DNA from: Halococcus sediminicola
GTDB taxonomy: Archaea > Halobacteriota > Halobacteria > Halobacteriales > Halococcaceae
Length of the DNA stretch: 64,000 nucleotides
Assembly (NCBI RefSeq): GCF_000755245.1
Contig: NZ_BBMP01000022.1
Coordinates: 124,001-188,000 of the forward strand
Reading direction: 5' to 3'
Part shown: positions 1 through 64,000 of the stretch, piece after piece
Layout: the number at the start of each line of letters is the position of its first letter
Numbering within the stretch: the first letter of the stretch is position 1
The notes under the pieces: generated by a model
Database searches by the model: none
The model's input: the letters and a program-made list of their open reading frames with translations, nothing else
What the model was told of the DNA's origin: nothing
Program-made: the position numbers and the translations under genes

Positions 1-766
1 AATACGAGAACCACCGGTCGCCGTAGGGCACGTACTGATGGACCTCGTACTCCGCGGTGAGATCACGCTGTGCGCTCTCACGCACCCCCATCAGCATCTG
101 TATCTCGAAGTCGGTTCCGTGAGTGTCGTGTAGCTCTTTGGCGTAGTCGACCATCGCGGGGTCGTGGCTGCCGACCGCGATGCCGCCGTCGAACTCGGCG
201 AACATGATGTCGAGACACTCGCGGTAGGCCTCGTCGACACGCGATTTCTCCCGGTGGGCGACCGCGGCGGGTTCGTCGTAGGCACCCTTCACGAGTCGTA
301 CCTTTCCGGGGTAGTCGGCCAGTCGGTGGAGGTCGTCGGGGGTGCGCTCGAGGTTCGCCTGCACGCAGACACCGAGGTCTTCGTATTCGGTGACGTGGTG
401 GGTGTAGGCATCGAGGGTCACGTCGGTCGTCTCGTGGTCTTCCATATCGATCCAGACGAACACCCCGTGTTCGGTCGCGCGCTCGACGACGCGTTGGAGG
501 TTCGAGCGAAAGCACTCCTCGGCGACGCCGAGACCGAGCTGTGAGGGTTTGACCGAAATCGATGTATCGAGTCCCGCCTCGCCGATGGCTTCGACGAGCG
601 CACAGTAGGCCTCGCGGTCTTCGGCGGCCGGCTCGGGGCTGTCGTAGTGCTCGCCGAGGAGGTTGCAGATGCTCGCGATGCCCTCGGCATCGAGCGCGCG
701 GGCGTGAGCCAGCACGTCGCGGTCGGTCTCACCGGCGACGAACCGGCTCGCGATCGGTGGTATCAT
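1..766 (-). CDS. putA: Proline dehydrogenase (partial, C-terminus beyond the window)
   Basis: FAD-linked oxidation of proline to pyrroline-5-carboxylate, the first step of proline catabolism. The visible 255 residues fit the beta/alpha barrel of monofunctional proline dehydrogenases: an ISVKPSQLG strand early in the protein, then FVWIDMEDH, VCVQANLERT, VRLVKGAYDEP (the flavin/substrate-site lysine strand), GSHDPAMV and EIQMLMGV. The gene runs off the left edge, so the C-terminal helix with the RR substrate motif is not seen. The ATG at 766 is preceded by a GGGAGGTG Shine-Dalgarno-like sequence with about 5 nt spacing, rare among the mostly leaderless genes here. Recognition is from remembered motifs. 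Confidence 0.9.
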   Translation of the reverse strand, partial: MIPPIASRFVAGETDRDVLAHARALDAEGIASICNLLGEHYDSPEPAAEDREAYCALVEAIGEAGLDTSISVKPSQLGLGVAEECFRSNLQRVVERATEHGVFVWIDMEDHETTDVTLDAYTHHVTEYEDLGVCVQANLERTPDDLHRLADYPGKVRLVKGAYDEPAAVAHREKSRVDEAYRECLDIMFAEFDGGIAVGSHDPAMVDYAKELHDTHGTDFEIQMLMGVRESAQRDLTAEYEVHQYVPYGDRWFSY

Positions 767-821
767 GCACGCACCTCCCGCCGACGGTGACAAAGAACTG
801 TCGTTCGCGGACGAAACAGGG

Positions 822-828
822 TGGTTAA
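822..828 (+). promoter_or_regulatory. TATA-like box of carS
   Basis: GGTTAAG about 28 nt before the GTG at 854, consistent with a leaderless archaeal promoter. Inferred by spacing only. Confidence 0.5.
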
Positions 829-853
829 GACCGCTCGGTGCCGAGTTATCCCC

Positions 854-1399
854 GTGACTCTCGTCGAGACGGTCGCCGTCGCGATATGGACGATGCTGCC
901 GGCGTACGTTCCGAACAACGCCGCTGTCCTGCTGGGTGGCGGTCAGCCCATCGACGACGGCCGAACGCTCGACGACGCGCGCATCCTCGGCGACGGCAAG
1001 ACGTGGCGCGGCGCGCTCGCCGGCACGCTCGCCGGCGTGGCGCTCGCGCTCGTCCTCAATGCGATCGCCCCCGCGGTCGGAACCGCGACCGGGTTGGCGC
1101 TGCCGACCTTTCCACCCATCGCCGTCCTCGCGCTCCCGCTCGGAGCGATACTCGGCGACATGCTCGCCTCCTTCCTCAAGCGGCGCACGGGCCGCTCGCG
1201 TGGAGCCGCCTTCCCGGGTCTCGACCAACTCGATTTCCTCGTCGGCGCGCTCGCACTCACCGCGCTGACCGTCACCGACTGGTTCACCGCGACGTTCACC
1301 CTCGGCGTGCTCGCCACGATCGTCCTCGTGACCCCGCTGTTGCACGTCACCACGAACGTCGTCGCCTATCGTGCCGGGTTGAAAAGCGAGCCGTGGTAG
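854..1399 (+). CDS. carS: CDP-archaeol synthase (CarS, DUF46)
   Basis: Integral membrane enzyme that activates digeranylgeranylglyceryl phosphate with CTP to give CDP-archaeol for polar lipid synthesis. The 181-residue product opens with LVETVAVAIWTMLPAYVPNN, followed by a DDGRTLDDARILGDGKTWRG loop typical of CarS, and has about four or five hydrophobic segments; the later stretch GDMLASFLKRRTGRSRG also fits the family. I chose the GTG at 854 because a TATA-like GGTTAAG lies at 822-828, giving a leaderless start; an in-frame GTG at 821 would overlap this box. A 3' repeat element follows the stop directly. Confidence 0.88.
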   Translation: MTLVETVAVAIWTMLPAYVPNNAAVLLGGGQPIDDGRTLDDARILGDGKTWRGALAGTLAGVALALVLNAIAPAVGTATGLALPTFPPIAVLALPLGAILGDMLASFLKRRTGRSRGAAFPGLDQLDFLVGALALTALTVTDWFTATFTLGVLATIVLVTPLLHVTTNVVAYRAGLKSEPW

Positions 1400-1700
1400 T
1401 ACCTTTTTACTTCGTCGGGTTCGCGCGAGGCGCGAACCACTCCTCGCAAAAAGCTACGCTAAAAACTTCCCGCTCGTTCGCTTCGCTCACTCCCGGTGAA
1501 CCCCGCTCACTTCGTTCGCGCGGACATCCTCCGCAAACCGTACAGCACCGCTGAAGCCCTCGGCGCGCGCTCACTTCGTTCGCTGCTCGCTTCGCTCGCG
1601 CACCTCGCCCTTCATCCACCAGGAGCGGCCACCGCAGCCACACAACCGCCACCGGCCGGCGGCAGCGCCGGCAAACAAATCCAGCAGTGAGCTCCAGTCG
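1400..1700 (+). repeat. 3' mosaic element, copy A (downstream of carS)
   Basis: This noncoding stretch holds, in the direction of carS: a T-tract (1404-1408), a perfect 9-bp hairpin with a GAG triloop (1418-1426 with 1430-1438), GCAAAAA (1446-1452), CTAAAAAC (1459-1466), a GGTGAACC block (from 1495), GCGCGGACATCC (1518-1529), GAAGCCCTC (1553-1561) and TCGCCCTTCATCC (1605-1617). The same blocks recur in copies B, C and D elsewhere in the window. In between are low-complexity TTCGCTCGCTTCG-like runs. Open frames crossing it have no recognisable product. The T-tract plus hairpin could terminate carS transcription. Confidence 0.75.
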
Positions 1701-1753
1701 GTGCGCGCGGCGTCTCTCGAAGGGGGTATGAACCCAGCCACCCGAACGCCGGC

Positions 1754-2842
1754 ATGAGCACACACGAGGGAGCCATCAGGCTGGCGACACGGGGGTCCGA
1801 CCTCGCGCGCCGACAGGCCACCGGCGTCAAGGAACACCTCGAATCCCGCCGCCGCGCAGTCGAACTCGTCGAGGTCGAGACGACGGGTGACAAGATCCGC
1901 GACGAACTCATCCACCGTCTCGGAAAGACGGGCGCGTTCGTCCGCGCGCTCGACGAGGAGGTTCTGGATGGTGACTGCGACCTCGCCGTCCACTCGATGA
2001 AGGACGTCCCGACCGAGGGGATGGACGGATTGGTCGTCGCGGGCGTCCCCGAGCGGGCGACCCCGGGCGACGTGCTCGTCACGCCCGACGGGACGGGTTT
2101 CGAGGAACTCCCCGATGGTGCGACCGTAGGCACGTCGAGCCTCCGCCGGAAGGCCGAGATACTCGCCACCCGACCCGACCTGAACGTCGAACCGCTCCGG
2201 GGCAACGTTGACACCCGCATCGAGAAACTGCTCGCGCCGCATCGCCAGCGCGAACACGAAGAACGGATGGAGGCCGACGAGGAGGGCGACGACGAGTTCG
2301 AGCGCACGCCCCAGGAGTGGTTCGACGATCTGCGCGAGATCGAGCGGTCGGCGCTCGAACGCGAGGTCGACGTGGAGTACGACGCCATCGTGCTCGCGGC
2401 GGCAGGGATCGAACGGACGGGGATCGGGCGCGGACTCGATATTCATGAACTCCCGCCCGAGAAATTCGTCCCGGCTCCCGGGCAGGGCGCGCTCGCCGTG
2501 ACCGCGCCCGACGGCACGCTCGCCGAAACCATCAATCAGAGCATCGACCACCCGCGTACGCGCGTCGAGACGACCGTCGAGCGCGTGGTCCTCGAAGAGC
2601 TCGGCGGCGGCTGCGTCGCCCCGATGGGCGCGTACGCGGTCGTCCAGGGCGAGTACGTTCATACTACTGTTCGCGTGCTGAGCGAGGACGGCACCGAGGA
2701 AGTGAGTGCGACGCGCGATCTGCCGATCGAGAGCCATCCCGAGGCAGCCAGCCAGTTCGCCGCCGATCTCGCCGACCAGGGCGCGGCCGAACTCATCGAA
2801 CGGGCCCGCGGGACCGACGGGGAGGCCAAGCGCGCCGAATGA
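1754..2842 (+). CDS. hemC: Hydroxymethylbilane synthase (porphobilinogen deaminase)
   Basis: Condenses four porphobilinogen molecules into hydroxymethylbilane in tetrapyrrole synthesis (heme, siroheme, cobalamin). The 362-residue protein shows the N-terminal LATRGSDLARRQ, DLAVHSMKDVPT, GTSSLRRKAE and LRGNVDTRIEKL signatures, and the dipyrromethane-cofactor cysteine at about residue 287 in EELGGGCVAPMG. Residues about 161-204 are a very acidic and charged insertion between NVDTRIEKL and YDAIVLAAAG, making the protein longer than bacterial HemC (about 310). GGTATGA near 1724-1730 gives a plausible leaderless start. The stop overlaps the next start (ATGA), so hemC, SUMT and hemD form a translationally coupled operon. 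Confidence 0.95.
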   Translation: MSTHEGAIRLATRGSDLARRQATGVKEHLESRRRAVELVEVETTGDKIRDELIHRLGKTGAFVRALDEEVLDGDCDLAVHSMKDVPTEGMDGLVVAGVPERATPGDVLVTPDGTGFEELPDGATVGTSSLRRKAEILATRPDLNVEPLRGNVDTRIEKLLAPHRQREHEERMEADEEGDDEFERTPQEWFDDLREIERSALEREVDVEYDAIVLAAAGIERTGIGRGLDIHELPPEKFVPAPGQGALAVTAPDGTLAETINQSIDHPRTRVETTVERVVLEELGGGCVAPMGAYAVVQGEYVHTTVRVLSEDGTEEVSATRDLPIESHPEAASQFAADLADQGAAELIERARGTDGEAKRAE

Positions 2843-3582
2843 ATGGTACTGTGTCCCTCGTCGGCAGCGGCCCAGGCGACCCAGAACTGCTGACCGTGAA
2901 GGCACGCCGGCGCATCGACGCGGCCGATGTCGTGCTCCACGACAAGCTTCCGGGACCCGAGATCATCGATACGATCCCCGAGGCGAAGCGCGAGGACGTC
3001 GGCAAGCGCGCCGGCGGCGAGCGCACGAGCCAGGAGTATACCAACGAACGGCTGGTCGAACTCGCTCGCGAAGGCAAGAACATCGTTCGACTGAAGGGTG
3101 GCGACCCGTTCGTCTTCGGCCGCGGTGGCGAGGAGACGAGCCATCTCGCCGCCAACGGCGTCGATTTCGAGATCGTGCCAGGGATCTCCTCGGCGCTCGC
3201 CGCACCCGAACTCGCAGGGATTCCCACCACCCACCGCGAGCACGCCTCGACCGTCTCGTTCGTCACCGGGCACGAGGACCCGACGAAAGAGGAATCGGCC
3301 GTGAACTGGGACGCGCTCGCCGCGACTGGCGGAACGATCGTCGTCTTGATGGGCGTCGGCAAGCTCCCCGACTACACCGCCGCGCTCCGGGAAGCGGGGA
3401 TGAGCAGTGAAACCCCAGTTGCGCTCGTCGAGCGCGCGAGCCGACCCGACCAGCGCGTCGCGACGGGAACGCTCGACACCATCACCGATGTCGCCGAGCG
3501 CGAGGGTATCGAGCCACCCGCGGTCACGGTCATCGGGCAGGTCGTCGGCGAGCGCGAGCAGCCCCGGGAGGCCCGGCAATGA
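2839..3582 (+). CDS. cobA: Uroporphyrinogen-III C-methyltransferase (SUMT)
   Basis: SAM-dependent methylation of uroporphyrinogen III at C2 and C7 to precorrin-2, the branch toward siroheme and cobalamin. The 247-residue protein has the family signatures VGSGPGDPELLT at the N-terminus, RLKGGDPFVFGRGGEE around residues 85-100, GISSALAAPELAGIP and, in the last third, VALVERASRPDQR. It overlaps hemC upstream and hemD downstream by 4 nt each (ATGA), so the operon makes uroporphyrinogen III and immediately diverts it. Confidence 0.94.
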   Translation: MNGTVSLVGSGPGDPELLTVKARRRIDAADVVLHDKLPGPEIIDTIPEAKREDVGKRAGGERTSQEYTNERLVELAREGKNIVRLKGGDPFVFGRGGEETSHLAANGVDFEIVPGISSALAAPELAGIPTTHREHASTVSFVTGHEDPTKEESAVNWDALAATGGTIVVLMGVGKLPDYTAALREAGMSSETPVALVERASRPDQRVATGTLDTITDVAEREGIEPPAVTVIGQVVGEREQPREARQ

Positions 3583-4298
3583 GAGTCGCCGCCTTCCGGC
3601 CGGACGACGAACGCCTCGAACGCGCGGGCGAACTGCTCGCGTCGCTCGGCGTCGAGCCGATTCTCGATCCGATGCTCGCGGTCGAGCACACGGGCGAGCA
3701 ACCACGAGCGGACGCCGATTACACCGTACTCACGAGCAAGACAGGGGTAGAAATCGCCGCGGCGGCGGGCTGGCAGTCCGACGGCGTGCTCTGTGCCATC
3801 GGCGACGCCACGGCGGCGGCGCTGCGCACGGCGGGCTACGATGTCGACCGCGTGCCGGCGGAGTTCTCCTCCGTGGGTCTCGTGGCCGACCTCGAAGACG
3901 AAATCACAGGCGCGCGCTGTGAGGTCGCCCGGAGCACGCACGGCTCGCCGAAGCTCACCGACGGGCTCGAACGCGCCGGCGCGTACGTCCACGAGACAGT
4001 CTTGTACGAACTACGCCGCCCGCCCAAATCGGGCGAATCGGCGGCGCTGGCGGCGAGCGGCGATCTCGCGGGTGCGCTGTTCACCTCGTCGCTCACGGTC
4101 GAGAACTTCCTCGCGGCCGCCGCCGAGCGGGGCGTGCGCGAGGCCGCGGTTGCGGGGCTGAACGGCGCGGTCGTGGGAGCCATCGGCGAACCGACCCGGA
4201 AGACCGCCGAACGCGAAGGCATCATCGTCGACGTCGTTCCCGAGATCGCGTCGTTCGAGGCACTCGCGCGCGAGACCATCGAGCAGTTGTCGGAATAG
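3579..4298 (+). CDS. hemD: Uroporphyrinogen-III synthase
   Basis: Cyclises hydroxymethylbilane with inversion of ring D. The 239-residue product has the loosely conserved HemD pattern: FRPDDERLERAGELLASLGVEPILDPML at the start, DYTVLTSKTGVEI, CAIGDATAAALRTAGYDVD, and a C-terminal GALFTSSLTVENFLAAA followed by VVGAIGEPTRKTAEREG. HemD families diverge strongly, so the operon position behind hemC and SUMT (4-nt overlap) is the main support. A second kind of 3' element begins right after the stop. Confidence 0.9.
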   Translation: MRVAAFRPDDERLERAGELLASLGVEPILDPMLAVEHTGEQPRADADYTVLTSKTGVEIAAAAGWQSDGVLCAIGDATAAALRTAGYDVDRVPAEFSSVGLVADLEDEITGARCEVARSTHGSPKLTDGLERAGAYVHETVLYELRRPPKSGESAALAASGDLAGALFTSSLTVENFLAAAAERGVREAAVAGLNGAVVGAIGEPTRKTAEREGIIVDVVPEIASFEALARETIEQLSE

Positions 4299-4430
4299 GC
4301 AACGAGACAGGTTGCAGCGGCCACCGTACCGCGACGGCCACATCCTCCCCAACCGATTCCTTCGCTTCGCTCAGTCATCCCTCGGACGAGTCGTGCTCAC
4401 GCGCTCCCGAGCGCCACAGCCGCCAGTCGA
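4299..4430 (+). repeat. Second 3' element, copy E1 (downstream of hemD)
   Basis: Shares with 40776-41010 the blocks CTCCCCAACCGATTC (4345-4359), TCATCCCTCG (4375-4384) and ACGAGTCG (4386-4393), joined by TTCGCTTCGCTCA-type low-complexity DNA. Both copies follow a gene in the gene's own orientation. No coding potential is evident. Confidence 0.65.
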
Positions 4431-4460
4431 ATATTTCGGGTCCGTAGCGCGCGGTCCAGA

Positions 4461-4470
4461 GGTTTAAACC
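4461..4470 (+). promoter_or_regulatory. TATA box/palindrome of the DHH nuclease gene
   Basis: GGTTTAAACC, a perfect 10-bp palindrome centred 28 nt before the ATG at 4494; it fits a leaderless TATA box. Confidence 0.55.
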
Positions 4471-4493
4471 CGATTGCGCCGTATCCAGCGTCG

Positions 4494-5900
4494 ATGGGTG
4501 GACCGATTCCGGCACTCGACGCGCGCGCGAAATCGTGCGCCGAGCGCCTCGCTCGCGCCGAGCGGGTGCTGCTCGCCTCGCACATCGACGCCGACGGACT
4601 CACGAGCGCGGCCATCGCCGCCGAGGCGCTCGATCGCGCCGACATTCCCTTCGAAACCGTCTTCGAGAAACAGCTCGACCCCGACGCGATCGCGGGGATC
4701 GCCGAGCGCGATTTCTCCACCGTGCTCTTCACGGATTTCGGCAGCGGCCAACTCGACGACATCACCGATCACGAGGCCGCGGGCGCGTTCACACCGGTCG
4801 TCGCCGACCACCACCAGCCGGCCGACGCCGGGACCGAGTTCCATCTGAATCCTCTCTTGGAGGGACTCAACGGCGCGACCGAGCTCTCGGGAGCCGGCAC
4901 GACCTACGTTCTCGCGCGGGCACTGGGTGGCGAGCGCAATCGTGACTTGGCGGCACTGGCGGTCGTCGGTGCGGTCGGCGACATGCAGGACTCGTCGGGT
5001 GAACTCGTCGGCGCGAACAAGAAAATCGTCGTCGAGGGCGTCGAAGCGGGCGTGCTCACCGAGACGACCGATCTCGCGCTCTACGGTAAGCAGAGCCGCC
5101 CGCTGCCGAAACTCCTCGAATACGCCAACGACGTTCGCATCCCCGGCATCTCGGGCAGCGAGCGCGGCGCGATCGGCTTCCTCTCCGATCTCGACATCGG
5201 GCTCGAACAAGATGGGGAGTGGCGGCGCTGGGTCGATCTCACGACCGACGAGCGACAGACGGTGGCCAGCGCGCTGTTACAGCGTGCGGTCGCTCGTGGC
5301 GTGCCCGCGAACCGCATCGACGATCTCGTCGGGACGATCTACACGCTCACGAACGAAGCCGAAGGCACCGAACTGCGCGACGCCAGCGAGTTCTCGACGC
5401 TGCTCAACGCGACCGCGCGCTACGACCGCGCCGACGTCGGACTGGCGGTCTGTCGTGGCGACCGCAACGCGGCACTCGACGAGGCCAGAACCTTGCTCAC
5501 CAATCACCGAAAGAACCTCGCGACGGGACTCAACTGGGTGAAGCAGGAGGGCGTCACGCAGGGCGAGCACGTCCAGTGGTTCGACGCCGGCGACCGCATC
5601 CGCGAGACGATCGTGGGCATCATCGCGGGGATGGCGCTCGGGACCGATGCGCTGCGCGGCGACCGACCGGTCATCGCCTTCGCAGCGAAAAGCGACACCG
5701 AGAGCAAGGTCTCCGCGCGCGGCACGCACCGGTTGGTCCGGGAGGGTCTCGACCTCTCGGCGGTGATGGGCGAGGTCGCGCGGGCGCTCGGCGGCGACGG
5801 CGGCGGCCACGACGTCGCCGCGGGGGCCACGATTCCGAGCGGACAGGAAGAGACGTTCGTCGAACGCGCCGACGCCGTCGTCGCCGATCAGCTCGGCTGA
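4494..5900 (+). CDS. DHH/DHHA1-family phosphoesterase, archaeal RecJ-like
   Basis: Manganese-dependent phosphoesterase of the RecJ/GAN type, probably a single-strand exonuclease acting with replication or repair. Visible motifs in the 468 residues: motif I LLASHIDADGLTSA near residue 27, FTDFGSG near 80, the DHH signature VVADHHQPAD near 103, a following VVGAVGDMQD, and at the C-terminus the DHHA1 glycine-rich motif RALGGDGGGHDVAAGA. The length is shorter than bacterial RecJ and typical of the archaeal forms. Haloarchaea encode several RecJ paralogues, and I cannot say which this is. Oligoribonuclease-type activity is an alternative. Confidence 0.82.
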   Translation: MGGPIPALDARAKSCAERLARAERVLLASHIDADGLTSAAIAAEALDRADIPFETVFEKQLDPDAIAGIAERDFSTVLFTDFGSGQLDDITDHEAAGAFTPVVADHHQPADAGTEFHLNPLLEGLNGATELSGAGTTYVLARALGGERNRDLAALAVVGAVGDMQDSSGELVGANKKIVVEGVEAGVLTETTDLALYGKQSRPLPKLLEYANDVRIPGISGSERGAIGFLSDLDIGLEQDGEWRRWVDLTTDERQTVASALLQRAVARGVPANRIDDLVGTIYTLTNEAEGTELRDASEFSTLLNATARYDRADVGLAVCRGDRNAALDEARTLLTNHRKNLATGLNWVKQEGVTQGEHVQWFDAGDRIRETIVGIIAGMALGTDALRGDRPVIAFAAKSDTESKVSARGTHRLVREGLDLSAVMGEVARALGGDGGGHDVAAGATIPSGQEETFVERADAVVADQLG

Positions 5901-6461
5901 CTACTCGATAGTGGCGACCACGAGAAAGGTCTCGGGCCGCGCGAACGCGTGCTCGATCGTGAAGCCGTGTTCGAGGAGGTTCTCGACAGCCGTCTCGACG
6001 GTGTAGCGTTCGTCGAGCGGCGGACCGTGATCGCCGATGCCCTCACCGCTCCAATCGACGATCGCGAGTCGAGCCGTCGGAGCGAGCACTCGGCGAATCT
6101 CGGCGAGCGCGTCGTCGCTCGCGAACTCGTGGTAGGTCATCGTCGAGAACGCACTATCGACGGAGTCATCCTCGAACGGCAACTCCTCGATGCCGGTCGT
6201 CACCGGCTCGACGTTCTCGGGCAGCCCCTTCTCGGCGTAGTAGTCGTGCATCGCCTGCTGGACGTCGACCGCGTAGACCGTGCCGGCGTGCGGGGCGACG
6301 ACGTCGGTGAAAAAGCCCGTGCCGCTGCCGAGGTCGGCGACGGTGTCCCCGGGGTCGGGCGCGAGCGCCCAGAGCAGTTCCTCGCCGGAGACGTATCGGT
6401 AGCGTCGCTCGGCTTCCTCTAACCTGTCAGCGCCGTCGGCGTCGAAGGTGTGATGGCCCAT
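5901..6461 (-). CDS. Class I SAM-dependent methyltransferase
   Basis: A 186-residue Rossmann-fold methyltransferase. Motif I is DTVADLGSGTGFFTDVVAP (about residues 38-56), motif II VYAVDVQ, and motif IV-like VDSAFSTMTYHEF. It resembles the UbiE/Methyltransf_11 group. The N-terminal MGHHTFDADGADRLEEAERRY pattern is common in small haloarchaeal methyltransferases. The substrate is unknown. It starts directly behind the stop of the DUF302 gene, so the two form a bicistronic unit. Confidence 0.8.
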   Translation of the reverse strand: MGHHTFDADGADRLEEAERRYRYVSGEELLWALAPDPGDTVADLGSGTGFFTDVVAPHAGTVYAVDVQQAMHDYYAEKGLPENVEPVTTGIEELPFEDDSVDSAFSTMTYHEFASDDALAEIRRVLAPTARLAIVDWSGEGIGDHGPPLDERYTVETAVENLLEHGFTIEHAFARPETFLVVATIE

Positions 6462-6902
6462 TCAGAGCGCCTCGAAGGCCTCCTCGGCGAGCGCGCCGGT
6501 GTCCGCGACGATGTCGGCCATCACCTCGTCGTCGGGGGCCAGGCCGACGAGGCGCGCGATGCGCATGATCGAGACGTGATAGACCGTTTGCGTCCCCGGA
6601 GCTTCCTCCCAGACGACGACGTTGCAGGGAAAGAGTCCGCCCATGCGGTTGTCGGTGGCATCGAGCGCGCGATCGGCGACCGCGGGATTGCACGCCCCGA
6701 GTACGTAGTAGGGGTCGCGGTCGGCGTCGACCTTCTCGTTGAGCAGTTCGGACGGCGAGAACTCGACGGGGATCCCGAACCCCGCGTCGGTGAACGTCTC
6801 GCGGACGTGTTCGACCGCCTCGTCGTGGTCCATCTCCAGCGTAGTGCGCTTCACGCCGACGTCCTCGTCGTCGAGTTGTGTGGGATCGATGGGCAGCGTC
6901 AT
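6462..6902 (-). CDS. DUF302 domain protein
   Basis: A 146-residue soluble protein with the DUF302 pattern: alternating strand ERTTLEMDHDEAVEHVRETFTDAGFGI-like N-terminus, ILGACNPAVADRAL-like centre (here VLGACNPAVADRAL) and LFPCNVVVWEE. The family has no settled function; two cysteines (in GACNP and FPCNV) are the obvious conserved candidates for metal or redox chemistry. It is followed without a gap by a methyltransferase. An A/T-rich AAAAACCC at 6929-6936 is a possible TATA box for a leaderless start. Confidence 0.8.
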   Translation of the reverse strand: MTLPIDPTQLDDEDVGVKRTTLEMDHDEAVEHVRETFTDAGFGIPVEFSPSELLNEKVDADRDPYYVLGACNPAVADRALDATDNRMGGLFPCNVVVWEEAPGTQTVYHVSIMRIARLVGLAPDDEVMADIVADTGALAEEAFEAL

Positions 6903-6945
6903 TCGTGCGAAGTATTGTGCGCTCCGCGAAAAACCCTTTCGGGAG

Positions 6946-8322
6946 TCAGTGATCGGCGGCCGACTGCACCCACACGGTCTTCTCGTTGACGAACTCGCGG
7001 ATGCCCCGCCGGGCGAGTTCGCGGCCGTAGCCAGAGTCCTTGACGCCGCCGAAGGGGAGTCGCGGGTCGGATTTTACCAGCTGGTTGACGTAGGTCATCC
7101 CGGCCTCGAACTCGTGGGCGACGCGCTCGCCACGCTCCAGATCGTCGGTCCACACGGAGGCTCCAAGCCCGTACTCGATGTCGTTGGCGAGGGTGATGGC
7201 CTCGTCCTCGCTACCGACCTCGAAGATCGAAGCGGCGGGACCGAAGACCTCCTCGTTGGCCGCGGCCGCGTCGCGTGGGACGTCGGTGAGCACCGTCGGT
7301 GGGTAGTAGAAGCCATCCCTGTCGAGCGGTTCGCCGCCGAGTTCGCAGGTCGCGCCAGCTTCGATCGTGCGCTCGACTTGATCGTGAAGGTCCTTCATGA
7401 GGTCCTCGCGGGCCTGCGGTCCGACGTCGGTGTCTTCGTCTTCGGGGTCGCCGACGGTCAGGTCGTCCATCTCCCCGACGAATTTCTCGACGAACTCGTC
7501 GTAGACCGCCTCGTGGACGATGAAGCGCTTCGAGGCGATACAGGACTGGCCGGAGTTGAGCGTCCGTGCGTTCGCGCCGACGGCGGCGGCGGTGTCGACG
7601 TCCGCATCGTCGAGCACCACGAACGGGTCGTTGCCGCCGAGTTCCAGTACTGATTTCTTGATCTCGCTGCCGGCCGTCTCGGCGACCGCCCGGCCCGCAC
7701 CCTCGCTGCCGGTGAGTGTCACGGCCTTCACCCGCTGGTCGCGGATGATCTCCTCGACGGGGTCGGAGTGAATGATGAGCGACTGGAAGACATCTTCGGG
7801 ATAGCCCGCCTCCAGCATGACGTCCTCGATGGCCTGCGCGACCCCCGGAACGTTCGAAGCATGTTTCAGGAGACCGACGTTGCCGGCGGTGACGTGGGGT
7901 GCGATGAACCGGAAGACCTGCCAGAACGGGTAGTTCCACGGCATCACGGCCAGAATCGGCCCGAGCGGCTCGTGGGAGACATACGTCTTCGTCTCGGGGG
8001 CGCTTCCCACTAGCTCGTCCTGGAGGTGTTCGTCGGCGCGTTCCTCGTAGTACTCACAGGCCCACGCGCACTTTTCGACCTCCGCGACGGCCCCGTCGAT
8101 GGGTTTGCCCATCTCGCGGGTCATCAACTCGGCGTACTCCTGCTTGTTTTCGCGGAGCACGTCTGCCGCCCGGCCGATGAGTCGCTGGCGTTCGCCCATC
8201 GACACCTCGCGCCACTCCGCGAAGGCATCGCTCGCGGCGTCGAGCGCCGCCTCGATGTCCTCGTCGGTGTCGTCTGCGACCGGTTCGAGCGTCTCGCCGG
8301 TCGCCGGGTTGGTGCGTTCCAT
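6946..8322 (-). CDS. NAD(P)-dependent aldehyde dehydrogenase (succinate-semialdehyde type)
   Basis: Oxidises an aldehyde to the acid; the closest remembered subgroup is succinate-semialdehyde dehydrogenase. The protein (458 residues from the chosen start) shows VMPWNYPFWQVFRF, VTLTGSEGAGRAVAE (cofactor loop), the general base glutamate in VLELGGNDPFVVL and the catalytic cysteine in LNSGQSCIASKRF, and ends with the PFGGVKDSGYGRELA signature. I chose the ATG at 8322 (MERTNPATGE) over 8346 because TACAATTG near 8343-8350 sits 20-28 nt upstream and would otherwise fall in the coding region. The substrate is not proven by sequence. Confidence 0.88.
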   Translation of the reverse strand: MERTNPATGETLEPVADDTDEDIEAALDAASDAFAEWREVSMGERQRLIGRAADVLRENKQEYAELMTREMGKPIDGAVAEVEKCAWACEYYEERADEHLQDELVGSAPETKTYVSHEPLGPILAVMPWNYPFWQVFRFIAPHVTAGNVGLLKHASNVPGVAQAIEDVMLEAGYPEDVFQSLIIHSDPVEEIIRDQRVKAVTLTGSEGAGRAVAETAGSEIKKSVLELGGNDPFVVLDDADVDTAAAVGANARTLNSGQSCIASKRFIVHEAVYDEFVEKFVGEMDDLTVGDPEDEDTDVGPQAREDLMKDLHDQVERTIEAGATCELGGEPLDRDGFYYPPTVLTDVPRDAAAANEEVFGPAASIFEVGSEDEAITLANDIEYGLGASVWTDDLERGERVAHEFEAGMTYVNQLVKSDPRLPFGGVKDSGYGRELARRGIREFVNEKTVWVQSAADH

Positions 8323-8379
8323 GCCCGCGTTTGGGTAGCGAGTCAATTGTAGCTTCGGCCTGCCGTGGCAGACTCGTGG

Positions 8380-8682
8380 CTACGCCGCGAGGCTGAACCC
8401 GCGGTCTGCGAGGAGTTCGGGCAGGCGGTCGCGATGGTCGCCCTGGAGTTCGATGCGCTCGTCGTCGACGGTACCGCCGGTGGCGAGATGGCGCTTCAGT
8501 TCGGAGGCGAGGTCCGAGACGTCGACTCTATCGGTGTCGAGACCCTCGACGATGGTCACGGCCTTGCCGTACCGTCGTTCGTCCACGCGGATCGAAACGC
8601 GCTGTTCGGCCCGTGCGAGGTCGCCCCCGACGTCGAGTTCGTCGGGCAATCCGGTTATCGAATCGATGTCGTCCTGTGCCAC
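8380..8682 (-). CDS. Translation initiation factor aIF1 (SUI1 family)
   Basis: Small subunit-binding factor that scrutinises the initiation codon. The 100-residue product has the SUI1 core: EQRVSIRVDERRYGKAVTIVEG followed by LASELKRHLATGGTV and RIELQGDHRDRLPELL. The N-terminus DSITGLPDELDVGGDLA corresponds to the archaeal leader, but here lacks the zinc-type cysteines seen in some archaeal SUI1 proteins. The GTG at 8682 is preferred to an ATG at 8706; a T-rich element lies near 8703-8710. Convergent with the aldehyde dehydrogenase? No: both are on the minus strand, 57 nt apart. Confidence 0.88.
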   Translation of the reverse strand: MAQDDIDSITGLPDELDVGGDLARAEQRVSIRVDERRYGKAVTIVEGLDTDRVDVSDLASELKRHLATGGTVDDERIELQGDHRDRLPELLADRGFSLAA

Positions 8683-8730
8683 GTCGGTGATAGGTGCCCG
8701 ACACACAAACGCCCGTGGCGCGGCGAACGC

Positions 8731-8738
8731 ATTTATCC
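8731..8738 (+). promoter_or_regulatory. TATA box of the disulfide reductase gene
   Basis: ATTTATCC about 28 nt upstream of the ATG at 8763, indicating a leaderless transcript. Confidence 0.6.
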
Positions 8739-8762
8739 GCTCAGGCCGTTGTCGAGCCTGTA

Positions 8763-10139
8763 ATGGCCGACTTCGACCTCATCGTGTTCGGCGGCGGCAC
8801 CGGCAACACGGTCGCCTCGGCGGCGGCCGCGGAGGGACTGGAGACCGCACTCGTCGAGCGGGGTCCGATCGGCGGACTCTGCCTCAACCGGGGCTGTAAC
8901 CCCTCGAAGATGCTCATCCAGCACGCGACCGTCGCCAATCGGATTCGAGAGGCGGAGGGGTTCGGTATCGACGCGACAATCGACGAGATCCGCTTCGGTG
9001 AGTTCGTCAGGGACGTCAACGACGAACTCGCGGACATCGCGAGCGCGAAAAAGGAGAACAAACGCGAGGAGGTGAACCTCACACTGTTTCAGGAAGAGGC
9101 GCGGTTCGTCGACGACCACACCATCGAGACAGAAAGCGGCGAGACTCACACGGGCGAGGAGGTCGTCATCGCGGCCGGGAGCACGCCGGTGATCCCCGGA
9201 GCCATCGACGGACTCGACGATGTTGAGTTCCTCACCAGCACCGACGCCATCCGCCTCGAAGAACCACCAGAGAGGCTGGTGGTGCTCGGCGGCGGCTACA
9301 TCGCGGCCGAACTCGGCTACTACTTCGATGCCTTCGGAACCGACGTGGCGCTCATCGAGATGGAAAATTCCCTTGTACCCCGCGAGGACGACGACGTGGC
9401 GGCGGCGTTCACCGACATCGCCGAAGAGCGCCACGACGTCTATACGGGCTATCGCGCCGCGGAAGTCACGGAATCGGGCGGCGAAATTACTGTTACCGCC
9501 GAGTCCGAGGACGGTGAGAGCGTCGAGGTGACGGGCGACGAACTGCTGGTGGCGCTCGGTCGCCGGCCCAACACGGACGGCATCGACCTCGATGCGACGG
9601 GCGTCGCGACGACCGACGCGGGTTTCATCGAGACCGACGCACGGTTGCGAACGAACGTCGAGGGAATCCGGGCGATGGGCGACATCGCCGACAACGGGAT
9701 GTTCAAGCACTCGGGCGACTACGAGGGCGAGATCATGATCGACAACGTCGTCCACGGGGCCGAACGGGAGGCCGACTTCACCGCCCTTCCCCACGCGGTC
9801 TTCGCCGAACCGCAGATCGGCGCGGTCGGCGAGACCGAGGCGGCACTCGACGAGGCAGGGAGGGAGTATGTCGTCGGCCGGGCCGCGTTCACCGACACGG
9901 CGATGAGTCGGGCATTGAAACTCGACCGGGGCTTCGCGAAGGTGCTCGCCGACCCCGACAGTCACGAGATCCTCGGCTGTCACGTCATCGGCCACGAGGC
10001 CTCGATGCTGATCCACGAGGTCACCCCGGCCGTGCGCTACGGACTGAGCGCCGACGACCTCGCGAACACCCTGATCCACGCCCATCCCGCGCTGAGCAAG
10101 GTCGTGATGAAGGCGTGTGCGGACGTTTCCGGGAACTGA
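8763..10139 (+). CDS. Pyridine nucleotide-disulfide oxidoreductase (Lpd/MerA-like; candidate bis-gamma-glutamylcystine reductase)
   Basis: A 458-residue FAD/NAD(P)H disulfide reductase. It has an N-terminal FAD motif (LIVFGGGTGNTVAS), the redox-active pair in GGLCLNRGCNPSKML, a second nucleotide motif LVVLGGGYIAAELG, RRPNTDG, AMGDIADNG and a C-terminal dimer-interface HAHPALSK with the catalytic histidine. Such haloarchaeal proteins are often labelled dihydrolipoyl dehydrogenase or mercuric reductase. No 2-oxoacid dehydrogenase genes are nearby and no N-terminal HMA domain is present. In Halobacterium a protein of this group was shown to reduce bis-gamma-glutamylcystine; that role is plausible but inferred. 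Confidence 0.85.
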   Translation: MADFDLIVFGGGTGNTVASAAAAEGLETALVERGPIGGLCLNRGCNPSKMLIQHATVANRIREAEGFGIDATIDEIRFGEFVRDVNDELADIASAKKENKREEVNLTLFQEEARFVDDHTIETESGETHTGEEVVIAAGSTPVIPGAIDGLDDVEFLTSTDAIRLEEPPERLVVLGGGYIAAELGYYFDAFGTDVALIEMENSLVPREDDDVAAAFTDIAEERHDVYTGYRAAEVTESGGEITVTAESEDGESVEVTGDELLVALGRRPNTDGIDLDATGVATTDAGFIETDARLRTNVEGIRAMGDIADNGMFKHSGDYEGEIMIDNVVHGAEREADFTALPHAVFAEPQIGAVGETEAALDEAGREYVVGRAAFTDTAMSRALKLDRGFAKVLADPDSHEILGCHVIGHEASMLIHEVTPAVRYGLSADDLANTLIHAHPALSKVVMKACADVSGN

Positions 10140-10198
10140 ACGCGGTAAGCACTGTCCCGGACGACAGGCACTAACGGGTGGCGAGCCTACGGCGAGCG

Positions 10199-10549
10199 AT
10201 GCTCGACGACAACAAGACGGTGTTTCACCTCGTGGACGGCGACAGTGACGACCAAGAACTCACCCTCACGCTCGCAGAAAATCTCACGAAGGACGACACC
10301 ATCGACATGGAGGACGTCGCGATCCTCGCACAGGCCGAGGGTATCGACCCGGTGACGACGGACGGCGACCAGAGTGACCGCGTGCGCTCGCTCGTCGAGA
10401 GCGGCGTCTCGGTCAAGGCGTGTTCGAACACGCTCGCCATGTTCGACCTCGAAGAGTCCGACCTCGTGGATGGCGTCGAGGTCGTCTCGTCGGGCGTCGG
10501 CGAACTCACCCGACTCCAAAACGACGGTTACGCCTACATCAGCACGTAG
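10199..10549 (+). CDS. DsrE-like protein
   Basis: A 116-residue soluble protein with the DsrE/DsrF-like fold pattern: FHLVDGDSDDQELTLTLAENL at the start, VAILAQAEGIDPV, then LVESGVSVKACSNTLAMFDL with a single cysteine at the position of the sulfur-relay cysteine in DsrE-type proteins, and GVEVVSSGVGELTRLQNDGYAYI at the end. The function in haloarchaea is unknown; sulfur transfer is a family-based guess. The ATG at 10199 is preferred to 10178, with CACTAACG about 29 nt upstream. It follows the disulfide reductase in the same direction. Confidence 0.75.
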   Translation: MLDDNKTVFHLVDGDSDDQELTLTLAENLTKDDTIDMEDVAILAQAEGIDPVTTDGDQSDRVRSLVESGVSVKACSNTLAMFDLEESDLVDGVEVVSSGVGELTRLQNDGYAYIST

Positions 10550-10599
10550 CGCGAACGCCACAGCACGCCGACCGCACGGACGCAGAAACCGGCGGTCGC

Positions 10600-10899
10600 C
10601 TACCCGTCCGACGACGAACCGAACCCGTTTTCCAGTTGATCGAGCGTCGCTTCGAGCAGGTCTCGTTTGTCGGCATCGTGCGCCAGCACGCGCTGTGTCC
10701 AGCGGTCGTGCTCGGAATCGAGCGTGAGGTAGACGACCGTGCGCCCGACGAGAACGGTCGCGGTGCTCGTGACGTGCTGGCGGTGTTCGGGGCCGCTCGG
10801 AAGTTCGATGACGCTTTGCACTCGGGGGCGCTTGCGGAGGCGTTCGACCTCGCTCGCGGAGAGCGACTCGGCGGGGAGTCCGGTGGCTAATTCCACCAT
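10600..10899 (-). CDS. Uncharacterised haloarchaeal protein, 99 residues
   Basis: I do not recognise a family. From the ATG at 10899 the product is hydrophilic, with an N-terminal helix (ESLSASEVERLRKRP), a central beta-rich part (TSTATVLVGRTVVYLTLDSE) and a C-terminal helix (DKRDLLEATLDQLENGF). It has no membrane segment or cysteine. Codon use and the acid/basic balance look like a real gene, and it converges on the DsrE-like gene. Upstream in-frame codons (to 10962) are basic and unlike the rest, so the shorter form is preferred. Confidence 0.55.
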   Translation of the reverse strand: MVELATGLPAESLSASEVERLRKRPRVQSVIELPSGPEHRQHVTSTATVLVGRTVVYLTLDSEHDRWTQRVLAHDADKRDLLEATLDQLENGFGSSSDG

Positions 10900-11026
10900 C
10901 AAGAGGGAGTACACTACTCGACGGTATGTAGATGCTGCCTGCTGTCGACGGTTGCTCCTCACACGTGCGCCACCGGAGACACGGTGCGGGCGCGGGATAT
11001 TTCACTACCGGAACGGTACGGAGACC

Positions 11027-12033
<1,007 letters not shown>

Positions 12034-12037
<4 letters not shown>

Positions 12038-12165
12038 CGCCGGCCGCGCTCGGTTCCCTCGCGGAAGGCCGTCGCGGTGCGGCGGATGAGGAGATAGAAA
12101 CCGAAAAAGAGCAGCAGGATGACCGCCAGCAGCGCGAGCAACACCGGGTCGAGACCGAATGGCAT
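12034..12165 (-). CDS. Small single-span membrane protein, 43 residues
   Basis: Reads MPFGLDPVLLALLAVILLLF and then a short cytoplasmic tail rich in arginine (RRTATAFREGTERGRR). It has one hydrophobic segment (about residues 8-27), then a positively charged end, so N-out/C-in topology is likely. The stop is TAG read from the same CTAG that ends ltaE, giving a 4-nt convergent overlap. No function can be assigned; tiny membrane proteins of this layout are common and usually unannotated in haloarchaea. Confidence 0.6.
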
Positions 12166-12207
12166 GGCCGGAGTAGCCGACCGCCGCCTAAATCCGTTTC
12201 GGGCGAC

Positions 12208-12717
12208 TCACAACCCCACCCCGAACTCCTCGAAGGTCTCACCGGTCGGTTCGCGGAGTCGCCCCTCGAGACGACCGTCCTCGATCACGAGTTCCGCGTA
12301 GGCGGGCCGATACCACCGCGGGTCGGCGTGACTACCGGGGTTCAGGAGGGTGAGGTCGCCCGTGTCGGTAACGCCGGGCCGGTGTGAATGCCCGGAGATC
12401 ACGAGATTCGCACCCTCCTGTCGACCGAGCATGGCCAATCCGGTTTCGTCACGATCGTCGCCGTGAGTGAGCGCAATCGTTACGTCCTCGTGGTCGACGA
12501 CGCACTCTCCGGGTAGGCGCTCGCGGACGGCCGGCGTGGCGTTGTTGCCGTGGACGGCGCGGAGAGCGGTAACTTCGGTCTCGAAGGCGTCGAGAACCCG
12601 CTCGGTCGTGAAATCGCCAGCGTGGAGGACGAGGTTGGCTTCACGGACGGCGTCGAGGAGATGGCCGTCGAGGCGATGGCCGTCCGTGCCGTGGGTATCC
12701 GAGAGAACGCAGATCAC
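12208..12717 (-). CDS. Metallophosphoesterase, YfcE/MJ0936 family
   Basis: Binuclear-metal phosphodiesterase of about 169 residues. Metal ligands are visible in order: LSDTHG (D and H), LVLHAGDFT, VHGNNAT, LTHGDD and ISGHSHRPG, ending with LLNPGS, the standard five-block pattern. Known relatives hydrolyse simple phosphodiesters; the physiological substrate is unknown. The start is either GTG at 12717 or GTG at 12723; an upstream ATG at 12756 would add a non-conserved extension. It is on the strand opposite ltaE. Confidence 0.88.
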   Translation of the reverse strand: MICVLSDTHGTDGHRLDGHLLDAVREANLVLHAGDFTTERVLDAFETEVTALRAVHGNNATPAVRERLPGECVVDHEDVTIALTHGDDRDETGLAMLGRQEGANLVISGHSHRPGVTDTGDLTLLNPGSHADPRWYRPAYAELVIEDGRLEGRLREPTGETFEEFGVGL

Positions 12718-12778
12718 GCCCACGATAGCCGCTGTGGACGAAAAACCGTTCCGCACGGGCGGCTGGCTGCCCGTCGCA

Positions 12779-12904
12779 CTAACGCTCGCGGGCGCGCGCC
12801 ACGTCCCGCACGCCCGCCCGCACCGCGACGTCTTCCTCGGCGAGGCTCGTCACGACGTGGCGACCGACGGTTCCCGTGGCCCCGGTGACCAGTATCGTCC
12901 TCAT
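12779..12904 (-). pseudogene. 5' stub of an NmrA-like NAD(P)-binding protein gene
   Basis: The reading frame from the ATG at 12904 starts MRTILVTGATGTVGRHVV, the classic Rossmann dinucleotide motif of NmrA/atypical SDR proteins, and continues to AVRAGVRDVARARER before a stop at residue 42. Family members are normally 250-300 residues, so only the first beta-alpha-beta unit is left. The DNA after the stop (12718-12778) shows no continuation in any frame. A TATA-like TATAGC at 12931-12936 is still correctly spaced, so the stub may be transcribed. Truncation by deletion is the simplest reading. Confidence 0.65.
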
Positions 12905-13001
12905 CGGTCGGTGAACGGGACCGAGAACCCTATAGCTGTTCTCGATGGGGGTGTGAGAACGACCCTCAACCCTTATCGTTCGCGCGGTCGTCTGGACTCC
13001 C

Positions 13002-13445
13002 ATGTTGCTGGTTCCGTTCGACGGCTCGGCGCTCGCCGCGACGGCGCTCGACCGTGCCCGCGAGTTCGGGGCGGCACTCGACGAGGGCGTGCTCGCGCTC
13101 GTCGTCGTTCCGGACGACGCATCGTTCGCCCGCGAGCGCGGCTGGATCGGCTCGGCGGAGTCGTTCGACCCCAAGCGCGTCGGCGAGGAACTGGCGGCCG
13201 ACATCGAGGACGTCGCACCCGAGAGCGAGGTGCGCGTCGAGACAGTTGAGGGGACGAGTTCGCTCGCCTCGACCGAGACCGACATCAGCCGGACGATACG
13301 GCAGGTCGCCCACGAGGTGGGAGCCTCGGTCGTCTTCGTCGGCAGCGAGAACGCCGGCCGCGTCACCGCTCCCCCGGAAAGCGTCGGCACACCCGTCGCC
13401 GAGGACCCCGACTACGACGTCTACATCGTGCGCCACGCCGGGTGA
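13002..13445 (+). CDS. Universal stress protein (UspA) family
   Basis: A 147-residue single-domain Usp protein: MLLVPFDGSALAATALDRA at the start is the usual strand-DGS-helix, and IRQVAHEVGASVVFVGSENAGRV is the penultimate strand and loop. The typical ATP-binding G-2x-G-9x-G(S/T) motif is degenerate, so nucleotide binding is uncertain. CCTTATCG at 12971-12978 is a fitting leaderless TATA box. The last 80 nt would be overlapped antisense by the read-through frame of the frameshifted permease. Confidence 0.85.
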   Translation: MLLVPFDGSALAATALDRAREFGAALDEGVLALVVVPDDASFARERGWIGSAESFDPKRVGEELAADIEDVAPESEVRVETVEGTSSLASTETDISRTIRQVAHEVGASVVFVGSENAGRVTAPPESVGTPVAEDPDYDVYIVRHAG

Positions 13446-13448
13446 ACG

Positions 13449-14568
13449 TCAGTCGGCACCCGGAACGACGTCGATGCTCCCGCCGCCCTCGAAGAAGGTG
13501 AGATACACCTGTGCGAGGAACACGACGCTGAAGACGACGTTCAGTATCGTGGTGTAGCCGCCGGGTTTGGTCCCGCCGACCGCCGCGCGCGGGAATCAGT
13601 CCGGCACCGGCCCACACGGCGTGGATGACCGCCCCGGCGACGGCCGCCGCGACGAAGAAGAGGACGAACATCGTCGCGGCCATCCGCCAGCCGTAGAACT
13701 TCCGGTACATGTCGACGATATGCGGGACGATGAGGTCGGCGAAGATGTAGGACAGAACGCCACCGAACGGGATGCCGCCCTGCCAGAGCACGAGCGCGAA
13801 CGGCACGTTCGAAACCGAACAGACGAACGTGAGCACGCCGATGACCGTCCCGGCGACGACGCCGAAGACGACCCAGCCCACAGTTCCCTCCGGAAACACC
13901 GAGAAGAACTGCTGCCACGCCGATTCCGGGACGAATCCCTTGATGAGGCTCGCGATGACGAAACCCGCGACGAGTTCCGTCCAGAGCATCCCCCACTCGC
14001 CGATGGCGTTCTCCGAAGCTCTCCGCCAGCCGCGTCCGGTAAGCAGTTTCTCGCGCCACGAGTGGTTTTCCACCCAGTCGTCCGCCCCGTCCTCGTCGTC
14101 ATCGAGGCTGCGGACGTGCTCGCGGGCGTCCTCGATCCAGCCCTCGGGGACGAGATACTTGAACGCGCCCGCGAGCAGGACGATGAGCAGCGCGCCGCCG
14201 ACGAAATCGGCGACCATGAACGCCGGGCTGAGCACGATCCAGATGACGATGCCGATCTCGATGACGAGGTTCGTGCTGGCGAACTCGTAGGCCGCGAGCG
14301 ACGTCGCCGCCGAGGCTCCCTTCTTGAACAGGGATTTCGCGGTCGACACGGCCCCGAACGAACAGCTCGACGAGACGAAGCCAAAGCCCGAGGCGAGACC
14401 CACCTCGCGCCAGCTATCGCCGCCGAGGGTGTCGCTCATGCGCTGCTGGCTGACGAACGCCTGTATCGCGCCCGAAATCGTGAACCCGAGCACGATCGGC
14501 CACCACGTTATCCAGACCATCTCGGCGAGGAACTTCCCTGACTCGACGAGGCTCTGTTGAACGGACAT
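13449..14568 (-). pseudogene. UPF0718/ArsP-like permease with a frameshift near the 3' end
   Basis: An integral membrane permease of the family that includes the organoarsenical exporter ArsP. It shows ITWWPIVLGFTISGAIQAFV, GFVSSSCSFGAVSTAKSLFKKG (conserved cysteine), ASTNLVIEIG, a hydrophilic loop around residues 150-190, and SNVPFALVLWQGGIPFGGVL. Near 13585-13594 the frame changes: the original frame runs on as an arginine-rich tail to 13363, antisense into usp, whereas the +1 frame gives GGTKPGGYTTILNVVFSVVF and a stop at 13449, a proper last membrane helix. An extra C in TTCCCGCG explains it. Real mutation or sequencing error cannot be separated here. Confidence 0.7.
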
Positions 14569-14683
14569 GAAGGAAGAAAGGACGCCGGGTTTACGTGCGT
14601 TTTCGCTAACGAAGCCGACATCGAACGCCGTGTGAGTTCGGTTTCGAAAGCGAATCCGAACGTCTCGTTTCGGACGAGAAACG

Positions 14684-16156
14684 TCAGTCGTTGCCGTAGC
14701 TGACGCGCTCCGTTCGTTCGCCGTCGGCCGAGGAGCCGACGTGTCGGACGGTATCGAGGTCGAACGTCTCGCCGTAGCCGAGATAGCTCAACCCGAGAAT
14801 CGTTACGAGCGCGGCCGCGGTCGCCGGCACCGCCGATTCGAGAGTTCCCTCGCCGAACAGCGCCGGTTCACCGAGCACGAACGCCCAGACGACGAAAACA
14901 ACCCCACCGACGACGAACCCAGGAAGTCCCGCCTCCCGTGTGGTTCCGTCCCAGAGCATGCTGATGATCCCAGCGAACAGCACCGACATGATCCCCATGC
15001 CGAGCGTGTTGATGGCGATGATGTCGATACCGCTGAAGGCGATGACGGCCGCGATCAGGCCGAACGCGAGGATGGTCGCGCGCGTCACGGCGACGAGATG
15101 CGCTTCGGAAAAGTCCTCCCGGCCGCCGCGGAGCGGGATGTAGAGGTCGTTGACGAACGTTGTCGCGCCGGCGAGCAGGAACGAATCCGCCCCACTCATC
15201 ACCGACCCGACCGCCGCCGCGAGCAGCAGGCCGGCGACGACCGGCGGTAGCGTGTTGGTGAGCGTCCACGCAAAGGCCATCGAGGACTCGATCTGTGCGC
15301 CCTGAGCGGTGGCGATCATCCCCGCGGTGGCGGTCAGAATTCCATATCCGGTGATCACCGCGCCCGCGAGGAAGGTACCGGCCATCGCCACGCGCTTGCT
15401 GCGGGCCGACCACGTCCGCTGGAGCATCTGCTGTTGGGCACCGGCAACGGTGAGGTACATCAGATACCACGAGCCGATCTGGACCAGTCCGACGCCGAAC
15501 CAGTTGGTGTGGCCCGACGGCACGCCCGTCGCGATGGCACCAACGCCGCCGGCGTTGGAGACCGCGATGGGGATCGCTACGAACATCCCGACGATGATGA
15601 GCACCCCGTGCAGGGTGTCGGCCCACGCGACGGAGTTCATTCCCCCATAGAGGGTGATGGCGATGAAGACGGCAACACTCGCCCAGAAGGCGACGTCGAG
15701 CGGGATGTCGGTGACGGTGGCGATGATCGAGGCCATCCCGATGGTCTGGCCGGTCGTCAGTGCGACCTGTCCGACGACGGTGAAGATCGCGGCGAAATAC
15801 TTGGTGTAGTCGCCGAAGGCCCGACCCAGCAGTTCGGGGACGCTCACCACGTCGAAGGCATAGAGAAAGCCGACGATGACGGTGATGGACATCCACGCGA
15901 GACCTTCGGCCATCGCGTACCACTGGGCGCTGATGCCGGCGGTGAACGCCCGCTGGGCGACACCCATCGTGAGACCGCCGCCGGCGAAAGTGGCGAAATA
16001 GGTCATCATGTAGACGCCGAGACCGAGGTCGCGGCCGGCGAGCGTGAACTCGACGTAGCCGGAGCCAGCATCGCGACCGGCCCACCACGCGATGAGCAGC
16101 GTCGCGAGGAAGTACCCGCCCATCGTGAGTGTCAGTGGGTCGGTCAGCGTCGCCAT
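14684..16156 (-). CDS. Sodium:solute symporter (SSS family)
   Basis: Na+-coupled importer with about 13 membrane helices over 490 residues. Family marks are EFTLAGRDLGLGVYMMTYFATFAGGG near the N-terminus, the TM5 region YGGMNSVAWADTLHGVLIIVGM, and AAAVGSVMSGADSFLLAGATTFVNDLY, the conserved SSS region near TM8. It resembles pantothenate/proline-type members, but the solute cannot be read from sequence. ATG at 16156 is chosen; the further upstream in-frame start at 16258 adds a hydrophilic non-conserved stretch. An MFS gene lies upstream on the same strand. Confidence 0.87.
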   Translation of the reverse strand: MATLTDPLTLTMGGYFLATLLIAWWAGRDAGSGYVEFTLAGRDLGLGVYMMTYFATFAGGGLTMGVAQRAFTAGISAQWYAMAEGLAWMSITVIVGFLYAFDVVSVPELLGRAFGDYTKYFAAIFTVVGQVALTTGQTIGMASIIATVTDIPLDVAFWASVAVFIAITLYGGMNSVAWADTLHGVLIIVGMFVAIPIAVSNAGGVGAIATGVPSGHTNWFGVGLVQIGSWYLMYLTVAGAQQQMLQRTWSARSKRVAMAGTFLAGAVITGYGILTATAGMIATAQGAQIESSMAFAWTLTNTLPPVVAGLLLAAAVGSVMSGADSFLLAGATTFVNDLYIPLRGGREDFSEAHLVAVTRATILAFGLIAAVIAFSGIDIIAINTLGMGIMSVLFAGIISMLWDGTTREAGLPGFVVGGVVFVVWAFVLGEPALFGEGTLESAVPATAAALVTILGLSYLGYGETFDLDTVRHVGSSADGERTERVSYGND

Positions 16157-16302
16157 CGTCCCATCGAAGCGCCTCGTACGGTCGTGATTCGAGAACAGAA
16201 CCGGGACATACTGAACACCGACCCGCTCGGAGTAAACGGTACTCGCCTGCAGTTGCAAGCCAAGGCGTGGCGAGCGTAGGGATCGGCGGCCGAAATGCCG
16301 TT

Positions 16303-17556
16303 TCAGCCGATGCGGACGGCGAGGGCGATACAGCCGGCCCCGAGGAGACCGCCGCCGCCGAATCCCAGAAACGCGAGCGGGTAGCCGCCGACCGACTCGA
16401 AGACGAGACCAGCGAGCGGCGGGGCGGCGATGCCGGCGACGCCGAGCGAGAGCGACATCGCCGCAAAGAGCGTGTTGAGGTCCGTGTTGCCGAACAGGTC
16501 GGCGACCAGCGCGCCGAGCAGTCCGCCACAGCCACCGTAGCCGACGCCGAAGACGGCGACGCAGGCGAGGAACGTCACGGAAGAGGGCGCGAGCGCGATA
16601 CCGATGGAGGAAAGCGCCATCACGGCCCCACAGACGACGAACGTGCGTGTCCGGCCGGCCCAGTCGGAGAGGCCCGCGACGCCGAGCCGTGCGACCGTCG
16701 TCGCAATGCCGATAGCCGTGACCGCGAACACGCCGACCGAGCGGCCAAAGCCGGCGTCGTCGGCGTAGAGCACCGCGTGGCCGAGCAGCACGTACAGCGG
16801 CGCAAACACGAGCACCCAGCCGACGAAGACCAACAGGAAGCGTCGCGAGAGGACGACCGAGCGGACGTGTGCGACGTTCCCGCCGTCGGGAGTCGGTGCC
16901 GAGTCGGCCGCGACGCGCCCTTCGATGTTGACGGCGGCCGGGTCGTCGGCGAACAGCAACGTGACGAGCGCCGAGAGGACGAAAACGACGACCGCGATGG
17001 CGAGCATGGCTCCGCGCCAGCCGACGGTCGTGATGAGCGCGTCGGCAGTTGGGGGGACGGTGACGAGACCGATGCCGAGACCGGCCGAGGCGATGCCGGT
17101 GGCCGCGCCGCGCCGGCGATCGAACCAGAGCGGCACCGAGGCGTAGCCGATGACGTACAGCCCACCCATGCCGATGGCGGCGACGACGCCGAAGGAAACG
17201 ACGAGTTCGAGATAGCTCCGGGCGAAGGCGGTCCAGAGCACACCGATAGTGAGAAAGAGACCGGAAATCGCGGCCGTGAAGCGCTGTCCGTAGCGCTCGA
17301 CGAACTGGCCGGCGGCGACGCCGGTGACGTAGAGGAGCGCGGTCTGGAGACCGAAGACGACCGCCAAAACCGTGCGCGAGACGGCGAAGGTGGCGATGAA
17401 CGCGTCATAGAAGACGCCGAAGGCGTAGGAGGTGCCGAAGACGGCGATCGAGGCCAGCAGGCAGGCGATGACGACGACCCAGCCGTAGTAGATGCGGTCG
17501 GCCAGCACGAGGCGCGGGTCCGCACGCATGCCGACCTCTGTGAGCGGGACCGTCAT
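16303..17556 (-). CDS. MFS transporter, OFA/monocarboxylate-like
   Basis: A 417-residue 12-helix major facilitator. The opening IYYGWVVVIACLLASIAVFGTSYAFGVFYDAF is typical of the oxalate:formate/monocarboxylate group, and PLWFDRRRGAATGIASAGLGIG is the MFS loop 4-5 of that group. The middle loop after TM6 is hydrophilic. The substrate is probably a small organic anion, by family only. It is divergent from the PAC2 gene and may share its A/T-rich promoter element at 17590-17598. Confidence 0.82.
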   Translation of the reverse strand: MTVPLTEVGMRADPRLVLADRIYYGWVVVIACLLASIAVFGTSYAFGVFYDAFIATFAVSRTVLAVVFGLQTALLYVTGVAAGQFVERYGQRFTAAISGLFLTIGVLWTAFARSYLELVVSFGVVAAIGMGGLYVIGYASVPLWFDRRRGAATGIASAGLGIGLVTVPPTADALITTVGWRGAMLAIAVVVFVLSALVTLLFADDPAAVNIEGRVAADSAPTPDGGNVAHVRSVVLSRRFLLVFVGWVLVFAPLYVLLGHAVLYADDAGFGRSVGVFAVTAIGIATTVARLGVAGLSDWAGRTRTFVVCGAVMALSSIGIALAPSSVTFLACVAVFGVGYGGCGGLLGALVADLFGNTDLNTLFAAMSLSLGVAGIAAPPLAGLVFESVGGYPLAFLGFGGGGLLGAGCIALAVRIG

Positions 17557-17589
17557 TCGTGTTCCGGAAGCGCCCGAGGAGACACGAAC

Positions 17590-17598
17590 GGTTAAGCC
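17590..17598. promoter_or_regulatory. TATA-like element between MFS and PAC2 genes
   Basis: GGTTAAGCC lies 26 nt before the PAC2 ATG at 17620. Read on the other strand (GGCTTAACC) it lies about 38 nt before the MFS ATG, so it could act in both directions. Confidence 0.45.
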
Positions 17599-17619
17599 AC
17601 ATCCGGGCGAAGAGAAGCT

Positions 17620-18366
17620 ATGTCACAGCAGCCAGTAGCGGACGGGCCGTCGTTTCATGTCAGACAGGAGACCGAGCCGGCCGCCGAAACGCTCATCGCC
17701 GGCTTCTCGACATTCGGTCTCGCCGGTCTCACGGCCGCCGACTACATCGTCGACCACCTCGACCTCGACGAGCGCGGGCACGTCACCGTCGACCAACTGC
17801 CGACGATCACGCCCTTCGAGAACGGCACGCCGCGCCACCACACGCGCTTTTTTTCGCGCGACGATCTCGATATCACCGTTTTGGTGGGCGACCTGTTCAT
17901 CCCACCGTTCGCCGCCGAGGCGTTCAGCACGGCGCTGCTCGACTGGACGGCCGAAAACGACGTCTCGGAGGTCACAGTCCTCTCGGGGATTCCGATTCCG
18001 CACGGACCGGACGGCCACCGGGTGTTCTACGTCGGTTCCGAAGACTACCAGGAGCGCCGGCTTTCGGGCACGGAGCTCCCGCCGATGACCGAGGGTTTCC
18101 TCGACGGCGTGAACGCGAGCCTGATGCAACGCGGAATGGAAAGCGACCTCGCAACAGGAATTCTCACGACGCCGGTCCACAGTCAGGGACCGGACATCGA
18201 GGCCGCGCTCCGGCTCATCGAGAGCGTACGCACGGTCTACGACGTCGACATCGACACCGAACCGCTCGAAGCGTTCGCCGCCGAGGTGCGGAACTACTAC
18301 GAAGGGCTGAGCCAGCACCTCGAAGCGACCGAGCCGCAGGACCGCCACGACATCATGTTCGGGTAG
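17620..18366 (+). CDS. PAC2-family protein (proteasome-assembly-chaperone-like)
   Basis: A 248-residue soluble protein of the PAC2 (ATP-grasp-like) family found in archaea. Signatures: LIAGFSTFGLAGLTAADYIVDHL at the start, VTVDQLPTITPFENG, DITVLVGDLFIPPFAAEAFS, and VTVLSGIPIPHGPDGHRV. Archaeal PAC2 proteins are thought to help proteasome assembly, mostly from similarity to eukaryotic PAC2; direct evidence in haloarchaea is not known to me. It is monocistronic and followed by mosaic element copy B, which belongs to the opposite gene. Confidence 0.82.
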   Translation: MSQQPVADGPSFHVRQETEPAAETLIAGFSTFGLAGLTAADYIVDHLDLDERGHVTVDQLPTITPFENGTPRHHTRFFSRDDLDITVLVGDLFIPPFAAEAFSTALLDWTAENDVSEVTVLSGIPIPHGPDGHRVFYVGSEDYQERRLSGTELPPMTEGFLDGVNASLMQRGMESDLATGILTTPVHSQGPDIEAALRLIESVRTVYDVDIDTEPLEAFAAEVRNYYEGLSQHLEATEPQDRHDIMFG

Positions 18367-18696
18367 CGCTGCTGTGACGGCTGCGGTGCAGTCGCGGTGG
18401 CGGTGCGGCCGCCGTGCGGGTGCGGTTCCTGGCGGATGAAGGGCGAACGAGCAACGCGAGTGAGGGCTTCTGCGGTCGGTGCGGAGGCAGGTGCGGAAAG
18501 TGCGGCATCCGCGCGAGTGAAACGAGCGCGGTTCACCGTGAGCGAACGAGCGGAGTCGTTCGAAAGACGCGAAGCGTCTTTCGTGATGACGAGAGAGCGT
18601 AGCTCTCTCGAACCACGAGTTGAGTGAGCGGGAATTTTTAGTCCAGGTTTTTGCAAGCGGGGGTCGCCGTAGGCGACCCTCCGCAGTAAAAAAGTG
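18367..18696 (-). repeat. 3' mosaic element, copy B (downstream of the SWIM gene)
   Basis: Read on the minus strand it starts right after the SWIM gene stop. It has a T-tract (18688-18693), an 8-bp triloop hairpin (18661-18668 with 18672-18679), GCAAAAACCTGGAC (18641-18654), a pair of triloop hairpins of 8 bp (18591-18598 with 18602-18609) and 9 bp (18562-18570 with 18574-18582), GGTGAACCGC (about 18528-18538), the GCATCCGCGCGA block (18505-18516), GAAGCCCTC (18462-18470), TTCGCCCTTCATCC (18434-18447) and a GC-rich tail with CCGCA repeats. The same blocks occur in copies A, C and D. No gene is seen in it. Confidence 0.75.
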
Positions 18697-18702
18697 GGTG
18701 TT

Positions 18703-19047
18703 CTAGAGAAAATCGCGCACTTCCGAATACCACATCTCGTGGTGGTCGAGCGCGCCGATGCGGCGGGCGATGTCGGCGGCGAGGGCGTGCCAGCAGCGCT
18801 CGTCGTCGTTCCCGGCATCGAGATTGTACGCCGAGTCCTTGCAGGTGCAGCCGCCGCCCTCGACGACGTACTCGTCGGTGTGGCCCACGACGACGGTGAA
18901 ATCGAGGTACTGCTTGACGCGCCGCTCGGCGACGGCCTCGATGGCGCGCACGCCTCGATCGCCGTGCGTGTCGATGATGCGCTCGGTGGCCGACGGGTCG
19001 AGCTCGCCGGTCGCGTCGAGCGCGCGCTGCCACTCGCTTGCGGTCAC
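18703..19047 (-). CDS. SWIM zinc-finger protein
   Basis: A 114-residue stand-alone SWIM protein. The zinc ligands CxC and CxH are visible in GGGCTCKDSAYNLDAG and the following DDERCWHALAADIARR. The N-terminal half is helical and hydrophilic. SWIM modules bind DNA, RNA or protein partners; in archaea small ones occur beside recombination or regulation genes, but no such neighbour is present here. It is divergent from an ABC transporter operon. Confidence 0.82.
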   Translation of the reverse strand: MTASEWQRALDATGELDPSATERIIDTHGDRGVRAIEAVAERRVKQYLDFTVVVGHTDEYVVEGGGCTCKDSAYNLDAGNDDERCWHALAADIARRIGALDHHEMWYSEVRDFL

Positions 19048-19165
19048 ACTCGCCGTTCGTCCCGCTGGATGAAAACCCGTTCGATGGTCGGGCGGGGACG
19101 TGGATACTCACGGCGCGGTCGCGTCAGACGAAAACATTTTTGCAGCGATTGACTGATCGGTTAGC

Positions 19166-19900
19166 ATGCCGCCTGCTATCGAAACCGAGGGCCTGACCAA
19201 GCGCTTCGACGAGACGGCCGTGGTCTCGGACGTCGACATCACCGTGCCCGCCGGATCGGTGTATGGCTTTCTGGGACCGAACGGCGCGGGCAAGACGACG
19301 ACCATGCGGATGTTGACGACGCTCGTGCGCCCGACGAGCGGGACGGCCCGCGTCGCCGGCCACGACATCGCAAACCGGGACGAAGTGGTTCCGGAGATGG
19401 GATTTCTGCCCGAGGAGCCGCCACTGTACGACGAACTCACCGCGCGCGAGCAGCTGCGCTACGTCACCGGTCTCCGCGATATGGAGAGAGAGGACTACAT
19501 CGAGACGCTGCTCGAACGGTTCGATCTCGCCGAGGACGCAAACGAACGGGTGGGAACGTACTCGAAGGGGATGAAACAGAAGACGGCGCTGATTCAGGCG
19601 GTCGTCCACGACCCCACGGTCGTCTTCCTCGACGAGCCCACATCGGGACTCGACCCGCGCGCCGCGCGCACGGTCTACGACCTCATCGGCGAACTCACCG
19701 ACGGCGGCACCACGGTGTTCCTCTCGACGCATATCTTACCAGTGGTCGAGCGCCTCGCCGACACGGTTGGCGTGCTCGACGACGGCTCGCTGGTCGCCGA
19801 GGATTCGCCCGAACGACTCACCCACCGTGCCGAAGAGGAGCGCTCGCTCGAAGACGCCTTCCTCGACGTGACGAGTGAAGCCCCGGCCGAAGCACGATGA
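19166..19900 (+). CDS. ABC transporter ATP-binding protein
   Basis: A 244-residue ABC-2 type ATPase. Walker A is GPNGAGKTTTMRML (about residue 38), the signature is VGTYSKGMKQKTALIQAV, Walker B is PTVVFLDEPTSGLDP, and the switch histidine is in FLSTHIL. It pairs with the permease that starts in a 4-nt overlap (ATGA), forming an exporter of unknown substrate. CATTTTTGC near 19135-19143 is a possible TATA box for a leaderless start. Confidence 0.93.
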   Translation: MPPAIETEGLTKRFDETAVVSDVDITVPAGSVYGFLGPNGAGKTTTMRMLTTLVRPTSGTARVAGHDIANRDEVVPEMGFLPEEPPLYDELTAREQLRYVTGLRDMEREDYIETLLERFDLAEDANERVGTYSKGMKQKTALIQAVVHDPTVVFLDEPTSGLDPRAARTVYDLIGELTDGGTTVFLSTHILPVVERLADTVGVLDDGSLVAEDSPERLTHRAEEERSLEDAFLDVTSEAPAEAR

Positions 19901-21540
19901 ACTGGCCCACGCCCCGGCGGAGTGTCGCCATCGCCCGCGTCGAGTACCGTCGGAGCCTGCGCGCCATGCTGCGGAACAGAACCCAACTGCTCGGTTTCGG
20001 GGTTTTTCTACTCCTGTTCGTGGGCATGCCGACCGTCGGCGGGAGCTACGTCGCCTACACCGCGGGCGAGGAGATGCTCGACGCCTTGCCGGTGCTCGAC
20101 GGTGCGCGCGGCGCGCTCGCGCTCGCGTGGCTCGGGCCAGTAGCCCTGATCGCCCAGCGCGCCGTCGGCACGACCGCCCGCATCGACGCCGAGGCGGGAA
20201 TGTTGACGACCGTGCCGGCCCCCGACGTTCTCGGGGGATTGGTGCTGGCGGAGGCCGCGCGCGTGCTGTCGGTCGCCGCCGTGCCGGTGGTCGCGGTGGC
20301 GGGGGCGTTCGCTCTCGGCATCGGCGCACCGGTGGCCGTTCTCAGTATCGTCGCGGCGCTGCTCGCGGTGTTCGTGACGGCGCTGCTCGCCGGCCACGTC
20401 GTTGGCGTGGCGATCAAGATCGTCGTCGGCCAGTCCGAACTGCTCACGCGATACAAGTCCGTCCTCGCTGTCGTCGCCTTTCTCGCCTACTTCGCCGCGG
20501 TCTCCTCGGAGGCGTTCGGGCGCGCGCTCGTCGAACTGTTCGGCCTGTTGCAGGACTCCCCGACCGCGTGGTTCGGCGACTTGCTCGTGGCCGGGGTTCC
20601 CGGTGTCGCTCCCTCGCCGGTGCGGGTCGTGGGTGCGCTCGCGCTGGTCGCGGCCGGCGTCCCGGTGTTGTTGGCCATCGACGTGCGCGCGGCCGAGCGG
20701 CTCTGGTACGCCGATCGAGCACAGCCGGGCACGCGAACCTACGAAGAGAGCGACGCCGATGGCACGGTTCTCTCGCGGATCGCCGCGGGCCCGACGCGCG
20801 CGGTCGTGCGGAAGATCTGGCGGCGGACCAAGCGCGCGCCGATACGGCTCATCTACGTCGCCTACCCGCTCTTTTTCCTGTTCGCGCCGCTCCAGCAGGT
20901 GTTCTCCACGGGAACGGTTCCCGCGTCGCTGCCGGTCTTGCTGGCGCTCTATGGCACGTGGGCGGTCGGCGCGGCGGCGCTCAACCCGCTCGGCGACGAG
21001 GGAGCGCTGCTGCCGCTGGCGCTCACGTCGGGCGTCCGCGGCGGGCAGTTCGTCCGCGGACACGTCCTCGCGGTGAGCGCTCTGGGACTGCCACTCGTCG
21101 TCGCGGTGACGGCGCTTTCGGGACTGCTGAGTCCTCTTGGGCCATCGCGTTGGCTGGCGCTCGCGGCCGCCAGCGCGCTGCTCTCCGTCGTCGGACCGGT
21201 GCTCGCGCTGGCCATCGGCACACGATTCCCGCGCTTCGGGACGGTCCGCGTGAGTCGGAGCCGGGAGGTGGTGATTCCGAGCAAGACCGCCTTCGCCTGC
21301 TACACGCTCGTGGTGACCGTCGGCGCGCTCGGGGCCGTGGTCGCGCTGGTGCCGGGCGGTGGGGCGGTCCTCTCGGATATCGTCGCGTTCGTCGCCAGTC
21401 TCGCCGGCCTCTCGGTCGCCATCGCTCCGCCGGTGCTCCGTGCGGTCGGCGCGGCCGCCGCGCTCGCGCTCGGAGTCATCGCCCCGCCGCTGGCCTATCG
21501 ATACGTCGCCCGGCGCTTCGAGCACTACACGCTCGCGTGA
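19897..21540 (+). CDS. ABC-2 type permease
   Basis: A 547-residue membrane protein with an N-terminal cytoplasmic stretch (ARVEYRRSLRAMLRNRTQLLG) followed by about 12 hydrophobic segments in two halves separated by a hydrophilic loop near residues 275-320. This size, roughly double a usual ABC-2 permease, suggests a fused or two-repeat permease. It overlaps the ATPase gene by 4 nt. Haloarchaeal genomes have many such pairs; the substrate cannot be inferred. Confidence 0.82.
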   Translation: MNWPTPRRSVAIARVEYRRSLRAMLRNRTQLLGFGVFLLLFVGMPTVGGSYVAYTAGEEMLDALPVLDGARGALALAWLGPVALIAQRAVGTTARIDAEAGMLTTVPAPDVLGGLVLAEAARVLSVAAVPVVAVAGAFALGIGAPVAVLSIVAALLAVFVTALLAGHVVGVAIKIVVGQSELLTRYKSVLAVVAFLAYFAAVSSEAFGRALVELFGLLQDSPTAWFGDLLVAGVPGVAPSPVRVVGALALVAAGVPVLLAIDVRAAERLWYADRAQPGTRTYEESDADGTVLSRIAAGPTRAVVRKIWRRTKRAPIRLIYVAYPLFFLFAPLQQVFSTGTVPASLPVLLALYGTWAVGAAALNPLGDEGALLPLALTSGVRGGQFVRGHVLAVSALGLPLVVAVTALSGLLSPLGPSRWLALAAASALLSVVGPVLALAIGTRFPRFGTVRVSRSREVVIPSKTAFACYTLVVTVGALGAVVALVPGGGAVLSDIVAFVASLAGLSVAIAPPVLRAVGAAAALALGVIAPPLAYRYVARRFEHYTLA

Positions 21541-21705
21541 GTTAGAACGATCCACAATCCCTCATCGTCGTCTGGAGTCGCTGCTGTCGAAGTAATTGTT
21601 TCGGCTGTTCGGCTTGGTGGTTGGTCGGGGTTCGATGGCTCGTTCGGGACGGTATCGCGCAACCGATGACAGACCGCTTTTCGCGCTCGAAGACCGACCG
21701 GCGAT

Positions 21706-22821
21706 ATGCACGTCACCGAGGGGAGCCTCGATTTCACGGTGCCCGAACAGCCCGAGGCGGGCGTCGGCGAAGACGTCTTCTTCAACCCCGCACAGGAACT
21801 CAACCGCGACCTCACGGTGGCGGTGCTCCGGGCCGTCCGCGAGCGCCACAGTTATGAATCGTATCTCGACGCTCACGCCGCGAGCGGCGTCCGTGGGGTG
21901 CGGGCCGCACGGGAGGGCTACGCGGCGACGCTCTGTGACCGCGACCCCGACGCGACCGCCCTCTGTCGGACGAATCTCGACCGGAACGATCTCGATGGCA
22001 CGGTGGTGACTCGCAACGCGAACGCGCTGCTCGCCGAGGAGCGCTTCGACGTCGTCGATCTCGATCCCTTCGGCACGCCCATCCCGTTCACCGACGCCGC
22101 CTTCCGGGGCGCGCGCCACCTCGTCTGCGTCACCGCGACCGACACCGCGCCGCTGTGTGGCGCGCACAAGGAGAGCGGGATTCGCTCGTACAGCGCCGTC
22201 CCGCAGAATACTGAATACCATGCCGAGATGGGCCTCAGAATCCTCCTCGGTGCGCTCGTCCGCACTGCCGCCCGCTACGACGTCGCCGCCATCCCAGTAT
22301 TGAGCCACGCGACGAGCCACTACGTCCGGACGTATCTCGCGCTGTCGCGGCGGGCCAGCGACGCCAACGACGCGCTCGATGAACTGGGGTACGTCCATCA
22401 CTGCTTTTCGTGTCTCCACCGCGAGACAGAGGAGGGACTCATCGCCCATCCCCCGGAAACGTGTCCGGCCTGCGGCGGGCGGGTGCGCACCGCCGGCCCG
22501 CTCTGGCTCGGTCGCGTCCACGACGACGAGTTTCTCGGCCGTGTCCGCGAGCAGGTCACCGACGAGATGGGCACCGCCGAGCGCGCCCGCGACCTGCTCG
22601 ACACGCTCGAAGGCGAACTCGATAGGCCAACGCACTACGACCAGCACCGCCTCTGCAAGCAGTGGAGTCGGTCGGCGAGCGCGATGGACGAGTTCCTCGC
22701 CCGCCTTCGAGCGGCGGGCTTCGCGGCCTCGCGAGCACACTACGGCGGCACGGCGTTCAAGACCGACGCTACGGTCGAGGAAATCGAGCGCGCGACCGTT
22801 CCGCCCGAGACGGAGCGGTGA
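21706..22821 (+). CDS. trm1: tRNA (guanine(26)-N2)-dimethyltransferase
   Basis: Makes N2,N2-dimethylguanosine at position 26 (and often 10-adjacent sites in archaea) using SAM. The 371-residue protein has the Trm1 marks: [36 protein letters not shown] (motif I region), [15 protein letters not shown] (catalytic DPFG), [22 protein letters not shown], and a C-terminal zinc-like set with CFSC and CPACGG. The start is ATG 21706; GCTTTT near 21677 is about 28 nt upstream. It is monocistronic between the ABC operon and the YihY cluster. Confidence 0.93.
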
Positions 22822-22865
22822 CGGAGAACGCGTAGCGGCGCGGACCGGCATCGAAGTCGGTGGGG

Positions 22866-22873
22866 TTCTTATC
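22866..22873 (+). promoter_or_regulatory. TATA-like box of the first YihY gene
   Basis: TTCTTATC centred about 26 nt before the GTG at 22896; supports that start over 22860. Confidence 0.45.
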
Positions 22874-22895
22874 GGCCGAACCAGAACCGACGGGC

Positions 22896-23738
22896 GTGAG
22901 AACCGGCACCGATACGACGGGGTGGACGAGTGGCGTACTCTCGATCGGCAGGACCGTCGTCGCGGTCGCCAGACAGGAGCAAATCACGCTCATGGCCGCG
23001 AGCCTCGCGTACTACCTCTTCACCGCGCTTGTCCCGCTCCTCCTGTTCTCGGTCATCGCGCTCTCGCTTTTGGGCAACGGCCTGCTCACACAGGTCTCGG
23101 GGACGGCATCGGGGACGGTCCTGCCGAGTGGCGTCTCGGTGCCCAAAACGCTGCTCGCCAACACACAGGGCCGATTTCGCGCGGCGGTTCTCGGAGCGGT
23201 CATCCTCGCGTGGAGCGCTCTCAGAACGTTCGGCGCGCTCGACGGGGCGTTCGCGGCGGTCTACGACGAACGTGAGGCGATATCGCCGGTCGATAAAGCC
23301 ATCGACGCGGCGGTGGTGTTCGTGACCGTCACGCTCGCGGCTGTGGCGCTCGCGGTCGTCGGCGGGGCGCTCGCACTCGCCGTCAAGGACCGACTCCTCC
23401 TGCGGGTGCTCTCGCCGTTCTTTTTGCTCGTCACGCTGGTCGTCGTCTTCGCGCCGCTCTACTACCTCCTGCCGGAGGTCGATGGCGTCACACTGGGCGA
23501 GATCCTGCCCGGAACGATGCTCGCGGCGTTCGTCTGGACGATATCGTCCGTCGTCGTGCGGCTGTACGCGACGACGTCGAGCAGCGTGCAGTTCTACGGC
23601 GTCGCCGGCGGCGTCCTGTTGGTGCTCACATGGTTGTACGTCGGCGGACTGGCGCTGCTGGTCGGGGCGGCGCTGAACGCGACGCTCGCCGGCCGCGTCG
23701 ACCCCGATGCCGAGTGGCTCCCGACAGAATATCTCTGA
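22896..23738 (+). CDS. YihY/BrkB (UPF0761) membrane protein, paralogue 1
   Basis: A 280-residue protein with about six membrane helices. Family marks are QEQITLMAASLAYYLFTALVPLLLF, RTFGALDGAFAAVYDE, and the conserved VVVFAPLYYLLPEVDGVTLGEILPGTMLA followed by YGVAGGVLLVLTWLYVGGLALLVGAALNA. Members were once called RNase BN wrongly; the real role is unknown. This is the first of three consecutive paralogues, each apparently with its own promoter. GTG 22896 is chosen by TATA spacing. Confidence 0.85.
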   Translation: MRTGTDTTGWTSGVLSIGRTVVAVARQEQITLMAASLAYYLFTALVPLLLFSVIALSLLGNGLLTQVSGTASGTVLPSGVSVPKTLLANTQGRFRAAVLGAVILAWSALRTFGALDGAFAAVYDEREAISPVDKAIDAAVVFVTVTLAAVALAVVGGALALAVKDRLLLRVLSPFFLLVTLVVVFAPLYYLLPEVDGVTLGEILPGTMLAAFVWTISSVVVRLYATTSSSVQFYGVAGGVLLVLTWLYVGGLALLVGAALNATLAGRVDPDAEWLPTEYL

Positions 23739-23790
23739 ATTTCCCGTGTGCCGCGCGCGGTACTTACGTCTCGACAGCGAAACCGCGTTC

Positions 23791-24603
23791 GTGTCGAGGA
23801 CCGACGACGCCATGGCCGTGGTCGTGGATGTGGTCGCGCTCGCCCGCCGGGAGCGGCTCGTGCTGACGGCGGCGAGCATCGCGTACTTCGCGTTCATCTC
23901 GCTGGTGCCGCTGTTGTTGTTGGTCGTGGTCGCGGTCACGGCACTCGGCGGCGACGCGCTGGCGATGCGGACCGTCACGCGGGCGACGCGCACGCTCGTG
24001 CCCGAAAACGCCGCCCTGTTGCGCGGGATCGTCTTCGGCGCGGCGGACGGCGGGGCGACGGCACTCAGTATCGTCGTCCTGCTCTGGGGTGCACTGCTGA
24101 CGTTTCGCGCGCTCAACACCGCCTTCGGCGGTATTTATGGTACTCACGGCGAGCGCTCGCTTCCGGGGACGATCGCCGACGTCGTGCTCGTGTTCGTCGT
24201 CGTCATCGTCGCCGTGGTGGCGATGGTCGTCGGCGGCGTCGTGCTGTCGGCCGTCGTCGAGACTCGGCTCTGGAAGACCTTCGGCCCGGTCGTCGTCTTC
24301 ACCGTCTTCACGGTCGTGTTCGTCCCGCTGTACTACATCCTGCCGGACGTCGACAGCGGGTTCGGCGAGATACTGCCGGGAACGATAGTCGCCGCCGCGG
24401 CGTGGACCGTCCTCCAGTCGCTCTTTGGCTACTACGCCACGATATCGACGCTGCCACAGCTCTACGGCGCGGCGAGCGCCGTCCTGTTGATCCTCGTCTG
24501 GCTCTACGTGGGCGGGTTCGCCCTGCTGGTCGGCGCGGCGCTGAACGCCACCCTCGCCGAGCGCGCCGACCCCGACGAGGGATGGGTTCCGGTCGACCAC
24601 TGA
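23791..24603 (+). CDS. YihY/BrkB (UPF0761) membrane protein, paralogue 2
   Basis: A 270-residue paralogue of the preceding gene with the same core: ERLVLTAASIAYFAFISLVPLLLLV, RALNTAFGGIYG, VFVPLYYILPDVDSGFGEILPGTIVA and LILVWLYVGGFALLVGAALNATLAERADPDEGW. Starts with GTG at 23791, about 28 nt after TACTTAC (23761-23767), which fits a leaderless transcript. It ends 68 nt before the third copy. The copies differ too much to be a recent duplication. Confidence 0.85.
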   Translation: MSRTDDAMAVVVDVVALARRERLVLTAASIAYFAFISLVPLLLLVVVAVTALGGDALAMRTVTRATRTLVPENAALLRGIVFGAADGGATALSIVVLLWGALLTFRALNTAFGGIYGTHGERSLPGTIADVVLVFVVVIVAVVAMVVGGVVLSAVVETRLWKTFGPVVVFTVFTVVFVPLYYILPDVDSGFGEILPGTIVAAAAWTVLQSLFGYYATISTLPQLYGAASAVLLILVWLYVGGFALLVGAALNATLAERADPDEGWVPVDH

Positions 24604-24640
24604 CCACCGAGGACGCCGCACGACGAGCGGCTTCCCGCCG

Positions 24641-24649
24641 ATTTATATA
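24641..24649 (+). promoter_or_regulatory. TATA box of the third YihY gene
   Basis: ATTTATATA centred 27 nt before the GTG at 24672; one of the clearest promoters in the window. Confidence 0.65.
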
Positions 24650-24671
24650 CCCGTCGGTCGAATGCGGGGTC

Positions 24672-25532
24672 GTGAGTACCAGCGCGCGCGTGACCTCCTT
24701 CGGCCGGACGTTCGTCGGGGAGGTACAGGACAAGGACATCACGTTCATCGCAGCGAGCCTCGCCTACTACGCGTTCGTCTCGTTGATACCGCTTCTCCTC
24801 CTCTTGCTCGTCGTCGTCTCGGTCGTCGTCGATCCGTCGACGGCCGAGGAGATCGTGACCGCCGCGACGAGTTCGCTCCCCACGAGCGCACAGCGCCTCG
24901 TCGAGGGGGCGGTCAGCAACCAGAACGGGGCGGCGGGGGCGACGGTCGTCAGCGTGATCGCGTTGCTCTGGAGCGCGCTCAAGCTGTTTCGCGGTCTCGA
25001 CACGGCGTTTTCGCGCGTCTACGGTCGTGAAGCGGGCGGTATCGTCGATCAGGTCAAAAACGGCGTCGTCACGCTCGCGGCGGTGGGTCTCGGGGCGATC
25101 GTCGCCGTCGGTCTCGGGGCGGCGGTCTCGCTGTGGCCGGTCGAGGTCGTCGTCAGCGGCGTCTCGCTGGTCGCAATCATCGGGACGCTCGCAACGTTGC
25201 TCGCGCTCGTGCTCGTCCTCTTGCCGCTGTATTACTTTCTGCCCGGAAGCGGTGTGACGGTCCGCGAGGCGGTGCCGGGAGCGGTCTTCGGGGCCGTCGG
25301 GTTCACCCTGCTCCAGATCGCCTTCCGCATCTACGCGGCCAGCGCCGGGGCGTTCGAGGCCTACGGCGTCCTCGGCGGCGTGTTGCTGTTGGTGACGCTT
25401 CTGTATTTCGCGGGGATGGTTCTCCTACTCGGAGTGGTGTTGAACGCGGTGCTTGCCGGACGGGTGGCCGGTACCGAGCGCTCCAAGGGCAGCGGTCTCG
25501 CTGCGCAGTTGCGCTCGGGGGGACGAGCATGA
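24672..25532 (+). CDS. YihY/BrkB (UPF0761) membrane protein, paralogue 3
   Basis: A 286-residue third paralogue: DKDITFIAASLAYYAFVSLIPLLLLLL, LFRGLDTAFSRVYG, LLPLYYFLPGSGVTVREAVPGAVFGA and YGVLGGVLLLVTLLYFAGMVLLLGVVLNAVLAGR. GTG 24672 is set by the strong TATA box at 24641-24649. The stop overlaps the following small membrane gene by 4 nt (ATGA), so paralogue 3 is coupled to it and probably to the PAP2 gene. Confidence 0.86.
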   Translation: MSTSARVTSFGRTFVGEVQDKDITFIAASLAYYAFVSLIPLLLLLLVVVSVVVDPSTAEEIVTAATSSLPTSAQRLVEGAVSNQNGAAGATVVSVIALLWSALKLFRGLDTAFSRVYGREAGGIVDQVKNGVVTLAAVGLGAIVAVGLGAAVSLWPVEVVVSGVSLVAIIGTLATLLALVLVLLPLYYFLPGSGVTVREAVPGAVFGAVGFTLLQIAFRIYAASAGAFEAYGVLGGVLLLVTLLYFAGMVLLLGVVLNAVLAGRVAGTERSKGSGLAAQLRSGGRA

Positions 25533-25978
25533 GCGAGGAGCCAGAGGAAACCGAGGAGATCGGCGAGCCGGTGCGGGAGGGGACCGACACGCGCCGAGGA
25601 GACCGGAGCGGCGGCGAGACCGCGACCCTCGACGACGTCGAGACCCTCCGGGAGGACGTCGTCGCGTTCGCAGACGAGGTCGAAGACCGCATCATCAAAC
25701 GCGACACGCTCGAAAACGATCTGAAGAAGTACGTCCGCAAACGCCAGCGCCGTGGTCACGTCCGCGGCTGGGGACCGTATCTCGTCTTACTCTACGGCAC
25801 CGTGATGACCGTCGGCGCGTTCGCCTATCTGAGCGGCGGATGGGCCATCCTCGCCATGCTCGTCGTCTGGCTCTCGACGCTCGGACTGTACGTCCTGATG
25901 ACCCTCGTCGGACTGGTCGGGACGGCCGTCGGCCTGCCGGGACGGCTCACCGAGCGAGTACGCGAGTTCCGCTCGTAG
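25529..25978 (+). CDS. Small membrane protein with acidic coiled N-terminus
   Basis: A 149-residue protein not assigned to a named family. Residues 1-35 are very acidic, about 36-75 are predicted helical and charged (DDVETLREDVVAFADEVEDR and on to KYVRKRQRR), then two membrane helices (YLVLLYGTVMTVGAFAYLSG and ILAMLVVWLSTLGLYVLMTL) and a short basic tail. Overlap with YihY paralogue 3 and immediate contact with the PAP2 gene (TAG followed by ATG) point to joint expression and a membrane-associated partner role. Confidence 0.7.
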   Translation: MSEEPEETEEIGEPVREGTDTRRGDRSGGETATLDDVETLREDVVAFADEVEDRIIKRDTLENDLKKYVRKRQRRGHVRGWGPYLVLLYGTVMTVGAFAYLSGGWAILAMLVVWLSTLGLYVLMTLVGLVGTAVGLPGRLTERVREFRS

Positions 25979-26857
25979 ATGCGCGGCCTCGGAGTCACCG
26001 AGGCGCTGCGGGCGCTCCCCGACGCGCTGTCGGTGCTGTTCGCCCTGCTCACGCAACTGGCCGACGTCTGGTTCGTTCTCGGCCTGCTCACGCTTTTGTA
26101 CTGGTTCGGCGAGCACTCGCCGCTTTCCCTCCCGCGCGAGCGGGGCGCGTTGCTCGTCGCACTCGCGTTCGGCGGTCTCTCGCTCATCGTCGTCCTGAAG
26201 GGCTTCTTCGCGCTGCCACGGCCGCCGATGGCCGGCGAGGCGTCGGGTCTGCGCTACGTGCCCGAGGTCTTGCACGGAGCCTACGCCAACGCGGCGACCG
26301 CGACGGGCTACGGCTTTCCGAGCGGCCACGCGCTCACCGCGACGGTCGTCTGGGGCGGTCTCGCGGCCGTTCTCGACGTCGGCACGCGCGGCCGGCGCGC
26401 GCTCGTCGCCGGGGGCGTCGTCGGCGTCGTCTGTCTCGCACGGCTCGTCCTCGGCGTGCACTACCTCGTCGACGTGCTCGCCGGCGTCGGGTTCGGACTG
26501 GCCTACCTCGCCGTCGTCCTGCCGATCGCCCGCGGACGGGTACGGCGGGCGTTCGGGGTGGCCGCCGTCGTCGCCGCGGGAACGCTCGTCGGAACGGTGA
26601 CCCCCGACAGCGCGCTGGCGCTCGGGGCGACCGCCGGCGCGCTCGTGGCGTGGGAAGGCGTTGGCGACCGTCTCTCGGAAGAATATCGGATGGGCGTCGC
26701 GTTCGGCCTCGTCGGGGCGGCGGTGCTCGGCGGCGGGTTCGCGGCGGTCTATCTGCTTGCGCTCGGCGTGGTTCCCACCGCGCTCGCGGGGGCGGCCATC
26801 GGCGCTGGCGTCATCGCGATGCCGTTGCTGGCCGCGCCCGGTCGGTCGTGGGCGTGA
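25979..26857 (+). CDS. PAP2-family membrane phosphatase
   Basis: A 292-residue, roughly 8-helix membrane protein with all three PAP2 phosphatase motifs: KGFFALPRP (motif 1), YGFPSGHALTA (motif 2, catalytic histidine) and RLVLGVHYLVDVLAG (motif 3). Such enzymes dephosphorylate lipid phosphates or polyprenyl diphosphates at the outer membrane face; the substrate is not known. The ATG directly follows the TAG of the preceding gene. Convergent with glnA, 6 nt apart. Confidence 0.9.
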   Translation: MRGLGVTEALRALPDALSVLFALLTQLADVWFVLGLLTLLYWFGEHSPLSLPRERGALLVALAFGGLSLIVVLKGFFALPRPPMAGEASGLRYVPEVLHGAYANAATATGYGFPSGHALTATVVWGGLAAVLDVGTRGRRALVAGGVVGVVCLARLVLGVHYLVDVLAGVGFGLAYLAVVLPIARGRVRRAFGVAAVVAAGTLVGTVTPDSALALGATAGALVAWEGVGDRLSEEYRMGVAFGLVGAAVLGGGFAAVYLLALGVVPTALAGAAIGAGVIAMPLLAAPGRSWA

Positions 26858-26863
26858 GCCGAC

Positions 26864-28234
26864 TCAGAACGTCTCGAGGTAGCGCTCCTTCTCCCACTCG
26901 CTGACCGACACGCGGTAGTCCATGACCTCCGAGCGCTTGGCTTCGAGGAACTTCTCGGTGACGTGTTCGCCGAGGGCCTCGGTGACCACCTCGTCGGCTT
27001 CGAGCGCGTCGAGCGCGCCGGCGAGCGTCGTCGGCAGCGTCTCGATGCCGTGCTCGGCGCGGCGTTTGGCGTCGAACTCGTAGATGTTGTCGCGCACCGG
27101 CTTGGGAGCCGAAAGACCGCGCTCGATACCGTCGAGACCGGCGTGAATCATGGCCGCGAAGGCGAGGTAGGGATTACAGGAGGGGTCCGGCGAGCGGAGT
27201 TCGATCCGTGAGGCTGCGGGCGTGCGCGCGGCGGGTTTGCGCACGAGCGAGGAGCGATTACGATCCGACCACGCGATGTAGACCGGGGCCTCATAGCCCG
27301 GCACGAGCCGTTTGTAGCTATTTACTGTGGGGTTGCAGACCGCCGTGATGGCGGGTGCGTGCTCCAGGACGCCGGCGAGGAACTGCTTTGCCGTCTCGCT
27401 CAGATCGAACTCGTCGCCCGCGTCGTGGAAGGCGTTCTCGCCGCCCGAAAACAGCGAGAGGTGGGTGTGCATGCCCGAACCGGCGACCTCCGCGATGGGT
27501 TTGGGCATGAACGTCGCGTGCAGGTCGTGTTCGGCCGCGATGGCGCGCACCACGGCCCGAAAGGTGGCGACGTTGTCGGCAGTCGTGAGCGCGTCGTCGT
27601 AGGTGAAGTTGATCTCGTGTTGGCCGGCGGCGACCTCGTGGTGGGAGGCCTCGATGTCGAAGCCCATCTCCTCGAGTCCGTAGATGATGTCCCGGCGCAC
27701 GTCCGAGGCGAGGTCCTTCGGCGCGAGATCGAAGTAGCCGCCCGCGTCGTTCGTCACGGTAGTGGCGTTCCCGTCCTCGTCCTGTTCGAACAGGAAGAAC
27801 TCGGGTTCCGGTGCGGCGTTGATGTCGTAGCCCATGTCGGCGGCGCGGTCGATGGCACCCTTGAGGACGCCACGTGGGTCGCCGACGAACGGTTCGCCGG
27901 TCGAGGTGTTCATCACGTCGCAGATGAGCCGCGCGCTCGCGGTGCCGTCGTCGCGGTCGCGCCACGGCAGCACGGCAAAGGTCGATGGGTCGGGCGTGAG
28001 CCGCATGTCCGACTCCTGGATCCTGACGAACCCCTCGATCGAGGAACCGTCGAAGTAGATGCCTTCGACGAACGCCTTCTCGGCCTGTGTGGCCGGAATG
28101 GAGACGTTTTTGACTGTTCCGAGGATGTCCGTGAACTGGAGTCTGAGGAAGTCGACGTTGTGTTCGTCTATCGCTTCGAGAACGCGCCTGGCCTCGGCCG
28201 ACGGCCCGTCGCGTGTCGGAGTTCCGTTTGTCAT
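26864..28234 (-). CDS. glnA: Glutamine synthetase, type I
   Basis: ATP-dependent amidation of glutamate, the main ammonium assimilation step. The 456-residue protein carries [11 protein letters not shown] and FDGSSIEGF at the N-terminus, the metal-site strand [11 protein letters not shown], the ATP-site [19 protein letters not shown], and [21 protein letters not shown]. The adenylylation tyrosine region of enteric enzymes is not conserved ([10 protein letters not shown]), as in other archaea. It is divergent from lrp, a haloarchaeal arrangement in which Lrp is known to affect glnA expression. Confidence 0.96.
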
Positions 28235-28266
28235 GGTTCGTGCCTACTCGATGGGACAGTGCAGAG

Positions 28267-28274
28267 GATAAAAG
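28267..28274 (-). promoter_or_regulatory. TATA box of glnA
   Basis: CTTTTATC on the minus strand, about 36 nt before the glnA ATG at 28234, implying a leader of roughly 10 nt. Confidence 0.55.
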
Positions 28275-28323
28275 CGCTGCTGTTCGTCGCAAATATTGAA
28301 TCACGGTGCAAAAATGGATGTTC

Positions 28324-28335
28324 GTAAAATTTTAC
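28324..28335 (+). promoter_or_regulatory. Palindromic TATA element of lrp
   Basis: GTAAAATTTTAC is a perfect 12-bp inverted repeat whose AT core sits 26-31 nt before the ATG at 28360. It can act as the TATA box, and its symmetry also suits binding by a dimeric Lrp/AsnC regulator. Confidence 0.5.
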
Positions 28336-28359
28336 TTCCCCGGGCGGGTAGGTGGAGCG

Positions 28360-28815
28360 ATGACGTACGAGAACCTGGATACGGAACTGGTGAACGCGCT
28401 GCTCGACGACGGCCGGGCGAGTCTGCGAAGCCTCGCCGACGACCTCGACGTCTCGGTCACGACGGTGTCGAACCATCTCGCGGATCTCGAAGCGAACGGC
28501 GTGATTCGGGGCTATTCGCCGGACATCGACTACGACGGCCTTGGCTACGACGTGACGGCGATCATCCAGCTCAAAGTCGAGGGCAGCGCCCTGCCGGACA
28601 TCACCGAGCGCCTGCGCGAACACGATCAGATGGTGTCGGTCTACGAGGTGACCGGCGACCACGACGTCGTCGCCATCGGGAAGTTCAGGGACACCGACGA
28701 CATGAACGACCGCATCAAGACCCTCCTCACCGATCCCGATATCAACGAATCGAACACGAACATCGTGCTCAACACCGTGAGCGAACACGAGCAGTTCGAA
28801 CTCGCCACCGATTAG
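28360..28815 (+). CDS. lrp: Lrp/AsnC-family transcriptional regulator
   Basis: A 151-residue regulator with an N-terminal winged helix-turn-helix ([20 protein letters not shown], residues about 18-45) and a C-terminal RAM/AsnC ligand-binding domain ([29 protein letters not shown]). It lies divergent from glnA; in Halobacterium the corresponding pair controls glutamine synthetase. The ATG at 28360 is preferred to an upstream ATG at 28306, which lies ahead of the promoter palindrome. Its TAG stop overlaps the opposite gene's TAA by 3 nt. Confidence 0.92.
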
Positions 28816-29150
28816 ATGACCGCGAACGCGACCAGGAGATTGATCACCGTAACGGCGATGCCGACACCGATGAGACCGGCGAACCAGACGCGCCAGCCCG
28901 GGACGGTCGTGATGAAGCGCTCGCCGGCGAGCGCGAGCGCCCCCGCAGCCACTGCGCCACCGAGTTTGACCACGAAGGCGAGCGGCGGCGTCGCCAGCAA
29001 AGCCCGCATGAGCGGGTTCGCCTCCAAGTGCGCGCCCGCGAACTCCGCCGCCAGAACCATCGAGAGTCCGTCACAGACGCCCCAGACGACGACCACCGCC
29101 AGCACCAACTCGGTGTAGTCCGGCGTCTCGAAGCGAAGGCGGTGGGTCAC
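28812..29150 (-). CDS. Small integral membrane protein (DUF5658-like)
   Basis: A 112-residue protein with about four hydrophobic segments ([59 protein letters not shown]). The piece [14 protein letters not shown] between helices 1 and 2 recalls the N-P motif of DUF5658-type archaeal membrane proteins, an assignment made from memory. No function known. It converges on lrp with overlapping stop codons. Confidence 0.6.
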
Positions 29151-29214
29151 GAGCGAACAACGAGCGGCACGGATAAATCGTCGCTGACTAACTACTGCAA
29201 AAACGGGAATTGGC

Positions 29215-29416
29215 GTCGTCGATGTCGTGCGGCTGCGGCCGCGGTGCGGCCCTCGGCGGATGAAGGGCGAGGCGCGCGGAGCGCGCCGAGGGCTTCGGCG
29301 GAGCGGTCGCGGTGCAGTTGTGGAGCGGTGCGGTGTTGGGGTCGCAGTGCGGTTGCGGTCTTTTTCCCAAGTTTTTGCGAGCGAGCGGCCGGTTAGGCCG
29401 CGAGTGATGCAAAAAG
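29215..29416 (-). repeat. 3' mosaic element, copy C (downstream of the thermosome gene)
   Basis: On the minus strand, directly after the thermosome stop: a T-tract (29411-29415), a 6-bp hairpin with a 5-nt loop (29385-29390 with 29396-29401), GCAAAAACTT (29369-29378), then GAAGCCCTC (29288-29296), a perfect 7-bp triloop hairpin (29271-29277 with 29281-29287) and TCGCCCTTCATCC (29258-29270). Shorter than copies B and D: it lacks the GGTGAACC and GCGCGGATGC blocks. No gene is seen. Confidence 0.72.
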
Positions 29417-29421
29417 TGGGG

Positions 29422-31119
29422 TTACATCATGCCGCCCATGCCACCCATACCGCCCATGCCACCCATACCGCCCATGCCACCCATACCGCCGGGTGCGCCG
29501 CCGGCGGGCGGGCCGCCGTCGTCGCCGTCGTCGGTCTGGCCGCCCTTCAGATCGCCCGCGGCGATGACGTCGTCGATACGGAGAATCATCACGGCGGCTT
29601 CAGTTGCACTCTCGATGGCCTGCGTTTTGACGCGCAGCGGTTCGACGACACCGTCCTCTTCCATGTCGACGACGTCGCCGGTGTAGGCATCGAGACCCAT
29701 CGTGTCGCTCCCGCCGTCGTGCTGGCTGCGGAGGTCGACAAGCGAGTCGATGGGGTCGAGACCCGCGTTCTCGGCGAGCGTGCGCGGGATGATGTCGATG
29801 GCGTCGGCGAAGGCCTCGACGGCGAGCTGTTCGCGCCCACCGACGGAGTCGGCGTAGTCACGCAGTCCCAAGGAAAGCTCGGTCTCGGGTGCGCCGCCGC
29901 CGGGGAGGACCTTGCCGTCTTCGAGCGTGACGCGCACGACACCGAGGGAGTCCTCGATGGCGCGTTCGATCTCGTCGACGACGTGTTCGGTGCCGCCGCG
30001 AAGGATGAGCGTGACCGCTTTGGCGTCTTCAACGTCCTCGACGAAGATGCGCTGATCGCCCGCGATGTCGCGCTCGGCGACCGATCCCGCGAAGCCGAGG
30101 TCCGACTCTTCGATATCGTCGAGATTCGAGACGACGCGCGCGCCCGTCGAGCGGGCGAGCCGGCCCATGTCGCTGGATTTCGCGCGGCGCACGGCGAGGA
30201 TGCCCTCCTGGGCGAGGTAGTGCTGGGCCATGTCGTCGATGCCGTCCTGACAGAAGACAACGTCGGCGCCGACGTCGACGAGCTGGTCGACCATCTCCTT
30301 GAGCTGTTCTTCTTCCTGGTCCATGAACTCCTGGAGCTGGTCGGGGTCGGTGACGTTGACCTCGGCGTCGATCTCGGTCTCCTTGACTTCGAGGGCGCTG
30401 TCGAGCAGCGCGACGTTCGCGTCCTCCTTGAAGTAGGGCATGTTGTCGTGGACGCGCTCCTTGTCCACGATGACGCCCTCGACGAGCTCGGACTCGTCGA
30501 CTGAGCCGCCGACGGCCTTCTCGACCTGGATGTTGTCGGTGTCGATGCCCTCGTCGTCGCTGATGGCGGTCACGGCGCTGACGACGAGTTCGGCGAGCAG
30601 GTCGCGCGAACTCTCCGCGCCCTTGCCCGTCATCGCCGTCGCGGCGATCTGTTCGAGGGTGTCGGTGTCGGACTCGTCGACGTCGATGGCGACGTCTTCG
30701 AGGATCGACTTGGCCTCTTCGGCGGCCTCACGGTAGCCCTGTGCGAGCGTCGTCGCGTGGATGTCCTGGTCGAGGAGGTCCTCGGCCTTTTCGAGGAGTT
30801 CGCCGGCCTCGACGACTGCTGTCGTCGTGCCGTCGCCGACCTCGTCTTCCTGTGTCTCGGCGACCTCGACGATCATGTTCGCCGCCGGGTGCTCGATGTC
30901 CATCTCTTTCAAAATGGTGACACCGTCGTTCGTGACGACGACGTCGCCCGCGTCGGAGACGAGCATCTTGTCCATCCCTTTCGGGCCGAGCGTCGTCCGA
31001 ACCGCTTCGGCGACCGCCTGACCCGCGGTGATGTTCATCGACTGTGCGTCCTTCCCAGAGGTTCGCTGGGAGTCGTCCGAGAGTACGATGAGGGGCTGGT
31101 TACCCATCTGCTGAGCCAT
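29422..31119 (-). CDS. Thermosome subunit (group II chaperonin)
   Basis: ATP-driven protein-folding chaperonin. The 565-residue protein contains [41 protein letters not shown] (nucleotide site, about residue 90), the apical domain with [15 protein letters not shown]-type sequence, and [17 protein letters not shown]. The C-terminus is a run of GGM repeats typical of halophilic thermosomes. Start at 31119 (MAQQMGNQP) rather than 31125. Haloarchaea have several paralogues and I do not assign a number. A strong TATA box lies upstream. Confidence 0.96.
29429..29490 (-). repeat. 18-bp tandem repeat encoding (GGM)n
   Basis: About three and a half copies of an 18-bp unit (CCGCCCATGCCACCCATA on the plus strand) encode the Gly-Gly-Met tail of the thermosome. 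Copy number may vary between strains by slippage. Confidence 0.85.
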
Positions 31120-31145
31120 AGTCACCTACCGATTGAATGGAGTTC

Positions 31146-31154
31146 TATATAAAA
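31146..31154 (-). promoter_or_regulatory. TATA box of the thermosome gene
   Basis: TTTTATATA on the minus strand, centred about 31 nt before the ATG at 31119; leader of only a few nt. Confidence 0.7.
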
Positions 31155-31233
31155 GCGTCGGAATTGGTCGGCAAAGTCGCTCGTGTCCTTCGATTCCGCG
31201 GTGTGCTATACCACCACAGTCTCGGCTTATATA

Positions 31234-32208
31234 CTAAAATCGGCCGAGTCCGGCCTGCCGGCGCTGGCGACGCTCCGGGTTCCGTAGCCACGGCGAGCGG
31301 CGGTCGCGCTCGCCATCGAGGTCAACATCGGGTGGGTCGGCGGGTTCGTGACCCCCACAGTCCGCGCTGCACTCGGCGGCCGGATGGACGAACCGTCCCT
31401 TCCACTCGCAGTAGGGCAACCCGCGCGCTCCCGCGAATTCGTCGTCTTGGACTCTCGCACAACCCGGAAAGTCGTAAGTTCGCCAGCCCTTGCCGTAGGC
31501 GCGCTCGGCGATGCGCCGGCGTGCCCGGGACTTTTGATCGGCAGTCACCGGCCGTATCGCGGTCTTCGCCGCTCCTCGTGTGCCGATCTCGATGCCCGGT
31601 TCGGTCGGTGAGAGCGGTGTCGGCTCGCGCAGCACTTCACGAGTCCCCCCATCGGGGTCGAACCGCCAGATCCCCACCGCGTCGGGAATCCGGTTCAAAT
31701 GCGCGCCCGTCACGTGCGAGGCGGTCGCCAGAATCACGCTATCGAGTAGTCCGAGGCTCACGTCGCGGCGGAGTTGGGATTCGAGGTCGCCCGGCGTACC
31801 GAGATCCGGTTTGTTCTCGATTCCCACCAACGTCCCGAACCAGTCGTCGGGATAGCGCGCCGTCTGCCGGACGTACTCGCGGCTTCCGTGGTTCTCGCGT
31901 TCGAAAAAGCCGATGTCGAGCGCGCGCTCGGTGGCGCTCCGTGCGTGTTCGGGATGGCAGTCGAAACACTCCTTCCAGTAGCGCGCCGTACCGACGCCGA
32001 CACGGCTCTCGATGGCCGCCACGGGGATCTCGTGGGGTGTGAGTCGTACCCGGTCGTCGAAACCCGGACCGGGTTCCACGTGAACGACGTCCATTACCCG
32101 ATTGCCGTGAAGACTCGTGCCGAGCTGGCGGCTCACGACCCCCTCGACGTCGGCTTCGAGGCTGGCACACAGCGCCAGCTCGAACGCGAACTCGCGCACG
32201 GGCGACAT
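31234..32208 (-). CDS. DUF5787-like haloarchaeal protein
   Basis: A 324-residue soluble protein beginning VREFAFELALCASLEADVEG, the opening I associate with DUF5787. It contains a possible nuclease-like core (WFGTLVGIENKPDLGTPGDL, an E-x-K after an aspartate-rich strand), and cysteines in CFDCH, FPGCARV, LPYCEW and ECSADCGGH, suggesting zinc binding. Catalytic activity is unproven; the IENKPDL piece would fit a PD-(D/E)XK-type site. It lies just upstream of the thermosome promoter on the same strand. Confidence 0.65.
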   Translation of the reverse strand: MSPVREFAFELALCASLEADVEGVVSRQLGTSLHGNRVMDVVHVEPGPGFDDRVRLTPHEIPVAAIESRVGVGTARYWKECFDCHPEHARSATERALDIGFFERENHGSREYVRQTARYPDDWFGTLVGIENKPDLGTPGDLESQLRRDVSLGLLDSVILATASHVTGAHLNRIPDAVGIWRFDPDGGTREVLREPTPLSPTEPGIEIGTRGAAKTAIRPVTADQKSRARRRIAERAYGKGWRTYDFPGCARVQDDEFAGARGLPYCEWKGRFVHPAAECSADCGGHEPADPPDVDLDGERDRRSPWLRNPERRQRRQAGLGRF

Positions 32209-32259
32209 ACGGGTCGGTGGGCCAAAAGCGTCGTGTTCGCCGATCTCGGCCGGTAAGAG

Positions 32260-32943
32260 TCAGACCCCGAGTTCGTCGGCGAGATCGTGAAAGCTCTCGA
32301 CGGCGAGGTCGGCGTCGCCGTCGAACGGTTCCCACTCCTGCTGGTCGCGATTGACCCACACGCCCTGCATATCGGCGTGTATCGCACCTTGGACGTCGAA
32401 CCAGCCCGCCGAGACGTGGGCGATCTCGTCGATCGGCGTCCCGGTCCGCCCGGCGGCGTGGCGGTAGATCGCCGAATCGGGTTTGAACGTTTCGATCTCG
32501 TCGGCGCTCACCGTGTCTTCGAGGAGGTCGCCGATCTTTGCGCCCTCGACCATCGAATCGAGCATCGCGGGATTGCCGTTCGAGACGACATAACAGTCAT
32601 AACCACCGTCTCTGAGCCGCTCGATGCCGTCGCGCACGTCGTCGAACACGTCGAGATCGTGATACTCTTCGAGGATTTCCTCCTGTTCGCTCTCCGCGAG
32701 GTCGATGTCGTGGGCCGCGAGCGCGGCCGACAGCGCGTCACGGAGCAGTTCGTAGAAGGGCTGGTAGGCGTCGATGTCGTTGGCGACGAAGGTGTAGGCG
32801 AGCGAGCGCTCGCGCCAGAGCGTCGATACCGGTTCCGGCTCCTCGACGTGCTCGGCGAGCGCGCGCTCGACGCTCTCGACGTCGACGAGCGTACTGTACG
32901 AATCGACGGTCACGGTCGTGACCTGGTCGGGGTCGAATGCCAT
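32260..32943 (-). CDS. HAD-superfamily hydrolase, haloacid dehalogenase type II-like
   Basis: A 227-residue HAD protein. Motif 1 is VTVDSYSTLVDV (nucleophile aspartate; the usual DxYGTL reads DSYSTL), motif 2 is CYVVSNGNPAML, the motif 3 lysine lies in ETFKPDSAIYRHAA, and motif 4 is HVSAGWFDVQGAIHADMQGVWVNR. The pattern of motifs 2-4 (SNGN, KP, S-x-x-x-D-x-x-GA) matches L-2-haloacid dehalogenases, although a phosphatase role is also possible. It is monocistronic. Confidence 0.85.
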   Translation of the reverse strand: MAFDPDQVTTVTVDSYSTLVDVESVERALAEHVEEPEPVSTLWRERSLAYTFVANDIDAYQPFYELLRDALSAALAAHDIDLAESEQEEILEEYHDLDVFDDVRDGIERLRDGGYDCYVVSNGNPAMLDSMVEGAKIGDLLEDTVSADEIETFKPDSAIYRHAAGRTGTPIDEIAHVSAGWFDVQGAIHADMQGVWVNRDQQEWEPFDGDADLAVESFHDLADELGV

Positions 32944-33040
32944 GTGCGAACCAGTCGGTCACGGGCCTTCAACGCTTGCAGCGAAAAAACGGTGGGCGTC
33001 AGCGGGTCGATCCAGCGGGACCGGGTGTCCCATCGGCGAT

Positions 33041-33982
33041 TCAGTCGTCGGTGACGTCGATGGCGTAGCCGCCGAGCAGTTCGGTGACCTGATCGAGACT
33101 GTCGACGCCGACGATGAACGGTGCGGCGCGGTCGACGACTTCCTGCACGCTGAGTCGTGGCTGGAAGGCGTCGGGGAACGGGTTGCGCGCGCCCGAGCCG
33201 GCCGGCAGCGGGCTGTTGAGCACCCGGAGGTAGCTCGCGTGGCGGGCCTCGACCGCGAGGATCTGTGCGGCCGGCGCGAGGTACTCCTCGGTGTCGACGG
33301 CGGGCGCAGCGCCGGTGTAGGCCCCCGCGCCGGTGTCTTCGAGCGCCTGCGCGAGAGCAACGAACTCGACGGTGTCCTCGTAGGGGAACTCGAATTCGAG
33401 ATCGCTGGCGAAGTTCGGGTCCTCGCCGACCTCCTCGAGGACACCCTCAAGCGCCTCGACGTGGGCCTGCTCGTGGTCGCGGATCTGCTGGAAGCGCTGG
33501 AAGGTGGAGTAGCGCCGGGAGGGGTTGGCGAACTGCGCGGCGATGTCCGAGCGCTCGATGTCGTGCTCGCCGAGCTGGCCGCCGTTTTCGTCGCCTTCCG
33601 TCCCCATCTGTCCGACCGGTGCGGTGCCGACTGCCTCGGTGTAGAAGGTGGCTTCGAGGCGTTCGAGGATCAGTGCGAACTTGACGATCTGCACGTCGGT
33701 GAGCGCGCCGTAGCCGAACTCGTTGGCGTCCTCGTAGTCCGAATCGGAGTAGGGCTGTTCGCCGTGGGCGGCCGCGGCGGTGCCGCTGCCGAGCGCGCCG
33801 AGGGCGGCGGCTCCGGCCCCGACCTTCGCGGTGTTCGAGAGGAAGTTCCGCCGCGAGCGGAGTTCGTCGCCGATGCGGCCGAGCGGCCCGCTGTCGCCGC
33901 CGGTCGTCGTGGTCTCGTTGCGGTCGAACTCCCAGTCGTCCTGTGCGGTGCGGCTCGTGTCGTTGGTGGAGTCGTCGGTCAT
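33041..33982 (-). CDS. Tat-exported ferritin-like domain protein
   Basis: A 313-residue protein with an N-terminal Tat signal: SRRNFLSNTAKVGAGAAALGALG at about residues 43-65, after an unusually long acidic leader of about 40 residues. The exported part is a ferritin-like four-helix bundle (Ferritin_2 type): FALILERLEATFYTEAVG, IRDHEQAHVEALEGVLEE, TVEFVALAQALEDTGAGAYTG and ILAVEARHASYLRVLN supply the Glu/His residues of a di-iron-type site. Iron binding and function are unproven. The ATG at 33982 is preferred to 34003. Confidence 0.82.
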   Translation of the reverse strand: MTDDSTNDTSRTAQDDWEFDRNETTTTGGDSGPLGRIGDELRSRRNFLSNTAKVGAGAAALGALGSGTAAAAHGEQPYSDSDYEDANEFGYGALTDVQIVKFALILERLEATFYTEAVGTAPVGQMGTEGDENGGQLGEHDIERSDIAAQFANPSRRYSTFQRFQQIRDHEQAHVEALEGVLEEVGEDPNFASDLEFEFPYEDTVEFVALAQALEDTGAGAYTGAAPAVDTEEYLAPAAQILAVEARHASYLRVLNSPLPAGSGARNPFPDAFQPRLSVQEVVDRAAPFIVGVDSLDQVTELLGGYAIDVTDD

Positions 33983-34080
33983 GGTCTTGTCGTGCTCGCG
34001 CACAGCACAGTCGACTCACAAAACACGTATCAACGTTTTCCGAATTCAGACCCAAATTCGTGACGAATCGACGGGAATCG

Positions 34081-34611
34081 TCACGAGCGCTCGACGACCC
34101 GGAGGGTGCGATTGCCGTCGTGGCGGACGACGAGTTCGTAGTCCGAGACGCCGTAGGGCAGTTCGACGTTGGCGGTGTAGCGCGCCAGCCCGCGACAGCT
34201 CCGGTTCGCGGCGTCGGTGCGGATCGCCGCCACCGAGAGCACGAACGTCCCGGGCGGGCGCTCGCGGATGGTCGGCTCGACGAGCGTGTAGGACGCATCC
34301 GGCAGGCTGACGTTGCCCGTGATGGCGAGATGGCGCGCACCGAGCAGGCGGTAGCCCTCGACGGAGGCGTTGTCGGTTGCCTCGGGCGTGCAGCCGGCAG
34401 CGGTGGTCGTCGACTCGAAGACGCTCGCCTCGTCGGCGATGGCGTTCCCCGGGGAGCCGGCCGCGGCCTGAAACATGAGCGGGTCGAAGACGAAGACGGC
34501 GACCGCGAGTGCGGCAGCCACGAAGACGGCGAGCACCCCGACCGAAACGAGGAGACTGAAAACGCGCTTGAGCGCGGCCACGGCCTGCTCGCGGTCGGGC
34601 GAATCCGCCAT
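34081..34611 (-). CDS. Membrane-anchored extracellular protein, unknown
   Basis: A 176-residue protein with a short charged N-terminus (MADSPDREQAVAALKRVF), one membrane helix (about residues 18-43) and an external acidic domain with two cysteines (AAGCTPEA and NRSCRGLA) that could form a disulfide. The external part is beta-rich (HLAITGNVSLPDASYTLVEP, ELVVRHDGNRTLRVVE). I do not recognise a family. It is divergent from the aIF2-gamma operon. The ATG at 34611 avoids a long non-conserved upstream frame. Confidence 0.62.
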   Translation of the reverse strand: MADSPDREQAVAALKRVFSLLVSVGVLAVFVAAALAVAVFVFDPLMFQAAAGSPGNAIADEASVFESTTTAAGCTPEATDNASVEGYRLLGARHLAITGNVSLPDASYTLVEPTIRERPPGTFVLSVAAIRTDAANRSCRGLARYTANVELPYGVSDYELVVRHDGNRTLRVVERS

Positions 34612-34746
34612 GAAATCAGCGTTTCGAGCGTCGAAACATAACCGTTTCCCCGGTGGTGACCGGCAGCGCGGGACACTCGATACCGCGATATACGGAACAG
34701 CAGGTTTATGAACGGTTCGGGGCATAGCTATCCTATTACTTTCGAG

Positions 34747-35991
34747 ATGACACGGAACCACCAACAACCGGAGGTGAACATCGGGCTGGTCGGCCACGTC
34801 GACCACGGCAAGACGACGCTCGTGCAGGCGTTGAGCGGGTCGTGGACCGACCAGCACTCAGAGGAGATGAAGCGCGGCATCTCCATCCGGCTCGGCTACG
34901 CCGACGCCACATTTAGAGAGTGTCCCGACAGGGACGCGCCCGAACGCTACACCGTTGCCGAGGAGTGTCCGGACGGTACGGAGAGCGAGCCCCTCAGAAC
35001 GGTGTCGTTCGTCGACGCACCGGGCCACGAGACGCTGATGGCGACGATGCTGTCTGGCGCATCCATCATGGACGGCGCGGTGCTCGTCGTGAGCGCTACT
35101 GAAACTGTGCCACAGGCCCAGACCCAAGAACACCTGATGGCGCTCGATAGTATCGGTATCGAGAACATCGTCATCGCCCAGAACAAGGTCGACCTCGTCG
35201 ATAACGACCGCGCGCGCACGAACTACGAGGAAATCCAGGAGTTCGTCGCCGGAACCGTCGCCGAGGACGCGCCCGTCGTCCCTGTGAGCGCCGGGCAAGA
35301 GGTCAACATGGACCTGCTGATCCAGGCCATCGAAGAGGAGATCCCGACGCCCGAACGCGACCCGGACGCCGACGCACGGCTGCACGTCGCGCGGAGTTTC
35401 GACATCAACCGACCGGGGACGCGCGCCGACGAACTGCTGGGCGGTGTTCTGGGTGGGAGTCTCGTCGCCGGCGAATTCCAGTCGGGCGAGGAACTCGAAC
35501 TCCGACCGGGCCGCGAGGTCGAACACGGGGGGCAGGCCGAGTGGCAGCCCATCACGACCGAAATCCGTTCGCTGCAAGCCGGCGGCGAGTCCGTCGAGAG
35601 CGTGACGCCCGGCGGGTTGTTGGGAGTCGGCACCGGTCTCGACCCGAGCCTCACGAAGGGCGACGGGCTGGCCGGACAGATCGCCGGTCCGCCGGGGTCG
35701 CTACCACCGACACGAGAATCGTTCACGATGGAGGTCTCGCTGCTCGACCGCATCGTCGCCAGCGCCGACGGCACCGAGGGCGAGGACGTCGAACCCGTTT
35801 CAACTGGCGAGCCGCTGATGCTCACGGTGGGGACCGCCACCACGGTCGGATCGGTCACGAGCGCGCGCGACGAGGAGTGCGAGGTCGCGCTCAAGCGGCC
35901 GGTGTGTGCGGCCGCGGGCGCGAACATCGCCATCAACCGCCGCGTCGGCACGCGCTGGCGGCTCATCGGCATCGGCACGCTGACCGAATGA
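34747..35991 (+). CDS. eif2g: Translation initiation factor aIF2 subunit gamma
   Basis: GTPase that delivers initiator Met-tRNA to the small subunit. The 414-residue protein has G1 [14 protein letters not shown], switch 1 [12 protein letters not shown], the zinc-like cysteines of the knob (ECPD, EECPDG), G3 [15 protein letters not shown]4 AQNKVDLVD and later beta-barrel segments ([22 protein letters not shown]). First gene of a translationally linked cluster; its TGA overlaps the PIN gene start. ATG 34747 follows GTTTATGA (about 34701) with a short leader. Confidence 0.96.
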
Positions 35992-36368
35992 ACGAGAGGG
36001 TGCTCATGGACACGAACGCGCTGATGATGCCGGTCGAAGCCAACGTGCGAGTCTTCGAGGAGTTGGACCGACTGCTCACGAGCCCCGAACTCCTCGTGCC
36101 CCGGGCAGTCCTCGACGAACTCGATGCGCTCGCGGGCAGCCACGGCGAGGAGGCCGTCGCGGCGAGCGTCGGCCGGGATCTGAGCGAGCGCTGCCGGCCG
36201 ATCGAGCACGAAGCGACCGAGGCCGACGACGCCTGCGTCGAACTCGCCGGCACGGCCTGCGAACTGGTCTGCACGAACGACCGCCCGCTGGCCGGCCGGG
36301 TGCGCGAGAAGGGCGTCCCGACCGTCGGACTGCGCGCGAAAAAGACGCTTGCGATCACGGAGCCATAA
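35988..36368 (+). CDS. PIN-domain protein (Fcf1/Utp24-like)
   Basis: A 126-residue PIN domain, a Mg-dependent RNase fold. Acidic residues are at the expected places: LMDTNALMM (first Asp), [12 protein letters not shown] (Glu/Asp pair) and [16 protein letters not shown] near the end. The gene sits between aIF2-gamma and Rpo7, a position conserved in many archaea, and overlaps both (ATGA upstream, TAATG downstream), which suggests rRNA or tRNA processing by the Fcf1-like route. RNase activity is inferred. Confidence 0.85.
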
Positions 36369-36943
36369 TGTACAAACGAGTCAAACTCACGGACACGGTG
36401 GAGGTACCGCCACAGCTGCTCGCGGACGTCTCCGCGGGGATGGTGAAACGACTGCTGCAGGACAAACTCGAAGGCCGCCTCGACGAGGACGTGGGCAGCA
36501 TCGTCAGCGTCACCGAGGTCCACGACATCGGCGACGGACGCGTGCCGCCCGGCCGGCGCGACCACGAGGGCTCGGTCTACTACGAGGCCGAGTTCGACGC
36601 CATCACCTTCGACCCGCAGATGCAGGAAGTCATCGACGGAGAAGTGGTCGAGATCGTCAACTTCGGCGCATTTGTGGGCATCGGCCCGATCGACGGACTG
36701 CTCCACGTCTCACAGATCAGCGACGAGTACCTCGCCTACGACGAGGACGGCCAGATGCTCGCCTCGCGTGAATCGAATCAGACTCTCGGAGTTGGCGACG
36801 CCGTGCGGGCGCGCATCGTCACCAAGAGCATCGACGAGCGCAATCCCAGGGATTCGAAGATCGGTCTCACGGCCAAACAGGTGGGCTTGGGCAAGCACGG
36901 CTGGCTCCGCGAGGACCGCGAGACAGCGGCGGCGGGTGAGTGA
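36368..36943 (+). CDS. rpo7: DNA-directed RNA polymerase subunit Rpo7 (E')
   Basis: Stalk subunit of RNA polymerase, equivalent to eukaryotic Rpb7. The 191-residue protein has the N-terminal RNP-like domain ([15 protein letters not shown]) and a C-terminal S1 RNA-binding domain (VDGEVVEIVNFGAFVGIGPIDGLLHVSQIS-type, followed by RESNQTLGVGDAVRARIV). It starts within the stop of the PIN gene and is followed at 2 nt by Spt4, its usual partner gene. Confidence 0.96.
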   Translation: MYKRVKLTDTVEVPPQLLADVSAGMVKRLLQDKLEGRLDEDVGSIVSVTEVHDIGDGRVPPGRRDHEGSVYYEAEFDAITFDPQMQEVIDGEVVEIVNFGAFVGIGPIDGLLHVSQISDEYLAYDEDGQMLASRESNQTLGVGDAVRARIVTKSIDERNPRDSKIGLTAKQVGLGKHGWLREDRETAAAGE

Positions 36944-36945
36944 GC

Positions 36946-37143
36946 ATGGCGACGAGACGAGTGTGCAGAGAGTGTCACCGCGTGCTCGATTCGCCCGACC
37001 AACAGACCTGTCCGGCCTGTGGGTCATCGAGCCTGACCGAGGACTGGGCGGGCTACGTGGTCATCGCCCATCCCGAGACGAGCGAGATCGCAAGCGAGAT
37101 GCAGGTCACCGAACCCGGCCGGTACGCGCTGAAGGTGCGTTAG
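36946..37143 (+). CDS. spt4: Transcription elongation factor Spt4 (RpoE'')
   Basis: A 65-residue zinc protein that binds Spt5 and aids processive elongation. Two CxxC pairs are seen: RVCRECHRVL and QTCPACGSSSL, followed by the conserved DWAGYVVIAHPETSEIA. ATG 36946 is used (a GTG two codons earlier is possible). It lies between Rpo7 and the DUF359 kinase gene, whose GTG starts 1 nt after its stop. Confidence 0.95.
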   Translation: MATRRVCRECHRVLDSPDQQTCPACGSSSLTEDWAGYVVIAHPETSEIASEMQVTEPGRYALKVR

Positions 37144-37144
37144 C

Positions 37145-37705
37145 GTGACCGGCGGCGAGAGCGATTCGGACGTCCTGCTCACGCTGCCCGACGAACTCCG
37201 TGGTGCGTTCAAGGACCCGCTCGGATCCATTCACACCGACGCGAACTGCCTCCGTCCCGACCTCGGCGACCCAGTGATAGCGGTCGGCGACGTCGTCACA
37301 CGCCATCTCACGCGCGCCGGCACCCGGCCGGACCTCGCGGTCGTCGATTGGGTGACCGAACGCGAGGCGCTCGCCGAGAGCGAACGGCCGGATATCGAGG
37401 GCTACGACGAGCGCATCGACGTCGAAAACCCGGCGGCAGGGCTTTCGGAGGCCCTCCTCGAAGCGCTCCGAGCGGGTATCGAGCGGGACGGCAAGACGGT
37501 CGTCGTCGTCGATGGCGAGGAGGATCTGGCGGCGCTTCCCGTACTCCTGATCGCCCCGGACGGCGCGAGCGTCATATACGGTCAGCCCGGCGAGGGGATG
37601 GTGCACGTCCCGGTCGATGCCGAGGCACGAGCGCGAGCGCACGAACTGCTCTCGCGGATGGACGGCGACGGTGAGCGACTCGAAGACATTCTCGGCGATT
37701 ACTGA
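37145..37705 (+). CDS. GTP-dependent dephospho-CoA kinase (DUF359)
   Basis: Final kinase of archaeal coenzyme A synthesis, shown for DUF359 proteins of Thermococcus. The 186-residue product shows LPDELRGAFKDPLGSI, VIAVGDVVTRHL, PDLAVVDWVTERE, VENPAAGLSEALLEAL, and VVVVDGEEDLAALPVLLIAPDGASVIYGQPGEGMV, the order of DUF359 blocks. The start is GTG directly after the Spt4 stop. The position inside the transcription/translation cluster is common in archaea. Confidence 0.92.
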   Translation: MTGGESDSDVLLTLPDELRGAFKDPLGSIHTDANCLRPDLGDPVIAVGDVVTRHLTRAGTRPDLAVVDWVTEREALAESERPDIEGYDERIDVENPAAGLSEALLEALRAGIERDGKTVVVVDGEEDLAALPVLLIAPDGASVIYGQPGEGMVHVPVDAEARARAHELLSRMDGDGERLEDILGDY

Positions 37706-37757
37706 CGGACCGGCCTTCGAAATCCTTTTGGCCGCGACAGGGAGAGTATCGACCAAC

Positions 37758-38081
37758 ATGGACATCGAGATCACCAGAGAGGAGGAGAACCCCATGCTCC
37801 ATCGGACGGACGTGCGTTTCGAACTCATCCACGACGAGGAGACACCCTCGCGGCTGTCGGTCCGTGACAGCCTCGCTGCGCGGCTGAACAAGGACGCCGG
37901 CGAGGTCGTCGTCCACGAACTCGACACGAAGTTCGGGATGCGAAAGACCCTCGGCTACGCGAAGGTCTACGAGACCTCCGCGGACGCCCGCGAGGTCGAA
38001 CAGGAGTACATGCTCGAACGCAACAAAATCGGCGTCGACGACGAGGAGACCGAGGCCGAAGCCGAGGCGGAGGAAGCCTGA
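37758..38081 (+). CDS. rps24e: Ribosomal protein S24e
   Basis: A 107-residue small-subunit protein. [22 protein letters not shown] is the typical S24e start, followed by [28 protein letters not shown], and it ends in a very acidic tail ([14 protein letters not shown]) typical of halophiles. The TGA overlaps the S27ae ATG by 1 nt (TGATG). Confidence 0.96.
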
Positions 38082-38215
38082 TGGCGCGCCACGAACTCTA
38101 CGACGACGATGGCACGACCGACCGCGAGCAGTGCCCCCGGTGTGGCGACGCCTTCCTCGCCGCCCACGACGACCGCATGCACTGCGGTCGCTGTGGCTAC
38201 ACCGAGTGGAATTAG
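38081..38215 (+). CDS. rps27ae: Ribosomal protein S27ae
   Basis: A 44-residue zinc ribosomal protein, too short for most gene finders. It begins [20 protein letters not shown] and has two CxxC pairs ([10 protein letters not shown] and [12 protein letters not shown]). Immediately coupled to S24e. The order S24e-S27ae-Kae1 is conserved in archaea. Confidence 0.95.
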
Positions 38216-38221
38216 GGAATC

Positions 38222-39814
38222 GTGCGCGTACTGGGCATCGAGGGCACCGCGTGGGCAGCGAGCGCGGCCGTTTACGACACCGAGACCGGTGACGTGTCGA
38301 TAACCTCGGAGGCGTACCAACCCGACAGCGGCGGCCTCCATCCGCGCGAGGCTGCCGAACACATGCGCGAGGCCATTCCCATAGTCGTCGAAGACGCACT
38401 GACGGGGACCGACTCGATAGATGCGGTCGCCTTCTCACGTGGGCCCGGTCTCGGCCCGTGTCTGCGCATCGCGGGCACGGCCGCCCGCGCGCTCGCGCTC
38501 TCGCTCGACGTCCCGCTCGTCGGCGTGAACCACATGCTCGCCCACGCGGAGATCGGCCGCCATCGATCGGGCTTCGATTCGCCCGTGTGCCTGAACGCCA
38601 GCGGCGCGAACGCTCATGTACTGTGCTTTCGAAACGGCCGCTATCGCGTGCTCGGCGAGACGATGGATACTGGAATCGGCAACGCGCTCGACAAGTTCAC
38701 CCGCCACGTCGACTGGTCACATCCCGGTGGGCCGAAGATCGAGCGCGCTGCACGCGACGGCGAGTATACCGAACTGCCCTACGTCGTCACCGGAATGGAT
38801 TTTTCCTTCTCGGGCATCATGAGCGCCGCCAAGGAGGCCGTCGACGACGGAACTCGGGTCGAGGACGTCTGCTGTGCCCTCCAGGAGACGACGTTCGCGA
38901 TGCTCGCCGAAGTGGCCGAGCGCGCGCTCTCGCTCACCTCGACCACGGAACTCGTCCTCGGGGGTGGAGTCGGCCAGAACCAGCGATTACAGGCGATGCT
39001 CGGCGAGATGTGCGAGGCCCGTGGCGTCGAGTTCTTCGCGCCCGAAAGCCGCTTCCTGCGCGACAACGCGGGCATGATCGCCGTGCTCGGCGCGAAGATG
39101 GTTCGAGCAGGGGACACCATCGCGGTCGCCGATTCGCGGGTCGATTCGGGGTTCCGCCCCGATCAGGTGCCCGTGACGTGGCGCGCGCGGACCGAAACCC
39201 ACAGTAGAGCGAGTTCGGGCGAGGGCGAACTGCAGGGAGCCGAGGCGGTGGTCGAGATCGACGGCGAGCGCGTGCGAAAGCGTCGTCTGCCGAAATCGTA
39301 CCGGCACCCGGCGCTCGACGAGCGGTTGCGCCGCGAGCGCGTCGTGCTCGAAGCGCGCCTCACGAGCGACGCGCGCCGGCAGGGCGTGCCGACGCCGCTC
39401 GTCCGCGACGTCGACGTACGGGAGGCCCAACTGACCGTCGAGCGCGTCGGGGACGCCGACCTCCGCGACGTGCTTGATTCGAAAACAGGGGAAAGTCACG
39501 TGCGCGCGGTCGCCGGCCACCTTGCGACGCTGCACGAGGCGGGCATCGCCCACGGCGACCCGACGACGCGCAACGTCCGCGTGGGCGCGTCGGGCGACGA
39601 CCGGACCTATCTCATCGACTTCGGTCTCGGCCACTACACCGGCGACGTCGAGGACCACGCGATGGATCTGCACGTCTTCGAGCAGTCGCTCGCGGGCACG
39701 GCCACCGACCCCGAGCCACTGCGGCGGGGCTTCGAGGAGGGCTATGCCGAGACGGGAACCGAGGAGGTACTGGAGCGCCTCCGCGCCATCGAGGGGCGCG
39801 GGCGCTACCAGTAA
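38222..39814 (+). CDS. kae1-bud32: Kae1-Bud32 fusion (KEOPS tRNA t6A synthase and kinase)
   Basis: Bifunctional KEOPS component for N6-threonylcarbamoyladenosine at tRNA position 37. Residues about 1-325 are Kae1/TsaD: GIEGTAWAASAAVYD, AFSRGPGLGPCLR, metal site NHMLAHAEIGR, LNASGANAHVL, GGGVGQNQRLQAML and DNAGMIAVLGAKM. Residues about 335-530 are Bud32: KRRLPKSYRHPALD, GIAHGDPTTRNVRV (catalytic loop) and YLIDFGLGHYTGD (DFG). The fusion is known in haloarchaea and methanogens. The start is GTG, 6 nt after S27ae. Confidence 0.96.
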   Translation: MRVLGIEGTAWAASAAVYDTETGDVSITSEAYQPDSGGLHPREAAEHMREAIPIVVEDALTGTDSIDAVAFSRGPGLGPCLRIAGTAARALALSLDVPLVGVNHMLAHAEIGRHRSGFDSPVCLNASGANAHVLCFRNGRYRVLGETMDTGIGNALDKFTRHVDWSHPGGPKIERAARDGEYTELPYVVTGMDFSFSGIMSAAKEAVDDGTRVEDVCCALQETTFAMLAEVAERALSLTSTTELVLGGGVGQNQRLQAMLGEMCEARGVEFFAPESRFLRDNAGMIAVLGAKMVRAGDTIAVADSRVDSGFRPDQVPVTWRARTETHSRASSGEGELQGAEAVVEIDGERVRKRRLPKSYRHPALDERLRRERVVLEARLTSDARRQGVPTPLVRDVDVREAQLTVERVGDADLRDVLDSKTGESHVRAVAGHLATLHEAGIAHGDPTTRNVRVGASGDDRTYLIDFGLGHYTGDVEDHAMDLHVFEQSLAGTATDPEPLRRGFEEGYAETGTEEVLERLRAIEGRGRYQ

Positions 39815-39846
39815 ATCACTTAACGGGGGCGGTCGTAGTGGGTGGC

Positions 39847-40119
39847 ATGGCAGACGAGCGACCACCGTCCGGCGAGATATTCGGCGTCCCGTACAACTTC
39901 GAGCGACCGAGCCTCGGGCGAATGCTGTCGGCGTACTGGCAGCCCGGCGACGACATGCTGGTGAAGAAGCCGTTCGGCGTCGGCTACACCCTCAACCTCG
40001 CCAACTGGCGGTCGTGGGTCGTCCTCGCGGTCGCGGCCGCGCTGCTCGCCCAGGAAAACCGCAGCGAGAGCGAGGAGTACGAAGACACGGAGGAGCCGGT
40101 CGAAGTCATCGTCGATTAG
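39847..40119 (+). CDS. DUF5808-like membrane protein
   Basis: A 90-residue protein with the block PSGEIFGVPYNFERPSLGRM then AYWQPGDDMLVKKPFGVGYTLNLAN, which I associate with DUF5808, followed by one hydrophobic helix (WVVLAVAAALLA) and an acidic tail. Function unknown. CTTAACG near 39816-39822 is about 28 nt before the ATG at 39847, so a leaderless start is likely; an ATG at 39838 is less well placed. Confidence 0.75.
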   Translation: MADERPPSGEIFGVPYNFERPSLGRMLSAYWQPGDDMLVKKPFGVGYTLNLANWRSWVVLAVAAALLAQENRSESEEYEDTEEPVEVIVD

Positions 40120-40163
40120 TCGGGAAGCGACGGCTACTTTTCCCCGACTCGCCGACAGCGCCC

Positions 40164-40775
40164 ATGCTCCAGTACGTGACGACCAACGAGGGCAAGGTCC
40201 GCGAGGCGCGCGAGTACATGGACTGCGAACAGTTCGCGTACGACTACACCGAGATCCAGCACGTGGACCTCGGTGCGATAGCGGCCCACGGCGCGCGCGA
40301 GGCCTATCGGGAGGCCGGCAACCCCGTACTCGTCGACGACGCCGGCCTGTTCGTCGATTCTTTGGGAGGGTTTCCCGGCCCGTACTCCTCGTACGCCGAG
40401 GACACCCTCGGCATCGAACGCGTCCAGCGACTCGTCGCGGGCGAGGAAGATCATCGGGCGTCCTTCCGGTGTGTGCTCGCGTACTGCGACGGCGCGGACT
40501 TCGCGGCGAGTCCCGACCCGGTGGACAGGGACGAGCGCGCGCTCGCGGCCGCAGACGGCGAGCACCAGAGCGATTCGGGCGTGCCAGTCAAGCTCTTCGA
40601 GGGCACAGTCAGAGGGCGCATCGTTTCGCCGCGCGGCGACGGCGGCTTCGGCTACGATCCGATCTTCGAACACGAAGGGACGACGATGGCCGAGATGAGT
40701 ACTGAAGAAAAGAACGCCATCTCCCATCGCGGGCGCGCGCTGGCGAAGTTCGGGGAATGGTTTGCTGAGCGATAG
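40164..40775 (+). CDS. XTP/dITP pyrophosphatase (RdgB/HAM1 family)
   Basis: House-cleaning enzyme that removes deaminated purine nucleoside triphosphates. The 203-residue protein has YVTTNEGKVREAREYM, the catalytic PVLVDDAGLFVDSLGGFPGPYSS, FRCVLAYCDGAD, FEGTVRGRIVSPRGDGGFGYDPIFE and SHRGRALAKF. Family length is about 190, and here a slightly longer polar insertion (about residues 118-140) is present. Followed by element E2. Confidence 0.94.
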   Translation: MLQYVTTNEGKVREAREYMDCEQFAYDYTEIQHVDLGAIAAHGAREAYREAGNPVLVDDAGLFVDSLGGFPGPYSSYAEDTLGIERVQRLVAGEEDHRASFRCVLAYCDGADFAASPDPVDRDERALAAADGEHQSDSGVPVKLFEGTVRGRIVSPRGDGGFGYDPIFEHEGTTMAEMSTEEKNAISHRGRALAKFGEWFAER

Positions 40776-41010
40776 CGAAGTAAGCCAGACGAGTCGTAGC
40801 GCGAGCGGAGCGAATGAACCGAGTCGGAGAGATGAAACGATGCAACCACGCTGAGTTCAGCAGCGACAGAGAACCAGCGAGAACTAATCCTGCCACGAAC
40901 GAGAGCCGCAAGCCATACTCCCCAACCGATTCGCTCACTCGCTCCGCTCGTTCGCTCATCCCTCGCACGAGTCGCGCACCTTCGGTGCACTCTCGCGCGC
41001 CACCGCTCTG
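40776..41010 (+). repeat. Second 3' element, copy E2 (downstream of the XTP/dITP pyrophosphatase)
   Basis: Contains the blocks shared with 4299-4430: CTCCCCAACCGATTC (40918-40932), TCATCCCTCG (40956-40965) and ACGAGTCG (40967-40974), then a small GCACC-TTC-GGTGC triloop hairpin at about 40976-40988. The first half (40776-40915) is unlike E1 and shows no convincing open frame. Confidence 0.62.
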
Positions 41011-41032
41011 AAAAGACGTATCGGTAGCATCC

Positions 41033-41046
41033 GCAGATGCATCTGC
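41033..41046. promoter_or_regulatory. 14-bp perfect palindrome upstream of the acetyltransferase gene
   Basis: GCAGATGCATCTGC, centred between 41039 and 41040, about 43 nt before the chosen ATG at 41089 and directly before an alternative ATG at 41047. A plausible operator for a dimeric regulator; no TATA box overlaps it. Confidence 0.35.
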
Positions 41047-41088
41047 ATGACCGGTCGGTTTGATTGCGTGTGGCTGGAAATCGAGAGC

Positions 41089-41547
41089 ATGGATGTTCGC
41101 CCCGCGACCTACGAGGACCGCGCCGCGCTCCCGAAAGTACACACGGCCGCTGTCGAGGCGTTCGGTCCCGACGGCTACAGTGTGGAAGAGGTCCACGAGT
41201 GGGCCGGAGCCGACGAGCGCTCGCCCAACGATTACGCGATCGATGTCGGGGGCGAACATTTCACCGTTGCCGTTAGGAACGACGAAGTCGCTGGCTTCGG
41301 CCACCTCGTTCTCGATGTGAAGGAGGTTCAGGCCATCTACGTTCATCCCGACCACGCACGCCACGGCGTCGGGAGCACACTGCTCGCCGAACTTGAGGGA
41401 TACGCCCGCGGTCGCGGACTTCGAAAACTGAACCTCCTGTCGTCGCTGAATGCCGTCGGGTTCTACGAGCGAGCGGGCTACGAGCGGGTCGGCGAGGGCG
41501 AGAGTCCGGGCGGGCTGGCGGTCGTCGGGATGGAAAAGCGGCTGTAG
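41089..41547 (+). CDS. GNAT-family N-acetyltransferase
   Basis: A 152-residue acyl-CoA acetyltransferase: DVRPATYEDRAALPKVHTAAVEAF (N-terminal beta-alpha), GFGHLVLDVKEVQAIYVHPDHARHGVGSTLLAELEGYARGRGL with the acetyl-CoA pyrophosphate loop HARHGVGS, and NAVGFYERAGYERVGEG. The substrate is unknown. ATG 41089 gives the usual compact family start; the ATG at 41047 would add 14 residues. Convergent with the PIN-like gene (1 nt between stops). Confidence 0.86.
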   Translation: MDVRPATYEDRAALPKVHTAAVEAFGPDGYSVEEVHEWAGADERSPNDYAIDVGGEHFTVAVRNDEVAGFGHLVLDVKEVQAIYVHPDHARHGVGSTLLAELEGYARGRGLRKLNLLSSLNAVGFYERAGYERVGEGESPGGLAVVGMEKRL

Positions 41548-41548
41548 T

Positions 41549-42019
41549 TCATGCCCGCGGGTCGCGGTCCGGGCCGGGATAGTCGCCGCCGACGACCGTC
41601 GGATGGAGCTTTTCGGGATCGAACAGCCCGCAGAACCCCCGGGGATGTTTGACGCTCGTGGCAACGTGTTCGCGGATGCGCATGCCGGCTCTCGCGGTCC
41701 GGAGCGAGTCGTCGAACGAGAGCACGTGGGCGGCGTCGCCCGCCGCTGCCGAGGCGAGTGCCGGATGGTCCCTCGAGGGATGGTCGACGCGCACTCGAAG
41801 GTCGTCGACGCGTTCGCGCCAGTCGTCGGCGAGAGCGGGGTCGGCGAGGCGCGCGACGACGGCGCGGGCATCGGCGAGCAGCGGGTCGCTCGCGATCAGC
41901 GACACCCACGAGTGTGCACGGACGATGTCGAGTGCCTCGCGGGCGTCCCCGCCACAGAGCAGGTCGGCCGCGAGTACGTCGGCGTCCGCGACGACGCGCG
42001 CGGGCCGTGGCTCATCCAT
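41549..42019 (-). CDS. PIN-like protein of haloarchaea (DUF7384-like)
   Basis: A 156-residue acidic protein. The start MDEPRPARVVADADVLAADLLCG gives an aspartate after a beta strand as in PIN domains; further acidic residues occur in DPLLADARAVVARLADP and AAHVLSFDDSLRTARAGM, in PIN-compatible order. It ends with VATSVKHPRGFCGLFDPEKL. The family name is from memory. RNase activity is unproven. Its start overlaps the upstream 32-residue gene by 8 nt, so the two are coupled. Confidence 0.65.
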   Translation of the reverse strand: MDEPRPARVVADADVLAADLLCGGDAREALDIVRAHSWVSLIASDPLLADARAVVARLADPALADDWRERVDDLRVRVDHPSRDHPALASAAAGDAAHVLSFDDSLRTARAGMRIREHVATSVKHPRGFCGLFDPEKLHPTVVGGDYPGPDRDPRA

Positions 42020-42110
42020 CGCGGCGCTCCCCGAGCACGCCCCGAACGTCGTCGAGCGCGACGTCGTAGTCCGCGGCGCGCTCGAACAGTCGTCCCCACG
42101 AGTCACTCAT
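42012..42110 (-). CDS. 32-residue protein coupled to the PIN-like gene
   Basis: Reads MSDSWGRLFERAADYDVALD and ends DVRGVLGERRDG. It has a short amphipathic, possibly helix-turn-helix-like sequence, no cysteine and no membrane part. Its stop lies 8 nt inside the downstream PIN-like gene, and GTAAAC at about 42140-42145 could serve as its TATA box. The layout (tiny upstream gene overlapping a PIN gene) recalls antitoxin/toxin pairs, but conservation of the small frame in other genomes would be needed. Confidence 0.45.
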   Translation of the reverse strand: MSDSWGRLFERAADYDVALDDVRGVLGERRDG

Positions 42111-42307
42111 GCGCGGACTGAGACGCCCGTCGGCAAACGGTTTACGCCTCGACGGCCGGCCGAGCGGGGATTTCTCGCCGGGAAGCTCTCGATCACGTGG
42201 AAGCGCCGCCGACAACAGAGCCACAGCGCGGACACCACGAAAGTCGCGGTGAAAACACCGCGAGAGGGAACACCGTTTTCAGCCGGCACCGCTCATGGTG
42301 TGTGAAC

Positions 42308-42718
42308 ATGGACGACCCGAGCCGATTCAAGCGACCGCTCCGGTACGTGATGGGGCTGCTCTACGTCGGCGCTGGCGTGCTGCACTTCGTCGCCCCGAAA
42401 CGGTATGCCCACGTCGTCCCGCCCCGGTTCCCGCGCCCGGTCGCACTCGTCTATCTCTCCGGCATCGCGGAGGTCGTCCTCGGAACCGGCGTCTTGCTCC
42501 GCCGGACGCGGCGTCGGTCCGCGTGGGGCATCGTCGCGCTCCTGATCGCGGTCTTTCCGGCGAACGTCCACATGGCGACCGGCGACGTGGCGACCGATGC
42601 GGTCTCCGACTGGGCCGAGGGCATTACCCGGGCGGCGCTGTGGGTCCGACTCCCGCTCCAAGCCGTCCTGGTGCTCTGGGCATGGTGGTACACGCGCCCG
42701 TCCGAACGCACCGCCTGA
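42308..42718 (+). CDS. DoxX-like membrane protein
   Basis: A 136-residue protein with four hydrophobic helices: YVMGLLYVGAGVLHFVAP, PVALVYLSGIAEVVLGTGVLL, WGIVALLIAVFPANVHMATG and LQAVLVLWAWWY. The PKRYAHVVPPRFPRP loop after helix 1 and the FPANVHMA piece are typical of small DoxX-related proteins. Function unknown. ATG 42308 is chosen; a GTG at 42302 two codons earlier is equally possible. Confidence 0.78.
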   Translation: MDDPSRFKRPLRYVMGLLYVGAGVLHFVAPKRYAHVVPPRFPRPVALVYLSGIAEVVLGTGVLLRRTRRRSAWGIVALLIAVFPANVHMATGDVATDAVSDWAEGITRAALWVRLPLQAVLVLWAWWYTRPSERTA

Positions 42719-42786
42719 ATCACGGAACTAATAGTTTCGAGGTCGGCGGCGAGAAGAGCGCGCCCAACCCGGAATCGTCCGTCTCG

Positions 42787-45243
42787 CTACCGTTCTTCGC
42801 CCGATTCGTCCCGTTCGTCGAGTTTCGCCTTGATCTTCTCGGCGGTGATCGGCAGATCGCCGACGCGGACGCCGACGGCCTCGCGGATGGCGTTGCTCAG
42901 CGCCGGCGGCACGCCGTTGACCGGGATTTCGGCGACGGACTTCGCGCCGAACGGTCCCGTCGGCTCGTGGGTCTCGACGATGAGCGACTCGATGGGTGGC
43001 TGGTCGGCGGCCGTCGGCATCCCGTAATCCCGGAAGCCGAGAGTCTCGGGCGTGCCATCCTCGTCGAAGGAGAGACCCGACGAGACAGCCAATTCGTAGC
43101 TCATGTGCAGCGCGCCCTCGATCTGGCCCTCGACGAGGGCCGGGTTGATGGCGACGCCGCAATCGACGGCGTAGACGAGGTCGTGGATCTCGAACTCGCC
43201 GGTGCGCTCGTCGACGGTGACGTCGACGAACTGTGCGCCAAAGGGCGGCGGCGATTCGTCGGTGCTGTGGCTCGCCTCGCCCATCACCTGCGCGCGCTTC
43301 TCGTCGCCGTAGATGGACTCGTAGCCGACTTCTTCGAGCGTGACCGATTCGCCGGTGCGCTCGGCGTGGACCGCGCCGTCGCGCGTTTCGAGCGTTTCCT
43401 CGGGTTCGTCGAGCATCGTCGCGGCGAATTCTATCAACTGTGTACGCGCCTTCTCGGCGGCTTTCTTGACCGCCTGCCCGGTGATGTAGGTCGTCGAGGA
43501 GGCGTAGGCACCGTAGTCGAACGGCGAGACGTCCGTGTCCGAGGGCTGGACGAGCACGTCCTCGGGAGGAGCACCGAGCACCTCGGCGGCGATCTGGGCC
43601 ATCGCGGTGTCCGCGCCGGGACCGATGTCGACGGCCCCAGTTTGGAGGATGAAGGAGCCGTCCTCGTTCATCTTGATGTGGGCGGCACCGAGTTCGTCGC
43701 CGGCGACGCCGCTTTTCTGGGCGGTGAGCGCGACGCCACAGGCCCGGTGGAGATGCTCCTCGTCGGGCTGTTCGATCTCGTCCCAGCCGATAGCTTCCTT
43801 CCCACGATCGATGCACTCCTCCAATCCGCACGAGCGGATTCGGCGGGTGTCCGTGCCGCCCGAGAGTACCCCCGAGGCATCGTCGATGTCGCCCTCCCCG
43901 ATGTGGTTGCGCGAGCGAAGTTCGAGGGGTCCCATCCCGAGTTCGTGGGCGACCTCGTCCATGTGGCCTTCGAGCGCGAAGTGGCCCTGTGGTGCGCCGT
44001 AGCCGCGGATCGCGCCCGCGATCGGGAGGTTCGTGTGGACCGCCGTCGCTTCGAAACGGATGTTCGGCGTGTGCGTGTACAGCGGCAACGGCTTCGACCC
44101 GACCGAGCTACCGACCGTCATCCCGTGTGGGCCGTACGCCCCGGAGTTCGTCACCGCCGCCATGTCGAGCGCCTCGATGTCGCCCTCGTCGGTGACGACG
44201 CTGCGCACCCGCACGCGGGCGGGCCGGCGCGAGCGCAGCGCGTAGAACTGCTCGCGACGGGTCGTTTCGAGCTTCACCGGCCGACCGGCGGCCTCCATCA
44301 GCGCGACCGTGATCGGCTCGATCAGCATCGACTGTTTGGCACCGAAGCCGGCACCGATGCGGGGCTTGCTCACGCGGATGTCCCGAATCGGCACGTCGAA
44401 CAGATGCGAGAGCTGCCGGCGCGTGTGGTAGGGCACCTGCGTGCTCGTGATGAGGTGATAACGGTCGTCCTCGTCGCGGCGGGCGATGGTCGCGTGTGGC
44501 TCTGGCACGCAGTGTGACTGATATGGCAGTTCCCACTCCGTCTCGGTCACGACCCGGTCGTCGCGGTCGGTCGCCTCCTCGAACGCCGCCTCCACGTCGC
44601 CGATCTCGCCCTCGATGTGCGATTCGATGTTGCGCTCGTAGTCCGCGCCGGGCTGGTGGTTCTCGATGTCGTCGGGGTCGTGGATCTGCGGCGCGTCGGG
44701 GTCGGTCGCGGTCGCGGTATCGAAGACACCTTCCTCTTGCTCGTAGCTGACCTCGATAGCCCGCGTCGCCCGGTCGGCGGTGTCGCCGTCGACGGCGGCG
44801 ACGGCGGCGATCGGGTCGCCGACGTAGTGGACTTCCTTCCGAAGGACGTGCAGGTCCCACGGGCTCGGTTCGGGGTAGGACTGGCCCGCCGAGGTGTACG
44901 GCTTGTCGGGAACTTCCTCGGAATCGGGCGTGATGACGGCGTACACCCCGTCCATCTCCTCGGCGGCGCTCGTGTCGATGTCGGTCACGCGCCCGTGGGC
45001 GATCGTCGAGCGCAGGACCGACGCCTCGGCGAGGTCTGGGAAGTGTCGCGCGTAGTCGGCGGTGTACTTCGACTCGCCGGTGACGATCTTGCGCGCGTCG
45101 TCTTTCTCCTCGCGCTCGGAGATGGTTTGGCGCTCGCTCGCGGGCTTGCGGTTGTTCGGCGCTTCCTCGAACTCCATCGGATGCTCGCTCTCGGCCGCCG
45201 GCGGCTGGCGCTCGCTGCTGCCGGCGTCGTCGGGCTTACTCAT
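42787..45243 (-). CDS. Molybdopterin-binding subunit of a xanthine dehydrogenase-family hydroxylase
   Basis: Large (818-residue) Mo-MPT subunit of a xanthine dehydrogenase/CO dehydrogenase-family enzyme. Visible are the N-terminal domain (ARKIVTGESKYTADY, GRVTDIDTSAAEEMDGVYAV), Mo-site segments RIGAGFGAKQSMLIEP, GAIRGYGAPQGHFALEG, DIGPGADTAMAQIAAEVLG, YAVDCGVAINPALVEGQIEGA, and the C-terminal catalytic glutamate in FGAKSVAEIPVNGVPPAL. A polar leader of about 45 residues precedes the core. It overlaps the 2Fe-2S subunit by 8 nt. The substrate is inferred as a purine from the neighbouring permeases and deaminases. Confidence 0.9.
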   Translation of the reverse strand: MSKPDDAGSSERQPPAAESEHPMEFEEAPNNRKPASERQTISEREEKDDARKIVTGESKYTADYARHFPDLAEASVLRSTIAHGRVTDIDTSAAEEMDGVYAVITPDSEEVPDKPYTSAGQSYPEPSPWDLHVLRKEVHYVGDPIAAVAAVDGDTADRATRAIEVSYEQEEGVFDTATATDPDAPQIHDPDDIENHQPGADYERNIESHIEGEIGDVEAAFEEATDRDDRVVTETEWELPYQSHCVPEPHATIARRDEDDRYHLITSTQVPYHTRRQLSHLFDVPIRDIRVSKPRIGAGFGAKQSMLIEPITVALMEAAGRPVKLETTRREQFYALRSRRPARVRVRSVVTDEGDIEALDMAAVTNSGAYGPHGMTVGSSVGSKPLPLYTHTPNIRFEATAVHTNLPIAGAIRGYGAPQGHFALEGHMDEVAHELGMGPLELRSRNHIGEGDIDDASGVLSGGTDTRRIRSCGLEECIDRGKEAIGWDEIEQPDEEHLHRACGVALTAQKSGVAGDELGAAHIKMNEDGSFILQTGAVDIGPGADTAMAQIAAEVLGAPPEDVLVQPSDTDVSPFDYGAYASSTTYITGQAVKKAAEKARTQLIEFAATMLDEPEETLETRDGAVHAERTGESVTLEEVGYESIYGDEKRAQVMGEASHSTDESPPPFGAQFVDVTVDERTGEFEIHDLVYAVDCGVAINPALVEGQIEGALHMSYELAVSSGLSFDEDGTPETLGFRDYGMPTAADQPPIESLIVETHEPTGPFGAKSVAEIPVNGVPPALSNAIREAVGVRVGDLPITAEKIKAKLDERDESGEER

Positions 45244-45784
45244 CGTTCACCCCACAGCCACAGCCCGAACAGGACGCCTCGGCATCGGGTTGTCCGCCGT
45301 CGGCGGCGATTTCGGTACTGCCGTCCATCCGTTCGGCCGCGTCCTCGACGGCGTCGAGGATCTTCTCGTAGCCGGTACAGCGACAGAGGTTTGCCGAGAG
45401 ACCCTCTCGGATCTCCTCCCTGCCGGGGTCGGGGTTCTCCGCGAGGAGGGTGTGCGAGCGCATGATCATCCCGGGGATGCAGAAGCCACACTGGAGGGCG
45501 GCGTTGTCGACGAACGCCGCCTGTATCGGGTGGAGGTCCTCCTGGGTGCCGAGGCTCTCGATGGTTTCGACGGTCGCGCCGTCGATCGTTCCCGCCGGTT
45601 TGATGCAGGACATCGCCGACTCGCCGTCGACGGTGACGGTACAGAACCCGCAGTTACCCGTGTCACAGCCGCGCTTCGCGCCCGTGTACCCGTTCTTCCT
45701 GAGAACGTCGAGCAACGAGTCCGAGCGCTCGGCCTCGAAAGTCCGTTCCTCGCCGTTGAGCGTGAGGTCGATTTCGATAGTCAT
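45236..45784 (-). CDS. 2Fe-2S subunit of the xanthine dehydrogenase-family hydroxylase
   Basis: A 182-residue electron-transfer subunit with both clusters: plant-type ferredoxin cysteines in KRGCDTGNCGFCTV plus MSC, and the second domain in LQCGFCIPGMIM and ANLCRCTGYEKI. The C-terminus carries an extra cysteine cluster (ASCSGCGCGVNDE) not needed for the two standard clusters. It starts 4 nt after the permease stop and overlaps the large subunit, so permease and enzyme form an operon. No FAD-binding (CoxM/XdhB) gene is adjacent. Confidence 0.92.
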   Translation of the reverse strand: MTIEIDLTLNGEERTFEAERSDSLLDVLRKNGYTGAKRGCDTGNCGFCTVTVDGESAMSCIKPAGTIDGATVETIESLGTQEDLHPIQAAFVDNAALQCGFCIPGMIMRSHTLLAENPDPGREEIREGLSANLCRCTGYEKILDAVEDAAERMDGSTEIAADGGQPDAEASCSGCGCGVNDE

Positions 45785-45788
45785 GTGG

Positions 45789-47147
45789 TTAGTCCTCGTT
45801 CGTCATGGAACCGTCTCCAGAGCTATGGATGTTGCTGTCGGTAGTCTTTTCGGTTTCGGGGATGACGAGATTGAGCACGAGTGCGCTGATTCCGCCCATG
45901 ATGAGTCCGGAGCCGATGACCGTCTGGACGATCTGTGGGAAGTTCGCGATCGCGTCCGGTCGGACCTCGACCGCCAACCCGAGCGCGATGGAGACGGCGA
46001 GTATCGTCGTGTTGCGGTGGTCGAGATCGACTTGCCGGTTGATGATGGACACCCCGCTCGAAAAGATGGTCGCGAACAGGATGAGCGCGCCACCGCCGAG
46101 TACGGCGTCGGGCATCGCGGTGACGAGCGCGGCGATCTTCGGGACGAATCCCGCGAGTATCAAGAATCCACCGCCGATGGCGACCACGTGGCGGCTGAGA
46201 ACGCCGGTGAAGTTGACGACGCCCACGTTCTGCGAGAAGGAGGTGTTCGGAAAGGCGTTGAAGACGGCCGCAAACGCACTCATCAAGCCGTCGGCGAGCA
46301 GTCCGCCACGGATCTCGTCACGCGTCGGCTCCCGGTTCGCCGCGGCCACGATGCCGGTCATGTCACCGATGGTTTCGACCGCGGTGACGGCGTAGAGGAA
46401 GGCGATGGTGATGATGGCGCTGGGTTCGAACGCGATGCCGAACTCCAGCGGAGTGGGGACCGCTATCCAACCGGCCTGTGCGACCGCCGAGAAGTCGGCG
46501 ACGCCGAGCACGATGGCGACGATGTAGCCGATCAGAATGCCGAAAAAGACGCTTGCGATGCGAAGAAATCCCGAAAGAAACTGGTTCATGCCGAGCGTGA
46601 TGAAGAACACGAGCGACGCGAGCCCGATGTTCGTCAGCGAGCCGTAGTCGGCGGCTCCCGCCCCGCCGGCAGCGTAGTCCATCCCGACCGGGATGAGCGT
46701 CAGTCCGATGAGCATCACCACGATACCGCTCACCAGCGGCGGGAAGAGACGGTCGACGTAGTCGTACGAGAAGCCGATACCGACCTCGACGACCGCACCG
46801 ACGAGACAGGCCCCGAAGACCGTTGCCAAGCCGAACTGGCTGCCGATGGCGACGAGCGGTCCGACGAACGCGAAACTCGTCCCCATCATGACGGGGAGGT
46901 TCGAGCCGACGGGACCGACGGTGTACACTTGAACCAGCGTCGCCACGCCCGCGACGAGCAGCGCCATCTGGACGAGGAACGTCGTCTCGCCGGTTGCGAG
47001 CCCGACCGCACCGGCGATGATCAGCGGCGGCGCGACGTTGCCGAGAAACATCGCAAACACGTGCTGGAGACCAAGCGCTATCGCTTCACCGAGTGGCGGC
47101 CTGTCCTCTAGGTCGTACTGGATATGATCGGCCGATTGCTGTGACAT
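45789..47147 (-). CDS. NCS2 xanthine/uracil-type permease
   Basis: A 452-residue nucleobase:cation symporter-2. Family marks are LGLQHVFAMFLGNVAPPLI in TM1, the TM8 acidic region TIAFLYAVTAVETIGDMTG and the NAT signature segment FPNTSFSQNVGVVNFTGVLSR. The QNVG form and operon context with a molybdenum hydroxylase favour xanthine/urate over uracil, by inference. ATG 47147 (MSQQSAD) is chosen; ATATATAAG at 47179-47187 is the TATA box, giving a leader of about 10 nt. Confidence 0.9.
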   Translation of the reverse strand: MSQQSADHIQYDLEDRPPLGEAIALGLQHVFAMFLGNVAPPLIIAGAVGLATGETTFLVQMALLVAGVATLVQVYTVGPVGSNLPVMMGTSFAFVGPLVAIGSQFGLATVFGACLVGAVVEVGIGFSYDYVDRLFPPLVSGIVVMLIGLTLIPVGMDYAAGGAGAADYGSLTNIGLASLVFFITLGMNQFLSGFLRIASVFFGILIGYIVAIVLGVADFSAVAQAGWIAVPTPLEFGIAFEPSAIITIAFLYAVTAVETIGDMTGIVAAANREPTRDEIRGGLLADGLMSAFAAVFNAFPNTSFSQNVGVVNFTGVLSRHVVAIGGGFLILAGFVPKIAALVTAMPDAVLGGGALILFATIFSSGVSIINRQVDLDHRNTTILAVSIALGLAVEVRPDAIANFPQIVQTVIGSGLIMGGISALVLNLVIPETEKTTDSNIHSSGDGSMTNED

Positions 47148-47427
47148 GGTATCACAGATCACAGGTGAAGAGGATGCAATATATAAGTTCGTCTGAGAAT
47201 TACTCCTGGAAATTTTGTATTCTTATGTATTTTTATTGTTAGTGATATAGGTGATGATCTGCTGGCGATCCGTACGACAGGGTTTCGACGGTTGCTCGCC
47301 GACCGCCGGAAGCTAATTGGCAGAGCGGGTGATCCAGCCCCGCTCGGCCGTCGATGGTGTCTCGCGGTCGTCGCGGCGACCACCACTTCCCCAACAATTA
47401 AGCGGGTTGGTAGTATGTGGGGAGGGT
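47148..47427. other. Divergent intergenic region with AT-rich core
   Basis: 280 bp between two permease genes with no credible gene. 47179-47260 is strikingly AT-rich for this genome (runs such as GTATTTTTATTG) and holds the TATA box of the minus-strand permease. CAATTAAG at 47395-47402 lies about 29 nt before the plus-strand ATG at 47428 and is its likely TATA box. Confidence 0.6.
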
Positions 47428-48882
47428 ATGGCGAGCAGTGGCGAGCGCTCGACGGGCGACGGAGCCAGTGAAACGACCGACTCGGCGCTCGCGAACTACT
47501 TCGGGTTCGCCGACCACGACACCGACCTCCGAACCGAGGTCGTCGCGGGGATCACGACGTTCCTCGCGATGTCGTACATCGTCGTGGTCAACCCCTCGAT
47601 CCTCACCGGGATCCCCGGCGAGAACGGCAAGCCCGGCATCATGATCGAGGGCTACACCGCCGGCGAAGTTCAGCAGATGCTCGCGGTCACGACCATCGTC
47701 TCGGCGGTCATCGCGATCGTCGTGATGGCACTGTACGCGAACCGGCCGTTCGCCCAAGCACCCGGGCTGGGACTCAACGCCTTCATGGCATTTACCGTCA
47801 TCGGCACGCTCGGCATCCCGTGGCAGACGGCGCTCGCGGCCGTCTTCACCGAGGGTGTGCTGTTCATCGCGCTCACGGCGATCGGCGCGCGCAAGTACGT
47901 CATCAGACTGTTCCCCGACCCGGTGAAGCTCTCGGTCGGCACCGGCATCGGTCTCTTCTTGGGTATCATCGGCTTACAGGAGATGGGCGTCGTGGTCGAC
48001 GATCCCGCGACGCTGCTCACCCTCGGCAACGTCGCGGCCGACCCGGCGGCGCTGCTGGCCGTGATCGGCTTCTTCCTGACGGCCGCGCTCTACGCCCGCG
48101 GCGTCAAAGGCTCCATCGTCGTCGGCATCCTCCTCACGACGGCCGCCGGCTGGCTGGCGACCACCATCGGGTTCGTCGGGCCGGGCGTGCTGTTCCCCGA
48201 GAGCCTGCCGAGCGCCCAGTACGATATCACGCCGCTGTTTGGCGCGTTCCTCGAAGGCTTCGCCAACGTCGATGCACTCGCGTTCTCGCTGGTGGTGTTC
48301 ACCTTCTTCTTCGTCGATTTCTTCGATACGGCGGGGACGCTGGTCGGCGTCGGACAGGCCGGCGGGTTCCTCGACGAGAACAACGATCTGCCGGACATCG
48401 ACAGACCGCTGATGGCCGACGCGATCGGGACGACCGTCGGCGGCATCGTCGGCACCTCGACCGTGACGACGTTCGTCGAGTCGGCGACCGGCGTCGAGGA
48501 GGGCGGTCGGACGGGGATGACCGCGCTCGTCGTCGCGGCGCTGTTTCTCGCGACACTCGTCGTCGTGCCGCTGGCGGCCGTCATCCCGTTGTACGCCTCC
48601 CACATCGCGCTGGTCATCGTCGCCCTGTTGTTGCTCAGAAACGTCGTCGCGGTCGAGTGGGACGACATCACGCAGGCGATTCCGGCCGGACTCACCGTCC
48701 TCATCATGCCGCTGACGTACTCGATCGCGTACGGCATCGCCGCCGGTATCGTCTCCTACCCGGTGATCAAGGCCGCCGTCGGCGAGTCCGACGAGATCAG
48801 CGCCGGCCAGTGGCTGCTCGCGGTCGCGTTCGTGGTCTACTTCGGCGTCCGCACCAGCGGTGTGATCGAAGGGATGGTCTGA
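47428..48882 (+). CDS. AzgA-type NCS2 purine permease
   Basis: A 484-residue permease of the AzgA/PbuG group (hypoxanthine, guanine, adenine uptake). Marks are TEVVAGITTFLAMSYIVVVNPSIL at TM1, APGLGLNAFMAFTV, VFFVDFFDTAGTLVGV-like (VFTFFFVDFFDTAGTLVGVG, the TM8 acidic site) and GTSTVTTFVESATGVEEGGRTGMTA. It is adjacent to adenine deaminase (convergent), consistent with uptake of adenine and its conversion to hypoxanthine. Single gene with a leaderless start. Confidence 0.92.
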   Translation: MASSGERSTGDGASETTDSALANYFGFADHDTDLRTEVVAGITTFLAMSYIVVVNPSILTGIPGENGKPGIMIEGYTAGEVQQMLAVTTIVSAVIAIVVMALYANRPFAQAPGLGLNAFMAFTVIGTLGIPWQTALAAVFTEGVLFIALTAIGARKYVIRLFPDPVKLSVGTGIGLFLGIIGLQEMGVVVDDPATLLTLGNVAADPAALLAVIGFFLTAALYARGVKGSIVVGILLTTAAGWLATTIGFVGPGVLFPESLPSAQYDITPLFGAFLEGFANVDALAFSLVVFTFFFVDFFDTAGTLVGVGQAGGFLDENNDLPDIDRPLMADAIGTTVGGIVGTSTVTTFVESATGVEEGGRTGMTALVVAALFLATLVVVPLAAVIPLYASHIALVIVALLLLRNVVAVEWDDITQAIPAGLTVLIMPLTYSIAYGIAAGIVSYPVIKAAVGESDEISAGQWLLAVAFVVYFGVRTSGVIEGMV

Positions 48883-48889
48883 AGATCGT

Positions 48890-50563
48890 TCAGTCGACGA
48901 CCGTCTCGACGTACTCCATCGCCCTGACGTCGACGAGTCCGTTGTTCGTGAGGCGCAGTTCGGGAATCACTTCGAGCGAGAGGAAGGACAGCTCCATCAG
49001 TCCACCATCGTGGTCGAGACCGACCGCCCGAGCGGCGTTTTCGACCGCGGCGAACTCCTCGGCGACGGTGGCGAGCGGTTCGTCTGACACCAGCCCCGCG
49101 ATCGGGAGCGCGAGCGCCGTCAAGCCATCCGACTCGGCCGCCGGGTCGTAGACGGCGACGCCGCCGCCGATCTCGCGGAGGTGGTTCGTGACCGTCGCCA
49201 TCGCGTCGTGGGACGCGCCCGCGACGACGAGGTTGTGTGCGTCGTGGGCGACGGTGCTCGCGACCGCGCCGCGGTCGAGTCCGAGCCCGTGGACGAACCC
49301 GCGACCGATACCCCCATCACCGCCGTGGCGCTCGACGACCGCCAGCGAGAGCACGTCGTCGTCGGTGTCGGGTTGGAGCACGCCCGCCGACCGGGGAACG
49401 TCGGTCTCCAGCCGTGCGGTCTGCAGCCCACCGACGGCATCGATGGCCCGCACCGCGACCGGACCGTCGCCGTCCGCCGGCTCGATGGCGAAATCGGAAG
49501 CCACGACCGACTCGAACGAGACGGTGTCGGTGGGCACGGTCGACGACGGGGATTCCGAGTGGTCGGCGGTCGGGTCGAGCACGCCGTCGACCATCACGCC
49601 CTCGACGGTCCACGGGTCGAGATCGGCGAGAAAGAGGAGATCGGCGGGCGAGCCTGGTTTGAGCCGGCCGAACGGCAGGTCGTAGCTCTCGGCGACGTTG
49701 ATCGTCGCCATCTGTACTGCCGTCACGGGGTCGACGCCTTCGTCGATTGCCGTGGCGACCGCGAAGTCCACTCCTCCATGCTCGACGAGGTCGGTCACGT
49801 GGCGGTCGTCGGTGCAGAGTCCGAGCCACCGATCCTCGACCGCTTCGACGAGACCGAGCAGGTCGACGAGGTTCTTGCTCGACGACCCCTCCCGCAAGTA
49901 GACCCGCAGACCGACGTCGGCCTTCGCGCGCGCTTCGTCGAATGTGATGCTCTCGTGGTCGCTGTCGAGATACCGCGCCGCCTCGTGGAGGTCCGCCCCC
50001 CGAACCTGTGGCATGTGGCCGTCGACGGGCAGGCCGCGCGCACGGGCGGCGTCGATCTTCGCGTGAACAGTTTCGTCGTCCGCAACGACGCCGGGCACGT
50101 CCATGACCTCGCCGAGCGCCACCACCTCGGGTGCATCGAGCAAGTCGGCGACCGCGTCGGCGTCGAGGGTCGCACCGGTGTCCTGGAGATCCGAGGCGGG
50201 AACGCTCGACGGCACGGTGAAGCGAGCCTTGAGCGGCGTGTGGTCGGCGTCAGCGATGACGGCGCGGACGCCCGCCGTACCGCAGACGTTCGCGATCTCG
50301 TGAGGGTCCCAGACGACGCCCGTCACGCCGCGCGGGACGACCGCCGCGCCGTAGTGCGGGAGCGTCACCATCGACGATTCGACGTGCATGTGGGCGTCGA
50401 TCAGCCCCGGCGCGATGTAGCCGACGGCGAGTTCGCGCTCGGCCGGCCGCTCGGCGAGTGCGACGATCTCGCCGTCGTCGACCGCGACCGCGCCGTCTTC
50501 GAGGCAACCCGTATGAACGTTCACCAGCGTGCCGCGCACGACGGTGTCGACTGGTGAGGTCAC
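48890..50563 (-). CDS. ade: Adenine deaminase
   Basis: Amidohydrolase that converts adenine to hypoxanthine plus ammonia. The 557-residue protein has the Ade pattern: YIAPGLIDAHMHVESSMVTL (metal HxH), VVWDPHEIANVCGTAGV, VDGHMPQVRGADL, LCTDDRHVTDLVEHGGVD, a middle linker of about 40 residues, and a C-terminal domain with HGGDGGIGRGFVHGLGL, VAHDAHNLVVAGAS and the end ELRLTNNGLVDV. It overlaps the upstream amidohydrolase by 4 nt, so both deaminases are co-translated. Confidence 0.95.
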   Translation of the reverse strand: MTSPVDTVVRGTLVNVHTGCLEDGAVAVDDGEIVALAERPAERELAVGYIAPGLIDAHMHVESSMVTLPHYGAAVVPRGVTGVVWDPHEIANVCGTAGVRAVIADADHTPLKARFTVPSSVPASDLQDTGATLDADAVADLLDAPEVVALGEVMDVPGVVADDETVHAKIDAARARGLPVDGHMPQVRGADLHEAARYLDSDHESITFDEARAKADVGLRVYLREGSSSKNLVDLLGLVEAVEDRWLGLCTDDRHVTDLVEHGGVDFAVATAIDEGVDPVTAVQMATINVAESYDLPFGRLKPGSPADLLFLADLDPWTVEGVMVDGVLDPTADHSESPSSTVPTDTVSFESVVASDFAIEPADGDGPVAVRAIDAVGGLQTARLETDVPRSAGVLQPDTDDDVLSLAVVERHGGDGGIGRGFVHGLGLDRGAVASTVAHDAHNLVVAGASHDAMATVTNHLREIGGGVAVYDPAAESDGLTALALPIAGLVSDEPLATVAEEFAAVENAARAVGLDHDGGLMELSFLSLEVIPELRLTNNGLVDVRAMEYVETVVD

Positions 50564-51876
50564 GGCGCTTCGGCGGCGAGCGCGTCGACGTCGGGAGCCG
50601 CGTTCCGGGCCTCTCGACGGATCGCTTCGGCGTCGACGTGCGCGAACTCGCCGCCCTCGTAGAGCACGTTGCCGTCGACCATCGTGAACTCGACATCGTC
50701 GCCGTGGGCCGCGAACACGAGATGCGAGAGCACGTCGTGCAGCGGCGTCGCGCGCGTCAAGTCGGTCGAAATCCCGATGACGTCGGCCTTCCAGCCCTCC
50801 CTGAGTTTGCCGACCCGCTCGAAGCCGGCGGCGTCGGCCCCGTTGATCGTCGCCATCTCGAAGACCGTCTCGGCGGGGGTGCTCGTCGGGTCGAGCGCGT
50901 CGACCTTCTGGAGCAGGCTCGCTTGACGCATCTCCGTGAACGGGTCGAGCGTGTTGTTGCAGGGTGGCCCATCGTTACCGAGCGCGACGTTGATGTCCCG
51001 GTCGAGGTAGTCGGGAATCGGCGCGACGCCCGAGGCGAGCTTCATGTTCGAGGACGGACAGTATGTGACGTGCGTACCGGTTGCTTCGAGCACCTCCCGC
51101 TCGGTCTCGTCGGTGTGGACGCAGTGGGCGAGCACAACGTCCTCGCCCGTGAGTCCCACCTCGTCGAGCCAGTGGATGTTGCGGTGGCCGGTCTCGCGCT
51201 CGACGGTTTCGATCTCGTCTTGGTTCTCACTGGCGTGTGTGTGGATCGTCACCCCGTCGTACCGATCGGCGAGGTCGCGCGCGCCGCGGAGACAGGCCTC
51301 CGAACAGCTCACCGCGAACCGCGGCGTCACCGCATAGCGGATACGGTCGTCGAACGCGCCGTGGTACTCCTGGATGAGCTGCTCGCTTTCGTCGAGACCC
51401 GCGTCGGTCTCCTCTAAGAGTCCGTCGGGCGACTCCTGATCCATCAGGACCTTCCCCAGTCGCCCCCGGATACCCATCTCGCCGGCGGCGTCGAAGGCGC
51501 GGTCGGCGTGGGCAACCGACAGATGGTCGATACAGGTGGTCGTGCCGCTCTCGATGCATTCGAGGTAGCCGAGTTTGGCGGCCGCCTCCATCCCGTCGGC
51601 GTCGAGGTTCGCCTCCATCGGGAGGACGTACTCGAACAGCCAGTCGAGGAGTGCCGTGTCATCGGCGATGCCCCGGCCGAGGCTCTGGACCGAATGGATG
51701 TGCCCGCCGACGAGACCCGGCGCGAGCACGTCGTAATCGGCGCTCGCGTGGTCCGGGTAGCGCTCTTCGAGCGACGCTGCGTCGCCGACGGCAGCGATCC
51801 GGTCGCCCTCGACCACGACCGCGCCGTCGTCGAGGACGGTGTGTGCGTCGGCGACGACGGTGCCACGTAATAACAT
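50560..51876 (-). CDS. TRZ/ATZ-family amidohydrolase (5'-deoxyadenosine or guanine deaminase-like)
   Basis: A 438-residue aminohydrolase. Metal and active-site blocks: VLAPGLVGGHIHSVQSLGRG (HxH), GVTIHTHASENQDE, VLAHCVHTDETE, and ALGNDGPPCNNTLDPFTEMR (aspartate). The HIHxxQxxxRGxADD and DGPPCNN patterns are nearest, from memory, to 5'-deoxyadenosine/S-adenosylhomocysteine deaminases and guanine deaminase-like enzymes. Coupling with adenine deaminase supports a purine substrate. AATCTTTTTG on the minus strand near 51903-51912 fits a leaderless TATA box. Confidence 0.84.
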   Translation of the reverse strand: MLLRGTVVADAHTVLDDGAVVVEGDRIAAVGDAASLEERYPDHASADYDVLAPGLVGGHIHSVQSLGRGIADDTALLDWLFEYVLPMEANLDADGMEAAAKLGYLECIESGTTTCIDHLSVAHADRAFDAAGEMGIRGRLGKVLMDQESPDGLLEETDAGLDESEQLIQEYHGAFDDRIRYAVTPRFAVSCSEACLRGARDLADRYDGVTIHTHASENQDEIETVERETGHRNIHWLDEVGLTGEDVVLAHCVHTDETEREVLEATGTHVTYCPSSNMKLASGVAPIPDYLDRDINVALGNDGPPCNNTLDPFTEMRQASLLQKVDALDPTSTPAETVFEMATINGADAAGFERVGKLREGWKADVIGISTDLTRATPLHDVLSHLVFAAHGDDVEFTMVDGNVLYEGGEFAHVDAEAIRREARNAAPDVDALAAEAP

Positions 51877-51915
51877 GACCGAGTGTCGGTCGCCCGCCGA
51901 CGAACAAAAAGATTG

Positions 51916-52638
51916 CTAGCGCCACTCGCGAGCCGACAGTCGTCCGGGAACGCTCTCGGTGGCCACGCCGACCGTCCGGAGTGCGTCCCACACGGTCGCC
52001 GCGTTGCTCGTGATCACCGGCAGTCCGCGGTCGGTTTCGAGCGTCTCGACCGCCGATAGCGACGGGTAGTTCGTACACGAGACGAAGATGCCATCGGGGT
52101 CGTCCGCGTCCGCGAGAAGCGCCGTAACCTGCCGGTAGGCGTCCCGGGGCGTCAGCGCACCGATATCGGTGTTCGCCTCGACCGCTCGCCCGTCGACCGC
52201 GACGACCTCACGACCACCCGCTTCGAGATACTCGACCTCGCGCCGCGTGAGGTCGTCCACGTACGGCGTTGCGAGCGCGATACGTCGGCAGTCGAGCGCG
52301 TCGAGCGCTCGCTCGACCGAGAGCGCCGTCGCCACCGCCGGACAGCCCGCCGCCGCCTCGATGTCGGCCTCCAGTTCCGCGTCGAAGCCGTGTCCGTGGA
52401 GGAGACTGCCGGTCGTACAGCCGTAGGCCACGACGTCGACGTCGGCGTGACCCAGCAGTTCGGCACAGTCGGTCGCCCGGTCGGCCATCGCGTCGAGGTC
52501 GCTCGCGGTGACGTCTTCGAGCGGCATCCGGGCGGCGTGGACGCTCACACCGTTCGGGACGGCCGCCGAAAGCTCCGGCTCGGCGGTCGTGTTCGAGGAG
52601 GGAACGACGAGTCCGATCCGGGCGCGCCAGCCGTTCAT
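51916..52638 (-). CDS. Asp/Glu racemase-family enzyme (maleate isomerase/hydantoin racemase-like)
   Basis: A 240-residue member of the Asp/Glu racemase superfamily with both catalytic cysteines: C74 in VVAYGCTTGSLLHG and C188 in IFVSCTNYPSLSAVE. The N-terminal IGLVVPSSNTTAEPEL is the form seen in maleate cis-trans isomerases and arylmalonate decarboxylases. It is the last gene of an operon with HyuA and HyuB (4-nt overlap with hyuB), where racemisation of a hydantoin or isomerisation of a related acid would make sense. The exact substrate is open. Confidence 0.82.
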   Translation of the reverse strand: MNGWRARIGLVVPSSNTTAEPELSAAVPNGVSVHAARMPLEDVTASDLDAMADRATDCAELLGHADVDVVAYGCTTGSLLHGHGFDAELEADIEAAAGCPAVATALSVERALDALDCRRIALATPYVDDLTRREVEYLEAGGREVVAVDGRAVEANTDIGALTPRDAYRQVTALLADADDPDGIFVSCTNYPSLSAVETLETDRGLPVITSNAATVWDALRTVGVATESVPGRLSAREWR

Positions 52639-54290
52639 CGCTCCTCCGTCTTGCCGTCCGCCCGGTCGCGCGCTTCGAGTTCGTCCTCTCGCTCGTCGGG
52701 GCTGCCATGACCGCCGCCGCCGGGCGTTCGGATCGTTACCGTGGTTCCAGCCGCGACCTCGCGGGTCGTCTTCGCCGGCACTCGCTCCCCGCCGATGCGG
52801 TTCTCGCCGGTCGCGCCGTCCTCGCCGCCGGCGATGCCGTGCGGGGCGGTGCGGCGGCGTTCGGTGAGCAGCGAGACGGTCGCATCGGTTTCGAGCTTGA
52901 CGGAGCGCTCGATGCCCAACCCACCACGGTAGCGCCCCGCGCCGCCGCTGCCCGGCCGCAACGCGTAGCGCTCGACGGCGAGCGGGTAGGCCGCTTCGAG
53001 CGCCTCGATGGGCGTGTTCAGCGTGTTCGTCATCCCGACTTGCACGCCGTCCATCCCGTCCTTGTCGGGCCGAGCGCCGAACCCGCCGCCGATGGTCTCG
53101 TAGTAGGAGAACTCGCCGGTCGAGTCCTCGTTCGTTCGGCCGCCGATGGTGAGGTTGTTCATCGTCCCCTGCCCGCCCGCGGGCACCACGTCGGGCGCGG
53201 CGTCGGCGAGCGCGGCGAAGGTGACGTCGGTCACGCGCTGGCTCGTCTCGACGTTGCCGCCGACGACGGCCGCTGGCGCATCGGGGTTCAGCAGTGTTCC
53301 CTCGGGGACGTGAACGTCGATCGGTTCGTAACAGCCCTGATTCGGCGGGATTTCGGGGTCGGTCACGCACCGAACCACGAAATACACCGCGCTCTTGGCC
53401 ACCGCCAGCGGCGCGTTCAGGTTGCCCGCGACCTGTCCAGCGGTCCCCGTGAAGTCCACTCGTACGTGCCCACCGTCGAGTTCGACGGCCACCTCGACGG
53501 GGACGTCCGCGTCAGTCACACCGTCGCCTTCGAGGACGTCGCTGGCTTTCCACGTTCCGTCGGGCAGTTCGGCAAGTTCGCTTTCGACCCGCTCGCGCGA
53601 GTAGTCGATGACCGCATCGAACGCCGCGAGCAGTTCCTCGCGGCCGTGGTCGGCGAGCAGTGCTCGAAGGCGCTCGCCGCCGCGCTCGTTGGCCGCGAGC
53701 TGGGCGCGCAGGTCGGCCCAGCGCTCGCGCGCGTTGCGCACGTTTGCGAGGATCAATTCCCGCACCTCCGCGTTGATCTCGCCGCCCTCGACGAGTCGCG
53801 TCGGCGGGAGACGAAGTCCCTCCTGCTGGATGTCGCGCGCGCCGGCCGGCATGCTGCCCGGCGTCATCCCACCGACGTCGGCGTGGTGGGCGCGCGAGAC
53901 CGCGTAGCCGACGATTTCCTCGTCTGTCCGTTCGCCTTCCGTGTCCGCTTGGCTCCCGTCGAGCGAGATGGGCGAGACCATCGTCACGTCGGGGAGATGC
54001 GTGCCGCCGGCGAAGGGGTCGTTGAGCACGAACACGTCGCCCGGTTGTGGGTTTTTATCGAGCACGGCGGCGACCGCCTCGGGCATCGCGCCGAGATGCA
54101 CAGGAATATGTTCGGCCTGGGCGACGAGTCTGCCAGTCGAGTCGAACAGCGCGGTCGAGCAGTCCCGGCGCTCCTTGATGTTCGGCGAGTACGCGCTCGT
54201 GACGAGCACTTCGCCCATCTCCTCGGCGACACCTTCCAGTTGGTTGCGGATGATTTCGAGCGTCACCGCGTCGATGCGGTCGTCGCTCAT
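52635..54290 (-). CDS. hyuB: Hydantoinase B/oxoprolinase-family protein (HyuB)
   Basis: Beta subunit of an ATP-dependent hydantoinase/oxoprolinase/acetone-carboxylase-like enzyme. The 551 residues show DAVTLEIIRNQLEGVAEEMGEVLVTSAYSPNIKERRDCS, HIPVHLGAMPEAV, GDVFVLNDPFAGGTHLPD, SRAHHADVGGMTPGSM (metal-type HH), VDFTGTAGQVAGNLN, PAGGQGTMNN and LRPGSGGAGRYRGGLG. Start at 54290 (MSDDRIDAV). Overlaps hyuA and the racemase gene by 4 nt each. Confidence 0.92.
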   Translation of the reverse strand: MSDDRIDAVTLEIIRNQLEGVAEEMGEVLVTSAYSPNIKERRDCSTALFDSTGRLVAQAEHIPVHLGAMPEAVAAVLDKNPQPGDVFVLNDPFAGGTHLPDVTMVSPISLDGSQADTEGERTDEEIVGYAVSRAHHADVGGMTPGSMPAGARDIQQEGLRLPPTRLVEGGEINAEVRELILANVRNARERWADLRAQLAANERGGERLRALLADHGREELLAAFDAVIDYSRERVESELAELPDGTWKASDVLEGDGVTDADVPVEVAVELDGGHVRVDFTGTAGQVAGNLNAPLAVAKSAVYFVVRCVTDPEIPPNQGCYEPIDVHVPEGTLLNPDAPAAVVGGNVETSQRVTDVTFAALADAAPDVVPAGGQGTMNNLTIGGRTNEDSTGEFSYYETIGGGFGARPDKDGMDGVQVGMTNTLNTPIEALEAAYPLAVERYALRPGSGGAGRYRGGLGIERSVKLETDATVSLLTERRRTAPHGIAGGEDGATGENRIGGERVPAKTTREVAAGTTVTIRTPGGGGHGSPDEREDELEARDRADGKTEER

Positions 54291-56371
54291 TCGCCCGCCT
54301 CCCGTTCGAGGACGAGCGTTCCGTCGGCTTCGACCGTCCCCTGCCACGTCGGTGGCACGACCACGGTGCTCTCGTCCTGTTCGAGGATGGCCGGACCGGT
54401 CAGTTCACGACCGGGTGCGAGCGCCTCGCGGGCGTACACCGGCGTCTCGTGGCGCTCGTCGACGAAGACCGCCTCTCGCTGCCCCTTCCGTGGCTCACCC
54501 GCGCCAGCGTAGGCCGGCGTCGTCGGTTCGTGCTCGATGGTCGCGGTCGTCCGCAGCGTCACGAGGTCGACCGCATCGTCCATCCGGTAGCCGTAGGCCG
54601 TCTCGTGGGCCGTCTGAAAGCGCTCTTCGAGCGCCGACGAGTCGAGCGGTTCATCGACAGGGATCGTGAGTTCGAAGCTCTGGCCAGCGTACCGACAGTC
54701 CGCCGCCCGCTCGATGCGAGCGGCGTCAGCGTCGGTGGCATTCGCCCTGACGCTCCCGGCGAGGTCGTCGTATGCGCTCTCGACGGCTTCGACGTCGAGG
54801 TCGTCGAGTGGCGTCCGGTAGGTGCGGACGGCGTCGTGTTTCTCGTCGGCCGCCAGGAGCCCGGAGGCCGACAGTACCCCGCAGGCGCGCGGCACGACGA
54901 CTCGCCCGACGTCGAGTGCGTCGGCGAGCGCGCTCGCGTGCATCGGTCCCGCACCGCCGAAGGCGACGAGACCGAACTGTCGGGGGTCGTGGCCGCGTTC
55001 GACGGTAATCGAACGGATCGCGCGGGTCATCGTCGCGTTCGCCACGCGATGGACGCCGCGGGCGGCTTCCACCGGGCCGGCGAGGTCGGCTTCGTCGGCG
55101 AGGCTGGCGAGTGCGTCGTGGGCCGCCCCCGTATCGAGTTCGAGTTCGCCGCCGAGTGCCGAACTCCCGCCGATGTAGCCGAGTACGACGTTCGCATCCG
55201 TGACCGTCGGCGTGGTGCCGCCACGCCCGTAGCAGACGGGACCGGGGTCCGCGCCGGCGCTCTCGGGACCCACCCTGAGTGCGCCGCCCGCGTCGACCCA
55301 CGCGACCGAGCCACCGCCGGCCCCCACCGTGGTGAGGTCGACCATCGGCACGCCGATGGGGCGACCGTCGATCGTGGCGTCGGTCGTGCGCTCGATGTCG
55401 CCGTCGCGGACGAGACTCACGTCCGAGGAGGTGCCACCCATGTCGAAGGTGATGAGTCCCGCGAGGTCGTCCGCGTGGTCGGCAGCGGTCGTCTCGGCCC
55501 CGACGACGCCCGCCGCCGGTCCCGAGAGCACAGTTGAAATGGCGTTTTCGCGCACGGTCGCCGGGTCGGCGATGCCCCCGTTTGACTGCATCACGCGCGG
55601 TGCGGGAACCCCCAACTCCTCGGCACGAGTTTCGAGCCGACCGATGTAGCTGTCGATGGCCGGCGTGACGTACGCATCCGCGACCGTCGTGGCGGTGCGC
55701 TCGTACTCGCGGAACTCGGCGAGCACTTCGTGCGAGACCGAAACGTGGGCGTCACACTCCTCGCGAAGTATCTCGGCGACGCGGCGCTCGTTGTCCGGAT
55801 GGGCGTAGGCGTGGAGCAGACAGACCGCGACGGACTCGACGTTGTCGTCGAGGTCGCTGGCGAGACTCCGCACGTCGTCCTCGTCGACCGGCGTTTCGAT
55901 GCCGTCGACGGTCGCGCGTTCCGTGAGTTCGTACCGCCGTCGGCGAGGGACCAGCGGCGTCGGCTTCTCGGCGTCGAGGTCGTACAGCGCGGGGCGGTCC
56001 TGGCGGCCGATCTCGAGCACGTCCCCGAACCCCTCGGTCGTGACGAGCGCCGTCGTCGCACCCGCCTCTTCGAGAAGGGCGTTGACCGAGACGGTCATCC
56101 CGTGGGCGAACGAGTGGATTTCGTCGGGGGCGACGTCGGCCTCGGCACAGGCCTTCTCGATGCCCTCGACGACGCCCTCGCTCTGGTCCGCGGTGCTCGG
56201 CACTTTCGCGGTCGTGAGTTCGTCGTCGGTGAGGAGGACGACGTCGGTGAACGTGCCGCCGACGTCGACGGCGAGACGCACATCGTGGGCCTCGACGGCG
56301 AGGCGTATGTCGTGAGCCTCGTCGTCGGAGTGGGTGTCGTGACTGTCGTCCTCGGGTTGGTTCTCGTCCAT
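54287..56371 (-). CDS. hyuA: Hydantoinase A/oxoprolinase-family protein (HyuA)
   Basis: ATP-binding alpha subunit of the same complex, 694 residues. Family marks are LAVDVGGTFTDVVLL (phosphate loop, residues about 33-47), FAHGMTVSVNALLE, GFGDVLEIGRQDRP, VMQSNGGI, FDMGGTSSDVSLV, VGAGGGSVAWVDAGGALRVGPESAGADPGPVCYGRGG and FGGAGPMHA. The N-terminus has an acidic leader followed by a tandem 9-residue duplication (EAHDIRLAV, EAHDVRLAV) before the phosphate loop. It begins within the stop of the Nramp-like gene (TGATG). Confidence 0.93.
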   Translation of the reverse strand: MDENQPEDDSHDTHSDDEAHDIRLAVEAHDVRLAVDVGGTFTDVVLLTDDELTTAKVPSTADQSEGVVEGIEKACAEADVAPDEIHSFAHGMTVSVNALLEEAGATTALVTTEGFGDVLEIGRQDRPALYDLDAEKPTPLVPRRRRYELTERATVDGIETPVDEDDVRSLASDLDDNVESVAVCLLHAYAHPDNERRVAEILREECDAHVSVSHEVLAEFREYERTATTVADAYVTPAIDSYIGRLETRAEELGVPAPRVMQSNGGIADPATVRENAISTVLSGPAAGVVGAETTAADHADDLAGLITFDMGGTSSDVSLVRDGDIERTTDATIDGRPIGVPMVDLTTVGAGGGSVAWVDAGGALRVGPESAGADPGPVCYGRGGTTPTVTDANVVLGYIGGSSALGGELELDTGAAHDALASLADEADLAGPVEAARGVHRVANATMTRAIRSITVERGHDPRQFGLVAFGGAGPMHASALADALDVGRVVVPRACGVLSASGLLAADEKHDAVRTYRTPLDDLDVEAVESAYDDLAGSVRANATDADAARIERAADCRYAGQSFELTIPVDEPLDSSALEERFQTAHETAYGYRMDDAVDLVTLRTTATIEHEPTTPAYAGAGEPRKGQREAVFVDERHETPVYAREALAPGRELTGPAILEQDESTVVVPPTWQGTVEADGTLVLEREAGE
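56271..56324. repeat. 27-bp tandem duplication in the 5' end of hyuA
   Basis: Two adjacent 27-bp units (56271-56297 and 56298-56324), 21 of 27 positions identical, encode the two EAHD(I/V)RLAV copies. In-frame and so tolerated. Confidence 0.8.
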
Positions 56372-57579
56372 CAGAGCACCCCCAGCACTGTGAGCAGCGC
56401 CCGGATACCGAGCCAGACGACGATCGCCGTGACGATCCCGCCGAGGACGTTCGACACCGTCCCGTTGGTGTACTCGCCGAGGAGCGGTTCGGAGTTCATG
56501 GCGATGATGAGAAAGACCGCGACGACCGGCAGGAGGATCCCGTTGACGACCTGTGCGAAGACGATGATCTCGACGGGGCTACCGCCGACGAAGACCGACG
56601 AGACGCCGACGAGGAGGATGACGCCCCACACCGACTGAAAGCGAGTCGCCGAGAGGTCGGTGTCCCAGCCGAGCGCGCCCGCCGTGGCGTACGCACCAGC
56701 CAGCGAGGCGGTCGTCGCACTGGTGAAGCCCGCGGCGAACAGGCCGATGCTGAAAAACAGCGTCGCGTACGGGCCGGCGATCGGGCGGAGCTGTTCGGCC
56801 ATCCGGCCGATGTCCGTGATCTCGGTGCCGGTCGGGAACGCGGCGGCCGCCGTCACGAGCACCGCGATCGTGATGACGCCGCCGATGACGATCGACAGTA
56901 TCGTGTCCGTTCGACACGCCGGCAGTTCTTCGGGACCGCTCCAGCGCTCCTGAACGTTGCTCGCGTGCAAGAAGAGGTTGTAGCCGACGACGGTCGTCCC
57001 GATGAGTCCCGTGATGAGAAAGACCGACCCGTCGGGAATCGTCGGCACGAACCCGGCGGCGAGCGCGCCGAGGTCCGGCCCGATGAGTGCCGCCGACGCG
57101 AGAAAAGAGACGGCCATGATGGCGACCAGTCCGACGAGCGCGCGCTCGATGAGCTTGTACTTGCCCGTATAGAGCAGCGCACCCGTCACGATACCGATGA
57201 CGATGCCCCAGACGGTCGAACTCACGCCGGTGATCGTCTCCAGACCGGCCGCCCCACCCAGAATGTTGCCGGCCTCGTAGGCGGCCGTACCGACGCCGAT
57301 GGCGGCGACGACGAGCAGTATCGATCCCCATTTGGCGATCGGGTTGTCGAACTGGTCGCGCAACGCCTCGCCGAGTCCCGCACGGGAGACGAGCCCGAGA
57401 CGCGCGCTCATCTCCTGGAGGATTATCGTCGCGAGTATGGAAAAGGCGAGCGTCCAGACGAGCGCGTAGTCGAACCGTGCGCCCGTGACGCTCGCGGTCG
57501 TCACGGTTCCGGGGCCGATGAAGGCCGCCGCGACCATCGCGCCCGGACCGATCGTTCGCAGCCGGTGTATGAGTCCCAT
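56371..57579 (-). CDS. Nramp-fold transporter lacking canonical metal motifs
   Basis: A 402-residue, 11-helix SLC11/Nramp-like protein. The canonical TM1 DPGN reads GPGT (about residues 22-25, in AAAFIGPGTVTTASVTGA) and the TM6 MPHN reads VGYN (in GTTVVGYNLFLHASNVQERW), so the residues that bind Mn/Fe in true Nramp proteins are replaced. It heads the operon with hyuA, hyuB and the racemase (1-nt overlap with hyuA). This suggests a different cargo, possibly the Hyu substrate or another cation. ATG 57579 is preferred to TTG 57585. Confidence 0.8.
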   Translation of the reverse strand: MGLIHRLRTIGPGAMVAAAFIGPGTVTTASVTGARFDYALVWTLAFSILATIILQEMSARLGLVSRAGLGEALRDQFDNPIAKWGSILLVVAAIGVGTAAYEAGNILGGAAGLETITGVSSTVWGIVIGIVTGALLYTGKYKLIERALVGLVAIMAVSFLASAALIGPDLGALAAGFVPTIPDGSVFLITGLIGTTVVGYNLFLHASNVQERWSGPEELPACRTDTILSIVIGGVITIAVLVTAAAAFPTGTEITDIGRMAEQLRPIAGPYATLFFSIGLFAAGFTSATTASLAGAYATAGALGWDTDLSATRFQSVWGVILLVGVSSVFVGGSPVEIIVFAQVVNGILLPVVAVFLIIAMNSEPLLGEYTNGTVSNVLGGIVTAIVVWLGIRALLTVLGVL

Positions 57580-57703
57580 TACCAATCTACCTCACGGTAG
57601 TTCATACACAATCCGTTGAAAAGGGTTGTTGTGAGCGGTGTGCACTTCGTATGCAGGCGTGTGAACAGTGCGGTCGAGATTTGGTCGTCCCTCCGCTCCC
57701 CGG

Positions 57704-58252
57704 TCACTCGTCGCGCTCGGTGAGCAGCACCTTCGCGACCCCCTCGTCGACGGCGATGTCGAAGTCGAGGGTCGTGGTGCTTCCCTCGATGAACCGGAGC
57801 ATGAACCGCTTCATCGATTCGGTCGGAAAGACGACGTGGTAGGTGTTCCCTTCGGTGTGCCGAACGGTGAGGAAGCCACAGAACGAGAGCCAGTCGAGCA
57901 GTTCGCCCAGTTCCGAAAAACGCTTGTCGTACTCGCTCGCGTGGTATTCGGCGACGCGGTCGGTACAGTCGAGGAACGCGGGGTCGGGGTCGCCGGCGTC
58001 GGTTTCGACGTGTTCGAGAAAGCAATGCAGGAAGTCGATGTCGAGGAGGATGTGCTCGCCACCAGCGAGCATCCGGTAGTACGCTTCGAGGTCGACGCTC
58101 GTATCGGCCGTTGCCGCCGCGAAGTTCGCGGCGTAGAACGTGAGCGCCCGCCGCACGAGTTCGCTCTGGCCACTCCCGGTGCGGTCGAGGAGCGTTTCGA
58201 GGGCGGCGCTCGCCTCGTCGTCCAACGAGACCGTCACGCGGTCACCAGTCAT
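57704..58252 (-). CDS. RHH (CopG-like) N-terminal domain protein
   Basis: A 182-residue protein. Residues 4-45 (RVTVSLDDEASAALETLLDR and SGQSELVRRALTFYAANF) have the beta-strand plus two helices of ribbon-helix-helix DNA-binding domains. The rest (LEAYYRMLAGGEHILLDIDF, then VAEYHASEYDKRFSELGELL, LSFCGFLTVRHTEGNTYHVV) looks like a sensor domain of unknown type. It lies upstream of the Nramp-hyu operon on the same strand, so it could regulate it; this is inference. ATG 58252 excludes a basic upstream stretch. Confidence 0.72.
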   Translation of the reverse strand: MTGDRVTVSLDDEASAALETLLDRTGSGQSELVRRALTFYAANFAAATADTSVDLEAYYRMLAGGEHILLDIDFLHCFLEHVETDAGDPDPAFLDCTDRVAEYHASEYDKRFSELGELLDWLSFCGFLTVRHTEGNTYHVVFPTESMKRFMLRFIEGSTTTLDFDIAVDEGVAKVLLTERDE

Positions 58253-58391
58253 GGGGTAGGGAAGGCCGGTACGGACTACACTCTTTCGTGGTCGTGGTGG
58301 TACTCCCGACGAGGGAGTCGGAGACACCAGAGAGCAACAGTCGTCGTACGGGCTTCGAAGCGCTTTTCTCGCGGCCGGCGAAGATTTCGGT

Positions 58392-58580
58392 ATGGAACGG
58401 GAGACGTTCGTCGAGGCTGCGGTCTCCATCGCAGCCGTTGCGCTGTTTCTCGTCGCTATCGTGGCCGTCGGTCTCCTCTATCCGAACCTCACCGGCGCGG
58501 GACCGCTCGCGCTCGTCGGTTCGATCGTCTTCTTCGTCGTGGTGATGAGCGCGGCGGGCTACTGGCTCGCCGGGCAGTGA
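58392..58580 (+). CDS. Small two-span membrane protein, 62 residues
   Basis: Begins METETF-like (METVE-type; here MERETFVEAAVSIAAVALFL) and has two hydrophobic helices (about residues 8-29 and 37-58) joined by YPNLTGAGP. No family assigned beyond small haloarchaeal membrane proteins. GCTTTTCTC near 58361 is about 28 nt upstream. It is convergent with priL, 1 nt between stops. Confidence 0.6.
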   Translation: MERETFVEAAVSIAAVALFLVAIVAVGLLYPNLTGAGPLALVGSIVFFVVVMSAAGYWLAGQ

Positions 58581-58581
58581 T

Positions 58582-59658
58582 TCAGGCGTCGGCTTCGGTC
58601 TCGTTTTCCTCACCCTCCCCGTCGCGCCAGTCGGTGAGGTCCTCGTCGGCGTCGTCGAGCGCCTTCTCGTAGTAGGCGAGCGGGTGCGAGATCGTCTCGC
58701 AGCGGTCGTCCATGTTCACGCAATCCCCGTAGGACTGCATCGTCGCACACGAGGGCGGCGAGTACTCCGTCGGACCCGACTCGCCACGGATGTGGTCGGT
58801 CTGATAGCGGGTGATGTCCTCGCCGAAGCCCGGGTTCACCATGTAGAGGTCGACGATTTCGTCGGTGCTCATCCCGATCGAGGCGAGAAACGAAGTGATG
58901 GCGAACCGTGAGTGATGGGCGAGATGTTCACCCTTTTGAACGGAATCGAGCAGCGCCTTCATGCAGGGCGGGAAGCGGTCGGGCACGACGGTGTCGATGT
59001 CGCGGGTGAGTTCGAGGTCCGCGAGCGTCTCTCGAATCCGTTCGACAGTGGATTCGAGCGCCTCGGCGATCGGGTCGGGTACCGCGAGCGGCAGTCCTTC
59101 GGCGATGCGCTGCTCGATGGCCTTTGCGAGGAGGTCGCCGAGGTCGGTCTCCGAGACGGGGACCGCGCCCTCGGCGAGCGCGCGATTGACGAGTCGCCAC
59201 TCGTCGCCCCACATGTCCGCCGCGAGCGGGAGGTAGGCACCGACGTCGACGCGATAGCCCTCGCCGTCGGCGTGGACGCTGCCAGCGAGGTCGAACTCCG
59301 CGAGGAGGTCTTCCGTACTCAGGCGCTCGGTGCGGGCGCTTTTCAACTGCCGGTGGCTTTCGGCGTCGGTGAGGCGCTCGTGGGCCGTCGCGGCCTCGGC
59401 GCGGGCGTATTTTCGCGTGAGCACGTGTTCGTCGACCAGCGAGACGAGCACGCGCGCGAGCGGATAGGAGAGGAGTTCGACACGCGTGTCTCGACTGGGG
59501 TCGCCGACGGTGCCGTCGTCGAGGGCGCGTTCGACCCGCTCGGTCGCGCGCTCGCGAACCCGCTCGTCGTCGGCGAGCGAGTGCAGGTCGAAGTTCGCCG
59601 CCTCGACGGCGTGACGGGCGTCGTCGAGGAACGGGTAGCGGGCGTGGTGGCGCTCCAT
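58582..59658 (-). CDS. priL: DNA primase large subunit PriL
   Basis: Regulatory Fe-S subunit of archaeal/eukaryotic-type primase. The 358-residue protein begins ERHHARYPFLDDARHAVEAA and has the C-terminal 4Fe-4S domain with four cysteines: FPPCMKALL, then PPSCATMQSYGDCVNMDDRCETISHPL, with the conserved HHSRFAITSFLASIGM and YQTDHIRGE between. An acidic tail follows. TTCAATAAGC (59681-59690; GCTTATTGAA on the coding strand) is about 28 nt upstream, giving a leaderless start. Confidence 0.95.
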   Translation of the reverse strand: MERHHARYPFLDDARHAVEAANFDLHSLADDERVRERATERVERALDDGTVGDPSRDTRVELLSYPLARVLVSLVDEHVLTRKYARAEAATAHERLTDAESHRQLKSARTERLSTEDLLAEFDLAGSVHADGEGYRVDVGAYLPLAADMWGDEWRLVNRALAEGAVPVSETDLGDLLAKAIEQRIAEGLPLAVPDPIAEALESTVERIRETLADLELTRDIDTVVPDRFPPCMKALLDSVQKGEHLAHHSRFAITSFLASIGMSTDEIVDLYMVNPGFGEDITRYQTDHIRGESGPTEYSPPSCATMQSYGDCVNMDDRCETISHPLAYYEKALDDADEDLTDWRDGEGEENETEADA

Positions 59659-59745
59659 TCGCTTGATCTACCGGGGCCGATTCAATAAGCCCGGTGGTCG
59701 GGCCACATCGGAAGACACACCTATCGGATGGGAATACCGGATAGC

Positions 59746-60393
59746 GTGCGAATCGCGCCCCATGCGTGGCGATACGCCGCTCCGATGTTCGCGCTCGCGC
59801 CGGTGGCGGCGCTGCTGTCGTCGATAGCCGGCGCGCTGGCCGTCGGGATGGGACTGGGCGCGCTCGCTTTCCATCGGGACCCCGAACGCGAGATCCCCTC
59901 CAAAGGTGTCCTCGCGCCGGCCGACGGTCGTGTGTCGGTCGTGCGCCGCGAGGGCGAGCGCCTGCGCGTCGGCATCTACATGGGAATCACCGACGTGCAC
60001 GTCAATCGCGCGCCGCTTTCGGGCACGGTCGAATCGGTGACGCACTCGCCGGGCGCGAACCGGCCGGCGTTCTCGAAAGAGTCGGACAAGAACGAGAAGG
60101 TCGAAATCGACTGCGGCGCGTTCTCGATCGTCCAGATCGCCGGCGCGTTCGCCCGGCGCATCCATCCGGCGGTCGAGTCGGGCGACCGGGTGGCGCGCGG
60201 CGAGCGCATCGGCCACATCAGTTTCGGGAGTCGCGTGGACGTACTCTTGCCGCCTGAATTCGACCGCACGGACCTCTCCATCGAGATGGACGAAACCGTG
60301 CGTGCCGGCGAGACGGTGCTGGCTGGCGGTGCGGCGGCGGTGGAGTCGGAGAGCGGTGCGGGGCGGTCCTTGGCGTCTCAGCGAACGGAGTGA
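59746..60393 (+). CDS. asd: Archaetidylserine decarboxylase (phosphatidylserine decarboxylase family)
   Basis: Pyruvoyl enzyme that makes archaetidylethanolamine. The 215-residue protein matches the short PSD-related form: two N-terminal membrane segments, FHRDPEREIPSKGVLAPADGRVSVV, IYMGITDVHVNRAPLSGTVES, RPAFSKESDKNEKVE, and the self-cleavage GS in ISFGSRVDVLLP. GTG 59746 is chosen from the position of CCTATC (about 59720) and the compact family start; ATG 59728 is possible. The C-terminal tail (SESGAGRSLASQRTE) seems to run into repeat DNA. Confidence 0.9.
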   Translation: MRIAPHAWRYAAPMFALAPVAALLSSIAGALAVGMGLGALAFHRDPEREIPSKGVLAPADGRVSVVRREGERLRVGIYMGITDVHVNRAPLSGTVESVTHSPGANRPAFSKESDKNEKVEIDCGAFSIVQIAGAFARRIHPAVESGDRVARGERIGHISFGSRVDVLLPPEFDRTDLSIEMDETVRAGETVLAGGAAAVESESGAGRSLASQRTE

Positions 60394-60683
60394 GCCGAGG
60401 CTCAGGAGAGCGAAGCTCTCCTAGCGGATGAAGGGCGAAGTCGTTCGAAACGGCTTCGCCGTTTCGTGATGACGAGAGAGTGAAGCTCTCTCGGACCACC
60501 GCGAGTGAAACGAGCGGCTGAGGGCTTCGACGGTGCGGTTGTGGTGTGGAAGCATCCGCGCGAACAGATATGAGTGCGGTTCACCGTGAGCGAGGCGAAG
60601 CCGAGCGAGCGGGTGTTTTTAGTCCAGGTTTTTGCGAGGAGTGGTGCGCGAGCGAAGCGAGCGCACCCGACGAGTGAAAAAGT
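60394..60683 (-). repeat. 3' mosaic element, copy D (downstream of the M50 protease gene)
   Basis: On the minus strand after the protease stop: a T-tract (60677-60681), a 7-bp outer stem (60643-60649 with 60661-60667), GCAAAAACCTGGAC (60622-60635), CTAAAAAC, GGTGAACCGC (about 60576-60586), GCGCGGATGC (about 60552-60562), GAAGCCCTC (60520-60528), two hairpins (60474-60480 with 60486-60492; 60447-60454 with 60458-60465), CTTCGCCCTTCATCCGC (about 60425-60440) and an 8-bp triloop hairpin (60404-60411 with 60415-60422). It has the most hairpins of the four copies. No gene is seen. Confidence 0.75.
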
Positions 60684-60688
60684 GGGTT

Positions 60689-61834
60689 TTAGAGCACGAG
60701 TTCGAACGGGATGGGGGTAAAGCAGAGGATGCCGAGCGCGAAGGTGAGCAGTCCCAAGAGCACGCGTTTCGTGTCGAGCGCGTCGTCGTAGATTGGCGTC
60801 GCGGGACCGGCGTAGGCGACGCCCATCGTGAAGATACCCCAGAATACCCAGAGGAAGACGGCGTTGAACGCGGCGTGTTGGATGTAGTAGAGATAGGCCG
60901 CGAGCGCGAACAGCGCGGCGGGGACGAGCGCGCCCACGGTCTCTTGGCGCTCGCCGACCATCGCGCGCACGAGGTGGCCGCCGTCGAGTTGGCCCACGGG
61001 GATGAGGTTCAGGAAGGTGACGAACATGCCGACCCAGCCGGCGAACACGACCGGATTGACCGTCGTGCCGTCGGGGTAGTCGAGCGGCTGACCGGTGAGG
61101 TCCGCGAGCCACTGGACGAGGAGAGGGTAGTTGAACTCGATAGGAATCGCCGGCGTCGAGACGGGCGGGAGACCGAGACCGACGACGGTGACGACGCAGG
61201 CGACGGCGAGACCGGCCAGTGGGCCGGCGACGCCGATGTCGAAGAGGGTCTTGCGCGAGGGCATCCGCCCGCGCATGCTGATGACCGCGCCCATCGTGCC
61301 GATGACGTTGGGGAGGGGAATGAAGTAGGGTAGGCTCGCGTCGACGCCGTGATAGCGACTCAGCGCGTAGTGGCCGAGTTCGTGCACGCCGAGCACCGAG
61401 AGCACCGCGAGCGCGAACGGCCAGCCGGCGAGGACGGCCGTCGGGTCCGCGAGGAAGTCGCCGATGGTGTCGACGGTGCCGTACCAGCGTGCGCCGGCGA
61501 CGAGCGTCGAGAGCACGGTGAGCAGCGCGAAAATCACGTTCGTCCACGGTACCCCGTCGATGCCGGTCGAGTGCGGCGTGGCGACGAGGACGTGTCGATG
61601 GTTGTTCATTTCGACGCCGGTGTAGGGGTCGCGTTCGGGTTCGCTCGTCAATCGAATCTCGTAGCCACGTTCACGAAACAGTGGCCAGAGGCGTCGTTCG
61701 AGACGTTGGCCGGCGACCAGCGGCTCGCCGTAATACCGGAGCTGTCCGCCCTCCACGTCCGTCTCGACGACGCGAAAGAGTCCGGCGAACGCGTCGGCCG
61801 GCGGCCCGTCGGCCGGCGGGTCGCTGTCAGCCAT
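60689..61834 (-). CDS. Site-2-protease-like M50 metalloprotease
   Basis: An intramembrane zinc protease of 381 residues. The zinc site HELGH is in LSVLGVHELGHYALSRYHG and the third ligand lies in LNLIPVGQLDGGHLVRAM. About eight membrane helices; a soluble N-terminal part (FRVVETDVEGGQLRYYGEP, then TSEPERDPYTGVEMNNHRHV) precedes them. Related proteins cleave membrane-anchored regulators. ATG 61834 (MADSDPP) is chosen; the longer frame to 62020 is proline- and serine-rich without conservation. Followed by element D. Confidence 0.9.
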   Translation of the reverse strand: MADSDPPADGPPADAFAGLFRVVETDVEGGQLRYYGEPLVAGQRLERRLWPLFRERGYEIRLTSEPERDPYTGVEMNNHRHVLVATPHSTGIDGVPWTNVIFALLTVLSTLVAGARWYGTVDTIGDFLADPTAVLAGWPFALAVLSVLGVHELGHYALSRYHGVDASLPYFIPLPNVIGTMGAVISMRGRMPSRKTLFDIGVAGPLAGLAVACVVTVVGLGLPPVSTPAIPIEFNYPLLVQWLADLTGQPLDYPDGTTVNPVVFAGWVGMFVTFLNLIPVGQLDGGHLVRAMVGERQETVGALVPAALFALAAYLYYIQHAAFNAVFLWVFWGIFTMGVAYAGPATPIYDDALDTKRVLLGLLTFALGILCFTPIPFELVL

Positions 61835-61998
61835 TGCCCGAGGTAGCGGCCGAACGGGCATAAACGTACAGACCGATTCGGGGAGGAAGGCGCCAACGGG
61901 GCCGGTTCGGCTTCGGGACCGCTTCGAGGGGGTGGGGGGAGGGTGGACGATTCGAGGAGAGGGAGAAGATAGTTCGGGGCGTGCGGACGGAGGTGGGT

Positions 61999-62244
61999 TC
62001 AGGCGGGTGCGACGCGCCACGTCGTCGCGCTGGTGTACGACCAGCGCTCGATGTCGAGGTCGACCGCCGACTCCGCGAGTTTGTGCATCAGCGCACCGAT
62101 TTCCTTGGGCGAGAGACCGACTTCGTCGGCGATGAACTTGCTCTTGAAGTAGAGTTCGCCGTCGGCCGCGTTGCGCTGCAGATAGGCCTTCAGTCGCTGC
62201 TCTTTGGTGTTCGCGTCGACGCCGGCGGGCTGGGTCGTGCTCAT
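61999..62244 (-). CDS. Winged-helix DUF7123-like protein
   Basis: An 81-residue protein: ANTKEQRLKAYLQRNAADGELYFKSKFIADEVGLSPKEIGALMHKLAES gives a helix plus helix-turn-helix, and DLDIERWSYTSATTWRVAPA the wing. I associate this with DUF7123, a small haloarchaeal putative DNA-binding family; its function is unknown. ATG 62244 is chosen, with TATAATACA on the coding strand near 62272-62280 as TATA box. Confidence 0.75.
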   Translation of the reverse strand: MSTTQPAGVDANTKEQRLKAYLQRNAADGELYFKSKFIADEVGLSPKEIGALMHKLAESAVDLDIERWSYTSATTWRVAPA

Positions 62245-62502
62245 TGTGACCTCACTCGCCCATCGAGCTACCATGTATTATACCCGACAGATGCTTCGGA
62301 TGAATTCGGCGCTTTTCAGATTCGAAGCCCTCGTCGAGGACGTTTCACGACGCTTCGAGAAGTCGTTAGACGTTTCATACGGCTCGCAGCATCCGTCGAT
62401 CGGGAAAACCCACTCGATCGCCGAGAGCCGTGCACGCATCGTCCGGAGATATTATTTCGAGTTCCCACATTTGAAATTATTTCGGTTGTGCGGACGAGCC
62501 GC
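62245..62502. other. Intergenic region between moaE and the DUF7123 gene
   Basis: 258 bp without a gene. Contains the DUF7123 promoter, two GACGTTTCA copies (about 62338 and 62374) and two ATTATTTCG copies (62450-62458 and 62475-62483) just after the moaE stop. Their role is unknown. Confidence 0.5.
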
Positions 62503-63324
62503 TCACGCGCGGTCGTGGACCCAGAACTCCTCGTCGCTCGTGCGCTCCTTTTTGAATATCGGGACCTCCTCCTTGAGCCGGTCGATGCCGTCCGCCACGG
62601 TCGAAAACGCCTCGCGGCGGTGGCCCGCGAGCACCACGACGAAGACGATGTCCTCGCCGGCCTCGATGCGCCCCACCCGGTGATGGGTGAGCACGGCGTG
62701 GACGCCCTCGCGCGCCTCCAGTTCGGTTTCGAGTGCCCGCAACCGCTCGTCGGCGACTTCCCGGTAGGTCTCGAATTCGAGCGCCTCGGTCGGGGTGTCG
62801 TCGGGCGCGTCCTTCGCGCGGACGCGCCCGGTGAAGGTGGCGATCGCACCAGCACGGTCGGCGTTCGACGATTGCTTCAGCTCGCTGACGAGCGATTCGA
62901 GCGTCACGCGCGGTTCGAGATCGTCGATTGCCGTACAGAGCGCGTCGATGTCGATACCCTCGGCGTCGGGGGCCGCTGTGAGTTCGGGACCGGCGTGTTC
63001 GCGCCCGTCGAGGACCACGGTCGGCAGCCCGTGGTTCGAAAACCCTTCGACGAGGGCGTAGTCGTGTTCGGGAGCGAGGTCGTCAAGGAGATCGGACAGC
63101 GAGCGTTCCGCGCCGGTGGCGAACCAGCCCTCGTCGCTCAATCCATAGGTGACGCGCGCACCGGCCGCGCGGTGGCGGGCGGTGTCCTTCCCCTCGGTAT
63201 CGATGTCGGGCGCGTGATCGAGGTGTTTGACGGTGGCGACCGCCCCATCCAGCCGTTCGACGAGGCGCTCGACGAGCGTCGTCTTCCCCGTATCTGAGGG
63301 GCCGACGACGGCGACAGTTTTCAT
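62503..63324 (-). CDS. MobB-MoaE fusion (molybdopterin cofactor synthesis)
   Basis: A 273-residue two-domain protein. Residues 1 to about 135 are a MobB-type GTPase: VAVVGPSDTGKTTLVERLVERL (P-loop), TVKHLDHAPDIDTEGKDTARHRAAGA and DYALVEGFSNHGLPTVV. Residues about 150-273 are MoaE, the large subunit of molybdopterin synthase: GAIATFTGRVRAKD, LEFETYREVADERL, AVLTHHRVGRIEAGEDIVFVVVLAGHRREAF and a C-terminal PIFKKERTSDEEFWV with the active-site lysines. It fits with the molybdenum hydroxylase encoded about 17 kb away. ATG 63324. Confidence 0.92.
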   Translation of the reverse strand: MKTVAVVGPSDTGKTTLVERLVERLDGAVATVKHLDHAPDIDTEGKDTARHRAAGARVTYGLSDEGWFATGAERSLSDLLDDLAPEHDYALVEGFSNHGLPTVVLDGREHAGPELTAAPDAEGIDIDALCTAIDDLEPRVTLESLVSELKQSSNADRAGAIATFTGRVRAKDAPDDTPTEALEFETYREVADERLRALETELEAREGVHAVLTHHRVGRIEAGEDIVFVVVLAGHRREAFSTVADGIDRLKEEVPIFKKERTSDEEFWVHDRA

Positions 63325-63370
63325 GGTCGGAGAACGGTCGGCGGTCGCTTGTACCCTTCGCCGGTGTTGA

Positions 63371-63381
63371 CAACCCTTAAG
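63371..63381 (+). promoter_or_regulatory. TATA box of pyrH
   Basis: CAACCCTTAAG, with the TTAA centred about 28 nt before the ATG at 63406; leaderless. The divergent mobB-moaE gene probably uses GGTACAAG near 63344-63352 instead. Confidence 0.5.
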
Positions 63382-63405
63382 AGCGCGTCCGGGCAACCGC
63401 CGGCA

Positions 63406-64000
63406 ATGAAAATCATCGTCTCCCTCGGCGGGAGCGTGCTCGCGCCCAGAGACCCCGAACGCGTGGGCGCACACGCGACCATCATCGAGGGACTCGCCGA
63501 AGAGGGTCATACCGCAGGCGCGGTCGTCGGCGGCGGAACAGTCGCGAGGGAGTACATCCACACCGCGCGCGAACTCGGTGCGAACGAGATCGAACTCGAC
63601 CAGTTGGGCGTCGACACCACCCGGCTCAACGCCCGCCTGCTCATCGCGGCGCTCTCGGAACGAGCGGCGACCCGACCGTCGAGAAACTACGAGGACGCAG
63701 GGGCGGCCCTACGCCGGGGCGAAATCGCCGTCATGGGTGGCGTCGCACCGGGCCAGACGACCGACGCGGTGAGCGCGGCGCTCGCCGAATACGTCAACGC
63801 CGACCTGCTGGTGTACGCGACCAGTGTCCCCGGCGTCTTCAGCGCCGACCCGGCCGAAAACCCGGACGCGCAGCGTTTCGAGTCCCTCTCGGCCGCCGAA
63901 CTCGTCGACGTCATCGCCGACATCGAGATGACCGCCGGTTCCTCCGCCCCAGTGGACCTGCTCGCGGCGAAGATCATCGAGCGCTCGGGCGTTCGGACCG
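63406..64000 (+). CDS. pyrH: UMP kinase, archaeal type (partial at right edge)
   Basis: Phosphorylates UMP to UDP; amino acid kinase fold. The visible 198 residues begin MKIIVSLGGSVLAPRDPERV and include AVVGGGTVAREYIHTARELG, LDQLGVDTTRLNARLLIAAL, GEIAVMGGVAPGQTTDAVSA, LLVYATSVPGVFSADPAENP and MTAGSSAPVDLLAAKII, all in the order of archaeal PyrH. The C-terminus lies outside the window. Divergent from mobB-moaE. Confidence 0.94.
   Translation, partial: MKIIVSLGGSVLAPRDPERVGAHATIIEGLAEEGHTAGAVVGGGTVAREYIHTARELGANEIELDQLGVDTTRLNARLLIAALSERAATRPSRNYEDAGAALRRGEIAVMGGVAPGQTTDAVSAALAEYVNADLLVYATSVPGVFSADPAENPDAQRFESLSAAELVDVIADIEMTAGSSAPVDLLAAKIIERSGVRT

Follow-up and report, generated by a model that had tools for sequence, protein, structure and literature searches.

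The cassette that we analysed in the window (the whole stretch of DNA studied, 64,000 nucleotides) is a precisely bounded element of 54-66 bp with the layout TCGTT-hairpin-TGATGA-hairpin-AACCA. It is probably a non-autonomous, transposase-free mobile DNA element that has spread through the haloarchaea, with clean insertion between a G and a pyrimidine (G^Y) and a preference for hairpin tips. Comparison of filled and empty sites shows that the element is mobile and inserts cleanly; it has exact boundaries, varies in position and orientation, keeps its structure through paired changes, and is spread order-wide. An element found in nearly all haloarchaea is thereby defined by a consensus, exact boundaries and a target preference, and because the boundaries and the target are precise to the base, the movement of gene-free repeats becomes directly testable.

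The cassette was first noticed in copies B and D of a larger repeat, where the initial annotation described two hairpins enclosed by constant flanks, with compensating changes in the inner stems. Every flank block quoted there was found in place: in copy B, GTCGTTCGAAA at 18555-18565, TTTCGTGATGACGAGAG at 18579-18595 and CTCTCTCGAACCAC at 18603-18616, and in copy D, the same blocks at 60440-60450, 60462-60478 and 60486-60499. The inner stems do compensate (GAAAGACGC/GCGTCTTTC in B versus GAAACGGC/GCCGTTTC in D), and the neighbourhoods were also correctly described, copy B adjoining GCGGTTCACCGTGAGCG (18526-18544) and copy D lying between GGATGAAGGGCGA (60426-60438) and GAGGGCTTC (from 60520). 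Copy B reads ...GAGCGGAG-TCGTT-CGAAAGACGCGAAGCGTCTTTCG-TGATGA-CGAGAGAGCGTAGCTCTCTCG-AACCA-CGAG... and copy D reads ...GGGCGAAG-TCGTT-CGAAACGGCTTCGCCGTTTCG-TGATGA-CGAGAGAGTGAAGCTCTCTCG-GACCA-CCGCG... (Table 1). The single-stranded DNA of both copies folds into two hairpins, with z = -4.9 to -5.5 relative to dinucleotide shuffles. These fold scores, together with the recurrence of the core genome-wide and across the haloarchaea, indicate that the cassette is not due to chance.

Table 1. Features of copies B and D of the element and of the host repeats, in window positions.
Feature	Position	Strand	Remark
Element copy B, 60 bp, TCGTT...AACCA	18556..18615	+	boundaries from empty sites of homologous copies
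Copy B hairpin 1, CGAAAGACGC-GAA-GCGTCTTTCG	18561..18583	+	
Copy B central linker TGATGA	18584..18589	+	
Copy B hairpin 2, CGAGAGAGC-GTA-GCTCTCTCG	18590..18610	+	
Copy B target, left side C[GGA]G	18551..18555	+	insertion after G18555; right side from C18616; basis: boundary rule
Element copy D, 58 bp, TCGTT...GACCA	60441..60498	+	
Copy D hairpin 1, CGAAACGGC-TTC-GCCGTTTCG	60446..60466	+	
Copy D central linker TGATGA	60467..60472	+	
Copy D hairpin 2, CGAGAGAG-TGAAG-CTCTCTCG	60473..60493	+	
Copy D target, left side C[GAA]G	60436..60440	+	insertion after G60440; right side from C60499; basis: sequence and motif rule
Host modular repeat of copy B, 3' intergenic module ending T5-AGTCCAGG-T5 ... A6-GTGGG	18403..18699	+	between convergent genes
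Host modular repeat of copy D	60372..60687	+	after psd-like gene 59746-60393
Different palindromic module in copy D, GCGTCTCAGCGAACGGAGTGAGCCGAGGCTCAGGAGAG...CTCTCCTAG	60372..60422	+	empty counterpart of the element insertion at C6:5774 (L005 vs L138)
Host-type modular repeat without element (copy C of the initial annotation)	29227..29420	+	
Host-type modular repeat without element (copy A of the initial annotation)	1446..1617	-	

The linkers of the element are near-invariant, and the stems are freely variable yet paired. Of the 148 copies collected, 145 have an exact TGATGA and 144 have AACCA or GACCA as the right end, an unpaired 3' CCA-like tail, while the left end is TCGTT in nearly all; the scan pattern included the central and left linkers, and their conservation in the scan set is in part by construction, but the right end, which lies outside the pattern, is still present in about 78 of 82 scan hits. 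The ends are inverted, TCGTTCGARA corresponding to the reverse complement TGGTTCGARA with one mismatch. The stems come from a varied pool, and the three-base loops are mostly GAA, TTC, GGA or TCC. Alignment of 24 copies of equal length showed 99.8% of the cells to be paired, and 47 cells had changed on both sides compared to 2 on one side. The two arms pair at 8.8 of 9 positions, relative to 6.4-6.6 when arms are dealt among elements, and over all copies the stem positions comprise 2233 Watson-Crick pairs, 13 G-T, 4 A-C and 11 other. Whole-hairpin replacement or correction of a DNA palindrome fits this all-or-none change of the stems better than slow RNA covariation does.

It was also found that the two hairpins of one element never have the same stem (0 of 125 elements, with 13.7 expected and 0 of 5000 shuffles as low). 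The same was true of unique hairpin pairs (0, with 14.2 expected), of database loci alone (0 of 101, with 12.8 expected), and of the most conservative set, consisting of unique stem pairs (0 of 46, with 3.5 expected and 128 of 5000 shuffles as low). Because like stems would pair across the element, either the formation of two hairpins is important or recombination removes equal stems, and the avoidance provides a separate line of evidence that hairpins which do not fold individually are lost.

In this genome, the covariance model identified at least 8 copies of the element, in four kinds of slot and in both orientations, and the core was present at six places genome-wide with no more than 1 mismatch. 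Most of these copies are located in larger modular intergenic repeats, a genome-wide family that includes the hosts of copies B and D and has the order GGATGAAGGGCGA, hairpin slot, GAGGGCTTC, GCATCCGCGCGA, hairpin slot, GCGGTTCACC, hairpin slot, T5-AGTCCAGG-T5, hairpin slot, A5-6, GTGGG. The element occupies the first host slot in copy D and at C21:44476, lies beside the GGTTCACC block in copy B, and is in the last host slot at C26:297659 and C7:135614 and, inverted, at C22:94957; at C6:5774 it is in another palindromic module. A constant position of the cassette in the other copies, which the initial annotation had named as evidence against a moving unit, was looked for, and the position was found to vary. 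The different slots that the annotation reported for B and D stand, and they are two different hairpins; the refinement needed is that both slots have in common a C[GNA]G hairpin tip.

The element is a haloarchaeal one. One genome per GTDB species was scanned for the exact core, with matches in at least 120 stretches, and haloarchaea accounted for 79 of the 80 matches listed, the single exception being without hairpins. With the covariance model, matches were obtained in 127 of 146 haloarchaeal genomes (116 of the 122 of good quality) and in 50 of 56 genera, the match counts covering both strands because the element is nearly symmetric. All 33 positive genomes in a sample of the phylum were from the haloarchaeal order, and there was no covariance-model match in any genome listed from outside it, 144 negative genomes being covered as a count. 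Within the genus of this genome, near-exact copies were present in 9 of 10 genomes and covariance-model matches in 10 of 10. Viral contigs gave no match to the element core.

Insertion was evaluated by joining the flanks of each copy at G^Y and comparing the product with all other loci. For many copies, the joined flanks match uninterrupted homologous DNA elsewhere, base for base over the junction. The filled L190 and the empty L210 agree at 90% over 247 bp, with the identical junction CCTTCGGAGG^CGGCCTGTCC. L184 is filled (GGCGTG^CTTCGGG) where L200 is empty; conversely, L184 has an empty site where L200 is filled, except for a gap of 3 bases where the flanks meet. The site CTCCACAGG^CGTT is filled in L207 and L265 and empty in L204, and further pairs are L202 versus L216 and L103 versus L070. 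An empty site is found in the window as well: C6:5774 (L005), filled as GAACAGAG^TGAGCC, corresponds to the empty GAACGGAG TGAGCC of the palindromic module that precedes copy D. No empty site for copy B itself was found at the orthologues of its upstream gene (L127, L128), which are followed by unrelated DNA. In L121, an acyl-CoA-synthetase-like gene may contain a further insertion. The element is inserted between G and C or T, with no loss of bases in most pairs. The initial annotation had proposed a search for both empty sites and target duplications, and the latter were absent from the empty sites, where the insertion is exactly G^Y. Because position and orientation differ among copies of the same genome and many copies have homologous empty sites, mobility of a very small structured element, as the annotation suggested, is the best reading.

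The target was examined at non-redundant sites, which have an invariant G at -1, C at -5 and G at -4 in about 75-80%, and preferentially C at +1. The target also includes the base that follows the element, in that a left flank of GCGNA is followed by C in 24 of 24 non-redundant sites and one of ACGNA by T in 4 of 5. Copies B (C[GGA]G^C) and D (C[GAA]G^C), and many others, are inserted one base 3' of a GNA triloop. For the CGNA class, the flanks are complementary at level 1 (X-Y of XCGNAG^Y) in 28 of 37 sites and again at level 4 in 25 of 37, each with 0 of 2000 shuffles as high, and levels 2 and 3 have G-A juxtapositions in 21 and 17 of the 37; the G-A-tolerant apex test was a version chosen after looking at the data and is the sole significant version, the strict Watson-Crick apex test being not significant. 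This pattern predicts that the CGNA class targets a hairpin in which tandem G-A pairs accompany a GNA triloop, the cut falling one base beyond the loop on its 3' side. Thermodynamic folding gave no separation between true and shuffled pairs of joined flanks because the flanks are G+C-rich repeats. About a third of the targets are without the CG-NN-G motif, and since these sites lack CG and the strict tests are not significant, the hairpin tip is a preference and not an absolute rule. Most copies are in palindromic repeats other than those of IS605-type elements or PATEs. In L245 (2800-3303), an element lies in frame in the zinc-finger region of a TnpB gene, adding ~21 residues and no stop codon, and a symmetric variant with a TGATCA centre and a GGACGA end is found in Haloquadratum J07HQW1 (L319, L321, L328), each time in the same kind of IS605-like site.

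In the mechanism that we propose, the identity of the element would reside in three short unpaired segments, TCGTT on the left, TGATGA in the middle and AACCA on the right, with two hairpins of interchangeable sequence held between them. Insertion is at a G-pyrimidine step, with a preference for steps whose G directly follows a GNA (or similar) triloop in the tip of a different hairpin, and this would account for the different slots that the cassette occupies in the larger modular repeats of the window. We infer that movement proceeds through folded DNA, either a single strand or a cruciform, and that a trans-acting enzyme cuts and joins it at the tips of hairpins; action of such an enzyme on folded DNA would explain the small size, the fixed linkers and free stems, the lack of duplication and the hairpin-tip preference. 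A broader proposal, which we offer tentatively, is that the element represents an order-wide class of gene-free mobile DNA that is recognised by its three linkers, the stems being replaceable, and that a host-encoded or other enzyme unrelated to known transposases inserts it at DNA hairpin tips, so that intergenic regions would grow as nested hairpins.

It is less likely that the cassette is a minimal IS200/IS605-type element or REP pair, consisting of a left and right end only and moved by a Y1 HUH transposase (TnpA or RAYT) in trans. The absence of target duplication, the hairpin near each end and the short guide-like segments beside each hairpin agree with this explanation, as do the common occurrence of Y1_Tnp proteins in the order (26 of 40 genomes) and the location of 9 of 115 elements within 300 bp of TnpB genes, compared to 2.7 for random positions, an enrichment of about threefold. 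However, Y1_Tnp had no match in 14 of the 40 genomes (of this genus or element-bearing), including the many-copy G093, G171, G081, G062 and G113, and whereas IS605 elements have a target of 4-5 bases, the only fixed base on the 5' side of the insertion here is one G. Furthermore, a search for an autonomous, transposase-bearing parent, in the form of a left half-element followed by other DNA, yielded only four-hairpin relatives and chance matches, with no transposase. The mobilising enzyme is probably not an IS200-type TnpA.

It is very improbable that the cassette has no dedicated movement and is shuffled among the larger modular intergenic repeats by gene conversion or homologous recombination. 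Although most copies of this genome are in such repeats, and some identical elements of the same genome have partly common flanks, the exact G^Y insertions are found in a range of unrelated surroundings, IS605-type ends and the reading frame of a TnpB gene among them, and position and orientation differ within the same type of repeat. The empty sites, uninterrupted at the base level, largely refute recombination as the source.

Slightly less probable still is that the cassette serves chiefly as an RNA or a regulatory element (a terminator, a processing signal or a small RNA) under selection, its mobility being secondary. The strict linkers, the paired stems and the many copies downstream of genes could be accounted for in this way, and the few G-T pairs outnumber A-C (13 versus 4). 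Nevertheless, nearly all stem changes involve both sides together, with ~1% wobble or mismatch, as would be expected of DNA palindromes; position and strand vary, one copy being inside a gene; and the window contained 0 Rfam matches at the gathering threshold. Other candidates were rejected on single features: integron attC sites (G^T cleavage, folded DNA) for a poor match to the GTTRRRY/RYYYAAC boxes, TGATGA as a kink-turn or box C/D motif because there is no D box, and a MITE because target-site duplication is absent.

Compared by description, the nearest relatives of this mobile element are the short mobile repeats of Haloquadratum walsbyi, SMR-A/SMR-B (HqIRS42, 43, 55; HqIRS40, 41), which are gene-free, have inverted ends, cause no duplication and insert into the palindromes of IS605-type elements and PATEs (PMC3119063). 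Their mobilisation was called 'enigmatic', and SMR-A is about 110 bp in length (PMC3119063). The window element is likewise too short for a transposase gene, with inverted terminal repeats and no target duplication, but it is a two-hairpin element of 54-66 bp with free stems and fixed linkers, it targets many palindromes besides those of IS605 elements and PATEs, and it is order-wide, whereas the SMRs were described in one species. Two-hairpin copies are present in a Haloquadratum genome, and other haloarchaea have four-hairpin relatives with the same TCGTT...AACCA ends, the complete ones being 105-113 bp, the size of SMR-A, to which they may correspond. In these relatives (L300, L303-L306, L310-L314), two extra hairpins are located at the central TGA/TGA linker. 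By description, the Haloquadratum repeats may be connected to an order-wide family, and no paper describing the element as such a family was found in the open library.

Likenesses to other small palindromic elements are more limited. REP elements and their dimers form GTAG- and CGTC-tagged superfamilies of small palindromes with unpaired end tags; the CGTC repeats have 3' CCA tails, are mostly inverted dimers with unlike partners preferred in several families, and have no known transposase (PMC3733652). The window element shares the small palindromes and an unpaired 3' CCA-like tail but has the tag TCGTT/AACCA in place of GTAG or CGTC, and it is always a double hairpin with a fixed TGATGA linker; archaea are mentioned in that paper in reference titles only (PMC3733652). 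Mitochondrial double-hairpin elements and GC clusters are mobile-looking palindromes of similar size that merge and shuffle, the commonest one of yeast being 42 bp (PMC4478555). The yeast clusters have short flanking direct repeats, AG and ACT (PMC4478555), in contrast to the window element, which has none; they belong to another domain of life, with no sequence relation shown. Haloarchaeal PATEs and IS200/IS605 elements (PMC3119063) also have near-terminal hairpins and no target duplication, but the window element is much smaller, has inverted ends, is without the 4-5 base left target and is not tied to TnpA.

The host repeats have features of their own. Their end (18635-18699, 60616-60687 and ~40 loci of this genome) has the form AGNNAGR-TTTTTG ... 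AAAAA-RGTNN, in which NN covaries between the two sides (CC/GG, GT/AC, GC/GC, CG/CG) and a G-A to A-G exchange lies beside the T tract. This end is often between convergent genes and looks like a bidirectional T-tract terminator or a structured DNA or RNA site. A palindromic module, CCGGAAGAC...GTCTTCCGAGC, interrupts the T-tract block within its AGTCC/AGG core in L143, L109 and L113. Downstream of psd (L138-L147), a GGATGAAGGGCG...CGAGGGCTTC module bounded by GCGG runs is present at orthologous sites in L139, L141 and L142 and absent from L140 and L147, and from this pattern it may also be mobile. The stop codon of the psd-like gene (60391-60393) lies inside a palindromic module, which supplies the last residues of the protein.
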